64,000 nucleotides of DNA from an uncultured SAR86 cluster bacterium. GTDB lineage: Bacteria > Pseudomonadota > Gammaproteobacteria > Magnimaribacterales > Magnimaribacteraceae. The stretch lies in contig CACLEZ010000001.1 in NCBI GenBank assembly GCA_902606175.1, positions 1 to 64,000 on the forward strand. Reading direction: 5' to 3'. This document shows, in pieces, positions 1 to 64,000 of this stretch; within the stretch, counting starts at the first letter, position 1, and the number at the start of each line of letters is the position of its first letter. Under the pieces are notes generated by a model. It worked only from the letters and a program-made list of their open reading frames with translations. It had not been told where the DNA came from and did not search any database. The translations under genes were made by a program, and so were the position numbers.

Positions 1-494
1 AAAGCCTCCAAAAACGACAGAGTGAATCGCTCCAATTCTCGCACAAGCCAACATCGCATATGTTGCTTCGGGGATCATAGGCATATAGATACAAACTCTA
101 TCGCCTTTTTTTACATTTCTAGCTTTAAGGACATTCGCAAATTTGCATACTTCATCATGAAGTTTCTGATAGCTTATATTTTTTGTTTCTTCAGGATTAT
201 CTCCTTCCCATATGAAAGCAGTTTTTTCAGCATTTTCAGGAAGATGTCTATCAATGCAGTTCACAGACGCATTTAATTTTGCATCTTTAAACCAAACAAT
301 TTCTCCTTTCTCAATATTAGTCTCTTTTACTTTAGACCATTTATTATTCCAACTCAGATAATTCTCAGCCTGAGAAGCCCAAAACTCTTCTGGTTTGTTT
401 AAAGACCATTGGTATAGCTCTTCAAATTCAGATTCTTTTATATTTGAATTCTCCAGAACTGATAGGGAGGGTTATAGATTTTATCTTTAGTCAT
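1..494 (-). CDS. acs: Acetyl-CoA synthetase, N-terminal part (runs off the window edge, apparent frameshift near its start)
   Basis: AMP-forming acetyl-CoA synthetase makes acetyl-CoA from acetate, ATP and CoA. Read on the minus strand, the open frame contains the family's N-terminal blocks: [15 protein letters not shown], then [13 protein letters not shown] and [14 protein letters not shown] next to the window edge. The protein continues beyond base 1. The only plausible ATG, at 494, lies 5 bases after the kinase gene stop and begins [10 protein letters not shown], which fits the usual Acs start, but that frame stops after 18 codons. The Acs frame is open only from about base 471 downward and has no ATG. 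One extra base in the G-rich tract at 465-471 would join the two, so either a sequencing error or a real disruption is present. It is last in the minus-strand run with the upstream kinase. Family call firm; start unresolved. Confidence 0.85.
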
Positions 495-499
495 GAAAT

Positions 500-1189
500 T
501 TATATTAATGCAGGAGAAGGATTAAAGTACATTTTGGAACCCTCTGGTTTATTAAAGTACTCAAGAAGCTTTTCCAAAAGAAGGTTGTAATCGCTTTTAT
601 TGGCTTCCAAGTCTAAATAATCCGAATTTACTATCAAAACAGGTGATCTGTTGTATTCAAAGAAAAATTCTTTGTATGTCTCATTTAATAATTCCAGGTA
701 GTCAAAACTGATTGTTTTTTCCATTTCAATTCCTCTATGCATAACTCTTTCATAAAGAGTTTTTGTCTCAGCTTGAAGATAGATAACCAAATCAGGAGAT
801 GGAAGATCTATAGCAAGATATTGATAGATTTGTTCGTAAAGCTTCAATTCTTCTGCCGAAAGGGTTGCCTTAGCAAACAGTTTGTCTTTATCTAAAAGAA
901 AATCTGAAACTCTATTGGATGAGAAGATATCTTCTTGTTTAAGCTCTTGGATTTGTTTTACTCTTTGAAAAAGAAAAAAAAGCTGAGTAGCTAAAGCAGC
1001 CTGTGATTGATTGATATAAAAATCAGGTAAAAAAGGATTTTCGGATGGTTGCTCTAAAAAAGTTTCATAACTAAAAGAGTCTGCAAGAAGTTTTGTTAAA
1101 GTTGTTTTTCCGGCACCAATAGGTCCTTCTACAGCTATAAACGTAGGCAACTTATCATACTTTCTTATATCTATCTGACCTTTTTCCAT
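500..1189 (-). CDS. Deoxynucleoside kinase (dGK/dCK-type)
   Basis: Phosphorylates deoxynucleosides to dNMPs in the cytoplasmic salvage pathway. Near the N-terminus it has the P-loop GPIGAGKTT, then the family block EQPSENPFLPDFY and the helix LATQLFFLFQRVKQ. The C-terminal half has the YERVMHRGI region and a terminal NSDYLDLE segment typical of the deoxyguanosine/deoxyadenosine kinase group. Length (229 aa) is normal. I chose the ATG at 1189 over the TTG two codons upstream (1195); neither has a clear ribosome binding site. In related genomes this kinase often lies among pcnB, folK and panBC, here it lies between pcnB and acs. Substrate preference cannot be read from the sequence. Confidence 0.85.
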   Translation of the reverse strand: MEKGQIDIRKYDKLPTFIAVEGPIGAGKTTLTKLLADSFSYETFLEQPSENPFLPDFYINQSQAALATQLFFLFQRVKQIQELKQEDIFSSNRVSDFLLDKDKLFAKATLSAEELKLYEQIYQYLAIDLPSPDLVIYLQAETKTLYERVMHRGIEMEKTISFDYLELLNETYKEFFFEYNRSPVLIVNSDYLDLEANKSDYNLLLEKLLEYFNKPEGSKMYFNPSPALI

Positions 1190-1259
1190 ATGCAAGAATA
1201 TTACAAATATATCTTATCCTAACTTTAAAATGTTTATGTATTTTTAGGCTTAAATAGCT

Positions 1260-2450
1260 TCAGTTTGAGATTTTCTTAGTCCACCATGCACCTATACCGT
1301 TGAGATCTTCTCCTGATTTTTCTCTCAGTAAAAGAAAATCATAAGAAGCCCTAAACCTAGGATGTCTAATTAAAATTTTGGATTTTTCAGGTATTCTTAA
1401 TAACATCACTTGCATCTCCCAGGTCTCTTTTATAGATTTTTGAATTCTACTCGGGATGAAGCAATGTTCATTATGTTGTTTAAGTATTATATTTGCTGCT
1501 CTTGTAATCTTTGGAACCTTTATTTTCTTCGAATTGAGTTCACCTGTCTTATTTATTAAGGCAGGCCATAAGAATACTGAAAATAAAAAGGATGGAGTAA
1601 GTGTTTTATCCTCATCAAATCTTTTATCTGTGTTTCTTAAAGCATTAAATATAAATCTTCTATCTTTCTTGGCATCCAGATAGCCTCGCGTAACAGGGAG
1701 GATATATTTAGTAATCTGATACTTCTGCATATCCTGCATTATTGATTCCGCATTTCCCGTTAGGAACAACTTGAGTGTTTCTTCATAAATTCTTCCTGAT
1801 GATATTTCAACGAGTAAGTGAGAAAGTTTGACAATTTCTTTCTCAAGCTTGGGCTCAAAAGTTAGATCTAGCTTAGATTTGAATCTGATAGCTCTAATTA
1901 TTCTTACAGGATCTTCTCTGAATCTTTTTGAACTATCTCCTATTGATTTGAGTACTCTATTTTGTATATCTTCGTAGCCACCAACGAAATCAATTACATC
2001 CATATTTCTGATATCTAAATATAAAGAATTAATTGTAAAGTCTCTTTTATAGGCATCGTCCTCAATGCTGCCATAGTTATTATCTCTTAGAACAATTCCT
2101 TTATGAGATTTTTTAGTTTCCCTATTACTAGATGATCTGAACGTAGATATTTCTGTAATATTTCTACCAGATCTTGCATGAACTATTTTAAATCTTCTTC
2201 CTATGATTCTTGTTTTCGGAATAGCTTTTTTTATTTCTTCTGGCGTGGCATTTGTAACCACATCACAGTCTTTTGGTTTTAGCCCTAGAATTGAATCTCT
2301 TACAAAGCCGCCAACTATAAATGCATCGAACCCTGAATTATTAAGCTTTGCTATGATGGATTTAGCATCCTTATCGAGATACTTACTTTTTATACCATGC
2401 TTAGAGGCCTTAATGACCTTAGGAGAATTAGTATTTTGGTTTAGCACCAA
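1260..2450 (-). CDS. pcnB: Poly(A) polymerase I
   Basis: Adds 3' poly(A) tails to RNA, promoting its decay. It belongs to the class II nucleotidyltransferase family: GGFVRDSILG is followed by the catalytic carboxylates in KDCDVVTNATPEE. The block RRFKIVHARSGRNITEISTFR-like at about residues 85-105 separates PcnB from CCA-adding enzyme, whose equivalent differs. At 396 aa it is shorter than the E. coli enzyme (about 450 aa), with the C-terminal basic tail reduced. No in-frame ATG lies upstream; a TTG at 2450 (or the adjacent GTG) begins 6 bases after the dksA stop, so the two are probably cotranscribed. The start codon is the least certain part. Confidence 0.9.
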   Translation of the reverse strand: MVLNQNTNSPKVIKASKHGIKSKYLDKDAKSIIAKLNNSGFDAFIVGGFVRDSILGLKPKDCDVVTNATPEEIKKAIPKTRIIGRRFKIVHARSGRNITEISTFRSSSNRETKKSHKGIVLRDNNYGSIEDDAYKRDFTINSLYLDIRNMDVIDFVGGYEDIQNRVLKSIGDSSKRFREDPVRIIRAIRFKSKLDLTFEPKLEKEIVKLSHLLVEISSGRIYEETLKLFLTGNAESIMQDMQKYQITKYILPVTRGYLDAKKDRRFIFNALRNTDKRFDEDKTLTPSFLFSVFLWPALINKTGELNSKKIKVPKITRAANIILKQHNEHCFIPSRIQKSIKETWEMQVMLLRIPEKSKILIRHPRFRASYDFLLLREKSGEDLNGIGAWWTKKISN

Positions 2451-2456
2451 AACATT

Positions 2457-3062
2457 TTAGCCATATTGCTGCCTTTCATGAATCTCTTCTATGGTTTTAC
2501 AATCAATACATCTTGTTGCCGTAGGCCTGGCTTCTAACCTTCTTATTCCAATTTCTATTCCGCAGGATGCACAATATCCATAATCATCAGATTTTAGATC
2601 TTCAATAGATTCACTAATTTTTGATAAAAGTCTTCTTTCTCTTTCTCTTGTTCTAAGCTCTAGAGTAAATTCTTCCTCATGTGTAGCTCTGTCAGATTCA
2701 TCTGGAAAGTGACTAGCATTTTTTTGTATTTTATCTGCCGTTCTATCTTGTTCTAGTTGTAATTGTTCTTTCCAACTCGCTAGTATTTCTTGAAAATGCT
2801 GTTTTTGCTTAGCATTCATATATTTTTCATTTTTCTTAAGCGCGTAGGGCTTAATTGAAGCTAGGAATTGAGACTCTTCATAACGATCTGCTTTCTTAGT
2901 TTTCTTAGATGTAACTTTTTTAGTTGATACCGTCTTTGCTGTGCTTTTTCTAGCAGTTTTTTTCTTAGAAGGCTTTGTTTTAACTGGTGCTTTTTTTGCC
3001 GTTGTTTTTTTGGCTGGAGTCTTTTTGGTGGCCGGTTTCTTTACTGTTTTTTTTGCAGGCAT
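2457..3062 (-). CDS. dksA: RNA polymerase-binding regulator DksA with lysine-rich N-terminal extension
   Basis: DksA enters the RNA polymerase secondary channel and, with ppGpp, mediates the stringent response, including repression of rRNA promoters. Residues about 70-201 are canonical: the coiled-coil tip DESDRATHEE carries the D-x2-D-x-A motif, and the zinc finger uses Cys164, Cys167, Cys185 and Cys188 (YCASC and RCIDC). Residues 2-62 are an added tail of KKT/AKK-type repeats rich in Lys, Ala and Thr, resembling histone H1-like bacterial tails; E. coli DksA (151 aa) lacks it. The gene follows the PfkB kinase by 58 bases and precedes pcnB. An rrn promoter with a GC-rich discriminator occurs in this same window (11986-12013), a likely target. 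Confidence 0.93.
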   Translation of the reverse strand: MPAKKTVKKPATKKTPAKKTTAKKAPVKTKPSKKKTARKSTAKTVSTKKVTSKKTKKADRYEESQFLASIKPYALKKNEKYMNAKQKQHFQEILASWKEQLQLEQDRTADKIQKNASHFPDESDRATHEEEFTLELRTRERERRLLSKISESIEDLKSDDYGYCASCGIEIGIRRLEARPTATRCIDCKTIEEIHERQQYG

Positions 3063-3120
3063 TTTGTGAATTCTCTAATTGTTTAATGCTGAAGGCGCAG
3101 CAATTTAGCAGAATAATTTT

Positions 3121-4128
3121 TTAATTGCTAGTAAAAGTTCTCTTAATTTCTTCATATTCTTTTTTTGATAATCTAGGCCCATTTTTTTGCACAATTTTTG
3201 AAGCAGCGAAGCATCCAAATTTAGAGGATTCTTCAAGATTTTTTTGATTATTTAGACCATTTAAAACAGCACCAGCAAACATATCGCCAGCACCATTTGT
3301 GTCTATAGCCTTGACCTCTTCTCCAGAAACAGAAAATTCATAATTTTCATCGTAACCGATGCAGCCATCTGATCCTTTTGTAATGATAAGGTTACGAGTG
3401 TAATCTTTGAAATAACTAAAAATTTCCTTTTCAATAACACTACCTGCAAACTCCTGCGCTTCAGATTCATTACAGAAAATTAGATCGCAATTAATTTCTA
3501 TAAGTTCTACAAGTTCTTTTTTAAATGAGTTCACTATAAAAGTATCTGACAAAGATAGGGCTACTTTAGTATCATATTTTTTTGCTTGCGTTATAGCCTC
3601 TTTAAAAGTGCTATAACCTTCTGGAGAAGCAACTAGATAGCCTTCTAAAAATATGTAATCAGAATTTTTGATAACTTCTTCATCCACATTTTTGGTAGAA
3701 ATATTAGAATTTATTCCAAGGTTTGTGCACATGGTTCTTTCTGCATCATCTGAGATCATGACAAGACATTGTCCAGAAGGTATTTCTGAATCAATCAATT
3801 CAGAAGTATGACCTATTCCATTAGACGACAAGTCTTCCAGATAAAATCTTCCATTGTCATCATCAGAAACAATACAAGACATATGACAAGAAGATCCAAA
3901 AAGAGAAGCAGCAACAACTGAATTAGTGGCAGAGCCGCCACAAGCCTTGTCAGGCAATTTCCCAAGATCTATAAGCTCTTGAATTAAATTAATTTGATCA
4001 TCTTTTTCAATTAATGTCATTCCTCCCTTGGCTATACCTCTTTCTTCATTCGCTTTAACGAAATCATCATCAATTTGAAAGGTTATATCGACTAAAGCAC
4101 TACCAAGACAACAAAGATCATATTTCAT
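3121..4128 (-). CDS. PfkB-family carbohydrate/nucleoside kinase, probably adenosine kinase
   Basis: Ribokinase-fold kinase. The N-terminus (YDLCCLGSALVDI) and GGSATNSVVAASLFG match the PfkB substrate-binding region, and the C-terminal anion-hole/catalytic motif is DTNGAGDMFAGAVL with the catalytic Asp in GAGD. Overall pattern and length (335 aa) are closest to the adenosine kinase-like group common in marine Proteobacteria, but sugar kinases share these motifs, so the substrate is inferred. I start at the ATG at 4128 rather than a TTG four codons upstream. It is divergent from mrcB across about 65 bases and is the first gene of the minus-strand run PfkB-dksA-pcnB. Confidence 0.75.
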   Translation of the reverse strand: MKYDLCCLGSALVDITFQIDDDFVKANEERGIAKGGMTLIEKDDQINLIQELIDLGKLPDKACGGSATNSVVAASLFGSSCHMSCIVSDDDNGRFYLEDLSSNGIGHTSELIDSEIPSGQCLVMISDDAERTMCTNLGINSNISTKNVDEEVIKNSDYIFLEGYLVASPEGYSTFKEAITQAKKYDTKVALSLSDTFIVNSFKKELVELIEINCDLIFCNESEAQEFAGSVIEKEIFSYFKDYTRNLIITKGSDGCIGYDENYEFSVSGEEVKAIDTNGAGDMFAGAVLNGLNNQKNLEESSKFGCFAASKIVQKNGPRLSKKEYEEIKRTFTSN

Positions 4129-4193
4129 TTTTTTACACAAAATTTTTTAAAAAACGTAGACTGTGCCAAATGGAGCAAGTAATCAAGTATTAA

Positions 4194-6491
4194 ATGAAAT
4201 TTAAGCTGACAATAGGATTTTTTATCGGTTTTATTTCGATAATAGTCATTATTTTCACTGCCGCAACTATTGCCGTTCTCGATTATCGAGTCACATCTAA
4301 ACTAGACGGTGTACTGTGGACCATACCTGCAAAAATATACTCACGTCCTTTAGAATTGGCAGAAGGCATTAACCTCAATAAGGATAATCTGATTAAAGAA
4401 TTAGAAATGCTTTCGTATGAAAGGGTTAAAAATCCTCTGCAGCCTGGTGAGTTCAAATTTTCTAAAGATGATCTAAAAATATTCCTTCGAGGTTATTTAG
4501 ATCAGCGCTCGGGTATATTTAATATAAATTTTGATGCTTCTGAGATTAAGGGAATTAGTAATCAGTTGGGGATATCCGAAGATCTAATAAAACTCGAACC
4601 AACCGTTATTGGTGGCATGTACCCTTCCCATATGGAGGATAGAGTACTACTTAATTGGCCAGAAGTACCACCAATATTAGTTGATACTATTCTTGCAGTG
4701 GAGGATCAAGATTTCTTTAATCATTATGGAATTTCATTGAAATCTATTTCACGAGCATTTCTAAGAAATGTGCAAGCTGGAGAGGTAGAGCAAGGTGGTA
4801 GTACCATCACACAACAATTGGCTAAAAGTCTATTCTTTTCATCTGAGCAAACCTTAAGAAGAAAGGTTTTGGAAGCAATTGCTTCTTTGATAATAGAATT
4901 TCGTTATTCAAAAGAAGAAATTCTTTTGGCATATATAAATGATGTATTCCTTGCACAATCGGGGAAGAGAGCAATTCATGGATTCGGGATGGGCGCACAA
5001 CATTTTTTTGGTACTTCAATTCAAAATCTCTCTACGGATCAAGTAGCTCTTTTAGTAGGAATGCTCAAAGGACCCTCTTTTTACAATCCAAGAAGAAATC
5101 CAAATAATGCTACAAAAAGAAGGAACTTAGTTTTAAGAGTTTTAAATACTAGCAATAAAATATCGGACTCATCATTCGAGACATTAAAAAATAAAGAGCT
5201 TGGTGTTTCCTTGCCTAATTATAGAACTGAGACCCGATATCCTGCTTTTCATGACATAGTTAGGCTTGAACTCCAGAAGAATTTTGATGAGAAAGAGCTT
5301 CGAACTAAGGGCTTGGCTGTTGAAACTAATTTGGATCCTGTACTGCAAGATTCTTTAGAGAAAAATCTCCAAAAAACTAAACTTCAGTTAATAAAAAAAT
5401 ATGGTTCTAGACTAGATGAGCTTGAGGGTGCTGCCATAGCAGTTGATATTTCTACTGGTGAGGTCAAAGCTGTCGCAGGAAGTACCAAGCCATCTAGTTA
5501 TGGTTTCAATAGGTCTATAAATGCTATAAGACCAATAGGATCTTTAGTGAAACCTTTCATCTATCTGACTGCTTTAGATAAATACAATGATTATAATCTC
5601 ACAACCTTATTGGATGATTCTAAGTTAAGCCTTATGAGTGGCGGTAAGGTTTGGGAACCTGATAATTTTGATAAGAAATTTCATGGTGAAATACCATTAC
5701 ATGTAGCTTTATGGCAATCTTATAATATCGCTTCAGCCAGGCTTGGAATAGATCTGGGATATGAAGCTGTAGAAAACATGTTTCTAAACCTTGGCATGAA
5801 AAAGGATGTTCCTAATTATCCTTCCCTTTTTATAGGGTCATTTGAACTTTCTCCTTATCAGGCTATTCAAGCTTATCAGACTATAGCAAGTGATGGTTTT
5901 TACTCGCCTTTGAGATCTATTAGACAAATTAAAGACACTGAGGGAAAGATTGAATTCTCCTATCCTTATAGTATAAATCAAACAATTAGACCTGAGCCCG
6001 TAGCATTATTGAAATTTGCTATGCAACAGACCTTTGAACGCGGTACTGCTAGAGGTTATTCAAAGAAGCAGATTCAATTATGGAATGCTGGAGGAAAAAC
6101 AGGTACTTCAGACGATCAAAGAGATAGTTGGTTTGTTGGTTTTGCGGGCGAACTTTTGGTTCTTGTGTGGCTCGGATTTGATGACAATAGACAAACTCCC
6201 TTAACTGGACGAACAGGTGCATTTCAGGTTTGGAAGAATTTCATAAATGATATTAAACCAGTTAAAACCATTCAATCTTCATTGCCACGCATTAATTACG
6301 TTTGGACAGATATTGGAGATGGATTACGAAGTGGTAAAAAATGTAAAAATTCTATACTTACACCTTTTATAGAAGGAACTGAACCGAATAAAATACCTGA
6401 TGTCAGAAGAGAGTGTTCAAGTAAGATTGAAAGTTCAAGAAATACTGTAATGGATAAGTTAAAAGAAGTTTTTGAGGTGGGTCAGGGATGA
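4194..6491 (+). CDS. mrcB: Penicillin-binding protein 1b (bifunctional peptidoglycan synthase)
   Basis: Inner-membrane class A PBP that polymerises and cross-links peptidoglycan. One N-terminal transmembrane segment (about residues 7-29) is followed by a UB2H-like region, then the GT51 domain with catalytic Glu170 (ILAVEDQDFF) and the QGGSTITQQLAKSLF block. The transpeptidase domain has all three active-site motifs: S450-L-V-K453, S509-Y-N511 and K635-T-G637. The sequence around the UB2H-like region and overall architecture fit PBP1b rather than PBP1a; a separate PBP1a is at 36670. Length 765 aa is normal. It overlaps the following lipoprotein gene by 4 bases (ATGA), so the two are translationally coupled. 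Confidence 0.95.
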   Translation: MKFKLTIGFFIGFISIIVIIFTAATIAVLDYRVTSKLDGVLWTIPAKIYSRPLELAEGINLNKDNLIKELEMLSYERVKNPLQPGEFKFSKDDLKIFLRGYLDQRSGIFNINFDASEIKGISNQLGISEDLIKLEPTVIGGMYPSHMEDRVLLNWPEVPPILVDTILAVEDQDFFNHYGISLKSISRAFLRNVQAGEVEQGGSTITQQLAKSLFFSSEQTLRRKVLEAIASLIIEFRYSKEEILLAYINDVFLAQSGKRAIHGFGMGAQHFFGTSIQNLSTDQVALLVGMLKGPSFYNPRRNPNNATKRRNLVLRVLNTSNKISDSSFETLKNKELGVSLPNYRTETRYPAFHDIVRLELQKNFDEKELRTKGLAVETNLDPVLQDSLEKNLQKTKLQLIKKYGSRLDELEGAAIAVDISTGEVKAVAGSTKPSSYGFNRSINAIRPIGSLVKPFIYLTALDKYNDYNLTTLLDDSKLSLMSGGKVWEPDNFDKKFHGEIPLHVALWQSYNIASARLGIDLGYEAVENMFLNLGMKKDVPNYPSLFIGSFELSPYQAIQAYQTIASDGFYSPLRSIRQIKDTEGKIEFSYPYSINQTIRPEPVALLKFAMQQTFERGTARGYSKKQIQLWNAGGKTGTSDDQRDSWFVGFAGELLVLVWLGFDDNRQTPLTGRTGAFQVWKNFINDIKPVKTIQSSLPRINYVWTDIGDGLRSGKKCKNSILTPFIEGTEPNKIPDVRRECSSKIESSRNTVMDKLKEVFEVGQG

Positions 6492-6928
6492 AGTTAATTA
6501 AATTAGCAATAACCCTTTTAATTATTACAGGCTTATTGTCGTGTGCATCAAATCAAAATATGAGGGATGCGAGTAACTATAAGATCCCAGTAAATGATTT
6601 CTCCAGAACTGTTGAACTATTGATTTCTAACCAACAGTTTTTAGAAGATGAAATTATGAAAATAAACTCTCAAAATCCTTCTGTTCAGAGGATACTTTTA
6701 GCTGCTGACTCCGATTTGAAAAAAGAAAACTATATTAAAACTAACTCTGAACTTGAAAGGGCTTTTAGGATAACTAAAAATGACGGCGCGTTATATCTTA
6801 GACTAGCACACTTAAGGTATAAACAAGGGTTACTGAAGGAATCTGAATCCTTTGCCTCTAAAGGATTGTTGTTAACAAATATTTCATCTTGGGAAAGATT
6901 ACTCCTAAATGTTTATCTAAAAAACTAA
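6488..6928 (+). CDS. Small TPR-like lipoprotein coupled to PBP1b (LpoP-like candidate)
   Basis: The N-terminus is a lipoprotein signal peptide with lipobox LLSC (Cys about residue 19), so the mature protein should be lipid-anchored. The C-terminal half (KTNSELERAFRITKNDGALY, then RLAHLRYKQGLLKESES) looks like one or two tetratricopeptide helical hairpins. It starts inside the mrcB stop codon region (ATGA overlap). In Pseudomonas the PBP1b activator LpoP is a TPR lipoprotein linked to PBP1b, so by position and architecture this is a candidate outer-membrane activator of the upstream enzyme. That role is inferred; the sequence alone shows only lipoprotein plus TPR-like repeats. Length 146 aa. 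Confidence 0.75.
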   Translation: MKLIKLAITLLIITGLLSCASNQNMRDASNYKIPVNDFSRTVELLISNQQFLEDEIMKINSQNPSVQRILLAADSDLKKENYIKTNSELERAFRITKNDGALYLRLAHLRYKQGLLKESESFASKGLLLTNISSWERLLLNVYLKN

Positions 6929-6989
6929 GCCTAGATAGTCTCATTGCAAGTATATATAATCCGCTTCCCTTAAATATGGAAGCATATTG

Positions 6990-7997
6990 ATGACGAAAGT
7001 TGGAATTATAGGAGGATCAGGTTTTGCTGGCGAAGAGCTAATAAAACTCTTATCTCTCCATGACTCAAGTTCTATTATAGCTATTAGCTCAAGAGAGCTA
7101 AAAAATACTCCTGTATCAGACTTATTTCAAGGTACTGATTTAAATTTTGTAGATCCGGAAGATCAGATCTTTTTTCAATGTGATGTCGTTTTCTTCGCAA
7201 CTCCGCATGGAACTGCAATGGATAAAGCAAATTCTTTTATTCAGAAAGGAATTAAAGTTATTGATCTATCTGCAGATTTTCGACTAAAAGATCCTTCAAT
7301 CTGGAGAGAATGGTATGGTTCGAATCACAGAGATTTAGAAAACTTAAAGAATTCTATTTACGGTCTGACTGAACTTAATGCTGAGTTGATAGAAACCAGC
7401 AATCTTGTAGCTGTACCTGGCTGTTATCCAACTGCATCTATTCTTGGATTGCTACCTTTAGTCAAAAACAAGCTTCCAATAGATTCAATTATAATTGATG
7501 CAAAGTCAGGAATTAGCGGAGCAGGTAGGACTACAGTTAATGAAAGCCTAAAAGATGATATTCAAGAAAATTTTAGAGCATATGCTACTGGAGGACATCG
7601 ACATCTCCCCGAAATGATTGAAGTCCTTGAAGGAATTTATGGGTTATCTTTAAAAATTAATTTTTTACCTCACCTTATTCCCGCCATGAGGGGAATTTAC
7701 TCAACTATATATGTTAATTTCGAGGATACTAACCATCAATCAATAGAAGAGATTTATAGAGATTTTTACCAAGACTCACTCAATATTGAATTAATGATAG
7801 ATGGTCAAGTTCCTGAAATTCTGAAAGTTGCTGAGACGAATAATTGTCAGATAGGTATTTATCAATCAGCCATTGAGAATCAAATTGTGATTATTTCAGC
7901 CATTGATAATTTAGTTAAAGGAGCCGCAGGCCAAGCGATAGAATGCTACAATCTAATGACTGGTAATTATCAATTGAAAGGTATAAATAATGGTTGA
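6990..7997 (+). CDS. argC: N-acetyl-gamma-glutamyl-phosphate reductase
   Basis: Third step of arginine synthesis: NADPH-dependent reduction of N-acetylglutamyl phosphate to the semialdehyde. The NADP-binding glycine-rich loop [14 protein letters not shown] is at the N-terminus, the catalytic Cys145 lies in [13 protein letters not shown], and the conserved GGHRHLPEM supplies the active-site His. Length (335 aa) is typical of the single-domain type. I start at the ATG at 6990, preceded by GGAAG at 6978-6982, rather than the adjoining TTG at 6987. It overlaps erpA by 8 bases. argB, the preceding step, is encoded elsewhere in this window (39629-40492). Confidence 0.95.
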
Positions 7998-8340
7998 AAC
8001 TTATACACCCTCCTTAATGCAGCTGACAGATGGAGCTGTTGATAAGATTTTATCTCTTAAAAATAAAGAGTCAGAATCTGAAATTTTAAATCTCAGGGTA
8101 TATGTTACTGGCGGAGGGTGTTCGGGTTTTCAGTACGGATTTTCTTTTGACGATATAATAGAAGAAGACGATACATGTATAGAAAAAGAGGGAGCTAATT
8201 TGGTTATTGACTCCTTAAGCTTGCAGTATCTCCAAGGATCAACAGTAGATTATGTAGAAGATTTAACGGGTTCAAAATTTATAATTTCTAATCCGAATGC
8301 CACTACAACTTGCGGCTGTGGAGAATCCTTCTCTATTTAG
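7990..8340 (+). CDS. erpA: Iron-sulfur cluster insertion protein ErpA (A-type carrier)
   Basis: A-type carrier that delivers Fe-S clusters to apoproteins. The three invariant cysteines are present: Cys44 in [12 protein letters not shown] and Cys108/Cys110 in TTCGCGESF at the C-terminus. Length 116 aa is standard. The gene overlaps argC by 8 bases upstream and the convergent anmK by 8 bases downstream, so there is no room for an independent terminator. Its position between argC and anmK is the usual Pseudomonas-type arrangement and supports ErpA over IscA, which would sit in an isc operon. Confidence 0.93.
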
Positions 8341-9442
8341 TAGGTAAATATACTTTACCCAAGAACACTTTCTCGTTGCTTCCTGTAATTGCACTCATAT
8401 TAAATTTAATATTATTTACTCTTTTATATGCCAACCAAGCAAAACAAATAGCTTCTATGTAATCTGGATCTAGCCCAAGTTTATCTGTTGTGTAACATTT
8501 CTCTCCCAAAAGGGATGATATCCTGCGCATCAAAAATTTATTATGAACTCCGCCGCCGCATATATATATATTTTCATTTACGATTTTAAGTCTCTTCAAA
8601 GAATTTGAGAGACTGCTTGCAGTAAGTTCTACTAGGGTTGCTTGAGTATCACGAGGATCTATTTCTCGTTTTAGTTTCATAAGACAATCTTGAAGCCAAG
8701 ATAAGTTAAAGTAATCTGGGCCAGTGCTTTTAGGCGGCTCAAGCGAAAAATAATTGTCTTTCATCATTATATCGAGTAAGTCTTGATCGACAGTTCCTGA
8801 TTTTGCCCAATTACCTTCGTTATCATAGTTGCCCCTTTTATTTTTTTTTGTCCAAATATCTAAAAGACAATTTCCTGGACCGGTATCAAAACCTAGTAGT
8901 TTTGCGCCACCTAATAAGGAAATATTAGTAATACCTCCGATATTTATTATTACTCTCTTCTTATTCTCTTTAGCGAATACTTCTTTATGAAAAATAGGAG
9001 ACAAAGGTGCGCCTTGTCCTCCTTTAGCAATGTCATCATCTCTAAAATTGGCAATAGTCTTTATACCGAGCTTATTACTTATTAATTGAGGATTACCAAT
9101 TTGAAGTGAAAAAGGCGGTATAGAATTAGGTTCATGTTTAATAGTTTGCCCATGAGAGCCTATCGCCTCAATTTTTTCTTTTTTCAAACTGAGAGATGCA
9201 ATAAATTCTTCTATTTTATCGGAAAAAAATTCGCCTAGTCTTAAATCTAAATCTTTGATTAGAGTTTCGTTAAGCTTCTTAGATCTTGTATTTTCACTAA
9301 TTTCTTCTTTTATATTACTTGGTATATCGTAATCCTTTAGTCCAATTATGTTCAACTCATTATCAGAAAACTCAACTGCTGCGCAATCTAAAGAATCTGC
9401 ACTAGTTCCAGTCATTAACCCAATATAGATTTCACCCGCCAT
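8333..9442 (-). CDS. anmK: Anhydro-N-acetylmuramic acid kinase
   Basis: Phosphorylates and opens 1,6-anhydroMurNAc recovered from peptidoglycan turnover, giving MurNAc-6-phosphate. The N-terminus [20 protein letters not shown] is the AnmK phosphate-binding signature; [11 protein letters not shown] and the sugar-site block [14 protein letters not shown] follow; the ATP-site ICGGGVHN is near the C-terminus. Length 369 aa is normal. It lies immediately downstream of the M23 peptidase on the same strand (11-base overlap), a linkage that makes sense for cell-wall remodelling and recycling. Its 3' end overlaps erpA tail-to-tail by 8 bases. Confidence 0.95.
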
Positions 9443-10736
9443 AAACTTCTCTTTGATTGACGAGATATTTATAATTACTTAGTTCATTTAGGAGATTCTG
9501 AGATTTTTTTCTATAGTTATTGAGTTCAGAAGAATTGATGGGCGAGGCATTTGGAAATTTTACTTTAAGAGGGTCCGTATGCTTTCCATTAACATGGAAT
9601 TCATAATGCAAATGAGGTCCAGTCGCCAGTCCAGTGCTACCTACATACCCAATTGTTTGACCTTGTTTAACCTTACGACCAACTTTTGTTCTGGAACTAA
9701 ATTTATCCAGATGACAGTAGCGAGTAACATAATCTTCAGAGTGCTTAATTTTAATTTCATTACCGCAACCTCCATTATATTCGGCAAATAATATTGTTCC
9801 ATCGCCAGTTGCTCTAATTGGAGATCCCTTATTCGCTGCATAATCTACCCCTTTATGAGCTCTTATTGTATGTAAAACAGGATGTCTCCTATTAAGATTA
9901 TACTTTGAACTTATGTAACTTAATTTCACAGGAGATCTTAGAAATGCCTTTTTTACATTTTGACCATCAAGATTAAAATACTCTGAAGTTCTTGAATCCA
10001 AGTCATATCTAACTGCAATAAATTTTTTATCTCTATTATTAAACTCTGAAATAAGGATATCTCCATCAATTGCTTTTTCTCCATTAATAATTATTTCCTC
10101 ATAGATTATGCTATAACTATCACCTTTTCTTATGTCATGAGTAAAATCTATATCCCAACCATTAATGTAAGCCAAGTCCATAAGCACACTGTCTGGGACA
10201 TTCTCCTTAAGACCGGATACGTACATTGAATCTTCAATAATCACATGCTTAAAGACTTTAACTTTTTCAAGTTTTGATACATATTTTGAAATAGAATAAC
10301 TATCCTTGTTCCTTTCAGCCTGTATGCCACTCTTTATGTCATCAATATAAAACAATTTCAGAAGCTCTCCTTTATCATTCGTTAGGATCTTGATCTTATC
10401 TCCGACTTCAATTTTCGATAACAGGCTACTTTCTTTGCTATTAATTAACTGGATTATGTCTTCTTGCAAAACTCCAAGTTGTTTTAGAATTGTGAACAGT
10501 GAATCATTTCTTTTGATTAAAGCCTCTTTTTCTATTGGTGGTATATCAATTTTATAGCCATCAGTAAGGGAACTTAGAGAAAGTGATTTTGTGAGTTCGG
10601 AGTATTGATTTTCTTCAGTAAATTTTATGCTGCCTAGTAGGCTAATAGAAATTATCAAAACTAAGCCAATCAAAAGAGTAAAGATATGCTTCCTCGGAAA
10701 GTTTTTTAAAACATTGATTAATTCTCTAACCAGCAT
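9432..10736 (-). CDS. M23-family peptidoglycan DD-endopeptidase, membrane-anchored
   Basis: Zinc metallopeptidase of the LytM/MepM type that cuts peptide cross-links in the periplasm. An N-terminal transmembrane segment (HIFTLLIGLVLIISISLLGS) anchors it. A middle region corresponds to the LysM/OapA-like and Csd3-type N-terminal domains. The C-terminal M23 domain carries zinc ligands H and D of HKGVDYAANKGSP and the HLH of GPHLHYEFHVNG. I prefer the ATG at 10736; upstream in-frame starts at 10766 and 10781 (TTG) would push the coding region up to tyrS, which starts divergently at 10781, leaving no promoter. The gene order with anmK and tyrS is conserved in Pseudomonas. Confidence 0.88.
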   Translation of the reverse strand: MLVRELINVLKNFPRKHIFTLLIGLVLIISISLLGSIKFTEENQYSELTKSLSLSSLTDGYKIDIPPIEKEALIKRNDSLFTILKQLGVLQEDIIQLINSKESSLLSKIEVGDKIKILTNDKGELLKLFYIDDIKSGIQAERNKDSYSISKYVSKLEKVKVFKHVIIEDSMYVSGLKENVPDSVLMDLAYINGWDIDFTHDIRKGDSYSIIYEEIIINGEKAIDGDILISEFNNRDKKFIAVRYDLDSRTSEYFNLDGQNVKKAFLRSPVKLSYISSKYNLNRRHPVLHTIRAHKGVDYAANKGSPIRATGDGTILFAEYNGGCGNEIKIKHSEDYVTRYCHLDKFSSRTKVGRKVKQGQTIGYVGSTGLATGPHLHYEFHVNGKHTDPLKVKFPNASPINSSELNNYRKKSQNLLNELSNYKYLVNQREVYGG

Positions 10737-10780
10737 AAAGTCGAATGATACCTTAAAAAAGAACATATAATAGAATAACA

Positions 10781-11971
10781 ATGAGCAAAGAGAGCCTAGA
10801 ATTACTTACTAGAGGGACTGAAGAAATTATCCCTGAAGAAAGCTTTTTAGAGCAGATAAAATCAAAGAGAAAGTTAAGAGTTAAAGCGGGCTTCGACCCT
10901 ACCTCGCCTGATCTACATTTAGGTCATACTGTACTTTTGAATAAGATGAAAATCTTCCAAGATTTAGGTCATGAAGTAATTTTTTTGATTGGAGATTTCA
11001 CTGGACTTGTTGGAGATCCATCAGGAGTAAATGAAACACGCCCGGTTTTAACTCAAGACCAACTTGATAAAAATGCAGAAACTTACAAAGAACAGGTTTT
11101 CAAAATCTTAGATCCTAAAAAAACAGAGATCAGATTCAATTCTGAATGGATGAACCAAGTTGATCCTTCTGAATTTATTAAAATGCTTTCGTCTTATACG
11201 GTCGCAAGAATGTTAGAGCGAGATGATTTCTCAAAAAGATATAAATCTCAACAGCCGATTTCTATTCATGAATTTTTGTATCCTATTTTACAAGGATTTG
11301 ATTCCGTAAAATTGGAAGCAGATATTGAATTGGGCGGAACAGATCAGAAATTTAATTTACTTTTAGGTCGCGAAGTCCAAAAACACTATGGATGTAATCA
11401 ACAATCCATTATGACTGTTCCTCTTCTTGAAGGATTGGATGGTGTTAAGAAGATGTCTAAATCTCTAGGAAATTATGTAGCTCTGGAAGATAGCCCTGAT
11501 GATATGTTTGGAAAAATTATGTCTATTTCTGATGATTTAATGTGGCGATATTTTTCTCTTTTAAGTTTTAAATCGTCTGCAGAGATATCTAACTTGAAAA
11601 AAGAGGTTGAAGAAGGAGTTAATCCAAGAGATATTAAGTTTTTACTTGCTGAAGAAATTGTTGAAAGATTCAATACTGATTGGGGCAGTAAATCAAAAGA
11701 TAATTTTATAAACAGGTTCCAAAAAGGAAATATTTCACAGGAGCTTGACGAAATAAACTGTGAAATCTTTGAAGATTCAGAACTTTTAACAAGAGTCTTA
11801 AAACAATCTGAGTTGCTAAAAAGCACCTCTGATGCGATCCGGATGATAAAACAAGGTGCAATTAAGGTTAATGATGAAAGAGTTTCAGATCCTAAATTTT
11901 CATTAAAAAAAGGCTCTTCGAATTTGGTGCTGGTAGGTAAAAAAATAGCTGCAAAAATTAATATCAAATAA
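10781..11971 (+). CDS. tyrS: Tyrosyl-tRNA synthetase
   Basis: Charges tRNA-Tyr. Class I motifs are visible: the HIGH equivalent HLGH in [17 protein letters not shown], and KMSKS in [14 protein letters not shown]. The last 65 residues ([19 protein letters not shown]) form the S4 RNA-binding domain. The 396-aa length and motif spacing fit the TyrZ-type enzyme found just before an rRNA operon in Pseudomonas, as it is here. The ATG at 10781 is divergent from the M23 peptidase. The stop is only 15 bases before the rrn promoter. Confidence 0.95.
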
Positions 11972-11985
11972 TAAAGAAAAACTTC

Positions 11986-12013
11986 TTTGAAACAGCATAT
12001 TATGATGTATACT
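11986..12013 (+). promoter_or_regulatory. rRNA operon promoter (sigma-70 type, GC-rich discriminator)
   Basis: TTGAAA at 11987-11992 and TATACT at 12008-12013 are separated by 15 bases (16 if the -35 is taken one base earlier). The bases after the -10 are GCGCTGCC, the GC-rich discriminator typical of promoters under ppGpp/DksA control. It is the only good promoter between tyrS and 16S. Transcription would start about 12020. Motif match seen; activity inferred. Confidence 0.65.
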
Positions 12014-12016
12014 GCG

Positions 12017-12045
12017 CTGCCTTCGTTCGCGAAGGGGAGTTTTTT
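12017..12045 (+). terminator. Terminator-like hairpin at the start of the rrn leader
   Basis: A perfect 6-bp stem CCTTCG/CGAAGG (12020-12035) closes a TTCG loop, can be extended by two pairs on either side of a mismatch, and is followed by six T at 12040-12045. It could end tyrS transcripts. Because the predicted rrn start lies about base 12020, rRNA transcripts would carry only the inner stem. Confidence 0.5.
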
Positions 12046-12054
12046 AAAAGTTTT

Positions 12055-12076
12055 AATAAGTAATTCGTGTGGGCGC
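12055..12076 (+). other. 5' arm of the 16S rRNA processing stem
   Basis: This 22-base segment in the leader is complementary (two changes, able to form wobble pairs) to 13749-13770 just after 16S. Together they loop out the whole 16S gene, the standard RNase III processing stem. Confidence 0.8.
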
Positions 12077-12173
12077 TTATAATTAAGCGCAACTTACCAA
12101 AGTCAGTAATTAATCCATATTTATATAGATTAATAAGCTGATTTAGTGTCATTTTGGCACTTAATTCAAAATT

Positions 12174-13726
<1,553 letters not shown>

Positions 13727-14013
13727 AAATAAAATCGTTTTTTTGTAGGCGTTCACACGAATTACTTATTTATCTTTAATCTCTCTTGAGATTTCGGATG
13801 CGTTTTTTAACATTTTTATAAGTTCAATCAAGTCATATCAAGAGCATTTATGTTCTAGATATGCAAATTAATTATTCATTAAAGGTTTTATTATTCTTTT
13901 AATCCGAAACCTTATTTGAATAACTGCAAAGTAATTTGGCGTTTTTGTGTTTTTTAAACACATATAGTAGATAGAAATTCTTGAAAATATCATTAAGTTA
14001 ATTGATGTAATAT
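13727..14013 (+). other. 16S-23S internal transcribed spacer without tRNA genes
   Basis: 287 bases, AT-rich. It holds the 3' arm of the 16S processing stem (13749-13770) and the 5' arm of the 23S stem (from 14002). I looked for a T-arm GTTCRANNC with a matching acceptor stem and found none, so neither tRNA-Ile/tRNA-Ala nor tRNA-Glu, usual in gammaproteobacterial spacers, is present. Confidence 0.8.
13749..13770 (+). other. 3' arm of the 16S rRNA processing stem
   Basis: Reverse complement of 12055-12076 with two differences, 23 bases after the 16S 3' end. Pairs with the leader to release pre-16S. Confidence 0.8.

Positions 14014-14020
<7 letters not shown>
14002..14020 (+). other. 5' arm of the 23S rRNA processing stem
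   Basis: Nineteen bases that pair with 16921-16939 (one G-U/mismatch position), crossing the 23S 5' end at 14014. Standard RNase III stem for 23S. Confidence 0.8.
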
Positions 14021-16920
<2,900 letters not shown>

Positions 16921-16928
<8 letters not shown>

Positions 16929-16939
16929 TATTACATCAA
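16921..16939 (+). other. 3' arm of the 23S rRNA processing stem
   Basis: Pairs with 14002-14020, bringing the two ends of 23S together. Confidence 0.8.
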
Positions 16940-16992
16940 GTAATTTCTTGATATAGCCAAGTTGCTAAATAGATTGAATTTATAAGTTTATG

Positions 16993-17107
16993 TCTGATGA
17001 CCATAGCAAGAGTGAACCACCTGATACCTTTTCGAACTCAGAAGTGAAACCTTTTAGCGCCGATGGTAGTGTGGTTGCGACCATGTGAGAGTAGGACATC
17101 GTCAGAC
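16993..17107 (+). rRNA. rrf: 5S ribosomal RNA
   Basis: About 115 bases. The terminal stem pairs TCTGATGA (16993-17000) with TCGTCAGA (17099-17106). The internal blocks CGAACTCAGAAGTGAAAC and CGCCGATGGTAGTGTGG are the conserved 5S loops. It follows 23S by about 64 bases with no tRNA between or after. Confidence 0.95.
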
Positions 17108-17118
17108 TTTTTTTAAAT

Positions 17119-17152
17119 AACCCTTCTAATTTTTAATTAGGAGGGTTTTTTT
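17119..17152 (+). terminator. Rho-independent terminator of the rRNA operon
   Basis: An AT-rich stem with CCCTTCTAATT at 17121-17131 pairing to AATTAGGAGGG (17135-17145), followed by seven T. It overlaps the last codons and stop of the convergent pantothenate kinase gene. Confidence 0.85.
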
Positions 17153-17963
17153 CTGCCAATAATAGTGCTCCAAGAGCGGAGGCATATTCTCCATTTTGTG
17201 GGAAATGTGGCGTAAATCCTGTAATAGAAGCCGCTTCTTCAAGTGACTCTTTAAGACCATTAAAAGAAGGAGCTCTTCCAACAACTACAATTTGTTTAGC
17301 CTCGAACATCATTGCCACTGAAGTTGCTATCCTAGCAGCGGTTTGACCTACTAAGTTGACAATACCAGCTGCAATGTCTTCCTTAGAGTAGCCATCTTCA
17401 ATTTTAGTTATCTTCCCAAAATTAACCGCTGTTGTAGAGGGTGGTAATTGACCTATGGGACCTGATACGACATCTTCCAATATTAAATCTACCTGACTTT
17501 TATTACCTTTTTCTGCCAGAGACGCGATTTCTTTAGGGTCACTGGTATCTAATAGAAGTTTACTTAATCCTAGAACAGTTCCTCCACCAACTCCTGTACC
17601 AGAGCAATGTGTAAATATTCCATTTTGTGCATGAATACAAGCAGTACCTGATCCAGCACTAACTATAATTACTGAGTCTTCTTTATTTAATCTAGAGAGA
17701 TTCATTGAGCCCTCTCCTATCGCTTCTATTTCATTTATATGAATAATTGGAGTTGAATCTATTTCATCGCCTAACTCTAAATGTCTACCTCCAGTAACAG
17801 CTAAGAAACCTTGATTTGAAGTAAAGTCTATATCAGGAAACAGCTCCTTAATTCTTTGATGATTCAAATCTTGTGAGCTTAGCTCCATGCTGTGGGCTAA
17901 CTCATCACCATTTCTTCTAAGTGTATCTGTTACTGTAATACCAAAATCAGCTGATATATTCAT
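17133..17963 (-). CDS. coaW: Type II pantothenate kinase (CoaW/eukaryotic-like fold)
   Basis: Catalyses the first step of CoA synthesis from pantothenate. The N-terminus ISADFGITVTD is the phosphate-1 loop of the ASKHA fold; the diagnostic type II segment is VSAGSGTACIHAQNG followed by HCSGTGVGGGTVLGLSKLL, and a late IVVVGRAPSFNG forms the adenosine loop. At 276 aa it has the size of the staphylococcal CoaW. Gammaproteobacteria usually carry type I (CoaA) or type III (CoaX), so this class is unexpected. It stands alone, convergent with the rRNA operon, and its stop codon lies inside the rrn terminator. Type II assignment is from motif recognition; a related acetate/sugar kinase-fold enzyme is the alternative. 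Confidence 0.75.
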   Translation of the reverse strand: MNISADFGITVTDTLRRNGDELAHSMELSSQDLNHQRIKELFPDIDFTSNQGFLAVTGGRHLELGDEIDSTPIIHINEIEAIGEGSMNLSRLNKEDSVIIVSAGSGTACIHAQNGIFTHCSGTGVGGGTVLGLSKLLLDTSDPKEIASLAEKGNKSQVDLILEDVVSGPIGQLPPSTTAVNFGKITKIEDGYSKEDIAAGIVNLVGQTAARIATSVAMMFEAKQIVVVGRAPSFNGLKESLEEAASITGFTPHFPQNGEYASALGALLLAEKNPPN

Positions 17964-18035
17964 GGGGTATTCTATTAATATTGAGTTAGTATAAGTGAGG
18001 TTATTATTATAAAGGGGAATATAGTAGGTTTGTAA

Positions 18036-18770
18036 ATGGATATAAGACAGATAGTTATGGTCTCAGCTCTAAGAGATCCAATTGTTAATAATTTATGTGA
18101 GTTATTTGAATGCGAAGTAGCTTTTAATGATCCTGGGGTTGGCCATTTTGGTCTTGAAAACGCAGTTATTCCTATAGGAACAGATTTTTTAGAGGTAGTT
18201 AGTCCGAAAGAAGAAAATACAACAGCCGGAAGGTTCTTGGAAAAGAGAAATGGAGATGGCGGTTATATGATTATCATTCAAGTAGACGACTTTAAGGATT
18301 CAAAGAGCTTAGTAGAGAAAAATAATATAGGAGTTGTTTGGGAAACAGATCTGCCCGAAGCAAAAGCTATACATCTTCATCCTAAACAAATGGGTGGGGC
18401 AATACTTTCTCTTGACTGGATGAATCCTAAGGAAAGTTGGAAATGGGCTGGACCGGAGTGGACAAGTCATATATCTGGACCTATAACAGGGGTAGATGGA
18501 GTCCAAATTCAGTCTGATAATCCTGAGACTATGTTTCAAGACTGGCTTGCAGTTTTAGGCAATCCCAAATCAAGTAAAGAAAAGTTAAAAATATTTTTAG
18601 ATGATACCTGGTTAGAATTTATTTTGGATAGTGATGGAAGAGGTCCTGGAATCTCTGCTTTTAGTCTTAAGACAAAAGATCACGATATTATTAATAAAAG
18701 AGCTTTGGAGTTGGGCTTAATAAGTGACGGCCTAATTTGTATAGGCGGAATAACATTCTATCTAGTATGA
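18036..18770 (+). CDS. Glyoxalase-fold (VOC superfamily) protein
   Basis: A 244-aa protein with two beta-alpha-beta-beta-beta modules: residues about 1-125 (FECEVAFNDPGVGHFGLENAV through GGAILSLDWMNP) and 140-244 (GPITGVDGVQIQSDNPETMF onward). GHFGLEN and LHPKQMGGAILSLD recall the metal-binding positions of VOC enzymes, but ligands cannot be fixed by eye and the second half looks degenerate. No substrate can be assigned. Its stop overlaps the start of the following lipidated protease by 4 bases (ATGA), so the two are coupled, without an obvious functional link. A purine-rich GGGGAA about 20 bases upstream is a weak ribosome site. Confidence 0.7.
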   Translation: MDIRQIVMVSALRDPIVNNLCELFECEVAFNDPGVGHFGLENAVIPIGTDFLEVVSPKEENTTAGRFLEKRNGDGGYMIIIQVDDFKDSKSLVEKNNIGVVWETDLPEAKAIHLHPKQMGGAILSLDWMNPKESWKWAGPEWTSHISGPITGVDGVQIQSDNPETMFQDWLAVLGNPKSSKEKLKIFLDDTWLEFILDSDGRGPGISAFSLKTKDHDIINKRALELGLISDGLICIGGITFYLV

Positions 18771-21238
18771 AGAAAAGTATTTCATATTTCTTTATGATTT
18801 TTCTCTTGTCTTGCGGGGGTGGGGGTGGAGGTAGTTCGAGCTCTACGATTCCTCAAACTTCTAGTAGTAGTGAAAGTTCTCAAAGTACAAATACGTCTTC
18901 CTCTTCAACCTCAACAACAACAACTTCTACTAGTTCTTATAATCCTAATCTACCTACGTCAGGTGCAATTTCTCTAACCGGCAATTTTGATGCTGACAAA
19001 ATTACCTATGAAGACTCCTCAGAATATAGTGACCAATACGGTCTAGGTTTAATCAAGGCTTCGTCTGCTTATGCGAGAGGAGCTACAGGAAGAGGTGCAA
19101 TTATAGGTATCATGGATTCCGGTGTTGATACTTCTCACCAAGAGTTAAATAGCTCCAATAAACTTTTACCGGAAAGTTATTTAGTCTATCAAGATAGATC
19201 ACCAACAACTGATGAAAAACGACATGGTTCTCATGTTGCAGGTATCGCCTTAGGTGAAAGGGATGGATCTGGAATTCATGGAGTTGCATTTGATGCTCAG
19301 TTATTTTTTATCTCAATAGAGTTAGGAACTGCAGGTGACACTTACGATCCTGCAACCATTGATTCATCAGTAGATTACACTGGAATCGATAATAGCTGGT
19401 CTCAACTTGAAGCTGAGTTTGTTTCCAAGGATGTAACAGTTGTTAATGGAAGTTTTGGTTATCAAGGCAATATAAATGATTATACCGAAGAGAATATAAG
19501 GCAAGCATTTCCTAAGACTATTGAGGTATTAGCACAGTTTCAAAAAGCAGATGAAAATAAAACAATTTTCGTTTGGGCGGCTGGCAATGGAGGCGGCTAT
19601 GCAGATCAAGGAGTTGATTATTCCAGTCCTGAGGTATTCGGAGGTCTGGCATATCTACTGCCTGAACTAAGAGGAAATACTGCTGCTGTTGTTTCAGTCG
19701 ATGAGGATGGCTCTATAAGTAGCTTTTCTAATAGATGCGGTGTTGCACAAGATTATTGTTTAGCAGCTCCTGGAAATTCTATCTTAAGCGTATATGCTCA
19801 AGACGAACCCACAATTGATTCCTATGGAAGGGCCAGTGGTACATCAATGGCAGCACCTCATGTTTCAGGTGGAATAGCTCTTCTTGCTGATTATTTTGAT
19901 GGGCAGTTAGGTAATACAGAAATACTACAAAGACTTTTTACAACAGCAAATAAATCAGGTATCTACTCTGACTCTGAAATTTATGGTCAAGGCCTAATGG
20001 ATTTAGATGCTGCTACAAAACCAGTAGGCACTGCAATGATTGCTACGGCTGGTGTGTCTCTTTCTGCCTTAAAACTCAAGGAGGAGGGAAGTTATATAGG
20101 AATAGTAGGCCCAGCATTTGGTAATATTATCTCTGAAAAATTAAGTCAGTTATCTTATGTAGTTTTTGATGAATTAGGCGCTCCTTTCAAGAGAACTTTC
20201 AATGATCGAATACTTAATAACATACCTAATATAAATTGGCTGACATCTTTTCAACTCAATCCAAGTAAAAGGGTTCATGAGAGATCAATTGCAATGAAAA
20301 ATGGTTTCATTCAACTAGGAATTAATGATGGTTACTCTCACGAACATAATCTAATATCGTTGTGGGCTGATACTGAGAATAAATTAGCTTATTTTTCATT
20401 TGAACAAAGTCTTACTCAAAATAGTAAATTATTTTTTGGCAGCGGAACAAGTCCTAACACCTATCTTTCATCAAAAAAAGGCTCCAAATATAAAGGAATC
20501 CCTTTTCTAGAGTATTCATCTGATGGTTCTTATATTGGTATGGATATCGGTATGTCTTCAAAAAAATCAATCCTTTTTTCTTTTTTTCAAGGCTCACATC
20601 TAGATGGTAAAAGATTCGTAAATCAAATAGGAGATAGCAAAGGTATTCTTTTAGAGGTAAGAGATTATAAAGAAATGTCTACAATCTCATATCAAGTAGG
20701 GCTCACAACAAACAATTCAAATTTATTAGGTATATCTTCAGAAGGAAGTTTTGGACAGGCTGACAAATCTCTAACTTCTTTCATTGGATTGGACTTCTTA
20801 AATAGAGTGAAAGATACTTTTTTTAAAAGTTCATTTCATATAGGTATGACTTCTTCAGCTTTCAATCAAATGGGAATGATAGAAGATATAGAGGATACCT
20901 ACTTTTCGTCTTTTGATATAGGAATCTACAGAGATAACATATTCACTAACTCAGATTCATTAGGGCTGGAAGTTTATCAACCTCTGAGATCAGAACGAGC
21001 TAATATTAACTTTTCTCTTCCTGTTGGCAGGACTCAGGATAGACAGATAGTTTTTCAAAACCTTAACCTAGATTTGACTCCTCCAGGAAGACAAATAAAT
21101 TCTCAACTAGTTTATAACACGAAAAGTCGCAATCTCTCTTTCTATGGCAAGTTAGGTTTAGTGTCTAACGAGTTTCATCAAAAAGAAAGCAAAGTTAAAC
21201 CATACTTTCAGATCGATATTGAATTTAGCTTAGAATAA
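18767..21238 (+). CDS. Lipidated subtilisin-like (S8) serine protease with probable outer-membrane C-terminal domain
   Basis: The signal peptide ends in lipobox FLLSC, followed by six Gly and a Ser/Thr-rich linker of about 45 residues. The catalytic domain has Asp117 (IMDSGVDTS), His153 (RHGSHVAGIALG), oxyanion Asn274 (AAGNGGG) and Ser360 (GTSMAAPHVSGG). The remaining roughly 400 residues alternate polar and hydrophobic positions and end in YFQIDIEFSLE, resembling an autotransporter-type beta-barrel, although the last residue is not the typical Phe. NalP of Neisseria and SphB1 of Bordetella have this same lipobox-S8-barrel layout. Start at 18767 gives the lipobox signal; a longer TTG start at 18737 would spoil it. 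Tail-to-tail overlap of 9 bases with the next gene. Confidence 0.82.
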   Translation: MKKSISYFFMIFLLSCGGGGGGSSSSTIPQTSSSSESSQSTNTSSSSTSTTTTSTSSYNPNLPTSGAISLTGNFDADKITYEDSSEYSDQYGLGLIKASSAYARGATGRGAIIGIMDSGVDTSHQELNSSNKLLPESYLVYQDRSPTTDEKRHGSHVAGIALGERDGSGIHGVAFDAQLFFISIELGTAGDTYDPATIDSSVDYTGIDNSWSQLEAEFVSKDVTVVNGSFGYQGNINDYTEENIRQAFPKTIEVLAQFQKADENKTIFVWAAGNGGGYADQGVDYSSPEVFGGLAYLLPELRGNTAAVVSVDEDGSISSFSNRCGVAQDYCLAAPGNSILSVYAQDEPTIDSYGRASGTSMAAPHVSGGIALLADYFDGQLGNTEILQRLFTTANKSGIYSDSEIYGQGLMDLDAATKPVGTAMIATAGVSLSALKLKEEGSYIGIVGPAFGNIISEKLSQLSYVVFDELGAPFKRTFNDRILNNIPNINWLTSFQLNPSKRVHERSIAMKNGFIQLGINDGYSHEHNLISLWADTENKLAYFSFEQSLTQNSKLFFGSGTSPNTYLSSKKGSKYKGIPFLEYSSDGSYIGMDIGMSSKKSILFSFFQGSHLDGKRFVNQIGDSKGILLEVRDYKEMSTISYQVGLTTNNSNLLGISSEGSFGQADKSLTSFIGLDFLNRVKDTFFKSSFHIGMTSSAFNQMGMIEDIEDTYFSSFDIGIYRDNIFTNSDSLGLEVYQPLRSERANINFSLPVGRTQDRQIVFQNLNLDLTPPGRQINSQLVYNTKSRNLSFYGKLGLVSNEFHQKESKVKPYFQIDIEFSLE

Positions 21239-22369
21239 TCCTTGAGCCGCATGAGCAGCCAATTCTTTCTCAGATTGTTGATCTATTTCCTTAGACGACT
21301 CTAGCGGTTTATTGAGTTCTGCCCAATCAATTTCAAATTCACTATCAGCATCCATATATGAAGTGAGATTAAGCTTTTCATAAAGCGGAAGTACTTTATC
21401 AGTAAGAAGACCAATTCTTTTCAGGTTCGGCATAACTCTGCTGAATAAGAGATTCGTAAACATATCTTGTGTTTCATCATTGATCAGCATTTCTCTAATT
21501 TCTTCTTCACTTATATTAAACCACCTTGCGGGTAACTCAGTATTGATGATTCTGTCTCTCATAACCACACAGGCTTCGTATGCAAACATTGCCCTATCTT
21601 CAACTTCCTCTTCAGTAAGAGTGCTTAGGAAATCTTCGAGATAATTTACTCCAAAAGTAACATGTCTAGCTTCATCTCTAATGACGTAATGCACCAGTTG
21701 TCGCAACAAAGGACAATTCGATGTTTCTTTAGTTGTCTGGAAAGCCGCTAGCGCTAATCCTTCAATTATTATTTGCATACCAATGAATTTAAGGTCCCAT
21801 CTTGGATCTGAAAGGATTTTATCTATCAAGGATTTTAGATTTTTATTAATTGGATATTCAATTCCAGATACTTCTTTTAAATATCTAGCAAAAACTTCAA
21901 CATGTCTTGCTTCATCAAAAGTTTGAGAGGCTGCATATAGCTTAGCTTGATAGGTTGGAGCACAAGATACTAGTTGTGAGGCAACTAATAATGCGCCTTG
22001 CTCACCGTGTAGAAATTGACTTAACGACCAAGCGTTATCATGTCGCATATACTCTATTTGCTCATCCTCAGGTAATGCAGCAAGAGGGCCTTCCATTCTA
22101 GCTATTAACTCTGCTTTCACTGGGGGTTCACCTTTTTTTATAGCTTTCGACCAGTCTAGATCGATAGAGCCATCCCAATTAAGTTTCTTACCTAATTCGT
22201 ATAATTTCTTTATACGAGTATCGGCATCGGTATAGTCCCAATTATAGTGGCCAATTAAGGGTGTATTGAATATTTCGACAACGTCTTCTATATTTTCTTC
22301 ACTGAAACCTTCTGGCAGATCAAACTCTCTCGGATCTACAGGAGGATTCTCAACAACTTTTATCTTCAT
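21230..22369 (-). CDS. Ferritin-like diiron protein, paralogue A
   Basis: Four-helix-bundle diiron carboxylate protein, 379 aa. Two E-x29-E-x2-H motifs supply the six expected ligands: Glu in LHGEQGALL with DEARHVEVF, and Glu in IIIEGLALAAF with RDEARHVTFG. This pattern belongs to the R2/AurF/bacterial multicomponent oxygenase-type oxidoreductases, not iron-storage ferritin. Its substrate is unknown. About half its residues match the upstream paralogue B (7-base gap). It is the last gene of a minus-strand run CobS-CobT-B-A. The C-terminus ends in an extra acidic/Ala-rich tail (SEKELAAHAAQGLF) lacking in B. Confidence 0.8.
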   Translation of the reverse strand: MKIKVVENPPVDPREFDLPEGFSEENIEDVVEIFNTPLIGHYNWDYTDADTRIKKLYELGKKLNWDGSIDLDWSKAIKKGEPPVKAELIARMEGPLAALPEDEQIEYMRHDNAWSLSQFLHGEQGALLVASQLVSCAPTYQAKLYAASQTFDEARHVEVFARYLKEVSGIEYPINKNLKSLIDKILSDPRWDLKFIGMQIIIEGLALAAFQTTKETSNCPLLRQLVHYVIRDEARHVTFGVNYLEDFLSTLTEEEVEDRAMFAYEACVVMRDRIINTELPARWFNISEEEIREMLINDETQDMFTNLLFSRVMPNLKRIGLLTDKVLPLYEKLNLTSYMDADSEFEIDWAELNKPLESSKEIDQQSEKELAAHAAQGLF

Positions 22370-22376
22370 ATCGTAA

Positions 22377-23486
22377 TTAAGCAGTTTTAGAGGAATAATC
22401 TAGGGGTTGAGATAGTTCGTCCCAATCAATGCTTCCATTATCTTCTAGGTCTTGGAATTGGAGAATGTCCATTTCTTCGTATTTTTCCAAAGTCTTATCT
22501 GTCAATAAGCCTATTCTTTTAAGATTTGGCATGATCTTAGAAAATAATAGATTATTAAAAAGTTTAGAAGTTTCTGATTGATTCAGAACTTGTTGTGCTT
22601 CTTCAACATTCCATCCGTAATGTTTCATGACGTTATCGGATCCAAATCTATTTCTCATTACCACACATGCTTCGTAGGCAAAATCTGCTCTATCTTCTTT
22701 TTCTTCATCAGACAAAGTATCTACAAATTCTTCTAGATAATTCACACCAAATGTAACATGTCGAGCTTCATCTCTGATTACTAGATAAAAGAGGTCTTTT
22801 AATAATGGGTCCATGGCAGCAGCTCTTTGCCTTTCAAACGCTGCAAGAGCAAGTCCTTCAATAATAATTTGCATTCCAATAAACTTTAGATCCCATCTTG
22901 GATCAGAAAGTATTTTGTCTAAAAGTAATTTTAGTCCAGGCATGACTGGGTAATTCCATCCGATTCTCTCTTGAAGATACTTATTAAAGACTTCAACATG
23001 GCGTGCCTCATCAAAAGTTTGGGAAGCTGCATAAAGCTTTGCATTATATGTAGGTGCACATGAGACCAGCTGAGAAGCTACTAGCAATGCTCCCTGTTCA
23101 CCATGTACGATTTGGCTTAAACCACTTGCTAATAAATGCCATGAACACTCAATTTTCTTTTCTTCAGGGAGATCGTCATAGGGTTTGAAGCCTTTGAGCT
23201 GTTGAAATTCAGGATTAGTCGCCCATTCGGTATGAGGATATGGATCTTTGGACCAATCAAGATCTAAAGTTGCATTCCAATTTAATTTTTTACCGAGTTC
23301 ATAAAGCTTTTTGAGACGATTATCTGCATGTGTATAGTCCCAATTATAAGTTCCTGTTAAAGGCGTTTGAAAGATTTCGACAATATCCTCTACATCTTTT
23401 GGTTCGAGTTTATTTTCTAAATCATCTTCGTGATCATCAAAGTACTTGATATCTGAAGGACAGTTGTCAACTTTTGTTATTCGCAT
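22377..23486 (-). CDS. Ferritin-like diiron protein, paralogue B
   Basis: A 369-aa homologue of the next gene downstream with the same two E-x29-E-x2-H ligand sets (HGEQGALLV...DEARHVEVF; IIIEGLALAAF...RDEARHVTFG) and the shared N-terminal GTYNWDYTHADNRLKKLYELG block. Differences concentrate around residues 75-110 and at the C-terminus, where substrate specificity would be expected to vary. An 80-base gap separates it from the CobT-like gene upstream on the same strand, so it might have its own promoter as well as read-through. Likely a dimetal oxidase or oxygenase; no chemistry can be named from sequence. Confidence 0.8.
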   Translation of the reverse strand: MRITKVDNCPSDIKYFDDHEDDLENKLEPKDVEDIVEIFQTPLTGTYNWDYTHADNRLKKLYELGKKLNWNATLDLDWSKDPYPHTEWATNPEFQQLKGFKPYDDLPEEKKIECSWHLLASGLSQIVHGEQGALLVASQLVSCAPTYNAKLYAASQTFDEARHVEVFNKYLQERIGWNYPVMPGLKLLLDKILSDPRWDLKFIGMQIIIEGLALAAFERQRAAAMDPLLKDLFYLVIRDEARHVTFGVNYLEEFVDTLSDEEKEDRADFAYEACVVMRNRFGSDNVMKHYGWNVEEAQQVLNQSETSKLFNNLLFSKIMPNLKRIGLLTDKTLEKYEEMDILQFQDLEDNGSIDWDELSQPLDYSSKTA

Positions 23487-23566
23487 TGTTATTTCCTAAA
23501 TTTTTTATTTATTTTACATTAAAACAGTCAAAACTGCTTTGATTGAAACACATGGAGTAAAATACT

Positions 23567-25324
23567 TTAATCTACTTTAAAAAGATCTGTTAACTGTTCC
23601 AACATTGCTCCGCCAAGCTCTTCAGCCCTATGAATGGTAACAGCATTTTTATAATAGCGAGTTACGTCATGACCAATACCGATTGCTATTAAATTAATAT
23701 CTGATTGTGTTTCGATAGAATGTATTACTTGTCTTAAATGAAGATCTAAGAAATTAGTCGGATTAGTTGATAAGGTGCTATCGTCTACCGGAGCCCCATC
23801 AGAAATAACCATGAGTATCTTTCTCTGTTCAGTTCTTCTTGCGAGTCTATCATGAGCCCAAATTAACGCTTCTCCATCAACATTTTCTTTTAGTAAACCT
23901 TCCCTAAGCATTAATCCAAAGTTTTTTTGACCTCTTCTCCATGGTGTATCAGCTGATTTGAAAATAATATGTCTTATATCATTTAATCTTCCTGGATTTT
24001 CCGGCTTACCATTTTCCATCCACATTTTTCTACTTTCTCCTCCCTTCCATTGCTTAGTTGTGAAGCCCAAAACCTCAGTCTTTACATTACAACGCTCTAG
24101 AGTAGTGCTGATTATATCGGCGCAAATTGCGGCTACTGTCATAGATCTACCTCTCATTGACCCTGAACTGTCTACCAAAAGGGAAACACTTGTATCTCGG
24201 AATTCAGTATCCTTCTCTATTTTGTAAGTTAAAGGGGTAAGAGGATCGGTAATGATTTTATGTAAACGCGCTGAATCTAACATTCCTTCTTCTTTATTAA
24301 ATTCCCAAGATCTATTTTGTTGGGCCATTAAAAATCTCTGCAATCGGTGAGCTAATTTAGAGATTGTAGCCTTACTGGGACCCATAAGTTGATCAAGATG
24401 TTTTCTGAGTCTCTGAAGCTCTTCGGGGCTACATAAATCCTCTGCTTTTATTTCCTCATCAAAATTTCTTGTATAGACTTTATAAGAGAATGTTGAAGTC
24501 TGACCTACAAGAGATTCAAGCCATGATTGATTAGTCATGATCTCCTGATTCTCATCTACAATTGCATCTTCATCTATGTCTCCAGAATCCGCATCAGTCT
24601 CTTCATCACCTTCTTGATTATCTTGTTCTGGTGAACTATCAGATTCTTGAGATTCTTCATCTTCTCCACTTTCAGAAGGCGATTCTTCTTCTTGTTCATT
24701 CTCATCTTCTAGATCACTTTCCTCTTGCTCACTTTCCTCTTGCTCAATATTTAAGTTCTTTAAGAAGTCTTCAGCAATCTCTTGAAATTTAGATTGGTCA
24801 TTCAATGATTCTATTAACCTTTCTTTCAACTCTATTTCTTGATTATCAAAAACCTTGCCCCAATACTTCAGAAATAAACTGGATTTACTTGATTCAATGT
24901 CAGGAAGGCATAAATTTCTTAGCCAAGTTTCTAAAGCAATTTCTAGATGATCTTCGTGATCTTCAAAGCTTTCATATAATTTACATTTATCATCAAATTT
25001 AGATTTGATGTTTGTTGCTATACCCGGATAGTTCATCGACCCAAGTATTTCTACTCGTGAATCCTCCATGACTTTAATAAGAGAATTAACTTTTTCGTTG
25101 TTTGAAGTAATCCTGACCGATTTATCTCTATATTTTTCTACACAAGCAAGAGAATCGGCTTTGCCTCTGTAAGCTGATAACTCTTTAAGGGTTTTAGGTG
25201 GATGAGGCAGTGATGAGCCCATTCCTCCAAAATTAATTTCTAATTCTTTGTTACCTGATATTGCTCTAGTTGCCGCTGTGACGGCTTCTTTTATGGTCTC
25301 TGACTGAGAGTTTTTTGATGCCAT
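23567..25324 (-). CDS. cobT: CobT-like VWA-domain protein (cobaltochelatase subunit homologue)
   Basis: 585 aa. N-terminal helical region, then a very acidic linker (about residues 194-260, mostly Glu/Asp/Ser), then a C-terminal von Willebrand A domain whose metal-ion-dependent adhesion site is Asp385-Ser-Ser-Gly-Ser ([11 protein letters not shown]). This is the CobT architecture. CobT and CobS form the AAA+/VWA motor that works with CobN to insert cobalt in aerobic B12 synthesis. No CobN or other B12 gene is visible in the window. It is 9 bases downstream of CobS and upstream of two diiron proteins, so a metallation or remodelling role for those is possible. Confidence 0.85.
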
Positions 25325-25333
25325 CTTGGCTAC

Positions 25334-26317
25334 TTAAACTTTTTCTATTTCTTCAGCAATAGAATCTGCGGTTTCAGAATCAAAACACCTTTGGTAATAC
25401 TCTGCAATTATAACCCTCTCGGTTTCATCACATTTATTAAGAAAGGTTATTTCAAAGGACTTATTAAGATCATTAAAGATTTGAAAATTTTCTGCCCAAC
25501 TAATTACTGTTCTTGGAGACATTAAAGTTGATATATCGCCATTTGCAAAACCTTGTCTAGACAGATTAGCTACAGAAATCATATTTTTGGCAACCTCTAG
25601 ACCTTCTTTGTTATCCAAACTTGGTACTTTTGAAAGAACAACTTTTAATTCTAGTTCTGGATCGAGATAATTTAGAGTTGAGACGATATGCCATCTGTCC
25701 ATTTGTCCCTGATTTATCTGCTGTGTTCCATGATAAAGACCTGATGTATCACCTAAACCTACAGTATTTGCTGTTGCAAATAATCTAAATCCTGAATGGG
25801 GAGAGATAACTTTGTTTTGATCTAGTAAAGTTAATTTACCCTCTACTTCTAACACTCTTTGAATAACAAACATCACATCAGGTCGTCCTGCATCATATTC
25901 ATCAAAAACCAAGGCAGTAGGAGTTTGAAGAGCCCATGGAAGAATACCTTCTTTAAATTCAGTTATTTGCTTTCCATCTTTTAAGGTTATTGCATCTTTG
26001 CCTAGTAAATCTATTCTACTTATATGACTATCTAAATTAACCCTGATACATGGCCAATTCAGTCTGGCAGCTACTTGCTCAATATGAGTTGATTTACCTG
26101 ACCCATGATAACCTTGAATCATTACTCTTCGGTTATGAGAGAACCCAGCAAGGATCGCTAAAGTAGTATTCTTATCGAATTTATAAGATTCATCGATACT
26201 AGGTACATATTCATTTGGCTCTTTAAAGGCCATGACCTTAAGGTCAATATCTATATCAAATGTTTTTCTTACATCTATCTCAAGATCTGGGATTTCTTTA
26301 TCGGTTTTATTATTCAT
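25334..26317 (-). CDS. cobS: CobS-like AAA+ ATPase (cobaltochelatase subunit homologue)
   Basis: 327-aa MoxR/CobS-type AAA+ ATPase. Walker A is GYHGSGKST (69-77), Walker B VFDE (137-140), followed by YDAGRPDVMFVIQRVLE and a sensor/arginine region including FATANTVGLGD. The segment around DSHISRIDLLGKD is nearly identical to alphaproteobacterial CobS as I remember it, which is unusual for a gammaproteobacterium and hints at transfer. It heads the minus-strand operon CobS-CobT-diiron B-diiron A and is divergent from cysE across 80 bases. Enzyme class firm; cobalt chelation is not demonstrated here. Confidence 0.88.
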   Translation of the reverse strand: MNNKTDKEIPDLEIDVRKTFDIDIDLKVMAFKEPNEYVPSIDESYKFDKNTTLAILAGFSHNRRVMIQGYHGSGKSTHIEQVAARLNWPCIRVNLDSHISRIDLLGKDAITLKDGKQITEFKEGILPWALQTPTALVFDEYDAGRPDVMFVIQRVLEVEGKLTLLDQNKVISPHSGFRLFATANTVGLGDTSGLYHGTQQINQGQMDRWHIVSTLNYLDPELELKVVLSKVPSLDNKEGLEVAKNMISVANLSRQGFANGDISTLMSPRTVISWAENFQIFNDLNKSFEITFLNKCDETERVIIAEYYQRCFDSETADSIAEEIEKV

Positions 26318-26397
26318 GTTTAATTAATTATAGGGAGGCGCCCATTATCCTGATTTGAACCGTTTCAGCAATACTTAGGCTGAAGTACAATAGTCAT

Positions 26398-27186
26398 ATG
26401 AAAGATAAGGAATCTATAGAAAATATTTGGAATACGATTCAAGACGAGACTCAAAAGAGAGTCAAAGCAGAACCTGTACTGGCAAGTTTTTTTCATACGA
26501 CCATATTGGAGCATAGCTCCTTTTCTGCAGCGATTGCGGATCTCATTGCAAATGATCTTGGGAGCAGTTCGGTTCAACCTATGATGCTTAGAAGCGTCAT
26601 TAAGGATGCAATTAATTCAAGCGAAGAAATTCTTGAAGGAACGATGACAGATCTTCTTGCCGCAAAGGAAAAAGATCCTTCCTGCAAATATCTGTCTGAA
26701 CCTCTGCTGTTTTTTAAAGGATTTAAGTCCTTGCAATCCCATAGAGTAGCTAGCTGGTTATGGGAAAATTCACGACATACTCTAGCTCACTATTTTCAGA
26801 GCAGAACATCTGAAGTTTATGGTGTAGATATACACCCAGCTGCTAAATTAGGTAAAGGAATAATGATTGATCATGGTACTGGAGTTGTTATAGGAGAGAC
26901 CTCAGTTATTAAGGATAATGTCTCAATTTTCCAAGGGGTAACTTTAGGAGGCACTGGCAAAGAAACAGGAGATAGACATCCCAAGGTAATGGAGGGTGTT
27001 CTTTTGAGTGCTTCTTCTACAGTGCTTGGAAATGTACAGATTGGTCGTAATGCTAAAATAGCCGCTGGAAGTGTTGTCCTTGAGGACGTAAAGGAAGGCA
27101 CAACAGTTGCAGGTGTGCCGGCAAAAGAGGTAAGTCAAGCAGTAGATAATGTGCCTGCAGATGATATCGATCATTTAATCGAATAG
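26398..27186 (+). CDS. cysE: Serine O-acetyltransferase
   Basis: Makes O-acetylserine from serine and acetyl-CoA, the first step of cysteine synthesis. An N-terminal helical domain (about 1-140) is followed by a left-handed parallel beta-helix with hexapeptide repeats: HPAAKLGKGIMIDHGTGVVIG, then VTLGGTG, and the tail KIAAGSVVLEDV, VAGVPAKEV. The catalytic His in IMIDHGTG and the second His/Asp region are present. 262 aa is typical. Divergent from cobS, and followed 9 bases later by an enoyl-CoA hydratase, so cotranscription is possible but the functions are not obviously linked. Confidence 0.94.
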   Translation: MKDKESIENIWNTIQDETQKRVKAEPVLASFFHTTILEHSSFSAAIADLIANDLGSSSVQPMMLRSVIKDAINSSEEILEGTMTDLLAAKEKDPSCKYLSEPLLFFKGFKSLQSHRVASWLWENSRHTLAHYFQSRTSEVYGVDIHPAAKLGKGIMIDHGTGVVIGETSVIKDNVSIFQGVTLGGTGKETGDRHPKVMEGVLLSASSTVLGNVQIGRNAKIAAGSVVLEDVKEGTTVAGVPAKEVSQAVDNVPADDIDHLIE

Positions 27187-27195
27187 GAAGAATGT

Positions 27196-28077
27196 ATGAA
27201 ATATGAAACTATAAAATATGAAGTAGAGAGCAACATTTTAACTCTCACCTTAAACCGTCCTGAAAAACTAAATGCTTTTACAGGCCAGATGATGGATGAA
27301 TTGATATCTGCATTTGATGAAGCAGGGAGAGATGATGATGTGAGAGTAATCATTGTTACAGGTGAAGGTAGAGGATTTTGTGCAGGAGCTGACCTATCCT
27401 CTGGATCTAATACTTTTAACAGAGATGTTAGAAATAATAAAGGTGATGAGATCGATCACAAAACAAATCCAGAATGGATGAGAGACGGTGGTGGAAGGAC
27501 TACTTTATCCATATTTGACTGTCCAAAACCTATCATAGCCGCAATTAATGGCCCCGCTGTTGGAGTAGGTGTGACTATGACTTTACCAATGGATATTAGG
27601 CTTGCTAGTGAGGATGCTAAGTTTGGTTTTGTTTTTGCTAGAAGAGGTTTAGTGCCTGAGGCTGCTTCAAGTTGGTTTCTGCCTCGTTTAGTAGGCATAA
27701 GCAAAGCATTAGAATGGACTTACTCTGGTAAGGTTTTTAGCGCTTTAGAGGCTAAGGAAGGAGGCTTAATCCGTTCCATCCATAAACCGGATGAATTACT
27801 AGAAGAGGCCAGGTCGATAGCATATGAAATTATTCAAAATACTTCATCTATATCAGTCTCTCTAACAAGACAGATGTTATGGAAGATGTTAGGAGCAGAC
27901 CATCCTATGGAGGCTCACAAAGTTGATTCAAGGTTTATATATGAATTAGGTAGAGGAGACGATGCCAAAGAGGGTGTTAACTCTTTTCTTGAAAAGAGAT
28001 CACCTAATTTCCCTAACAAAGTCTCTAAAGATATGCCCGAACATTACCCTTGGTGGGAAGAAAAGAAATTTACTTAG
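27196..28077 (+). CDS. Enoyl-CoA hydratase/isomerase family protein
   Basis: Crotonase-fold enzyme, 293 aa. The oxyanion-hole segments GRGFCAGADLSSGS and PIIAAINGPAVGVGVTMTLPMDIRLA are clear, as is the second active-site stretch GLVPEAASSWFLPRLVG with a Glu in the usual catalytic position. A long insertion between oxyanion loops (residues about 75-105) and the C-terminal extension are typical of the larger members. Acts on an acyl-CoA, presumably in fatty acid oxidation, given the thioesterase immediately downstream. GGAAG sits 8 bases before the ATG at 27196. Exact substrate not predictable. Confidence 0.88.
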   Translation: MKYETIKYEVESNILTLTLNRPEKLNAFTGQMMDELISAFDEAGRDDDVRVIIVTGEGRGFCAGADLSSGSNTFNRDVRNNKGDEIDHKTNPEWMRDGGGRTTLSIFDCPKPIIAAINGPAVGVGVTMTLPMDIRLASEDAKFGFVFARRGLVPEAASSWFLPRLVGISKALEWTYSGKVFSALEAKEGGLIRSIHKPDELLEEARSIAYEIIQNTSSISVSLTRQMLWKMLGADHPMEAHKVDSRFIYELGRGDDAKEGVNSFLEKRSPNFPNKVSKDMPEHYPWWEEKKFT

Positions 28078-28078
28078 T

Positions 28079-28948
28079 ATGCAAAAAAAAGCCCTAAAAA
28101 AATTAATAAAATTATTGGATCTTGAGACCTTAGAAGAAAATCTTTTTAGGGGCCAAAGTGAGAATATAGGTGGCCCCAGAGTTTTTGGTGGTCAAGTAAT
28201 CGGACAGGCACTGACCGCTGCAGCCAGAACAGTCCCTGAGAAGAGATATACTCATTCTTTACATGCATATTTTCTTCGCCCGGGCGATATGGAGTATCCA
28301 ATAATCTATGATGTGGAAAGAACACGTGATGGAGGAAGTTTTACTACGCGTCGTGTAGTAGCTATTCAGAAAGGTGAACCTATATTTGATATGGCATTAT
28401 CTTTTCATAAAAAAGAGAAGGGTCCATCTCATCAAATAAACATGGAAGATATTCCTGGTCCTAATGAATGTGTAAGTGAATTAGAGATCAAAAAGAAAAT
28501 GATCGATAAGGTGCCAGCTAAGTATAGAGATTTCTTTCTAAGGGAAAAGCCAATTGAAATGAGACATTTGCCCGGTGAAAGCATGTTTGATGAACCAAAA
28601 AATAAACTTCCTTATAAGCATGTGTGGATGAAAGCAGTTGGAAAACTTCCAGACGATGCTTTGCAACACCAAGCTATATTGGCATATGCATCTGACATGG
28701 GTCTTCTTAGTACTTCGATGAATCCTCATAAACTAAGCTTTGCTAAAGGTAATGTAATGAGCGCGAGCTTAGACCATGCTATGTGGTTTCATCGCCCTTT
28801 TAGAGCTGATGAATGGATGTTGTATTCTACTGACAGCCCGAGTGCAAGCAATGCAAGAGGTTTCAATAGGGGAAGTGTTTACACTGAAAAAGGGGTTTTG
28901 GTTGCTTCAGCGGTCCAAGAAGGTCTAATGCGAGTTGTGAAAAAGTAG
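28079..28948 (+). CDS. tesB: Acyl-CoA thioesterase II
   Basis: Double hot-dog-fold thioesterase releasing free CoA from acyl-CoA. It has the TesB opening [18 protein letters not shown] and [13 protein letters not shown], then [23 protein letters not shown], and in the second half [38 protein letters not shown] with the catalytic region. 289 aa matches E. coli TesB. An open frame reaches back to 27962 inside the hydratase gene, but the ATG at 28079 is one base after the hydratase stop and starts the conserved sequence, so that is the start. Same operon as the hydratase. Confidence 0.92.
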
Positions 28949-28970
28949 TATTCTTTCGAAGGATAGGCCT

Positions 28971-30422
28971 TTATTTAAGGGTTGTCGACCCCATTAAATG
29001 CCGATCTATTTCTCGAGCAGCAGCCCTGCCTTCATTTATTGCCCAGACTACCAGAGATTGTCCTCGTCTACAGTCGCCAGCAGCAAATACTTTTGGATTA
29101 GATGTTTGGTGAACATTATGTTCAGCTTTGTAATTCGATCTTTCATCTAGCTCGATATCTAAACTGTTTACAGAATATTCCTCTGGACCTAGGAACCCCA
29201 TAGCAAGCAATATCAGATCCGCTTCCCACTCCTTTTCAGTGCCAGGGATTTCTTGAAAATTTTTATCAACTTCAATAGTCTTAATGCCTCTGAGTGTTCC
29301 ATCTTCATTTCTTAAGAATTCTTTTCCTGATATTGAATAGACTCTGGGGTCATCACCATATATCTCCTTAGATTCTTCATGACCATAATCAACCTTATAT
29401 ACTCTTGGGAACAAAGGCCAAGGATTATTATCTGCTCTTTCTTTTGGAGGTTCAGGCATAATCTCAAAATTTATTAAAGATTTACATCCATGTCTCAACG
29501 AAGTCCCTATACAGTCTGTACCTGTGTCTCCGCCGCCTATTACAATGACATTTTTATCTTTTGCAGATATGAAATTTCCATCATCATGTTCGGAATCTAA
29601 TAAACTCTTAGTATTTTTTCGCAGGAAATCCATTGCAAAGTAAACTCCCACTCCTTCTCTTTGTGGAATAGGTAAGTCTCTAGGATTAGTGGCTCCAGTT
29701 GTCATTAAGACGATATCATTTGACTCATCTAGCTCTTTAACACTAACAGAGTTTTCTCCTTTTCCTCCCACGTCTGCATTTGTATAGAACTCTATGCCTT
29801 CCATTTCCATTATTTCTAGTCTTTGGTCGATTATAGATTTATCTAGCTTCATATTTGGAATGCCATACATCATGAGACCGCCTATTCGATCTGCTCTTTC
29901 GTAAACTTTTACCTTGTGACCAACACTGTTAAGTTGTTGAGCTGCAGATAGACCTGCGGGGCCTGAACCAACTATAGCAACTGACTTTCCAGTTCTATTT
30001 TGGGGAATTTGTGGTTTTAGCCAGCCATTTTGAAAGCCTTTATCTGCTATGGCAAATTCTAAGTTCTTAATTGCTACAGGGCTCTCTGTAATACCTAGCA
30101 CACATGCTCCTTCGCAAACTGCCGGACAAACTCTTCCAGTAACTTCAGGGAAATTATTAGTTAGCATTAATTTATCAAAAGCTTCTTCCCATTTGTTTTG
30201 ATAGACGAGGTCATTCCATTCTGGAATGAGATTATAAACGGGACACCCTTCACCTGACTGGCAAAAAGGAACTCCACAATCCATGCATCTAGCGCCTTGC
30301 ACGGCAAGTTTTTCATCATCATGATCGGTATAGATTTCCTTGAAATCTAAAACCCTCTCTTTTGCAGGACGGTAAGGCTCAACTGCTCTAGAGAATTCTT
30401 TAAATCCAGTAGTTTTACCCAT
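28971..30422 (-). CDS. gltD: Glutamate synthase (NADPH) small subunit
   Basis: Electron-transfer subunit of NADPH-GOGAT. Cysteine clusters for the 4Fe-4S centres ([19 protein letters not shown] and CPAVCEGAC) lie in the first 110 residues; the FAD-binding [13 protein letters not shown] and the NADPH-binding GGGDTGTDC follow; the C-terminal [16 protein letters not shown] closes the FAD site. 483 aa, full length. It overlaps gltB by 8 bases. Glutamine from ammonia taken up by the AmtB systems in this window (55332 onward) would feed this enzyme together with 2-oxoglutarate. Confidence 0.95.
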
Positions 30423-33400
30423 TGCTTTGTTGTTTTATTTTCATTTCATTTAGAACACGTTTGTAATCCGTTGGCATAACTTTTACGAATTTTTTTGAAG
30501 CATTTTCCCAATTTTTGAGGATATTATCTGCAACAGTCGATTCGGTATAATTTTTATGTTTTAGAATTAATCCTTTGAGGTCAGATAAGTCTTCTTCCAG
30601 TAGTGGCTCTAATTCAAAAGTTTCTTTATTACATTTCTTCTTAAAGTCACCTTCCTCGTCAAAAATATAAGCTATTCCTCCGCTCATTCCGGCACCAAAA
30701 TTCCTTCCAGTTGTACCTAAAATAACAGCTTTACCTCCTGTCATATATTCACATCCATGATCGCCAATTCCCTCTACAACAACTGTAGCACCACTATTCC
30801 TTACGCAGAATCTTTCCGCAGCTATACCTCTAAAATAAGCTTCACCTTCGGTTGCTCCATAAAGTGCTACATTTCCAAGAAGGATATTCTCTTCAGCTTT
30901 AAATTTACTATTTTTAGGAGGATATATGATTAGTTTACCTCCTGAGAGCCCTTTGCCTACATAGTCATTAGCATCGCCTTCTAGCCTGAAAGTAATTCCT
31001 TTAACTAACCAAGCAGCAAAGCTTTGTCCAGCAGACCCATTGAAATTTATTTCTATCGTATCTTCAGAAAGATTATTGGTCTCCCAAACTTTAGCAACTT
31101 CGTTTGAAAGCATGGTTCCAACTGTTCTATTTATATTGTTAATATTGCAATCAAAAGCTGTCTTTTCACCTCGTGCAATTGCTTTTTTACATTTATCAAT
31201 CAGAACATTATCCAAAGCTTTATCAAGACCATGATCTTGACTTTGAGTATTATAGACCTCTGTATTTTCGAATATCTTTTCAGCAGGCTGAAGGATACCA
31301 CTGAAATCAAGACCATTTCTTTTCCAGTGATCGATTGCTATATCGGTTTCTAAACAATCAACTCTACCGATCATTTCAGTAACAGTTTTGAAACCCATTT
31401 CTGCCATTATCATCCGTAAATCTTTGGCTACCATGAAAAGATAATTTACAACATGTTCAGGCTTACCTTTGAATTTTTTTCTTAATTCTTTGTCTTGAGT
31501 TGCTATACCAACTGGACATGTATTGAGGTGACATTTTCTCATCATTATGCAGCCTAAAGTAACTAAAGGAGCAGTTGCAAATCCAAATTCTTCGGCTCCT
31601 AAAAGTGCTGCAATGGCTACATCTCTTCCGGTTTTTATTTGCCCATCTGTTTGGAGAACAACCCTTGAGCGCAAGTTATTCATAACCAAGGTTTGATGAG
31701 TTTCGGCAACACCTAATTCCCAAGGGAGTCCTGCATGTTTTATGGATGTAAGAGGAGATGCGCCCGTTCCTCCATCATGACCTGCGATTACAAGATGATC
31801 AGTTTTAGCTTTTACTACACCAGATGCAATAGTTCCAACTCCGACTTCTGATACTAACTTCACGCTTATTCTTGAAGTTCTATTAGCATTTTTTAAATCA
31901 TGGATTAATTGAGCTATGTCTTCTATAGAATAAATATCATGATGAGGAGGAGGACTGATTAAACCTACTCCAGGAGTTGAATGTCTAATTTTAGCAATAT
32001 ATTCATCAACTTTTTTGCCTGGCAATTCTCCACCTTCACCGGGTTTCGCGCCTTGTGATATTTTAATTTGTAACTCATCTGAATTGGTTAGATATCTCAT
32101 CGTGACACCAAACCTACCAGAAGCTACTTGTTTTATTGCTGATCTTTTAGAAATACCTGATTTATCAGGCGTGAACCTGATAGGATCTTCACCGCCTTCT
32201 CCAGTATTAGACTTTCCGCCTAATTTATTCATGGCTATTGCCAATGACTCATGAGATTCGGTTGAAATTGAACCTAAACTCATTGCGCCCGTTGCAAACC
32301 TTTTTACTATTTCCTTTTCACTCTCAACTTCATCGATACTAATTGGATCTAGAATACTTTTGAATTTCAATAGACCTCTTAAAGAACTTTGTTTTGTTGA
32401 AACTTCATTGGCATGTTTTGCGAAAGACCAATAGGCATCTTCATCATTAGTTCGCGCAGCAAGCTGTAAAGACGAGATAGTTTTCGGATCCCACATATGG
32501 GCATCACCACCATTTCTCCAATGAAAGTCACCAGGATTAGGAAGTGTTGTAACATTGATTGTTTCTTCTGGATATCCTAGATCATGCCTCCTTTTCTGTT
32601 CATCAAATAATGCTTCAAAACTTATGCCTCCTACCCTACTTGCTGTTCCGGGGAATGATTTGTCTATGATTTCAGTTGATAGACCAACAGCTTCAAATAT
32701 TTGTGCACCTTTATAAGAATGAAGAGTAGATATCCCCATTTTTGCCATTACTTTAAGGATTCCTTTTTTCGTTCCTTTTTTGTATGCACTTACTATTTGC
32801 TCATTGTTTTCCAGAGTAACATCTTTAAGAGTGCCGTCCTCTAGGGATTGAAATATTGCTTCAAATGCAAGGTATGGATTAACAGCATCTGCTCCATATC
32901 CAAACAGCAAGCAATGATGATGCACCTCTCTTGCTTCACCAGTTTCTACCACAATACCTATTTTCGTTCTGAGTTGTTTTTTTTGTAAGGTGATGATGTA
33001 CTGAAGAACATGACAATAGAGAGCTAAGAGACATTCTTGAGTCGGATACTCCCCTATCAGATAAGACTATAAAAGAATAGTTCTGTTCGATAGCACTCTC
33101 TGCTTCTTGGCACACCTCATCTAGCCTTGATAGCATACCCTTTAAGCCATCCTTTTTTCGTATGTTAAATCTATTGTTTTAGTTCTCCAATGATCAATAG
33201 AGATTTCTTTGATAGAGCTCAATTCTTTATTAGATAGTATTGGATTTACAACTCTTAGTCTTTTTACATTATTTTTATCGTTTTCCAGAAGATTGCCTTC
33301 TGGACCAATTAAGCATTCCAAAGACATAATTACTTCTTCTCTAATCGAATCTATTGCCGGATTTGTAACTTGCGCAAATAGCTGTTTGAAGTAATCGAAT

Positions 33401-34974
33401 AGAAGTCTTGGTTTATCAGAAAGGCAAGCCAATGCTGCATCATTACCCATAGACCCTAGAGGATCTCTTAATTCGGAAACAAGAGGTAAAAGCATGAATT
33501 GCATGGTCTCTGTGGTGTAGCCAAAAGCTCTCATCCTCTCGATTAGATTATTTTCTACGCCATCTTTTTGGGATTGTCCATTCAGGCTGTCTAGATCAAC
33601 TATGGACTGGTTCCATTCTATGTAATCGTGTTGATTCGCAATGTCTGTCTTAATGGTATCATCAGGAATCATCTCACCTTTTTCGAAATCTATAAGAAAC
33701 ATCTTACCTGGTTGCAATCTACCTTTTTTAACTACTCTTTCTGGATCAATAGGTAGGACTCCGACCTCTGAAGCCATAATGACCTTATCATCATCAGTTA
33801 AATAAAATCTGCTCGGTCTTAAACCATTCCTGTCTAAAACTGCTCCAACTTTTTTTCCATCTGTGAAGACGATAGAGGCAGGCCCGTCCCAAGGTTCAAT
33901 CATGGATGAGCTAAATTGGTAGAATGCTTTCTTTTGATCTGACATATTCACATCTGATTGCCATGCTTCCGGGATCATCATCATGACTGATTCTTGTAGA
34001 CTTCTTCCAGACAGTAGAAGGAACTCTAAGACATTGTCAAAACTACCTGAATCAGTGCAGTCTAATTCTGCAATGGGGAAAAGTTTTTCTATTTCCTCAC
34101 CAAATAAGTCACTTTTAACAGTTCCTTGCCTAGCTTTCATGGCATTCATATTACCTTTAAGGGTATTGATTTCACCGTTATGGCACATATATCTGTTCGG
34201 CTGAGCTCTATCCCAGGAAGGAAATGTATTTGTGCTAAACCTTGAATGCACCATTGCTAAATGAGTTTCGAAAGTCTTGTTTTCTAAATCAGGGTAGAAG
34301 GGAAAAAGTTGGGAGGGAGTAAGCATACCCTTGTAAACCATTACTGAAGTTGACAAGCTGCATACGTAAAAAAGTTTTGCTTCTTTAAGCTCTTCTGAGT
34401 TTCGAATTAGGTTACTGATTCTTTTCCTAATTAAATAGAGTTTTCTATCAAATTCATCCTTGCTGATGCCGTCTAGACATTTAATGAAAAGTTGTTTTAT
34501 AAACGGTTGTGCACTCCTAGAAGCAGGACCAACATTCGCTCCTTTGGGGTCAACTGGGACTTCTCTCCAACCTAAGCAGATTTGATTTTCTTCTTTTATA
34601 ATTGACTCTGTTTCTTTAATGCAGAATTCTCTTTCACTTTGATCAGTTGGTAAAAATATATTCCCAACTGCATACTGACCTATTTCAGGGAGGCTTATTT
34701 CAATTTTTTTTGCTTCTGCTCTGAAAAAACTATCGGGCAATGCCATAAGTATTCCAGCTCCATCGCCTGTATTTTCTTCGAACCCACATCCACCTCTATG
34801 GTCCATTTGAGAATTTACATGAAAGGCATCATCCATTATTTCTCTTGAAGGAATACCCTTGATATTGGCAACTAACCCTACACCACAAGAATCTTTTTCA
34901 AATTGTGGGTCGTATAATCCCCTTTTTTTGGGGAAGCCAAACCTGTACTTATCTTTAAGTCTAAAATTTTTCAT
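30415..34974 (-). CDS. gltB: Glutamate synthase (NADPH) large subunit, reading frame broken by two opposite 1-base shifts
   Basis: The coding span is 4,560 bases, exactly 1,519 codons plus stop, the normal GltB size, but it reads in three pieces. Piece 1 (34974-33142) holds the class II glutaminase domain with nucleophile Cys30 in KDSCGVGLV. Piece 2 (about 33150-32970) is the stretch [21 protein letters not shown]... to VHHHL. Piece 3 (from about 32980) has [13 protein letters not shown], the FMN/3Fe-4S synthase domain and the C-terminal beta-helix [13 protein letters not shown] missing A in the run at 33153-33158 (T on the plus strand) and an extra A in the run at 32977-32984 explain everything, and the frame is restored. 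All active-site segments are intact, so probably a functional gene with sequence errors. Confidence 0.88.
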
Positions 34975-35081
34975 ATTTAGTGGGTTGTGGACACTCAGCT
35001 AACTAATTAGCAAAAAAGTTAGTTATGAGAGTTGCGCAGGTGCGTAATTGTACCTTTTGTTGATCAATCTGGGAAGTTTGC

Positions 35082-36155
35082 TTAGGTTAATTTAATAGAC
35101 TCAATAATATCGGATTCTTGTATATCGGATAAAATTTTTGCTTCTCCGATAGAGCTCAACAAAATAAAATTAAGACTATCGCCTTTCTTTTTTTTATCTG
35201 CTGACATAAGTTTTACTAAATCATTTGGTTGAAATTCACTTTTTAATAGTTCCTCAGACAGAATTGAATAAATAAGCTGCTTAATCTTATCTATTTCTTT
35301 TTTTTCGAGATTTAGGATTTTTTGAGATAAATTTGTAGCCATTAGCATTCCTAGTGCAACAGCCTCGCCATGAGAAAATCTCTTATAATTACCATAAACT
35401 TCAATGGCATGTCCAAAAGTATGACCGAAGTTAAGACATTTCCTAATTCCTTGCTCAGTTTCATCTTTTGAGACAACATCCGCTTTTATCTCAATGGATT
35501 TAGATATAGCTTCTAATAGCTTTACATCATTAGCCTTCAAAAGATCTTCTATATTTTCTTGCAACCACTGGAAAAAGATTTCATCTCTTATTAGAGCATG
35601 TTTAATAATCTCTGCCAGACCTTCCCTGATTTGTACTTTTTTTAAACTTTTTAAAAGTTTAGTATCGGTTAGTACTTTCGAAGGTTGATGAAAAGCTCCA
35701 ATCATATTTTTTCCTTTAGGATGATTTATGGCGGTTTTCCCACCTACGGAAGCATCGACTTGAGACAGTAAGGTTGATGGAATAAGTACAAAGTCGACTC
35801 CCCTAAGGTAGGTAGCAGCTGCAAATCCAGTCATATCACAAATAATACCTCCTCCAAGTGCAAAAAGGATGCAGTCTCTGCTGTAGCTTTGTTCAACAAG
35901 TTCATCATGAATAACAGACAATGTCGCATTGGACTTATTTTCTTCACTTGCTTCTAAGGTTAACTCAGAATACTTTGATGATATATTTGATAGAGCTATC
36001 TGAACCTTCTTTTTTACAGATTCTTCAATTTTTGAATCAATTACCAATAGAATTTCTTTATTTGAAAACTCTTTTAAATAATTCTCAGTGAGAATATCTG
36101 TTCCTACCAAAACTGGATAATCTCTTGAATCTGTATTTATCTTTATCTCTTTCAT
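35082..36155 (-). CDS. aroB: 3-dehydroquinate synthase
   Basis: Second step of the shikimate pathway, converting DAHP to 3-dehydroquinate with NAD and a divalent metal. Motifs visible: the NAD-binding GGGIICDMTGFAAATYLRGV, then PSTLLSQVDASVGGKTAINH, and the metal-ligand histidines in FGHTFGHAIE and the following FSHGEAVALGM. 357 aa, full length. It overlaps aroK by 4 bases. gltB follows 107 bases downstream on the same strand, as in Pseudomonas apart from one intervening gene there. Confidence 0.96.
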   Translation of the reverse strand: MKEIKINTDSRDYPVLVGTDILTENYLKEFSNKEILLVIDSKIEESVKKKVQIALSNISSKYSELTLEASEENKSNATLSVIHDELVEQSYSRDCILFALGGGIICDMTGFAAATYLRGVDFVLIPSTLLSQVDASVGGKTAINHPKGKNMIGAFHQPSKVLTDTKLLKSLKKVQIREGLAEIIKHALIRDEIFFQWLQENIEDLLKANDVKLLEAISKSIEIKADVVSKDETEQGIRKCLNFGHTFGHAIEVYGNYKRFSHGEAVALGMLMATNLSQKILNLEKKEIDKIKQLIYSILSEELLKSEFQPNDLVKLMSADKKKKGDSLNFILLSSIGEAKILSDIQESDIIESIKLT

Positions 36156-36649
36156 TTTTTCAACTCTAAAACAATTTGATCTGCCGCTTCATTAGGATCA
36201 TTTGTTTCTTTTATCGTTATATCACTACAAGCTTCATAGATTGGATTACGTATCTCTGCTATTTTTCTGAGTGTCTTTTCTTTATTAACTCCATAAAGAA
36301 GGGGTCTATCTTTATCATTAATAGTTCTTTCTAATTGAGTTTGAATACTTATTTCTAAGTATATTACTGTACCTTTATTCAATAACTCTCTATTTTCTTC
36401 TCTTAAAACTATACCGCCACCTGTTGAAATAACACAATTTTCATTAGTATTGAGATTACTAAATGCTTCATATTCCCTGTCTCTAAATTTCTCTTCACCT
36501 TCAACATCAAAAATCCAAGATATTTTAGCTCCAGCTTTTTTCTCGATTTCATTATCTATATCAAAAAAATTTAGACCTAACTTTTTAGAAAGTTTTCTGC
36601 CTATAGTAGACTTACCAGAAGCCATAGAGCCGATAATTATTAGCCTCAT
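36152..36649 (-). CDS. aroK: Shikimate kinase
   Basis: Phosphorylates shikimate at the 3-OH. P-loop GSMASGKSTIGRKLS at the N-terminus, shikimate-binding FFDIDNEIE and VEGEEKFRDREYE, the glycine loop STGGGIVLREENR, and the lid region RPLL. 165 aa is standard. Divergent from mrcA across 20 bases; in Pseudomonas and many gammaproteobacteria the pilMNOPQ genes separate these two, and they are absent here. Confidence 0.95.
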   Translation of the reverse strand: MRLIIIGSMASGKSTIGRKLSKKLGLNFFDIDNEIEKKAGAKISWIFDVEGEEKFRDREYEAFSNLNTNENCVISTGGGIVLREENRELLNKGTVIYLEISIQTQLERTINDKDRPLLYGVNKEKTLRKIAEIRNPIYEACSDITIKETNDPNEAADQIVLELKK

Positions 36650-36669
36650 TAGGTTATTATAACTCCTAG

Positions 36670-39039
36670 ATGTGGCTTAAATTGAAAACATACTTCATTT
36701 CGTTCTCATACAGCTTATATGGAAAGGTCTTTCTTATATTCCTTTGCATTTCTTTAATGCTCTTATCTAGTTTGAATATATATATTGATAGCAAGCTGCC
36801 AAATGAACAAACCATTAGAGATATAGAACTTCAGATACCTCTCAAAATTTTCTCTTCAGATGGGAAATTAATAGGTGAGTTTGGAGAACAAAGAAGAACG
36901 GCTTTAAATTTTAATGAAATACCAAATCATTATGTAAATGCTGTATTGGCAGCAGAAGATGATAATTTTTTCTCTCATTCTGGAGTGAGTTATACCGGAC
37001 TTCTTAGGTCTCTTTATAGGCTTGCAGTTTCAGGGCAAATCCAAGGAGGAGGAAGCACTATAACAATGCAGGTTGCTGGGAATTATTTAACTAGCAGAGA
37101 TATAAGTCTTTTCCGAAAAGTAAAAGATATATTTCTGGCCTATAGATTAGAAAAGACATACTCAAAAGAAGAAATTTTTGAGTTTTATGTGAATAGAATT
37201 TTCTTTGGGAATCGTGCCTACGGAATTGCTGCAGCCAGTGAAGTTTACTATGGCAGGCCTTTATCAGATTTAAATATGGCGCAATGGGCAATGATTGCTG
37301 CACTTCCTAAGGCACCTTCTTCCATAAATCCTCTTGTTAACCCTAAAAGGGCGCTGATTAGACGTAATTGGATTCTACAAAGAATGCTCGATTTAAAATA
37401 CATTCATAAAGAGCAGTTCAATATAGCAATTGAAGCGCCAATAAGTGCCAATTATTATGGACTAGTTTCAGAAGTCAAAGCACCTTATGTTGCTGAAGAA
37501 GTGAGGCGTTATATGATTCAGGAATATGGTTTAAAAGCGTATTCTGAGGGACTTGAGGTCTATACAACTATTAGATCAAAATTCCAAAACCATGCGGCAG
37601 ATGCTTTGCGGTCAGGTTTAGAAGATTATGATAGAAGGCATGGTTTTCGTGAACCAGAAAATATATTTGATCTTTTTCCTGAAAACTTTTTTCAATATTC
37701 AAAATCAGAAAAGATTTATGAAGCAGAAGAAACTTTAAACTTAGAATCAAGAGATTTAGAAGAGAAATCAGATCTGTCTAATGTTTTCCAATACCTAGAG
37801 ACATTTACTGAAAATAAAGAGCGTTTTATAGGAGTTGTAACTAATAATTCTAAGGACCTAGAAGTTCTTACAAAATATGGCAATCTAATTGATATACAGT
37901 GGAATGAAGATTTAAAGTGGGCGCGACCTTACATTTCCGAAAATAGAAGGGGTGCAAGACCTAGATCCTTTTTAGACATAATAAAACTAGGCGATTTAGT
38001 ATGGCTCTCTCAAGATAGTGTCACTAAAACTATTTCTCTTACCCAGATTCCTGAGGCACAAAGTGCATTAATTTCGATTGATCCAAAATCAGGTTCAATT
38101 CTTGCCTCTGTCGGAGGATATGATTTCTTCTTGAGTAAATTTAATAGGGTAGAGCAAGCTTCTCCATTACTAGGTTCAAATTTTAAGCCATTTTTGTATG
38201 CAGCTGCTTTTTCAGATGGATTTACACCTTCTTCTCTTATCAATGATGCGCCAATTATATTTGAAGATGAAGCTTTAGAAGAAAGATGGAGGCCAAGGAA
38301 TGCTAGTGGTAAATTCTATGGACCAACAAGACTTCGTGAAGGTTTACTGCAAAGTAGAAACCTAGTATCCGTTAGATTATTGAGGGAGTTGGGGGTTGAT
38401 AAAGTTAGAAATTTTGCCGAAAAATTTGGCTTTGATAAGCAAAGACTTCCAGCAGATCTTTCTTTATCTTTAGGAACGGCATCATTAAGTCCTTTATCAA
38501 ATGCAGTTGCTTATTCAGTATTTGCAAATGAAGGAAAAAAGGTCGAACCTTATTTGATCTCAAAGATTCTAAATCGATCTGGCGAGATTCTATTCGAAAA
38601 AAAAATACAAGATCCACAACAAGTTATTGATCCAAGGATAGCTTTTTTGATCAATGATATCTTAAAAGAAGCTGCAGTCAGAGGGACAGCTAGAAAAATC
38701 TCTGAACTTCAAAGAAAAGATTTTGCTGGTAAAACTGGTACAACAAACGAAGCTGAAAGCACATGGTTTACTGGATATAATGATCAAATTGTTACATCTG
38801 TTTGGGTAGGGTTTGATCAGCCTAAAAGCTTAGGAGACAGAGAGTTCGGCTCATCTATAGCTCTACCTATTTGGTTGAATTACAAAAAACAAATAATAGA
38901 TGAAATACCGATATCTTCTGCACTTCCTCCTGAAGGTCTATCGATCGTTAAAATTGATAGGGATTCAGGTCAGCTAGCCGATGAGCAAACTAATAAGCCT
39001 ATGTTTGAATACTTTCTAGAAGAGAGCATCCCTAATTAG
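36670..39039 (+). CDS. mrcA: Penicillin-binding protein 1a (bifunctional peptidoglycan synthase)
   Basis: Second class A PBP of the window. N-terminal transmembrane segment (about 18-37), GT51 domain with catalytic Glu96 (AAEDDNFF) and GGGSTITMQVAGNYL, an intermediate OB-like domain (about 330-460) typical of PBP1a, then the transpeptidase domain: S503-N-F-K, S562-R-N, and K688-T-G. 789 aa, somewhat shorter than the 850 aa of E. coli. The OB-like region and position next to aroK identify it as PBP1a. Its 3' end overlaps slmA tail-to-tail by 8 bases. Confidence 0.95.
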   Translation: MWLKLKTYFISFSYSLYGKVFLIFLCISLMLLSSLNIYIDSKLPNEQTIRDIELQIPLKIFSSDGKLIGEFGEQRRTALNFNEIPNHYVNAVLAAEDDNFFSHSGVSYTGLLRSLYRLAVSGQIQGGGSTITMQVAGNYLTSRDISLFRKVKDIFLAYRLEKTYSKEEIFEFYVNRIFFGNRAYGIAAASEVYYGRPLSDLNMAQWAMIAALPKAPSSINPLVNPKRALIRRNWILQRMLDLKYIHKEQFNIAIEAPISANYYGLVSEVKAPYVAEEVRRYMIQEYGLKAYSEGLEVYTTIRSKFQNHAADALRSGLEDYDRRHGFREPENIFDLFPENFFQYSKSEKIYEAEETLNLESRDLEEKSDLSNVFQYLETFTENKERFIGVVTNNSKDLEVLTKYGNLIDIQWNEDLKWARPYISENRRGARPRSFLDIIKLGDLVWLSQDSVTKTISLTQIPEAQSALISIDPKSGSILASVGGYDFFLSKFNRVEQASPLLGSNFKPFLYAAAFSDGFTPSSLINDAPIIFEDEALEERWRPRNASGKFYGPTRLREGLLQSRNLVSVRLLRELGVDKVRNFAEKFGFDKQRLPADLSLSLGTASLSPLSNAVAYSVFANEGKKVEPYLISKILNRSGEILFEKKIQDPQQVIDPRIAFLINDILKEAAVRGTARKISELQRKDFAGKTGTTNEAESTWFTGYNDQIVTSVWVGFDQPKSLGDREFGSSIALPIWLNYKKQIIDEIPISSALPPEGLSIVKIDRDSGQLADEQTNKPMFEYFLEESIPN

Positions 39040-39619
39040 CATCTAAAGATGTGATTAGAAATTCAAATTGATCATTGATTCTTTTTGAAGGCGATTCTGT
39101 AAAGCCAGATCTTACAAACTGTTGTATTATGCCTTCAGAACAAGCCAATAAAAGATTTGCAGCAGATGCAGTTGGCAGTCCGAGTTTCTTTTTTGTTTCT
39201 TGTTCGTATTTTTGTAGGTTCTGCTTTATTAGTAACTCTACTTTAGCCATCATTTGCTTGATTCTCTCATCCAGACTTGTTTCATCTACTGAAAATGCTT
39301 CTCTAGTTAGTAGTCTAGCCAAGCCTGGGTTCTTTTCACTGAAGGTTACCAGTAAAACAAGAATTTTCTTTACCTTTTCAAGTTCATCCTCTTCGCCAGA
39401 ATTAATGTTGTTAATGAGATCAAAAATATTTTGTTCACAAAAGTCTACTAAACCTGAATATATTTTCTTTTTACTAGGAAAATGCCTGTAGATTGCTGCT
39501 TCAGTGATATCGCATTCGGCTGCTAGAAGGGATGTTGTGATTTTTACGGGACCTTTTTCACCAAGCATTTTAGCAAGGCTTTGCATGATATCTAATTGGC
39601 GCGGTTTCAGCTGACTCAT
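39032..39619 (-). CDS. slmA: Nucleoid occlusion factor SlmA (TetR family)
   Basis: TetR-family DNA-binding protein that blocks FtsZ ring assembly over the nucleoid. Residues 8-60 have the helix-turn-helix, with KITTSLLAAECDITEAAIYRHFPSKKK; EKNPGLARLLTREAF is the SlmA-specific segment in the regulatory domain. 195 aa matches. Gene order algC-argB-slmA on one strand is the standard gammaproteobacterial arrangement (with dut and coaBC nearby in others, not seen here), which supports SlmA over an ordinary TetR repressor. Confidence 0.9.
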   Translation of the reverse strand: MSQLKPRQLDIMQSLAKMLGEKGPVKITTSLLAAECDITEAAIYRHFPSKKKIYSGLVDFCEQNIFDLINNINSGEEDELEKVKKILVLLVTFSEKNPGLARLLTREAFSVDETSLDERIKQMMAKVELLIKQNLQKYEQETKKKLGLPTASAANLLLACSEGIIQQFVRSGFTESPSKRINDQFEFLITSLDAN

Positions 39620-39628
39620 AATTTAGAT

Positions 39629-40492
39629 TCAGCTTATCATAGTTCCTACGCCCTCTTCAGTTAGTACTTCTAGTAGCACTGCATGGGGAACCCTTCCATC
39701 AATAATGTGACAAGTTTTTACACCTTTCTTCTTGGCCTTAAGGGCAGCCTTAAGTTTTGGAGTCATTCCGCCCTTTATATATTCTTCTTTGAGAATTTTT
39801 TGACCTTTCTGTAAAGAGATTTTAGAAATAAGTTTATTTTTAGAGTCCCCAATCCCTTTAACATCTGTTAAGAGTATAAGTTTTTCGGCTTCAAGAGCTT
39901 CTGCAACCTCACCCGCAACAACATCAGCATTTATATTTAAGTAATTATGCTTCCTTGAGATCCCAATGGGAGATATAACAGGGATAAAGCCTTTTTCTAT
40001 TATTTTTTTGAGATCACGAGTTTTTATCTTATCTACTTTTCCAACATAACCTAAATCAATACTGCCTTGGCTCACTTCTTTTGATGCTCTAATAACCTGA
40101 TACCTAGTATGGTTAAAAGATATTGCATTACCACCAAACTTTTTTATCAACTTTACAATCTCATTATTAATTGTTGTCCCGAGGACTTTTTTCACAACAG
40201 TCATAGCAGATTTAGTTGTGACCCTGAGTCCACCAATGAACTCTGATTCAACACCTGCCTTAGCCAGCTCATTACCAATTTGAGGACCTCCTCCATGCAC
40301 AATTACTGGTTTCATTCCTACTAATTTCATAAGAGCTATATCTCTTGTAAAGCTCTCTTTAAGTGACTCATCTATCATGGCAGCGCCGCCATACTTAATA
40401 ACAATTACTTTATCTTTAAACTTTCTTATATAGGGTAGGCCTTCAGTTAAAACTGAAGCAATATTCTCTGCCTGTTTTCTATTAATGGTCAT
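39629..40492 (-). CDS. argB: Acetylglutamate kinase
   Basis: Second step of arginine synthesis, phosphorylating N-acetylglutamate. Amino acid kinase fold: KYGGAAMIDESLK, the ATP/substrate-binding IVHGGGPQIGNEL, INADVVAGEVAEALEA, and the C-terminal GGMTPKLKAALKA. 287 aa. The upstream algC stop is 2 bases before it and slmA follows 9 bases after its end, so all three form one transcription unit. ArgC, the next enzyme, is at 6990-7997. Confidence 0.95.
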   Translation of the reverse strand: MTINRKQAENIASVLTEGLPYIRKFKDKVIVIKYGGAAMIDESLKESFTRDIALMKLVGMKPVIVHGGGPQIGNELAKAGVESEFIGGLRVTTKSAMTVVKKVLGTTINNEIVKLIKKFGGNAISFNHTRYQVIRASKEVSQGSIDLGYVGKVDKIKTRDLKKIIEKGFIPVISPIGISRKHNYLNINADVVAGEVAEALEAEKLILLTDVKGIGDSKNKLISKISLQKGQKILKEEYIKGGMTPKLKAALKAKKKGVKTCHIIDGRVPHAVLLEVLTEEGVGTMIS

Positions 40493-40494
40493 TA

Positions 40495-41859
40495 TTAAAA
40501 TTTATTTATATTTGGTTTTATACTTTTTAGTCCTAAGTAAAAAATCTCTTTTATTTTATTTAAATCATCATTTGTTTCAGCTTCAAATCTTAATACTAGA
40601 TATGGTGAAGTATTAGATGGCCTCAGTAATCCCCAGCCTTTCTCAAATTCAACTCTTATACCATCTATGCTAACTATTTTAGCGTCATTAAAATTAGAAT
40701 TTTCTATAAATTTTTTTACTATTTGAAATTTCTCTTCGTCTGCAGCAGGTATATTTATCTCTGGAGTTGAAAGCATATTAGGAACAGTCACAAATGGATC
40801 ATCTCCTTCTGAACTTGCAATTATTTCTAGCATTCTGGCACCAGCATATATCCCATCATCAAATCCTGGCCATCTATCATTAAAGAAAATATGACCACTC
40901 ATTTCACCACCGAGTAAAGCATTTGTTTCCCTTATTTTCTGTTTTATAAAAGTATGACCAGTCTTGCATATCAAAGGCTTGCCTTTGAGCTTTTCAATTT
41001 CATCTGAAAGTAGCTTAGAGCACTTAACATCAAAAACAATATTAGCATTGGGGCTAGACTGAATGACTTGTCTCGAAAACATTATCATCTGTCTATCAGG
41101 GAAGATCATTTCTCCTTTGGGAGAAATTACACCTAATCTGTCAGCATCTCCATCAAAAGCTAGCCCCACTACTGAATCATTTTCTTTTACATTTTTAATA
41201 AGATCTTCCATATTTTCTAATTTAGATGGATCCGGGTGATGATTTGGGAATGAGCCATCTGGTTCTCCATATAGCTCTATTACATCGCAACCTAATCTTT
41301 CATATACCTCTTTTGCCACAACACCGGCTGCACCATTTCCACAATCTATTGAGATACTCAGATTTTTATTTAGTTTAATGCTTCCCAATATCCGACTTAT
41401 ATAAGTCTCCTTAATATCTTCTTTGTTTGATATACCTTTTCCTTTTCTAAAATTTTCTTCTAAGATTCTTTGTTTAAGATGCAATATTTCTTCGCTAGTT
41501 GTCGAATGGTTATTAAAAACAATCTTGAATCCATTGTAATTTCCAGGATTATGACTACCAGTTATTACAACTCCACTTGAAGAGTTCAGTTCATAAGTCG
41601 AATGATAGAACATTGGACTTGTAACTATGCCAATATCAATCACATTACAGCCAGTAGATATTATTCCTGAAGAGAGCCAATCAAAGATTTGAGGACTTGA
41701 GAGTCTTGCATCTCTTCCAACAATGAATTCTTGGACATTTCTATCAATTGCTTCAGAACCCAAGGCTTTGCCGAGGCTTTGAACTACTTCTTCGGTAAGA
41801 TCTTCATAGGCTATGCCTCTAATATCATTAGCCCTAAATATGTTTTGGTTTAACTGCAC
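40495..41859 (-). CDS. algC: Phosphomannomutase/phosphoglucomutase
   Basis: Alpha-D-phosphohexomutase making mannose-1-P and glucose-1-P for LPS and other glycans. The four signature segments appear: IFRANDIRGIAYEDL, the phosphoserine loop GVVITGSHNPGNYNGFK, the metal loop FDGDADRLG, and sugar-binding GGEMSGHIFF; the C-terminal phosphate-binding RPSNTSPYLVLRFEA closes it. 454 aa. The start is GTG at 41859, as no in-frame ATG precedes the conserved sequence; no clear ribosome site. First gene of the unit algC-argB-slmA. Confidence 0.92.
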   Translation of the reverse strand: MQLNQNIFRANDIRGIAYEDLTEEVVQSLGKALGSEAIDRNVQEFIVGRDARLSSPQIFDWLSSGIISTGCNVIDIGIVTSPMFYHSTYELNSSSGVVITGSHNPGNYNGFKIVFNNHSTTSEEILHLKQRILEENFRKGKGISNKEDIKETYISRILGSIKLNKNLSISIDCGNGAAGVVAKEVYERLGCDVIELYGEPDGSFPNHHPDPSKLENMEDLIKNVKENDSVVGLAFDGDADRLGVISPKGEMIFPDRQMIMFSRQVIQSSPNANIVFDVKCSKLLSDEIEKLKGKPLICKTGHTFIKQKIRETNALLGGEMSGHIFFNDRWPGFDDGIYAGARMLEIIASSEGDDPFVTVPNMLSTPEINIPAADEEKFQIVKKFIENSNFNDAKIVSIDGIRVEFEKGWGLLRPSNTSPYLVLRFEAETNDDLNKIKEIFYLGLKSIKPNINKF

Positions 41860-41947
41860 GCTGCAAGTATATATTCTGAATAATCCATTTACTCTATATA
41901 AAATAATTTATATCGATAGAATATAAATAAAAATAAAGGAATTTGAT

Positions 41948-42865
41948 TTGGATCTCTCAAAAATAAGTGGTGAAATTTGGTTTGATGGCGAAATGATTGA
42001 TTGGCAAGATGCTAATACACATCTTTTGACTCACACTCTACATTATGGCCTGGGAGTATTCGAAGGAGTCAGAGCTTATGCTACTCAAAAAGGGCCATCT
42101 ATATTTAGGCTAGATGATCATACAGACAGACTCTTTAAATCAGCTGAAACGGTGAATATGGAAATTCCATACTCCAAGAAAGTTCTTAATGAAGCACATC
42201 AAATAGTCATAAAAGCAAATAATCTAAAAGAAGCCTATATCAGGCCAATGTGTTTTTATGGTTCAGAAGGTATGGGATTAAGGGCTGATAATTTAAAGGT
42301 TCATGCAATGGTAGCTGCTTGGGAGTGGCCATCATATATGGAACCTGAAGCTAGAACAAAAGGAATAAAAGTAAAGCTATCTTCTTTTAACAGACAAGTA
42401 AAAAACCCTGTTTCAAATGCTAAAGTCAATGGCAACTATGTTCATTCGATTGTTGCTCTAAATGAAGCATTGGAAAATGGTTTTGATGAGGCGTTGATGC
42501 TTGATGCAGATGGTTACGTGGCAGAAGGAAGCGGAGAAAATTTTTTCATAGTTAAAGAGGATGTGCTCTATTCACCGGATTTAGATTCATGTTTAGACGG
42601 TATAACAAGAAGAACGATTCTAGAATTGGCTGAAGAGCTGGGCATCTCTTATCAAATTAAGAAACTTACCGTTGAAGACGTTTTAGAAGCTGATGAATCA
42701 TTCTTTTCAGGAACTGCGGCTGAAGTAGTTCCAATTAACTCTTTAGATGGAAACACAATAGGCTCTGGAGACAGGGGACCAGTAACTGAAAGGTTACAAA
42801 GTATTTATTTTGATCAAGTTCGAGGAGTAAGGGATTTGAATCTCTCCTGGCATACCTACGTCTAA
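41948..42865 (+). CDS. ilvE: Branched-chain amino acid aminotransferase
   Basis: Fold-type IV PLP enzyme for the last step of Leu, Ile and Val synthesis. It has THTLHYGLGVFEGVRAY, the PLP lysine in NAKVNGNYVHSI, GYVAEGSGENFFIVK, DGITRRTILELA and the phosphate-binding FFSGTAAEVVPI. 305 aa. Start is TTG at 41948 with AAGGA at 41936-41940, seven bases upstream; no ATG is available. The following waaF starts 8 bases later; ilvE beside the waa cluster is the Pseudomonas order. Confidence 0.95.
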   Translation: MDLSKISGEIWFDGEMIDWQDANTHLLTHTLHYGLGVFEGVRAYATQKGPSIFRLDDHTDRLFKSAETVNMEIPYSKKVLNEAHQIVIKANNLKEAYIRPMCFYGSEGMGLRADNLKVHAMVAAWEWPSYMEPEARTKGIKVKLSSFNRQVKNPVSNAKVNGNYVHSIVALNEALENGFDEALMLDADGYVAEGSGENFFIVKEDVLYSPDLDSCLDGITRRTILELAEELGISYQIKKLTVEDVLEADESFFSGTAAEVVPINSLDGNTIGSGDRGPVTERLQSIYFDQVRGVRDLNLSWHTYV

Positions 42866-42872
42866 TTAGGTC

Positions 42873-43886
42873 ATGAAAATTTTAATCATTGGACCATCTT
42901 GGGTAGGTGATTCTGTTATGGCGCAAACACTTTACAAGCGTCTTAAGGATGAAGAGCCAAGATGCACCATTGATGTCATTTCTCCGGAATGGTCATTACC
43001 TCTGATGCAGAGAATGCCTGAAGTTTCAAAAGTTATTACATCTCCTTATTCGCATGGAGACATTCATATCTTATCAAGATATAGATTTGGTAAAAATTTA
43101 AAAAAATATAACTACGACAGAGCAATAGTACTTACAAATTCACTAAAATCATCATTGATCCCGTTTTTTGCTGATATACCTATTCGTACTGGATGGATAG
43201 GTGAATTGCGGTATATTCTGCTAAACGATATCAGATACTTTAAGAAAGAATCAAATAGTCTGATGGTAGAAAAATTTGCGGCTCTATCGATCCAAAAAAG
43301 TAATTTTTCTCTTGAGAACCTAACTTTCCCTTCTCTAGAAACTAATTTAAAGAATCAAAGAGAGAATTTAGAAAAACTGAATATAAATTCAGATTTGCCT
43401 AGCTTAGGAATTTGTCCAGGAGCAGAGTTTGGCCCTTCAAAAAAATGGCCAGCACAGTACTTTTCCGAAGTAGCCAAAGAATATGTTTCTAGAGGTTGGA
43501 ATGTTATTTGTTTTGGATCAAAAAATGATATAGAAACAGGTAGGAAACTTGAAACTTTTAACGGCCTAGGAGACGAGAATAAATTTTACAACTTAATTGG
43601 AATGACATCTTTGGTAGACGTAGTGGACCTTTTGGCTCATTGTAAGAGAGTAGTTACAAATGATTCCGGTTTAATGCATGTGGCGGCAGCTGTACAAACA
43701 CCCTTAGTAGCATTATATGGACCTTCTTCTCCTGAATATACTCCACCTTTGATAGATAATAAAAAAGTTATAAGAAAAATGGATGGATACCAAAAAATTA
43801 GAAAAGGGCAGAATGTAGATGGATACCATCATTCCTTATTGTCTATAAAGCCTGCTGAAGTTATTCGAGCCCTTGAGGCAATTTAA
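42873..43886 (+). CDS. waaF: ADP-heptose:LPS heptosyltransferase II
   Basis: GT9 enzyme adding the second inner-core heptose. The N-terminus MKILIIGPSWVGDSVMAQ and the sites GICPGAEFGPSKKWP, VTNDSGLMHVAAA and LYGPSSPEYTPP are nearly those of E. coli WaaF, so this is heptosyltransferase II not I. 337 aa. waaC (heptosyltransferase I), which normally follows it, is missing here; waaG comes next, 7 bases after its stop. Confidence 0.93.
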   Translation: MKILIIGPSWVGDSVMAQTLYKRLKDEEPRCTIDVISPEWSLPLMQRMPEVSKVITSPYSHGDIHILSRYRFGKNLKKYNYDRAIVLTNSLKSSLIPFFADIPIRTGWIGELRYILLNDIRYFKKESNSLMVEKFAALSIQKSNFSLENLTFPSLETNLKNQRENLEKLNINSDLPSLGICPGAEFGPSKKWPAQYFSEVAKEYVSRGWNVICFGSKNDIETGRKLETFNGLGDENKFYNLIGMTSLVDVVDLLAHCKRVVTNDSGLMHVAAAVQTPLVALYGPSSPEYTPPLIDNKKVIRKMDGYQKIRKGQNVDGYHHSLLSIKPAEVIRALEAI

Positions 43887-43893
43887 ATCTTTT

Positions 43894-44994
43894 ATGAAAA
43901 AGAAGTTAGCATTACTTTTATATAGATATTTTCCCTACGGCGGATTGCAAAAGGACTTTCTTGGAATATCTAAAGAGTTAGTTGCAAGAGGGCACATTGT
44001 TAAGGTTTACACAAGAAGTTGGGAAGGTGATATTCCAGAAAATATAGATGTAGTTGAGACAGGAGAAAAAGGACTATCAAATTACTCAAAAAATAAGAAT
44101 TATGTTTCTGAGGTGATGAAATCTCTTAAAAATTTCATGCCCGATATTGTATTTGGTTTTAATAAAATGCCTGGCTTAGATTTATATTTTGCTGCAGATA
44201 CTTGTTTTGCTAAACAGTCTCTAACTAAGAATTCTATGCAAAGATTTACTAGAAGATTTAAACAATCTATGGCCTTTGAGGAGGAAGTATTTTCTGTAAG
44301 CTCTAAGTCAAGAATCTTTCTTCTAAATGAAAAACAATCTCAAGATTTTCAAGATTTCTATTCCACTCAACATGAAAGATTAACAATAATCCCTCCGGGA
44401 ATAGAAAAGAACTGGATTGACCAAGAATCTATAAATATTCATGAACTCCTAAACATTCCCCGCAACGAAAAGATCATTCTTTTTGTTGGATCAGATTTTT
44501 CTAGGAAAGGCTTAGATAGAGCAATATTTGGGATGAGTTACCTTTCAGAGCACAACATCTCTGCAACATTATTAGTTATAGGCGACGATAGCAAAGAACC
44601 ATATAAAAAAATTATTAAAGAACATTCTCTTGAAAATAAAGTGATTTTCTTAGGTCCAAGAAAGGATGTGGCCTCTTTTATGAAGTCGTCTCATTTATTA
44701 GTTCATCCTGCCAGAGAAGAAGCTGCTGGTAATATCATAATTGAAGCTCTAGTTTCAGGATTACCTTCTTTAATTTCAGCTGAAGTTGGTTTTTCAGGCG
44801 AAGTTTTAAAATATGAGTCCGGAATAGTGGTAACAGGAAACTTTACACAAGAAAAATTTAATACTCTCTTAGAGGAGAATATATCAGACGTAAAATTAAG
44901 TTCAGTAAAAGAGAGAATAAAACCTTTAGCTAACGATAATTATTTTTACTCAAGATTTAGCTTTATAGCAGATTACATTGAAAGAGAATTTTAA
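43894..44994 (+). CDS. waaG: LPS core glucosyltransferase I (WaaG-type)
   Basis: GT4 glycosyltransferase attaching the first outer-core hexose to heptose II. The N-terminal LLYRYFPYGGLQKDFLGISKEL is the WaaG signature; the donor site includes FVGSDFSRKGLDRAI and the E-x7-E motif EAAGNIIIE in HPAREEAAG. 366 aa from the ATG at 43894; a longer frame begins at 43873 inside waaF but lacks a family match. It shares one base with the following kinase gene (44994). Confidence 0.92.
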   Translation: MKKKLALLLYRYFPYGGLQKDFLGISKELVARGHIVKVYTRSWEGDIPENIDVVETGEKGLSNYSKNKNYVSEVMKSLKNFMPDIVFGFNKMPGLDLYFAADTCFAKQSLTKNSMQRFTRRFKQSMAFEEEVFSVSSKSRIFLLNEKQSQDFQDFYSTQHERLTIIPPGIEKNWIDQESINIHELLNIPRNEKIILFVGSDFSRKGLDRAIFGMSYLSEHNISATLLVIGDDSKEPYKKIIKEHSLENKVIFLGPRKDVASFMKSSHLLVHPAREEAAGNIIIEALVSGLPSLISAEVGFSGEVLKYESGIVVTGNFTQEKFNTLLEENISDVKLSSVKERIKPLANDNYFYSRFSFIADYIEREF

Positions 44995-46490
44995 TGAAAG
45001 AAGTTACTTTTTTAGACAATTATCTTAATCAACTCTTTTATAAGAAAGATACCTTTAACGAACTACAAAATGTAGAAGGTAAAGTTTTTAGGGAATATGA
45101 AAACAGAATTACAAAGCAATTTGAGGCTCAAAATAAAAAATATTTTATTAAATTCCACGGGCCAGTTGGATGGAGGGAGATATTTAAAAATCTCTTTCAA
45201 ATAAAGACTCCGGTTATTGGAGCTCAAAGAGAGTATGAAGCTTTAAATCACTTATCAAAAAACAATATCAATTGCCCACAAATAAAAGGTTTTGGAAAGA
45301 AAGGCATAAATCCAGCAAACTCTTCTTCTTTTATAATCACAGAAGAGTTATACGGCACATTATCTCTTGAAGAATTCTTTTTAAAAAACCTCCACAAAAA
45401 TCTTAGCTTTAATCAGAAATGTAATTTAATAAAAGCTTCTGCTTCCATAATTCGTAAAATGCACTCTTCCGGCTTAAACCATAGAGATTTATACCTTTGT
45501 CATTTACACGTAAAAGAAGACATAGATTTCAATAATATAAAGATTTATTTGATTGATTTGCATAGAGCGCAAATACGCTCATCTGTGCCACTCAGGTGGA
45601 CTATCAAAGATCTCGGAGGATTTTTTCACTCCGCTATTCAGTTCAACTTTACAGAAAGAGACTTCTATAGGTTCCTAATGTCATATTTTGATTGCTCTTT
45701 AGGAGATCTTTTCGGTAGGCATCAACATATTATAGGGAAGATATTAGACCGTGCATTTTCTATGTATTTGAAACCAAATCTAAAAAAATTCTCTCGAAAT
45801 GACTCATTAATAGATTCAAAGGAAAGTGAATTTGATATACATAGCTTCAATTCTGGTAAGTTATTCATTGAGAAGAATCTTGATCTTAATCAGTTCACTC
45901 CATTTCTTAATGATGAAAGTATATTAATAAGTGAAGGTGAAGTGATCAAAAACGAAAAAGGACATCTGATAGTTAAAATCAAAATAATGGATCGATATTT
46001 TTTTGTAAAGAAATATAGGATTAAGAATATTTTTCATGGGATATCTAGATTGATTAAAAAAACAAGAGCTCTTAATTCATGGCTGATGATTTATTGGCTC
46101 AACGCTGTTGGCATAAGAACTGCAAAGCCAATATTACTATATGAAGAAAATGGAGTGTTGGGAGCTAGGTCATCTTTTTTAATAACGGAAGAGATAGAAG
46201 GGAAACGTTTAGACGAAGCTATAGATCAAAACACTAATTTAGATCTGGTGGTTGCAAGAATAGAGAGTTTCTTCAAGAGAATGAATTGGATTAAAGTTAG
46301 TCATGGAGATGCAAAAACCTCCAATTTTTTCATTAATCAGAAAGGATTAGTAACATTCGATCTAGACTCTTCTAGAAGAAGAAAATTAAATTTTTTCCAT
46401 AATAAGGCGATTTCTAAAGACAAGAATAGGATTTTGAAGAGTTTAGAAAAAAATGATCAGGCATATTTAAAACTCGCTAGAAGATTATGA
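44994..46490 (+). CDS. waaP: Fusion of two LPS core kinases (WaaP plus a second kinase domain)
   Basis: 498 aa, almost twice the size of WaaP (about 265 aa). Residues 1-260 match WaaP, the heptose I kinase: GKVFREYENR, the Lys-containing YFIKFHGPVGW, catalytic H163-R-D165 in GLNHRDLYLCH and metal D188 in LIDLHRAQIR. Residues about 310-498 are a second kinase-like domain with RYFFVKKYRIK, SFLITEEIEGK, catalytic H437-G-D439 in VSHGDAKTSNF and FDLD at 455-458. In Pseudomonas separate kinase genes (wapP/wapQ type) follow waaP, so this looks like a fusion of neighbours. Both active sites look complete. It lies in the waaF-waaG-waaP order. Confidence 0.85.
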   Translation: MKEVTFLDNYLNQLFYKKDTFNELQNVEGKVFREYENRITKQFEAQNKKYFIKFHGPVGWREIFKNLFQIKTPVIGAQREYEALNHLSKNNINCPQIKGFGKKGINPANSSSFIITEELYGTLSLEEFFLKNLHKNLSFNQKCNLIKASASIIRKMHSSGLNHRDLYLCHLHVKEDIDFNNIKIYLIDLHRAQIRSSVPLRWTIKDLGGFFHSAIQFNFTERDFYRFLMSYFDCSLGDLFGRHQHIIGKILDRAFSMYLKPNLKKFSRNDSLIDSKESEFDIHSFNSGKLFIEKNLDLNQFTPFLNDESILISEGEVIKNEKGHLIVKIKIMDRYFFVKKYRIKNIFHGISRLIKKTRALNSWLMIYWLNAVGIRTAKPILLYEENGVLGARSSFLITEEIEGKRLDEAIDQNTNLDLVVARIESFFKRMNWIKVSHGDAKTSNFFINQKGLVTFDLDSSRRRKLNFFHNKAISKDKNRILKSLEKNDQAYLKLARRL

Positions 46491-46500
46491 GAATGTTAAT

Positions 46501-47745
46501 TTGAAAATTGGATTACTAAGCTATCGAAGCCATCCTTATTCTGGCGGGCAAGGAATTTATGTAAAGCACTTAAGTAAAGCCTTGAGCTATTTGGGTCATG
46601 AGGTTTCTGTACTATCTGGTCAACCTTATCCCGAATTAGATGATTCCATTGAATTGATCAAGATACCAAGTTTAGGAATGTTTGAGACTGGAGATAGAAT
46701 GAAGTTATTTAGTCTAAAACTTCTGTTTAAGCCTTTAGATCTCTATGAATGGTTGACTGTAATGACTGGTGGTTTTCCAGAACCTTATACCTATGGAAGA
46801 AGAGTTTATAAATACTTGAAAAGTAATAAAAAGGATTTCGATGTTATCTTAGATAATCAATCTTTATGCGGGTCTCTGTTGAAGATTCAGGAAATCTTGC
46901 CTCTTGCTGTGACTATTCATCATCCAATTACCAAAGATCATAAGCTTGAAATGGAAAATGCTGCAAATTGGAAAGAAAAACTTTCTTCGATGAGATGGCA
47001 TAATTTTCTTCCTATGCAAAAGAGAGTAGCTCCTAAATTGAACAAAATAATATGTGTGAGTGGTCCTTCAAAAGAAGATATTATTAAAGAATTCCTGGTG
47101 GATGACAAAAAGATCGAAGTAATCCTAAATGGAATTGATATTGATAAGTTTGTGCCTGGCTCCAAAGATTTAGTTCAAGTAAATAAAATTATTACTACTG
47201 CTAGTGCAGATATACCTTTAAAGGGTCTAAAGTATTTGATCCTTGCTTTACCAAAGATTTTAAAGTCTTTTCCCAAAACAACACTAACAGTAATAGGTAA
47301 GTCGCCTTCAAACAGCGAGGTAAGTAAAATTATTGATAAGCTAGATCTTAATAATATTATCAGCTTTAGATCAGGGATTAGTGAAGATGAAATTGTTCAT
47401 TTGTATCATTCATCCGAAATAGCTGTTATCCCGTCATTGTACGAAGGCTTTGGTTTTGGGGCAGGGGAGGCCATGGCGTGTGGAGTTCCCTTGATAAGCA
47501 CTCATTCAGGTGGACTAAAAGAAGTTGTTGGGGAAAGGGCTGTTGAGATAATGCCCTCCTCTGCAGAAGAAATAGAGAAGGCAGTGATAAACTTATTTAA
47601 TAATCGAGAAAAGATGAAAGAACTTTCCGAAAAGGGCAGGCAAAGAATGGAGAGTAAGTTTGACTGGAAACTCGCAGCGAGTTCATATGAATCTTCATTT
47701 AAAGATGTAATAAAAGCTTTTAACAATGAACACCATAAAGTATAG
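46501..47745 (+). CDS. GT4-family glycosyltransferase
   Basis: 414-aa retaining glycosyltransferase, GT-B fold. N-terminal acceptor domain starts GLLSYRSHPYSGGQGIYVKHLS; the C-terminal donor domain has NGIDIDKF and the E-x7-E site in SLYEGFGFGAGEAMACGVP. Start is TTG at 46501. The acceptor is unknown. It is the first of a tight set with a methyltransferase (20-base overlap) and a toroid protein, following the LPS core genes, so it may modify core or another surface glycolipid. Confidence 0.85.
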   Translation: MKIGLLSYRSHPYSGGQGIYVKHLSKALSYLGHEVSVLSGQPYPELDDSIELIKIPSLGMFETGDRMKLFSLKLLFKPLDLYEWLTVMTGGFPEPYTYGRRVYKYLKSNKKDFDVILDNQSLCGSLLKIQEILPLAVTIHHPITKDHKLEMENAANWKEKLSSMRWHNFLPMQKRVAPKLNKIICVSGPSKEDIIKEFLVDDKKIEVILNGIDIDKFVPGSKDLVQVNKIITTASADIPLKGLKYLILALPKILKSFPKTTLTVIGKSPSNSEVSKIIDKLDLNNIISFRSGISEDEIVHLYHSSEIAVIPSLYEGFGFGAGEAMACGVPLISTHSGGLKEVVGERAVEIMPSSAEEIEKAVINLFNNREKMKELSEKGRQRMESKFDWKLAASSYESSFKDVIKAFNNEHHKV

Positions 47746-48433
47746 AAAACTTAAATTAGAAACTGGTCAACTTCTTCTAGATATGGGTTGTGGCGAAGGT
47801 AGGCATTCTATAGGTGCTCTCCTGGAGACTCCAGCTAATGTTATTGGTTTAGACTTATCCTTCGAAGACTTAAATACTGCTAAATCGAGATTAAATGATT
47901 TCGAACTTTCAGGTTGCGATACTTTTTGTGCTTTTGGAGTAGGCAATATTAAAAATATTCCTATTGAGAATTCTTCTCTTGATGCCGTTGTGTGCAGCGA
48001 GGTTTTAGAGCATGTAGATTCCCCCAAAGAGTCGATTCAAGAATTAGTCAGAGTACTTAAACCAGGAGGGATAATGGCATTAAGTGTTCCGAGATATCTA
48101 CCTGAGTTAATTTGTTGGAAATTGAGCAAAGAATATTCAAAAACTCCCGGAGGGCACGTAAGAATCTTTAAACATAGTCAATTGAGAGATCTAGCAGAAA
48201 ATAATGGTCTTCAATATCAATCTTTTCATTGGGCACATGGTTTGCATTCTCCTTACTGGTGGTTGCAATGTCTTTTTTGGAATACAAGAGAAACATCATA
48301 TGTAATAAAGCTATATCATAAATTATTAGTCTGGGATTTGATGAAAAGACCTCTATTTACAAGATTATTAGAAATGATTCTTCAACCATTGATAGGTAAA
48401 AGTCTTGTAATGTATTTTAGGAAACCTGTTTAA
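47726..48433 (+). CDS. Class I SAM-dependent methyltransferase
   Basis: 235-aa Rossmann-fold methyltransferase of the Methyltransf_11 type. SAM motif LLDMGCGEGRHSIG at residues 18-31, acidic ribose-binding LDLSFEDLNTA, and motif EVLEHVDSPKE with the LKPGGIMALSVP strand later. The C-terminal about 85 residues (HWAHGLHSPYWWLQCLFWN) are rich in Trp/Leu and may contact a membrane or lipid substrate. It overlaps the glycosyltransferase by 20 bases and abuts the toroid protein, so all three should work together. The substrate is unknown; N-terminal MNTIKYRKLKLE lacks similarity to ubiquinone-pathway UbiE. Confidence 0.85.
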   Translation: MNTIKYRKLKLETGQLLLDMGCGEGRHSIGALLETPANVIGLDLSFEDLNTAKSRLNDFELSGCDTFCAFGVGNIKNIPIENSSLDAVVCSEVLEHVDSPKESIQELVRVLKPGGIMALSVPRYLPELICWKLSKEYSKTPGGHVRIFKHSQLRDLAENNGLQYQSFHWAHGLHSPYWWLQCLFWNTRETSYVIKLYHKLLVWDLMKRPLFTRLLEMILQPLIGKSLVMYFRKPV

Positions 48434-49444
48434 ATGGCAAGCTCAAACTTAGAGTTTTATAGAAACTCGATAGACTATATTTTATCTGTTCAAAATAAAG
48501 ATGGTTCTATCCCATGGGAGCTGGATGAGAAATTAGATCCTTGGGACCATATAGAAGCTGCTATGGGTCTCTCTATAGCTGGAAAGAAAGATGAGGCCGA
48601 AAAAGCTTTTTTATGGCTAAGTGATAGTCAACTTCAAGATGGCTCTTGGTATGCAGAATATCTGAACTCCATACCCATGACTCAAAGAAAAGAAACAAAC
48701 TTTTCTGCTTATATTGGCACAGGCCTGTGGCACTATTATTTAATATTCAAAGATAAAGATTTTATAGAAAATATGTTGCCGACTTTATCTAAAGCCTTAG
48801 ATTTTGTTCTGTCTATGCAAACAGAAAATGGAGATATTTATTGGGCTTGTGAAGAAGGTAAGCAAATTTTAGATGATTCTTTAATTACTGGCAGTAGTTC
48901 TATTTATAAGAGTTTGGAGTGCACGGCTGCAATTTTCAATCTTTTTGATAAACCTATTGAATCTATTATTGTTTCAATGGAAAAATTAAAAAGCTCCATT
49001 AATAATAATCCTGAAAGATATGATAGAAGCTGGGAAAGCAAATCCCGATACAGTATGGATTGGTATTATCCCATTTTGTGCGGCATTTATGATCAAGAGA
49101 AGAGTATTGAGCAAGTAAATGCTAAGTGGTCTGAATTTATTGTTGAAGGCATGGGGTGTAAGTGCGTTAAAGAAGAGCCATGGGTCACAGTTGCAGAAAG
49201 TTCGGAATTAGTAACTGCTCTAGTAAGAGTTGGGCTTACTAGTCAAGCTGAGACTCTTTTTAATTTTTTGCATCAATGGCGGGACAAAAAAGATGGTTTG
49301 TATTGGACTGGGTATGTTTATCCTGACAAAAAGTTTTGGCCAGTTGAGAAACCAACTTGGACAGCAGGAGCTGTTTTGTTAGCAGCCGACGCCTTATATG
49401 GTTTTACTAATGGATCAGAATTATTTTCTAAATCATGGGTTTGA
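48434..49444 (+). CDS. Alpha/alpha-toroid (prenyltransferase/squalene cyclase-like) protein, function unknown
   Basis: 336-aa protein with repeats resembling the QW motif of terpenoid cyclases: VQNKDGSIPW near residue 19, SQLQDGSWYAEY near 68, MQTENGDIYW near 137, and WTAGAVLLAADALY at the end. This gives the (alpha/alpha)6-barrel fold. No DxDD/DxDDTA acid motif is visible, so a cyclase reaction is doubtful. It starts one base after the methyltransferase stop and shares the operon with GT4 and methyltransferase. A polyprenyl- or glycan-linked substrate is plausible, no more. Confidence 0.7.
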   Translation: MASSNLEFYRNSIDYILSVQNKDGSIPWELDEKLDPWDHIEAAMGLSIAGKKDEAEKAFLWLSDSQLQDGSWYAEYLNSIPMTQRKETNFSAYIGTGLWHYYLIFKDKDFIENMLPTLSKALDFVLSMQTENGDIYWACEEGKQILDDSLITGSSSIYKSLECTAAIFNLFDKPIESIIVSMEKLKSSINNNPERYDRSWESKSRYSMDWYYPILCGIYDQEKSIEQVNAKWSEFIVEGMGCKCVKEEPWVTVAESSELVTALVRVGLTSQAETLFNFLHQWRDKKDGLYWTGYVYPDKKFWPVEKPTWTAGAVLLAADALYGFTNGSELFSKSWV

Positions 49445-49450
49445 TATTAT

Positions 49451-50071
49451 TCAGTCAACTTTTTTTAAAAGACTTAAAGTTTTAATAAATTCAATTTCTT
49501 GATAGTTCCCACTTTCCAATGCCTTCAAATAAATATTATAAGGAGGTCTTCCGCCATCTTCAGGATTAGGAAAAACATCATGGATTGCTAGCAATCCTCC
49601 TAGATTTAATCTTTTTGACCATAAGCTATAGTCATTCTGAGCTGCTTCTTCGCTATGACCACCATCAATAAAAACCATATTGAAATTTATTTTTAGATCT
49701 TCATGGGCTTCTTTTGAAGACGAGACTATAGGTATTACAAAATTTTCTAGACTGGAGGATCTGATGGTTTCCAAGAAATATGGAAGCGTGTCTATTCCAT
49801 TTCCAGATTCATTTATTAGATCTGGATCAAAAAATTCTTGCCCGGGCTGCTGCTCTTCAGACCCTTTATGATGATCAACAGAATAGAGCTTTTGATTATT
49901 TTCTTTGACAGCTGAGCCTATATATACAGCAGATTTACCACAATAACTTCCAATTTCAATAGCATCACCATTTTTAGTAAATTCTTTTGCGTAAGAATAT
50001 AGAGCTTCCCCCTCTTGCGGATCTAAGAAACCTTTTATTCTGTTTATATCTATTTGAAGATTAATTGCCAT
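49451..50071 (-). CDS. Methyltransf_24-type SAM-dependent methyltransferase
   Basis: 206-aa protein: AIEIGSYCGKSAVYIGSA at the SAM-binding start, LYSVDHHKGSEEQ as motif II, VFIDGGHSEEAAQNDYSLW, and GGLLAIHDVFPNPEDGG, all characteristic of the sugar/macrolide O-methyltransferase-like group. It faces the toroid gene with a 6-base gap and is divergent from hldE, so it has its own promoter but may belong to the same pathway. Acceptor unknown. Confidence 0.82.
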   Translation of the reverse strand: MAINLQIDINRIKGFLDPQEGEALYSYAKEFTKNGDAIEIGSYCGKSAVYIGSAVKENNQKLYSVDHHKGSEEQQPGQEFFDPDLINESGNGIDTLPYFLETIRSSSLENFVIPIVSSSKEAHEDLKINFNMVFIDGGHSEEAAQNDYSLWSKRLNLGGLLAIHDVFPNPEDGGRPPYNIYLKALESGNYQEIEFIKTLSLLKKVD

Positions 50072-50159
50072 AATTTAAAATATTTGTGCTTCTTTCTAAT
50101 TACTTAATTTAATAATATAGATCAGCATAACGATCTCAAGGTATATAATTATTACAGCT

Positions 50160-51572
50160 ATGAATCTAAAACTACTTTCTAAAGGGAATGTCTTAGTTTT
50201 CGGAGATATTATTTTAGATAGATATATATCAGGAAGCGTTGATAGAGTTTCTCCAGAAGCACCTGTACCTGTTCTTAAACCATCAGATGAAGACATTCGA
50301 CTTGGAGGTGCGGCTAATGTGGCTGTGAATTTATCCAGTCTAGGTTCAAAGGTAACATTAATAGGAGTCACTGGGAAAGATGTCTCTTCCGATCAAGTTC
50401 GAGTCTTGCTGGAACAAAATAAAATTAGAAATGCATTAAGTAAATCTGTAAATCCTACTATTTCAAAACTCAGATTTTTGGCAGGTCAGCAACAACTTAT
50501 TAGAATTGATAGCGAGGAGGAATTTACCGAAGCAGACTGGAAGTCAAGTTTATCAAACTATAGAAAGCATATAAGACTTGAGAAAAATAAAGTATTGGTA
50601 ATTTCGGATTATGAAAAAGGAACCTTAAAAAATATACCTTTAATCATAAAAGAGGCAAAAAAACTAAATAAGATAATTTTAGTAGACCCAAAAGGGGATG
50701 ACTTCTCTAAGTACAAGTCGGCAAATATTATTACACCTAATTTTGATGAGTTTGTAAGAGTTGTAGGAAATATAAAAGGGGAGGCGGATGTTACAAGCAA
50801 AGGAAAGGAGCTTATTCATTCTCTTAAATTGAGTGCACTTTTGATAACTAGAGGTTCAGAAGGTATGACTCTTCTTGAAAATAAAAAAGGAAAAATCATA
50901 AGAGTGGATTTTCCAACTGAAGCAAAAGATGTATTTGATGTATCGGGAGCTGGTGATACGGTCATAGCTTCAATTGCAGCAGGACTTGCAGGTGGCTTTA
51001 GTCTTTCTGAATCAATAAAATTAGCTAACATTGCAGCAGGTATAGTCGTTGGGAAATCTGGAACTGCAACTGTTAACAAAGCAGAAATAACTCCTTTTCT
51101 AAACAAAGCAGAAGCATATATGCCAATGGGAGAAGCGGAATCTTTTGCGCAATCTCTTCGTCAAAAAGGAAAAAAGATTATTTTTACAAATGGATGTTTT
51201 GATATCTTACATGCAGGGCATGTTGAATATCTTGAGGCAGCGAAAGGCTTAGGGGATAAATTAATCGTTGGCGTTAATTCTGATCAATCAGTTAAAGAGC
51301 TTAAAGGCACAAATAGACCCCTCAATACACTTGAACATAGAGCAAAAGTGCTTGCTTCACTAAGATGTGTGGATGCAGTAGTAGTTTTTGGAGATAAAAC
51401 GCCAATTAAACTAATTTCAGCTGTAAAACCTGACATTTTAGTCAAAGGAGGAGATTACAAAATTAATGAAATTGTTGGATATGAAGAGGTTGTCAAATCT
51501 GGAGGTAAGGTTATGACTATTCCTTTGGTCAAAGGCATATCAACAACCAAGATTATTAAAAAAATGATCTAA
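50160..51572 (+). CDS. hldE: Bifunctional heptose 7-phosphate kinase/heptose 1-phosphate adenylyltransferase
   Basis: Makes ADP-D-glycero-D-manno-heptose, the LPS heptose donor. Residues 1 to about 315 are a PfkB-fold kinase with SGAGDTVIASIAAGLA at the catalytic Asp; residues about 338-470 are a nucleotidyltransferase with FTNGCFDILHAGHVEYLE (HxGH) and KELKGTNRPLN. 470 aa, complete fusion as in E. coli. TATAAT lies about 15 bases upstream of the ATG. Overlaps lpxL tail-to-tail by 4 bases; hldD, the epimerase for the next step, is nearby on the other strand. Confidence 0.95.
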   Translation: MNLKLLSKGNVLVFGDIILDRYISGSVDRVSPEAPVPVLKPSDEDIRLGGAANVAVNLSSLGSKVTLIGVTGKDVSSDQVRVLLEQNKIRNALSKSVNPTISKLRFLAGQQQLIRIDSEEEFTEADWKSSLSNYRKHIRLEKNKVLVISDYEKGTLKNIPLIIKEAKKLNKIILVDPKGDDFSKYKSANIITPNFDEFVRVVGNIKGEADVTSKGKELIHSLKLSALLITRGSEGMTLLENKKGKIIRVDFPTEAKDVFDVSGAGDTVIASIAAGLAGGFSLSESIKLANIAAGIVVGKSGTATVNKAEITPFLNKAEAYMPMGEAESFAQSLRQKGKKIIFTNGCFDILHAGHVEYLEAAKGLGDKLIVGVNSDQSVKELKGTNRPLNTLEHRAKVLASLRCVDAVVVFGDKTPIKLISAVKPDILVKGGDYKINEIVGYEEVVKSGGKVMTIPLVKGISTTKIIKKMI

Positions 51573-52534
51573 TACTCTTGTCGTTTTAATCTTCTTTTTT
51601 CCCTTTTTTTATCTCTACTAGACCATCTAGGATAAATATTTTCATGCAATCCTGATTTGAAGCGTCTGTGCATCCAAAGGTAGCCTTCAGGTTCTTTCAA
51701 TATAAACTCTTGGTAAAGATCATTCATTTCTTTTAAGAATTCGTATCGATTTTGGGAACTATGCAATTCTTTTAATTCTATTTCGTAAGTCCCTTTTACA
51801 TTAGAAACATCAGCAAAAATTATTTTTGTATTTTTTTTACAAAACAAAGCAGGAAAAGTAACTGTAGCAGCATGATGACCGAAAAATGGAACCATTTCTG
51901 AGACATTTAGACCATAATCTTGATCTGCCGCATAAAGAAAGATCTTTTCTGACTTAATCAATCTCGCTGCCCTTAAACCTTCTTTGTTTGTTAATGATTC
52001 TTCTATGTAATTATTTCTAGCTTTAATCATTACATAATTTAAGACTGCATTGGATTGAGATTTATACATGCCGGTTAAATTAAAAAACTGGCTTAATAAT
52101 CTAAGATCTAATTCTAAATGTGTAGAGTGCTTTATCAGAAGCAGCGCTCCTTCATTTTGATTTTCTAACAGATGACTATTAATTAATCGAGTTTTGATAT
52201 TTTTAATTTTTTTATCTGAAGCCCACCAACCAATAGCCATCTCAAAAACACCTCTACCGACAGCTTTAAAGTTTAATTTAACAAATTGATTCAGTTCATC
52301 GCCTTCTTTTTGAAGACATCTGTTGATATTAATGACGCTTATTTCTTTTCTGTGAGGACTCAGTTTGAGAATTAAGAGTCCCAGAGAGTCTCCAAATATC
52401 ATTAGAATTTCATATGGAAGAAGAGAGATAATTCTTAACAAACCCATTCCTATCCATGTGATTATGCTTTTCAATGAGAGAAGAGAAGGTGAAAACTTGT
52501 TTTTGGACTCTGTCATGAAATTAGGAGGGATCAT
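51569..52534 (-). CDS. lpxL: Lipid A late acyltransferase (LpxL/HtrB family)
   Basis: Inner-membrane acyltransferase finishing lipid A. An N-terminal hydrophobic segment (ITWIGMGLLRIISLLPYEIL) anchors it. The catalytic H-x4-E motif lies in HSTHLELD, followed by AADQDYGLNVSEMVPFFG and the VTFPALFC strand. 321 aa, tail WMHRRFK. Two starts are possible: ATG at 52534 (inside hldD, 14-base overlap) or ATG at 52516; neither has a clear ribosome site. LpxM-type members are similar, so lpxL is the likelier of two names. Confidence 0.85.
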   Translation of the reverse strand: MIPPNFMTESKNKFSPSLLSLKSIITWIGMGLLRIISLLPYEILMIFGDSLGLLILKLSPHRKEISVININRCLQKEGDELNQFVKLNFKAVGRGVFEMAIGWWASDKKIKNIKTRLINSHLLENQNEGALLLIKHSTHLELDLRLLSQFFNLTGMYKSQSNAVLNYVMIKARNNYIEESLTNKEGLRAARLIKSEKIFLYAADQDYGLNVSEMVPFFGHHAATVTFPALFCKKNTKIIFADVSNVKGTYEIELKELHSSQNRYEFLKEMNDLYQEFILKEPEGYLWMHRRFKSGLHENIYPRWSSRDKKREKRRLKRQEY

Positions 52535-53486
52535 TTTTTGGCCATTTTTCTAGGGTATCTAAATAAAGGTTTACTCCTTCAGAGACATCTATGAAATCTT
52601 CTTTGTATCCTGCTTTTCTTAATTTTGAAATATTAGCTTCTGTAAAGCTTTGATATGATCCTTTTAACTTCTCAGGAAAATCAATATATTCAATTTTTCC
52701 TTTGTTATGCCAATTGATTACAGCCTGAGCAACATCATTAAATGCACGGCTTTTACCCGTACCTAAATTGAATATACCAGAAATTTTATTGTTCTCCATA
52801 AACCAAAGATTGACTTTGACTACGTCATCTATGTAAATGAAATCTCTCCTTTGTTCACCATCGCTATATCCGTCAGATCCTTTAAATAACTTTATAGAGT
52901 TATTGTCTTTTAACTGATTATGCAAATGATATGCAACACTTGCCATACTGCCTTTATGTTGTTCTTTAGGGCCATAAACATTGAAGTACCTTAGTCCAAT
53001 AATTTGAGTAGAATTTTTGGCTAAGGCATGCCTGACCAGTTGATCAAATTTAAATTTAGAATATGCATACAGATTAATCGGATTCTCATTCTCAATTGAT
53101 TCTTCGAAAATATTACCACTTCCATAAACAGAGGCAGAAGAAGCATAGAGGAGGGGTGTACCTGATTTTATTGAAAGATTTAATAGTTCTTTTGAGTATA
53201 GAAAATTATTCTTGTATAGATATTCTGCATTCCACTCCATCGTATTGGAGCAAGCGCCTTGATGAAAGATTGCTTTGAGTTTTGTTCCGTCAAATTTATT
53301 TTTTTGAAGTAGTAATAGAAATTCATCTATATCAAGATAATCTTGTATTTCACAATGAATTATATTTTCTTTGAGTTCAGGGTTATTGTGATCATCAACT
53401 GCAATGATGTCTTTGTGGCCAATTTTATTAAGGCCTTTAATAAGATTGGATCCAATAAATCCATTACTTCCAGTTACAACTATCAA
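52521..53486 (-). CDS. hldD: ADP-L-glycero-D-manno-heptose-6-epimerase
   Basis: NADP-dependent short-chain-type epimerase inverting C6 of ADP-heptose. Cofactor loop TGSNGFIGSNLI, LYAYSKFKFDQLVRH with the Tyr-x3-Lys pair, YFNVYGPKEQHKGSMASVAYH, and IFNLGTGKSRAFNDV. 321 aa, near the 310 of E. coli. Overlaps lpxL, so the two are cotranscribed, and divergent from waaA across 39 bases. Confidence 0.95.
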   Translation of the reverse strand: MIVVTGSNGFIGSNLIKGLNKIGHKDIIAVDDHNNPELKENIIHCEIQDYLDIDEFLLLLQKNKFDGTKLKAIFHQGACSNTMEWNAEYLYKNNFLYSKELLNLSIKSGTPLLYASSASVYGSGNIFEESIENENPINLYAYSKFKFDQLVRHALAKNSTQIIGLRYFNVYGPKEQHKGSMASVAYHLHNQLKDNNSIKLFKGSDGYSDGEQRRDFIYIDDVVKVNLWFMENNKISGIFNLGTGKSRAFNDVAQAVINWHNKGKIEYIDFPEKLKGSYQSFTEANISKLRKAGYKEDFIDVSEGVNLYLDTLEKWPKNDPS

Positions 53487-53525
53487 AACATTAATTTAAT
53501 TAAGGAATAAGGGCTATGTTAGCAT

Positions 53526-54818
53526 ATGCTCATGCCAAGAAAGCTTTATACAGCTATATTTTGCTTATTATTACCTTTTTATTTTTTCAGATTATTTTGG
53601 AAAGGTTTATATAACAAAGAGTATTTATTTAGATGGCCAGAAAGGCTTGGTATAAGCAAAAACTCACCTCTAAAAGGTAAATCACTAATTTGGATTCATG
53701 CCGTTTCTATTGGGGAAGTTAATGCTTCTATGCCTCTAATAAGAAGTTTTATAGAAAAATATCCTGATATTGAGATATTAGTAACAACCACAACGCCAAC
53801 AGGTTCAAAATTACTAATTGAGCGGTTAGGAAACAAGATAAAACACCAATATATGCCTGTTGATATTCCGTTATTCATAAATTTCTTTTTAGACAAATGG
53901 AAGCCAAAAATATTGATACTTTTAGAAACTGAAATTTGGCCAAATATAATTTTTAATTGTAACAATAGAGGCATATTGACAACACTCGTAAATGCAAGAC
54001 TTTCTGAGAAATCTAAGGAAAATTATTTAAAATTTTCTTCAGTAATTCGACCTGCTATAGAGTCTTTAGATTTGTTACTTGCTCAATTTGAGTCAGATAA
54101 AAGTCGTTTCCTAGAGATAGCTGATAAAAAAGAAATTAACTTATGTGGCAATTTAAAATTTGATCAAGATGTACCATTAGAATTAATTGAAATTTCCAAA
54201 ACCGTAAGAGAGGATTGGTCTCTTGATGGAGTCAAGAGGCCTGTTCTCATAGCAGCAAGCACACATGAACTCGAAGAAGAGATAGTTCTAGAAGCTTACA
54301 AAAAAGTTATTAAGCAATATCCCAATACTTTGCTGATTCTTGTTCCTAGGCATTTGGAGAGGTTTGAAAAAGTAAAGAACATCGTTAAAAATTCTGGTCT
54401 TCAATTTGCGTCGCGCTCAAAAAAAACAAGCGTTACTAGCAAAACACAGGTATTGTTGGGAGATACCATAGGAGAGCTCAATTTTCTTTACTCTCTTGCC
54501 GATGTAGCATTTGTAGGAGGAAGTTTGATAGATCATGGAGGTCAAAATTTATTAGAGCCCTCTGCACAAAGTCTACCTTTATTATCAGGCCCAAGCTTAA
54601 GAAATTTTTTAGATATATCAGAACAACTGAAACAAAATGAAGGCCTTAAAATAGTGAATAATTCAAGAGAACTTTCAGACAGATTCATGGATTATATTGC
54701 AGATGATCAAGAGATGGAGAGGGCAGGAAATAATGCATTTGAAGTATTTATGAAAAATAGAGGCGCTTTAGGGAATATTAGCAATCACTTAGATCTTCTT
54801 TTGAAGGAAACGATATAA
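53526..54818 (+). CDS. waaA: Kdo transferase
   Basis: Transfers 3-deoxy-D-manno-octulosonic acid to lipid IVA. N-terminal membrane anchor, then the acceptor-side WIHAVSIGEVNASMPLIR and TTTTPTGSKLL, ALVETEIWPN-like LLETEIWPNII, and the donor-side FVGGSLIDHGGQNLLEPSA with LSGPSLRNF. 430 aa. Number of Kdo residues added cannot be read from sequence. Completes the set for the heptose-Kdo inner core with hldE, hldD and waaF. Confidence 0.95.
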   Translation: MLMPRKLYTAIFCLLLPFYFFRLFWKGLYNKEYLFRWPERLGISKNSPLKGKSLIWIHAVSIGEVNASMPLIRSFIEKYPDIEILVTTTTPTGSKLLIERLGNKIKHQYMPVDIPLFINFFLDKWKPKILILLETEIWPNIIFNCNNRGILTTLVNARLSEKSKENYLKFSSVIRPAIESLDLLLAQFESDKSRFLEIADKKEINLCGNLKFDQDVPLELIEISKTVREDWSLDGVKRPVLIAASTHELEEEIVLEAYKKVIKQYPNTLLILVPRHLERFEKVKNIVKNSGLQFASRSKKTSVTSKTQVLLGDTIGELNFLYSLADVAFVGGSLIDHGGQNLLEPSAQSLPLLSGPSLRNFLDISEQLKQNEGLKIVNNSRELSDRFMDYIADDQEMERAGNNAFEVFMKNRGALGNISNHLDLLLKETI

Positions 54819-54917
54819 TTTGCCCAATTCTAGAACTTTTCTCTCCAATTTAGCACTCTCTTAGGACATCAAAAAAGAAATTTCACTAAATTTTCCTTAA
54901 ATTCACTAGTTTTTTTC

Positions 54918-54934
54918 TGGCATATGGATTGCAT
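54918..54934 (+). promoter_or_regulatory. Sigma-54 (RpoN) promoter upstream of glnK1-amtB1
   Basis: TGGCAT-ATGGA-TTGCAT matches the -24/-12 consensus at all of the most conserved positions, GG and GC 11 bases apart. It lies 41 bases before the glnK ATG, the normal distance. NtrC activation under nitrogen limitation is the known rule for this gene pair and is inferred here; I saw no clear NtrC site. Confidence 0.85.
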
Positions 54935-54975
54935 ATTGTTCTTTGTATTATTTTTTAATAATAAGGAGAATTAGT

Positions 54976-55314
54976 ATGAAATTAATAACTGCGGTTATTA
55001 AGCCTTTCAAGCTCGATGAAGTCAGAGAAGCCCTCTTAGCGGTTGGTGTCTCTGGTCTTACCGTCACTGAGGTTAAAGGTTACGGCAGGCAAAAGGGCCA
55101 TACAGAGTTATACAGAGGTTCAGAATATGAAGTTGACTTACTTCCTAAAACGAAGATAGAGATCGCTGTTTCTGATAATAACGCTGACGAGGTTGTGGAA
55201 GCTATAAGTACTTCTGCTAATTCGAACAAAATAGGTGATGGAAAAATTTTTGTTGTAGATTTAAATCAGCTGATTCGCATCAGGACTGGTGATCTCAACG
55301 AAGACGCGTTATAA
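54976..55314 (+). CDS. glnK: Nitrogen regulatory P-II protein (GlnK-type), copy 1
   Basis: 112-aa P-II trimer that senses 2-oxoglutarate/ATP and is uridylylated. T-loop [18 protein letters not shown] with Tyr51, B-loop [15 protein letters not shown] and C-loop RIRTGDLNEDAL are intact. ATG at 54976 follows AAGGAGAA; the upstream extension to 54943 is not real. Cotranscribed with amtB1 (17-base gap), which it should block by inserting the T-loop. 78% or so identical by eye to the second copy at 57915. Confidence 0.95.
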   Translation: MKLITAVIKPFKLDEVREALLAVGVSGLTVTEVKGYGRQKGHTELYRGSEYEVDLLPKTKIEIAVSDNNADEVVEAISTSANSNKIGDGKIFVVDLNQLIRIRTGDLNEDAL

Positions 55315-55331
55315 AAATTTAAGGAGAAAAA

Positions 55332-56555
55332 ATGACAGAATTAGAATTCGCGCTCAATACCTTCTACCTTCTAATGAGTGGAGCATTTGTCATGTGGATG
55401 GCAGCTGGTTTCACTATGCTAGAGGCTGGATTGGTAAGATCAAAGAATGCTGCTGAAATAGTAACCAAGAACTTAGGTCTATTCTCAATAGCTTGTGTTA
55501 TGTACTTAGTATGTGGTTTCTTTATCATGTACCCTGGTGATTCAGCTGTTTCAGCTTGGGTCCCTGGATTTAGCTTATCTTACCTTGGATTAGGTATGGG
55601 AAGTCAAGATATGTCTTATGGATCATATTCAGAAGCTTCTGACTTCTTTTTCCAAGTCGTATTTGTAGCTACAGCTATGTCTATTGTTTCGGGAGCAGTT
55701 GCAGAAAGAATGAAATTATTACCATTCTTCGCATTTGCTGTAATCTTGACAGGTTTCATTTACCCAGTGCAAGGATACTGGAAATGGGGCGGCGGTGGTC
55801 TTGATGCTTTAGGATACACTGACTTTGCAGGTTCAGGAGTAGTTCACCTTTGTGGTGCAGCAGCAGCACTTGCAGCAGTAAGCATTTTAGGAGCTAGGAA
55901 AGGAAAGTATGGAGCTGATGGTTCTGTGTATGCCATTCCAGGTTCAAATATACCCATTGCTGCTCTAGGTGCCCTAATACTATGGCTTGGATGGTTCGGT
56001 TTTAATGGCGGTTCACAACTAGCAATTAATACAGCTGCTGATGCTATAGCAGTAGGTCAGGTATTCCTAAATACAAATATGGCAGCTGCTGGAGGCGTAT
56101 TAGGTGGTCTATTCGCAAGTAAAATTTTCAGCGGAAAAGCTGACGTTACAATGGCAATAAACGGAGCAATAGCTGGTTTAGTTGCAATAACTGCAGCACC
56201 AGACACACCAACTGGTGGTTTAGCTACACTTATAGGATTAATAGGTGGCGTAATTGTTTACTTCTCTGTTGTTATATTAGATACGAAGTTAAAAATTGAT
56301 GATCCTGTAGGAGCTATATCTGCTCACGGAACAGTAGGAATTTGGGGAATCATGGCAACACCACTATCTGGTGCAGGCGCTTTTGGAACTCAATTCATCG
56401 GAGTGATTGTTATTTTCGCTTGGGTCTTTGTGACAAGCTTTATCGTTCTTAAAATCATAGACAGTATTGTTGGAATTAGAGCAACTGATAATGATGAAGA
56501 GATCGGCTTAGATAAATCTGAAATTGGTGTAGAAGCCTACCCTGATTTCAAATAA
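55332..56555 (+). CDS. amtB: Ammonium transporter (AmtB family), copy 1
   Basis: 407 aa, about eleven transmembrane helices. Conserved AGFTMLEAGLVRSKNAAEI in helix 2, the pore His region AGSGVVHLCGAAAALAA, and GAISAHGTVGIWG late. No cleaved signal peptide, unlike copy 2; it resembles the shorter Amt subfamily (marine and archaeal type) more than E. coli AmtB. AAGGAGAA precedes the ATG. Expected to be under sigma-54 control together with glnK1. A strong terminator follows. Confidence 0.93.
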   Translation: MTELEFALNTFYLLMSGAFVMWMAAGFTMLEAGLVRSKNAAEIVTKNLGLFSIACVMYLVCGFFIMYPGDSAVSAWVPGFSLSYLGLGMGSQDMSYGSYSEASDFFFQVVFVATAMSIVSGAVAERMKLLPFFAFAVILTGFIYPVQGYWKWGGGGLDALGYTDFAGSGVVHLCGAAAALAAVSILGARKGKYGADGSVYAIPGSNIPIAALGALILWLGWFGFNGGSQLAINTAADAIAVGQVFLNTNMAAAGGVLGGLFASKIFSGKADVTMAINGAIAGLVAITAAPDTPTGGLATLIGLIGGVIVYFSVVILDTKLKIDDPVGAISAHGTVGIWGIMATPLSGAGAFGTQFIGVIVIFAWVFVTSFIVLKIIDSIVGIRATDNDEEIGLDKSEIGVEAYPDFK

Positions 56556-56594
56556 TGCTGCGTACCTTTATGCCTAAATTGGCATAGTAAAGAT

Positions 56595-56626
56595 GGGCAA
56601 TCCTTAATTGGATTGCCCCTTTTTTT
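56595..56626 (+). terminator. Rho-independent terminator after amtB1
   Basis: Perfect 9-bp stem GGGCAATCC/GGATTGCCC around loop TTAATT, followed by C and seven T. Ends the glnK1-amtB1 unit. Confidence 0.93.
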
Positions 56627-56647
56627 GAGTTTAAAAGGAATTAAATA

Positions 56648-56663
56648 TTAACAAGGATGTTAA
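56648..56663 (+). promoter_or_regulatory. Palindrome upstream of the small HTH gene (possible operator)
   Basis: TTAACA-AGGA-TGTTAA, a perfect inverted repeat 13 bases before the ATG at 56677. It could bind a dimeric regulator, possibly the adjacent HTH protein itself. Position and symmetry seen; binding not. Confidence 0.4.
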
Positions 56664-56676
56664 CTCAGGAATAAAA

Positions 56677-56865
56677 ATGGATATGGATATAAAACTAATC
56701 AAACCAAAAGATGCTGCTGAAATTCTAATGTGCAGTGAGAGAACTCTAGAAGCTTGGAGAAGAGAGGAGAAAGGTCCTAACTATTACAAGATTGAAGGTA
56801 AGATTTTATATGAATTAGAAGAACTTTATCAATTCATTAAGGTTTCAAAGGTTTCTGTTTCTTAG
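56677..56865 (+). CDS. Small helix-turn-helix protein (AlpA/excisionase-like)
   Basis: 62 aa, covering one winged-helix DNA-binding domain of the HTH_17 type: LIKPKDAAEILMCSERTLEAWRREEKGP-like start, then YYKIEGKILYELEELYQFI as the wing and recognition end. CAGGA lies 6 bases upstream of the ATG. Such proteins act as phage excisionases, but there is no integrase or other phage gene nearby; it may instead be a local transcription regulator of the neighbouring lipoprotein or ammonium genes. Confidence 0.75.
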   Translation: MDMDIKLIKPKDAAEILMCSERTLEAWRREEKGPNYYKIEGKILYELEELYQFIKVSKVSVS

Positions 56866-56869
56866 TACT

Positions 56870-56888
56870 GATAATGATATTAAATAAT
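56870..56888 (+). promoter_or_regulatory. Fur-box-like sequence before the lipoprotein gene
   Basis: GATAATGATA at 56870-56879 matches the first ten bases of the Fur consensus; the second half (TTAAATAAT) is poor. In an AT-rich genome chance matches are common, so low confidence. Confidence 0.25.
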
Positions 56889-56905
56889 TTTTAAGGAGAG
56901 GAAAT

Positions 56906-57718
56906 ATGTTAAAAAATAAAATTTTAGGATTCCTTCTAGTGCCTTTTTTGGCTTATTCTTGTTCAGAAACTATTGAAGAAGTAAATTTAAGTGATTCTGC
57001 AATTAATACAGGCTATGTAGAGTACCTGTTTTGTGACTTTGGGCCTGATATGAGTCAAGAGTCATTTTCAGAAATGCTCTTAGAGTGGAATGAGATACTT
57101 GATGGTCTTGAGACTGCTGTGCCAATGTCTGTGGGACTTGTTCCTCGAACAGAAAATGATTTATATGATGGTATGTGGACTCTTGTTTGGGAATCTCAAG
57201 AACAAGCAAAAGAGGGTTGGGAAGAATGGATAGCCGGACCTGCAGCTTCTTGGACTGCTAAGACAACTAGCATTATATCTTGCGGAGCTTCTGATAATGG
57301 TGAGGAAGCTAACTATGGCTTCGATGTAAATGTTTATAGAAGCGCAAGTGAACCTGATACTGAACCTGGTGGAGTAGTTGGTTTTATGTTCTGTAGTTTC
57401 ACTGATGGTTTTGGAAAGACTGAATTAGTTGCAGGTTTAGATACTTTTAATGGGTGGATAGATGCTGGACAGGAAATGGCCGGAACAGGATCCCCTTACT
57501 TCTATACAATTCATGTACCTGATTTTGAGACACCTATCCAAGGATCATCGATAGGTTCATATGATTACGCTTTTCATCAATTTTGGGATTCAGAGGAATC
57601 TAGAGAAATGGGAGCGCAACTCTTTGAGGATACTGCACCGGAAATAGATGGGCCGCAACCCGACTGCAGTGAAATGCTTTTATTTGATTCGGTGCCCTTT
57701 AGAACACCTCAGATATAG
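56906..57718 (+). CDS. Lipoprotein with two repeated alpha/beta domains, function unknown
   Basis: 270 aa, not recognised as a named family. Signal peptide with lipobox AYSC (Cys about 19). The mature part is duplicated: residues about 34-125 (VEYLFCDFGPDM..., ending TSIISC) and 152-265 (VVGFMFCSFTDGF..., ending EMLLFDSVPF), each starting [YF]-x-FC and containing a W/F-D-S-x-E-E/Q turn (LVWESQEQAKEGW; HQFWDSEESREMG). Each repeat looks like a ferredoxin-like/dimeric barrel. One Cys per repeat start and end could form disulfides. AAGGAGAGG is a strong ribosome site. It lies between the two Amt modules, with its own terminator; an envelope role linked to nitrogen supply is only a guess. Confidence 0.7.
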   Translation: MLKNKILGFLLVPFLAYSCSETIEEVNLSDSAINTGYVEYLFCDFGPDMSQESFSEMLLEWNEILDGLETAVPMSVGLVPRTENDLYDGMWTLVWESQEQAKEGWEEWIAGPAASWTAKTTSIISCGASDNGEEANYGFDVNVYRSASEPDTEPGGVVGFMFCSFTDGFGKTELVAGLDTFNGWIDAGQEMAGTGSPYFYTIHVPDFETPIQGSSIGSYDYAFHQFWDSEESREMGAQLFEDTAPEIDGPQPDCSEMLLFDSVPFRTPQI

Positions 57719-57734
57719 AATAACTCTAAATAGT

Positions 57735-57765
57735 AAAAAAGGTGCTTCTTAAGCACCTTTTTTTT
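57735..57765 (+). terminator. Rho-independent terminator after the lipoprotein gene
   Basis: Stem AAGGTGCTT/AAGCACCTT with a CTT loop followed by eight T. Confidence 0.93.
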
Positions 57766-57905
57766 ACTTACTTACACTTTTTTATAATAATTAAAACGAG
57801 AAAACCCTAATAAATATGTTTTTAAACTATAATTGCACTGAACATACGTTGGATTCTTATTTTAAAAGTAAGTATTTAGTCTATAGTGAAAGGAATAAAT
57901 AATAG

Positions 57906-58253
<348 letters not shown>

Positions 58254-58268
58254 ACTATAGGTGATCTC

Positions 58269-59546
58269 ATGATAAAAAAACTTTTTCTTTTTAGTACTTT
58301 AATTTTTTCTTTTACTATCTCAGCAGATGAACTGAATTCAGGAGATACTGCCTGGATACTAACTTCAACTGCATTAGTACTGTTTATGACTCTACCAGGA
58401 CTTTCTCTTTTCTATGCGGGACTAGTAAGAAGTAAAAATGCGATATCAGTTTTAATGCAATGTTTCGCTATAGCTTGTATTGTCTCTGTCGCTTGGGTTG
58501 TATACGGATACAGTCTGGCATTTACTGAGGGCAATGCCTTTATAGGAGGTACCAGCGCATTTTTTCTAAATGGCATTGGTAGAGATACTTTGGCTCCTGG
58601 GACAACCATGCCCCATTCTCTATTTGTAATATTTCAAATGACTTTTGCCATCATTACACCAGCTTTGGTTGTTGGTGCATTTGCAGAAAGAATGAAATTC
58701 GGTGCAATGTGCTTATTTTCCTTGCTTTGGTTTACGGCAGTTTATCTGCCTGCTTGTCATATGATATGGGGAGGAGGCTACCTAGCCGAAGTTAAGGATT
58801 TTGCCGGCGGTCTTGTTGTCCACTTAACTTGTGGAGTTGGTGCTTTAGTTATAGCTATCGTATTAGGTCCAAGAAAAGGTTTTCCTTCAACAGCTATGCC
58901 ACCTCATAACAGAACAATGGTAGTAACTGGAGCTGCCATGCTTTGGGTTGGTTGGTTTGGGTTCAATGCTGGAAGTTCTTGGGCTGCTGATGGTCTTGCA
59001 GGCATGGCTATGCTTGTAACGCATATAAGTGCAGCTACGGGAGCCTTAACTTGGATGGCTATTGAATGGATTAAAGGAGGTAAGCCTACCATTGTTGGCA
59101 TAGCCACTGGTATGGTTGCAGGTTTAGCTACAATTACACCTGCATCAGGTAGCGTTGGACCGGAAGGTGCATTATTAATCGGTCTAATGGCAGGTTCAAT
59201 TTGCTTCTATGCTACTCAAGCTGTGAAGGGCGTATTTGGAATAGATGATTCCTTAGATGTATTTCCTGTCCATGGTGTAGGGGGAATTATTGGTATAATT
59301 ATGGTAAGTTTCCTTGGTGTCCAGGGTGGTTTTCTTGGTTCTAGTGCCGGTGAAGAATGGATTCCTATGGAACAGTTTGTTATTCAATTGAAGGGAATTG
59401 CTGTTATAGGCTTATGGACAGCTATTGCTTCGTGGGTGATTCTTAGATTAATCGGTTCTTTTACTTCCCTAAGAGTAAGTGAAGAAGAGGAATACCAAGG
59501 CTTAGATGTTACGGAACATGAAGAAAGAGGTTACGACCTTACTTGA
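58269..59546 (+). CDS. amtB: Ammonium transporter (AmtB family), copy 2
   Basis: 425 aa with a cleavable signal peptide (KLFLFSTLIFSFTISADE), then eleven transmembrane helices. LPGLSLFYAGLVRSKNAISVL, the twin-His region FAGGLVVHLTCGVGA and DSLDVFPVHGVGGIIGIIM follow E. coli AmtB closely. Coupled to P-II copy 2 and followed by a terminator at 59561-59591. With copy 1 it gives two ammonium systems of different subfamilies within 5 kb. Confidence 0.95.
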   Translation: MIKKLFLFSTLIFSFTISADELNSGDTAWILTSTALVLFMTLPGLSLFYAGLVRSKNAISVLMQCFAIACIVSVAWVVYGYSLAFTEGNAFIGGTSAFFLNGIGRDTLAPGTTMPHSLFVIFQMTFAIITPALVVGAFAERMKFGAMCLFSLLWFTAVYLPACHMIWGGGYLAEVKDFAGGLVVHLTCGVGALVIAIVLGPRKGFPSTAMPPHNRTMVVTGAAMLWVGWFGFNAGSSWAADGLAGMAMLVTHISAATGALTWMAIEWIKGGKPTIVGIATGMVAGLATITPASGSVGPEGALLIGLMAGSICFYATQAVKGVFGIDDSLDVFPVHGVGGIIGIIMVSFLGVQGGFLGSSAGEEWIPMEQFVIQLKGIAVIGLWTAIASWVILRLIGSFTSLRVSEEEEYQGLDVTEHEERGYDLT

Positions 59547-59560
59547 GTTTTTAAATAATA

Positions 59561-59591
59561 AAAAAACCGGCTAATCAGCCGGTTTTTTTTT
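59561..59591 (+). terminator. Rho-independent terminator after amtB2
   Basis: Stem AACCGGCT/AGCCGGTT around AATC, followed by a T run. Ends the second P-II/Amt unit, 25 bases before miaA. Confidence 0.93.
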
Positions 59592-59615
59592 CTCTTAATA
59601 AACTATCATGTATGG

Positions 59616-60554
59616 GTGGAAAAGAGATTAATTGTTACGTTAATGGGCCCTACAGGAGTAGGGAAGACCGACTTAGCAATAGAGTTATATAAGAACTTAG
59701 ATATCAATATTATTAGTGTTGACTCTGTACAGATTTATAAACATTTAAATATAGGAAGTGGAAAACCCTCAACAGATGTTCTTAAGAAATATCCTCATGA
59801 ATTAATTGATATCTTAAAACCAATTGAAAGTTATTCAACCTCTCAATTTCAAGATGATGTTATCGACTCTATAAGAAATGCATTTCGAACCAAGAGAATC
59901 CCTTTACTCGTTGGCGGAACAATGATGTATTTTCACCACTTAGTTAATGGGATTTCAAGATTACCTTCAGTAGATAGTCAAATAAGGCTTAAAGTTAAAC
60001 AGGATTTTGAAGAGAGAGGAGTGCATGAAATGTATGGATATTTAGAAAAAATAGATAAAACCTCCTCTATAAAGATTCATCAAAATGATACCCAAAGAAT
60101 TAAAAGAGCTATTGAGGTTTTTTTAGCAACGGGTAAAGAACTTTCTAAATGGCAGGCTGAAAATAAAAAAGAAATCAATCAGGTAATGAGTGAATCTAAT
60201 CTAATTCAAATTGCAATTAAGCCTCAAGATAAAGATATACATAGAGAAATTATTGCAAAAAGATTTAAAAGAATGATCGACAATGGACTGATAGAAGAGG
60301 TGGAAGGCATTCTTGAACTCAAAGGAATGAGCCCAAATTCTCAATCAATGAAAAGCGTAGGGTATCGTCAGGTATGTGAATATTTAACAGGAGATTACAG
60401 TCTTGATGATATGATTGATAGAGGAATTAATTCAACAAGACAACTAGCTAAAAGACAAATGACATGGATGAGAAGCTGGGACAATATAATTTTTCTAGAG
60501 AATAATTCTTCTCTCTTTAGTTCGGTAAAGGATTTAATTTTAAAAAATTCATGA
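59616..60554 (+). CDS. miaA: tRNA dimethylallyltransferase
   Basis: Adds the isopentenyl group to A37 of UNN-reading tRNAs. P-loop GPTGVGKTDLAIEL, DSVQIYKHLNIGSGKPS with the catalytic Asp, VGGTMMYFHHLVNGIS, and the tRNA-contacting RMIDNGLIEEVEGILE with SMKSVGYRQVCEYL and QLAKRQMTWMRS. 312 aa. The start is GTG at 59616; the ATG at 59612 is out of frame. The next gene is hflX, overlapping by 4 bases; hfq, normally between them, is absent. Confidence 0.93.
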   Translation: MEKRLIVTLMGPTGVGKTDLAIELYKNLDINIISVDSVQIYKHLNIGSGKPSTDVLKKYPHELIDILKPIESYSTSQFQDDVIDSIRNAFRTKRIPLLVGGTMMYFHHLVNGISRLPSVDSQIRLKVKQDFEERGVHEMYGYLEKIDKTSSIKIHQNDTQRIKRAIEVFLATGKELSKWQAENKKEINQVMSESNLIQIAIKPQDKDIHREIIAKRFKRMIDNGLIEEVEGILELKGMSPNSQSMKSVGYRQVCEYLTGDYSLDDMIDRGINSTRQLAKRQMTWMRSWDNIIFLENNSSLFSSVKDLILKNS

Positions 60555-61849
60555 ATATAGAAGAAACGACACCAAAATCCATACTTGTGCACGTAGAAAG
60601 GTTTTCTTTAAGTAAAGATTTACAATTAGAAGCTAAAGAAGAGTTTAAAGAACTATGTATGTCTTCAGGTGCAGGTGTTTGTGCGGAGGTATCATGTAAG
60701 ATTGATAGACCTTCTCCCAATTATTTTGTAAAACTCGGAAAACTCAATGAAATTAAGGAGCTTGTAAAGGTAAATAAATGCAGATTAGTTATTTTTAATA
60801 ATGATCTATCTCCTTCTCAGGAAAGAAATTTAGAAAAATACCTTGGAACTCGAGTTTTGGATCGTACGTCGTTAATTCTTGATATCTTCGCAACAAGAGC
60901 AAAAAGCCATATTGGAAAGCTACAAGTTGAATTAGCTCAACTAACCCATCTTTCTACTAGACTGGTTAGAGGATGGAGTCATCTTGAAAGACAAAAGGGG
61001 GGTATAGGGTTAAGAGGTCCAGGTGAAACGCAATTAGAAACTGATAGAAGACTCATAGGCCATAGAATAAAAAGTTTAAAGAAGAGATTAGATAAGGCAC
61101 ATAATCAGAAAGAAATAAATCGTTACGCTAGAAGTAAAGGTAAAGAAATGGTCGTTGCACTCGTGGGATATACAAATGCTGGCAAAACCACTTTATTTAA
61201 TCATCTTACTCAAAATAATCTTTATGCTGCTGATAAACCTTTTGCAACCCTAGACTCTGTCACCAGAAAGAATAGTAAACAAGAGCTGCAGCATATTTTA
61301 TTCTCTGATACCGTTGGATTTATTTCCAATCTTCCAACACAACTCATTGAATCATTTAAAGCAACGCTGGATGATTTAAGTTCAGCAGATCTTTTACTGC
61401 ATGTTGTAGATATATCGGATAAAGATCATAGATTTAAAGTCAAAGAAGTAGAGAAAATTTTAAAAGATTTAGGCTTATCGGATAAGCTTTTAATAAGAGT
61501 AAATAATAAGACTGATAAACTAAATGTATCTTCTCTGGAAGAGATATCACAAGAAAGTTCTGATCAGGTTTGGATATCATCAAAAGTACAAAAAGGCTTC
61601 GCAAGTTTATATGATGCTATCAATACCAAGCTTAAAGGTAAGATAACTACTAATTGGGTCAGCTTAACAAGTGACTTAGGTTGGTTGAGATCTGAGCTTT
61701 ATTCATCTGGAAGTGTGCTAGAAGAGAGAATATCTAACGAAGGTCTGATAGAATTACATCTTGAAAATTTTCAAAATGACCTCATTAAGTTATTAGAAGT
61801 TGAAGGTTTCGACTTAATCAAAGAAAAACAAACACAGGAAGCAATATAA
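60551..61849 (+). CDS. hflX: GTPase HflX
   Basis: Ribosome-associated GTPase involved in splitting stalled ribosomes. An N-terminal domain (about 1-200) with RGPGETQLETDRR before the G domain; G1 GYTNAGKTTLFNHL, G3 DTVGFISNLPTQLIESF, G4 NKTD. 432 aa. It overlaps miaA by 4 bases and hflK follows immediately, giving the order miaA-hflX-hflK-hflC without hfq. Confidence 0.95.
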   Translation: MNIEETTPKSILVHVERFSLSKDLQLEAKEEFKELCMSSGAGVCAEVSCKIDRPSPNYFVKLGKLNEIKELVKVNKCRLVIFNNDLSPSQERNLEKYLGTRVLDRTSLILDIFATRAKSHIGKLQVELAQLTHLSTRLVRGWSHLERQKGGIGLRGPGETQLETDRRLIGHRIKSLKKRLDKAHNQKEINRYARSKGKEMVVALVGYTNAGKTTLFNHLTQNNLYAADKPFATLDSVTRKNSKQELQHILFSDTVGFISNLPTQLIESFKATLDDLSSADLLLHVVDISDKDHRFKVKEVEKILKDLGLSDKLLIRVNNKTDKLNVSSLEEISQESSDQVWISSKVQKGFASLYDAINTKLKGKITTNWVSLTSDLGWLRSELYSSGSVLEERISNEGLIELHLENFQNDLIKLLEVEGFDLIKEKQTQEAI

Positions 61850-62977
61850 ATGTCTTGGAATGGAAATGATAATAAAGATCCTTGGGGAAGAAATGATACT
61901 CCTCCGGAAATCGACGAAGTAATTAAAAAAGTCAGACAAAGAATAGAATCTATTTTTGGAGGAGGATCTTCAGGTGACTCTTCAGGTGGTGGTGGTTTCA
62001 GCCTTAAAAGCTTACCTTTAATTTTGGGCGTATTAGTCCTGTTATGGGTAGGAGCTGGAATATATCAGGTTGAGCAGGCAGAAAGGTCAGTAGTACTTAG
62101 GCTAGGTAAATTTGAAGAAATCAAAGGCCCCGGCTTAAGATGGAATCCTCCCATCATTGACGCTTGGGAGATTGTTGATGTAGTTAGAGTTAGACCACAT
62201 AGACACGATGCTTTGATGCTTACTAAAGATGAAAATATTGTTGATGTGACAGTCTCTATTCAGTATCAAATTGCAGATCCACAAAAATATGTTCTAGACA
62301 TTAGAGACGCCGATGCTAGTTTAGTTCAGGCTACTGAAAGTGCGTTAAGGCATGTTGTAGGCGGTTCAATTATGGATGATGCTCTTACAACCGGTCGTGA
62401 GGTTATCGCCCAAGACGTTAAAGCCAGGTTACAGCGTTACTTGAATAAATATAACACTGGTTTGGAAGTTGTAATTGTAAACATCGAAGACTCTTCACCT
62501 CCAAATCAAGTACAAGAAGCCTTTGATGATGTCATTAAGGCAAGAGAAGACGAAGTAAGAGCTAGAAATGAAGCCGAAACTTACGCTAATGGCTTGGTAC
62601 CAGAAGCCAGAGGGCAAGCTCAGAGGATGTTACAAGATGCTGAGGCTTATAAAGAGCAAGTTATATCCGAAGCTGAAGGTGATGCAACTCGTTTTAATCT
62701 TCTTTTATCTGAATATCAAAAGGCTCCAGATGTTACTCGTAACCGTTTATATTTGGATTCTATTCAAGGAGTAATGTCCAACAGCACAAAGGTTATGATA
62801 GATGTGGAAGGTGGAAATAATATACTTTATTTACCATTAGATAAGATTGCAGAATCAGCTCGAGGAGTTCAGGAACTGAATATGCCAAACACTGCTGGTA
62901 ATTCATCCATAAGTGATTTAACAAATCAGGTTATCGAAGAAATAAGACGAAGAAATAGACAAGAGGAACGAAGATAA
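61850..62977 (+). CDS. hflK: HflK, membrane protease-modulating subunit
   Basis: With HflC forms the periplasmic SPFH/prohibitin cage around FtsH. A Gly/Ser-rich N-terminal cytoplasmic stretch (about residues 30-50), one transmembrane helix (LPLILGVLVLLWVGAGIY), then the band-7 domain VEQAERSVVLRLGKFEEIKGPGL and a coiled-coil AREDEVRARNEAETYANGLVPEARGQA. 375 aa. Directly adjacent to hflX and overlaps hflC by one base. Confidence 0.95.
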   Translation: MSWNGNDNKDPWGRNDTPPEIDEVIKKVRQRIESIFGGGSSGDSSGGGGFSLKSLPLILGVLVLLWVGAGIYQVEQAERSVVLRLGKFEEIKGPGLRWNPPIIDAWEIVDVVRVRPHRHDALMLTKDENIVDVTVSIQYQIADPQKYVLDIRDADASLVQATESALRHVVGGSIMDDALTTGREVIAQDVKARLQRYLNKYNTGLEVVIVNIEDSSPPNQVQEAFDDVIKAREDEVRARNEAETYANGLVPEARGQAQRMLQDAEAYKEQVISEAEGDATRFNLLLSEYQKAPDVTRNRLYLDSIQGVMSNSTKVMIDVEGGNNILYLPLDKIAESARGVQELNMPNTAGNSSISDLTNQVIEEIRRRNRQEERR

Positions 62978-63852
62978 TGAAAACATTAAGACTTTTATTG
63001 ATACCTATATTAATAGCTTTTATAGCATTAATTTCTGCTTCAATTTTTGTTGTAAAAGAGACAGAAAGAGCCGTTAAACTAAGATTTGGAGAAGTGGTCG
63101 AAGCCGATGTATCACCGGGGTTACATTTCAAACTTCCAATTATAAATACAGTCAGAAAATTTGATGCGAGAATACTTACTTTAGATGCGGCACCGCAAAG
63201 CTATTTGACATCCGAAAAGAAAGCTTTAACCGTCGATTCATTTGTTAAATGGAGAGTAAGTGACGTCGAAAAGTATTTCACTACAACAGGTGGTGATGAA
63301 GAAAGACTGAGAAGACTTTTGATTCAAAGGGTCGATGCTGGTTTAAGAAATGAATTTGGTGTAAGAACAGTAAATGAAGTTGTTTCTGGAGAAAGAGATG
63401 AACTCATGGATAAACTTACACTTCAACTAGATAATATCGCTGTTGAAGAGTTGGGTGTAGAGGTAATAGATTTGAGAGTCAAAAAGATAGATCTACCTCC
63501 AGAAGTAAGTGAGTCAGTGTACAACCGAATGAGAACAGAGAGAGAAAGGCTAGCAAAAGAGCTTAGAGCTCAAGGCAATGAGGTTGCTGAAAAGATTAGA
63601 GCAACAGCTGATAAAGAAAAAACTATCATTCTTGCTGATGCCTACAGACAAGCAGAAGAAACGAAAGGAAACGGAGATGCAACAGCAGCAGCAACCTATG
63701 CTAATGCTTATTCTAAAGATCCTGAATTCTATGATTTCACTAGGAGTTTAAAGGCTTATCAATCAACTTTCGGAAGCAAGTCAGATATCCTTTTAATAAA
63801 TCCTGATAGTGATTTCTTTAAATATCTAGATAATTCTAAAGCTACAAATTAG
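62977..63852 (+). CDS. hflC: HflC, membrane protease-modulating subunit
   Basis: Partner of HflK. N-terminal transmembrane helix (LLLIPILIAFIALISASIFV), band-7 domain with KETERAVKLRFGEVVEADVSPGLHFKLP, and a C-terminal helix rich in charged residues ending NPDSDFFKYL. 291 aa, normal. Last complete gene; hisZ begins 3 bases after its stop. Confidence 0.95.
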   Translation: MKTLRLLLIPILIAFIALISASIFVVKETERAVKLRFGEVVEADVSPGLHFKLPIINTVRKFDARILTLDAAPQSYLTSEKKALTVDSFVKWRVSDVEKYFTTTGGDEERLRRLLIQRVDAGLRNEFGVRTVNEVVSGERDELMDKLTLQLDNIAVEELGVEVIDLRVKKIDLPPEVSESVYNRMRTERERLAKELRAQGNEVAEKIRATADKEKTIILADAYRQAEETKGNGDATAAATYANAYSKDPEFYDFTRSLKAYQSTFGSKSDILLINPDSDFFKYLDNSKATN

Positions 63853-63855
63853 TAG

Positions 63856-64000
63856 ATGAGTTCAAAAATACGCTGGAGCTTACCCGATGGCGTAGATGAA
63901 CTTCTCCCCCCTAAAGCAATCGAGGTGGAGATGTTGAGAAGGAAATTAATTGATGAATATATTTCTTCTGGTTTTGAGTTTATTACGCCACCTTTATTAG
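63856..64000 (+). CDS. hisZ: ATP phosphoribosyltransferase regulatory subunit, N-terminal part (runs off window)
   Basis: The 48 visible codons begin with WSLPDGVDELLPPKA, the start of HisZ, a paralogue of histidyl-tRNA synthetase that activates short-form HisG. The position after hflC is the usual gammaproteobacterial one (hflC-hisZ-purA). The rest lies outside the window. The stop of hflC is 3 bases upstream, so cotranscribed. Confidence 0.85.
   Translation, partial: MSSKIRWSLPDGVDELLPPKAIEVEMLRRKLIDEYISSGFEFITPPLL

What the first reader, a model, noticed from the sequence alone, without database searches (positions are those of the whole stretch)
46501..50071. Compact glycosyltransferase-methyltransferase-toroid module with a facing second methyltransferase
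GT4, Methyltransf_11 and a QW-repeat toroid overlap or abut on one strand, and a Methyltransf_24 protein faces them 6 bases away. The set sits between LPS core genes, but none of the four has an obvious role in core assembly. The toroid lacks the cyclase acid motif, so it may bind a polyprenyl or methylated glycan. I do not recognise a described system with this composition.
Basis: inference. Interest (0 to 1): 0.6.

Follow-up and report, generated by a model that had tools for sequence, protein, structure and literature searches.

The report
Mycobacterial-type methylmannose polysaccharide cluster in SAR86
The four genes are the known set that mycobacteria use to make and recycle a methylated sugar chain thought to carry fatty acids; here the set sits in an ocean bacterium (SAR86), where nearly every genome of the lineage keeps it although the fatty-acid enzyme it was thought to serve is absent.

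Summary
The reading 'no described system' is wrong. [quoted passage not shown] Three have solved mycobacterial counterparts: toroid = MmpH (7qsj, E 1e-80; model TM 0.92), GT4 = ManT (7qsg, E 5e-88), MT24 = MeT1 (6g7d/6g80/6h40, E 1e-50). Catalytic residues are kept. The toroid is an endomannosidase, not a cyclase-like binder. What remains of interest is the host: the marine SAR86 order. MmpH is in 131/151 SAR86 genomes and MeT1 in 130/151 (each 39/40 of those at least 90% complete), at one conserved site, against 4/396 other Pseudomonadota sampled. Relatives also occur in Halieaceae, Cellvibrionaceae, Microbulbifer, Alphaproteobacteria and haloarchaea. SAR86 has no FAS-I (0/101), the enzyme MMP is proposed to regulate, so what MMP does becomes testable in bacteria without FAS-I. 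Known pathway, new and nearly universal host lineage; MMP production is inferred, not shown.

The parts
46501..47745 (+). manT: GT4 alpha-(1->4)-mannosyltransferase homologue
   Evidence: 7qsg E 4.7e-88, 39% identity; G15, H142, K240, E313, G314, F315, E321 conserved
47726..48433 (+). pmeT3: putative 3-O-methyltransferase (Methyltransf_11)
   Evidence: Position in the cluster and 41% identity with the Nonomuraea gene in the same slot; no solved close relative
48434..49444 (+). mmpH: MMP alpha-endomannosidase, (alpha/alpha)6 toroid
   Evidence: 7qsj E 1.2e-80, 41% identity, 11 of 11 active-site residues identical; AlphaFold model pLDDT 91, TM 0.92 to 7qsj
49451..50071 (-). meT1: MMP 1-O-methyltransferase (Methyltransf_24), convergent
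   Evidence: 6g7d/6g80/6h40 E 1.1e-50, the only PDB match at E <= 0.01; 40% identity, 35 positions at least 95% conserved over 95 homologues
40495..41859 (-). Phosphomannomutase/phosphoglucomutase homologue; likely part of GDP-mannose supply, not part of the cluster itself
   Evidence: NCBIfam PgmG E 1.8e-126, below its cut-off; the only PGM_PMM_I match found in this incomplete genome; conserved neighbour across SAR86

Best explanation
[quoted passage not shown] ManT adds alpha-(1->4)-mannose from GDP-mannose to a short methylmannose primer. pMeT3 methylates O3 of the added units. MmpH cuts mature chains internally into two primers. MeT1 caps the newly freed reducing end with a methyl group. 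The chain thus seeds its own replication. Shown here: homology, conserved catalytic residues, MmpH fold, gene order, joint inheritance, GDP-mannose supply genes. Inferred: that MMP is made, that it is cytoplasmic, that it binds fatty acyl chains. As FAS-I is absent, I think the most likely role is an acyl-chain carrier or buffer for other lipid metabolism, perhaps helping growth in cold water (about 0.4). The confidence below is for the pathway, not for this role.
For: PDB matches to all three structurally solved enzymes of the cluster; active-site residues kept; model matches 7qsj at 1.5 A; same four genes in the same order in Nonomuraea, gamma- and alphaproteobacteria and in 17 SAR86 loci of four families; SAR86 is one clade in all four gene trees; ManC-type GMP/PMI protein and a phosphomannomutase in the genome; biochemistry of MmpH, ManT and MeT1 in PMC9883506.
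Against: No activity or product has been measured in any proteobacterium. pMeT3 is only putative even in mycobacteria (PMC9883506). ManT D293, a proposed guanine contact, is E here and variable elsewhere, so the donor is not proven. Some divergent SAR86 MmpH have H for N101/F102. The proposed FAS-I partner is missing.
Confidence: 0.9

Rival explanations
1. The four genes build or decorate LPS: a methylated mannose stretch on the core or O-antigen, like the 3-O-methylmannose O-polysaccharide of Oligotropha carboxidovorans.
For: In the window's family the cluster lies between WaaP-like and HldE genes; in most other SAR86 loci it is next to LpxL- and WaaA-like genes; 3-O-methylmannose O-antigens exist (PMC9883506 introduction).
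Against: In three other SAR86 families the heptose-core genes are mostly missing at this place while all four genes stay. MeT1 in mycobacteria methylates a free reducing end, which a lipid-linked glycan would not have (PMC9883506). No transporter or O-antigen ligase gene is among the conserved neighbours listed.
Confidence: 0.06
2. A relative of the MMP pathway that makes a different methylated alpha-glycan (other sugar, chain length or added acyl groups).
For: About 40% identity to the mycobacterial enzymes; ManT D293 not conserved; divergent MmpH subsite residues in some SAR86; Streptomyces griseus makes an acetylated form (PMC9883506).
Against: Catalytic and most subsite residues are the same and GDP-mannose supply genes are present.
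Confidence: 0.15
3. The toroid is a terpene-cyclase-like binder of a polyprenyl or hopanoid ligand.
For: Weak SQHop_cyclase_C hit, below cut-off.
Against: Best sequence and structure match is a hydrolase whose catalytic acid and base are kept; the next fold matches are glycosidases, phosphorylases and sugar epimerases.
Confidence: 0.02

Closest known systems
MMP gene cluster of nontuberculous mycobacteria (meT1, mmpH, pmeT3, manT; PMC9883506)
   Same: All four genes; conserved catalytic residues of MmpH and ManT; MmpH fold; same order and orientation as in the actinomycete Nonomuraea.
   Different: About 40% identity; host is a FAS-I-less Gram-negative marine bacterium; nearly universal in the order instead of scattered; lies in an LPS/ilvE neighbourhood.
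6-O-methylglucose lipopolysaccharide (MGLP) pathway of mycobacteria
   Same: Also a polymethylated alpha-(1->4) polysaccharide proposed to bind acyl chains (PMC4555173).
   Different: Other sugar and other enzymes; not searched for in SAR86.
GH15 and GH125 glycosidases
   Same: (alpha/alpha)6 toroid with the catalytic base placed as in MmpH (PMC9883506); weak TIGR01577 hit.
   Different: Little sequence similarity; exo-acting; their -1 subsite Arg-Asp pair is absent from MmpH (PMC9883506).

Membership tests
MMP biosynthetic cluster | Four linked genes: ManT, pMeT3, MmpH, MeT1 | tested here: met
MMP biosynthetic cluster | MmpH catalytic residues D47, D50, E262 and subsite residues | tested here: met
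   All 11 identical in the window protein; E262 106/106, D47 105/106 with one gap
MMP biosynthetic cluster | ManT catalytic residues H142, K240, E313, E321 | tested here: met
   Identical in the window protein
MMP biosynthetic cluster | ManT guanine-contact residue D293 | tested here: inconclusive
   E in the window, variable among homologues; a proposed contact only
MMP biosynthetic cluster | MmpH fold, (alpha/alpha)6 barrel | tested here: met
   AlphaFold pLDDT 91, Foldseek top hit 7qsj, TM 0.92, rmsd 1.5 A
MMP biosynthetic cluster | GDP-mannose supply | tested here: met
   ManC-type GMP/PMI protein (331.9 bits against a cut-off of 372.95) and a phosphomannomutase homologue; supportive, enzymes not assayed
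MMP biosynthetic cluster | Production of alpha-(1->4)-3-O-methylmannose 11-14-mers | not testable with these tools
   Needs extraction and MS/NMR
MMP as FAS-I partner | FAS-I in the producer | tested here: not met
   PF08354 in 0 of 101 SAR86 genomes; control rings in Corynebacterium glutamicum
Terpene cyclase / squalene-hopene cyclase | Sequence over the family cut-off | tested here: not met
   16.2 against 26.1 bits in Pfam; 19.5 against 322.7 bits in NCBIfam

The most novel reading that the evidence does not exclude
MMP is a core, near-universal polymer of the marine SAR86 order with a function that does not involve FAS-I (acyl-chain buffering or cold growth), so the polymer is not tied to the mycobacterial lipid envelope.
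Probability: 0.6. Interest if true: 0.7.

Novelty: new member of a known kind. Interest (0 to 1): 0.55.

Why it matters
MMP has been studied as an actinobacterial polymer that interacts with FAS-I, and its function in vivo is recorded as unproven (PMC4555173). Finding its cluster in nearly every genome of SAR86, marine bacteria with genomes of 0.7-1.8 Mb and no FAS-I, says the polymer is worth its cost there for another reason. Cultured carriers (Microbulbifer, Pseudohalioglobus, Simiduia) allow a direct knockout test. It also names four genes that carry only generic family labels here, and predicts 3-O-methylmannose oligosaccharides in surface-ocean organic matter.

Tried and rejected
LPS-core role: disfavoured because the cluster persists where heptose-core genes are missing. 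Terpene-cyclase or polyprenyl binding: rejected. Phage or plasmid carriage: no relatives in viral contigs or phages, and the single 'plasmid' hit is an 11.9-Mb Nonomuraea replicon. Weak second matches in some SAR86 genomes (L026-L029) have stops in frame and were dismissed. Gammaproteobacterial matches at E 1e-4 to 1e-5 cover short stretches of much longer proteins and were not counted as MmpH. The 2019 PNAS paper on MeT1 is not in the library. 'of' does not take locus ids, so an Actinomycetota-wide survey could not be run. No Rfam family in 42-54 kb; promoter and terminator scans gave no more than chance.

Full report
Observation. Pfam confirms GT4, Methyltransf_11 and Methyltransf_24; the toroid has no family hit over cut-off.

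Identity. A sequence search of solved structures settles it. The toroid matches MmpH, the methylmannose polysaccharide hydrolase of M. hassiacum (7qsj, E 1.2e-80 over residues 10-331). The facing methyltransferase has a single PDB match, 6g7d/6g80/6h40 (E 1.1e-50), which I take to be the MeT1 structures (own knowledge; the record is titled only 'Methyltransferase domain protein'). The glycosyltransferase matches 7qsg (E 4.7e-88; next best 7e-18), which I take to be the ManT structure of PMC9883506: the record is titled D-inositol 3-phosphate glycosyltransferase, but its code neighbours that of 7qsj and all ten residues numbered in the paper fall on the named letters. PMC9883506 describes a four-gene cluster of these functions: MeT1, MmpH, a putative 3-O-methyltransferase and ManT. 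The fourth gene here, Methyltransf_11, occupies the pMeT3 slot; that assignment rests on position and on 41% identity with the Nonomuraea gene.

Active sites. MmpH residues D47, W49, D50, N101, F102, T163, M215, Y219, E262, E265 and W315 are all identical in the window protein. Over 106 homologues the catalytic base E262 is invariant and D47 is D in 105 with one gap; D50 is D or N. ManT G15, H142, K240, E313, G314, F315 and E321 are conserved; D293, a proposed base contact, is not. The AlphaFold model of the toroid (pLDDT 91) has 7qsj as its top match (TM 0.92, rmsd 1.5 A), far ahead of the rest.

Host. The window's family contains genomes whose contigs equal in number and length those of named SAR86 single-cell genomes (for example G012:C14 of 30017 bases and CACAGI010000014.1, AG-343-J11), so the window is SAR86. 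MmpH is in 131 of 151 genomes of the order and MeT1 in 130 of 151; each is in 39 of 40 genomes that are at least 90% complete. In a draw from the whole phylum, 4 of 396 other genomes have MmpH. In the class, 7 of 274 others have a full-length match, three of them in the same order. In the class of Natrinema gari (haloarchaea) it is 11 of 145. The named collection scan found at least 586 relatives, the best 80 being mostly SAR86, Halieaceae, Cellvibrionaceae, Spongiibacteraceae, Microbulbifer and Alphaproteobacteria; ranking was by similarity to the window, so Actinomycetota are under-represented there.

Gene order. manT-pmeT3-mmpH with convergent meT1 recurs in nearly all loci long enough to show it, including Nonomuraea (Actinomycetota) and 17 loci from SAR86 families beyond the window's own. 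In SAR86 the cluster lies downstream of ilvE and upstream of LpxL- and WaaA-like genes. In the window's family WaaF, WaaP, HldE and HldD genes are interspersed; in the other SAR86 families these are mostly missing at this place while all four MMP genes stay. That is the main evidence that the cluster is not an LPS-core module; whether those genes lie elsewhere in the genomes was not tested. SAR86 forms one clade in each of the four gene trees (SH-aLRT 99-100), as expected if the set has been inherited together since the base of the order. The trees are quick, unrooted and hold few Actinomycetota, so they do not say who gave the cluster to whom.

Mechanism. By homology, ManT elongates short methylmannosides with mannose, pMeT3 methylates O3, MmpH cuts mature chains internally to give primers, and MeT1 caps the new reducing end: the self-recycling scheme of PMC9883506. 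GDP-mannose can be supplied by a GMP/PMI-type ManC beside a pgi-like gene and a phosphomannomutase homologue about 5 kb upstream of the cluster. None of these activities has been measured in a proteobacterium, as far as I could find.

Function. Polymethylated polysaccharides bind long acyl chains in vitro and modulate FAS-I, but evidence in vivo is recorded as missing (PMC4555173; PMC2674218). An M. smegmatis mmpH mutant lost MMP and grew slower at 15 C but not at 37 or 45 C (PMC9883506). No FAS-I was found in SAR86 (0 of 101; positive control). Hence FAS-I regulation cannot be the reason for its retention there; acyl-chain buffering or cold growth are the candidates I favour, both inferred.

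Novelty. The pathway is known. The main text of PMC9883506 does not contain the words proteobacteria or Gram-negative and its methods survey actinobacterial genomes; no paper in the searched library holds both SAR86 and methylmannose. That library lacks most subscription papers, including the 2019 MeT1 paper, so priority is not proven. I file it as a new member of a known kind with a surprising host range.

Noticed in passing
window 44994-46490 +: A 498-aa protein with two kinase-like parts: an RfaP/WaaP-like N-terminal half (residues 6-261) and a second half with weak KdkA/Bud32-like matches (about residues 338-489).
   Followed up: no
window 12174-17107 +: Complete rRNA operon (16S, 23S, 5S); ARAGORN finds no tRNA in it or anywhere in the window.
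   Followed up: partly
L157-L173 (other SAR86 families): The WaaF/WaaP/HldE/HldD genes seen around the cluster in the window's family are mostly absent from this place in other SAR86 families, which hints at a reduced LPS core there; not searched genome-wide.
   Followed up: partly
L120 (Natrinema gari), L177-L186: Haloarchaea carry an MmpH homologue (11 of 145 genomes). The Natrinema locus has ManT and pMeT3 homologues but no MeT1 within 7 kb: an archaeal variant.
   Followed up: partly
L064, L084, L091, L095, L111, L112: Some Cellvibrionaceae and other bacterial loci have manT-pmeT3-mmpH without an adjacent meT1.
   Followed up: no
L042 5838-7589: In one genome of the window's family two ORFs of about 202 and 385 codons lie between mmpH and meT1; not identified.
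   Followed up: no
window 18737-21238 +: Large ORF that by eye looks like a subtilisin-like autotransporter with a serine/threonine-rich N-terminus.
   Followed up: no
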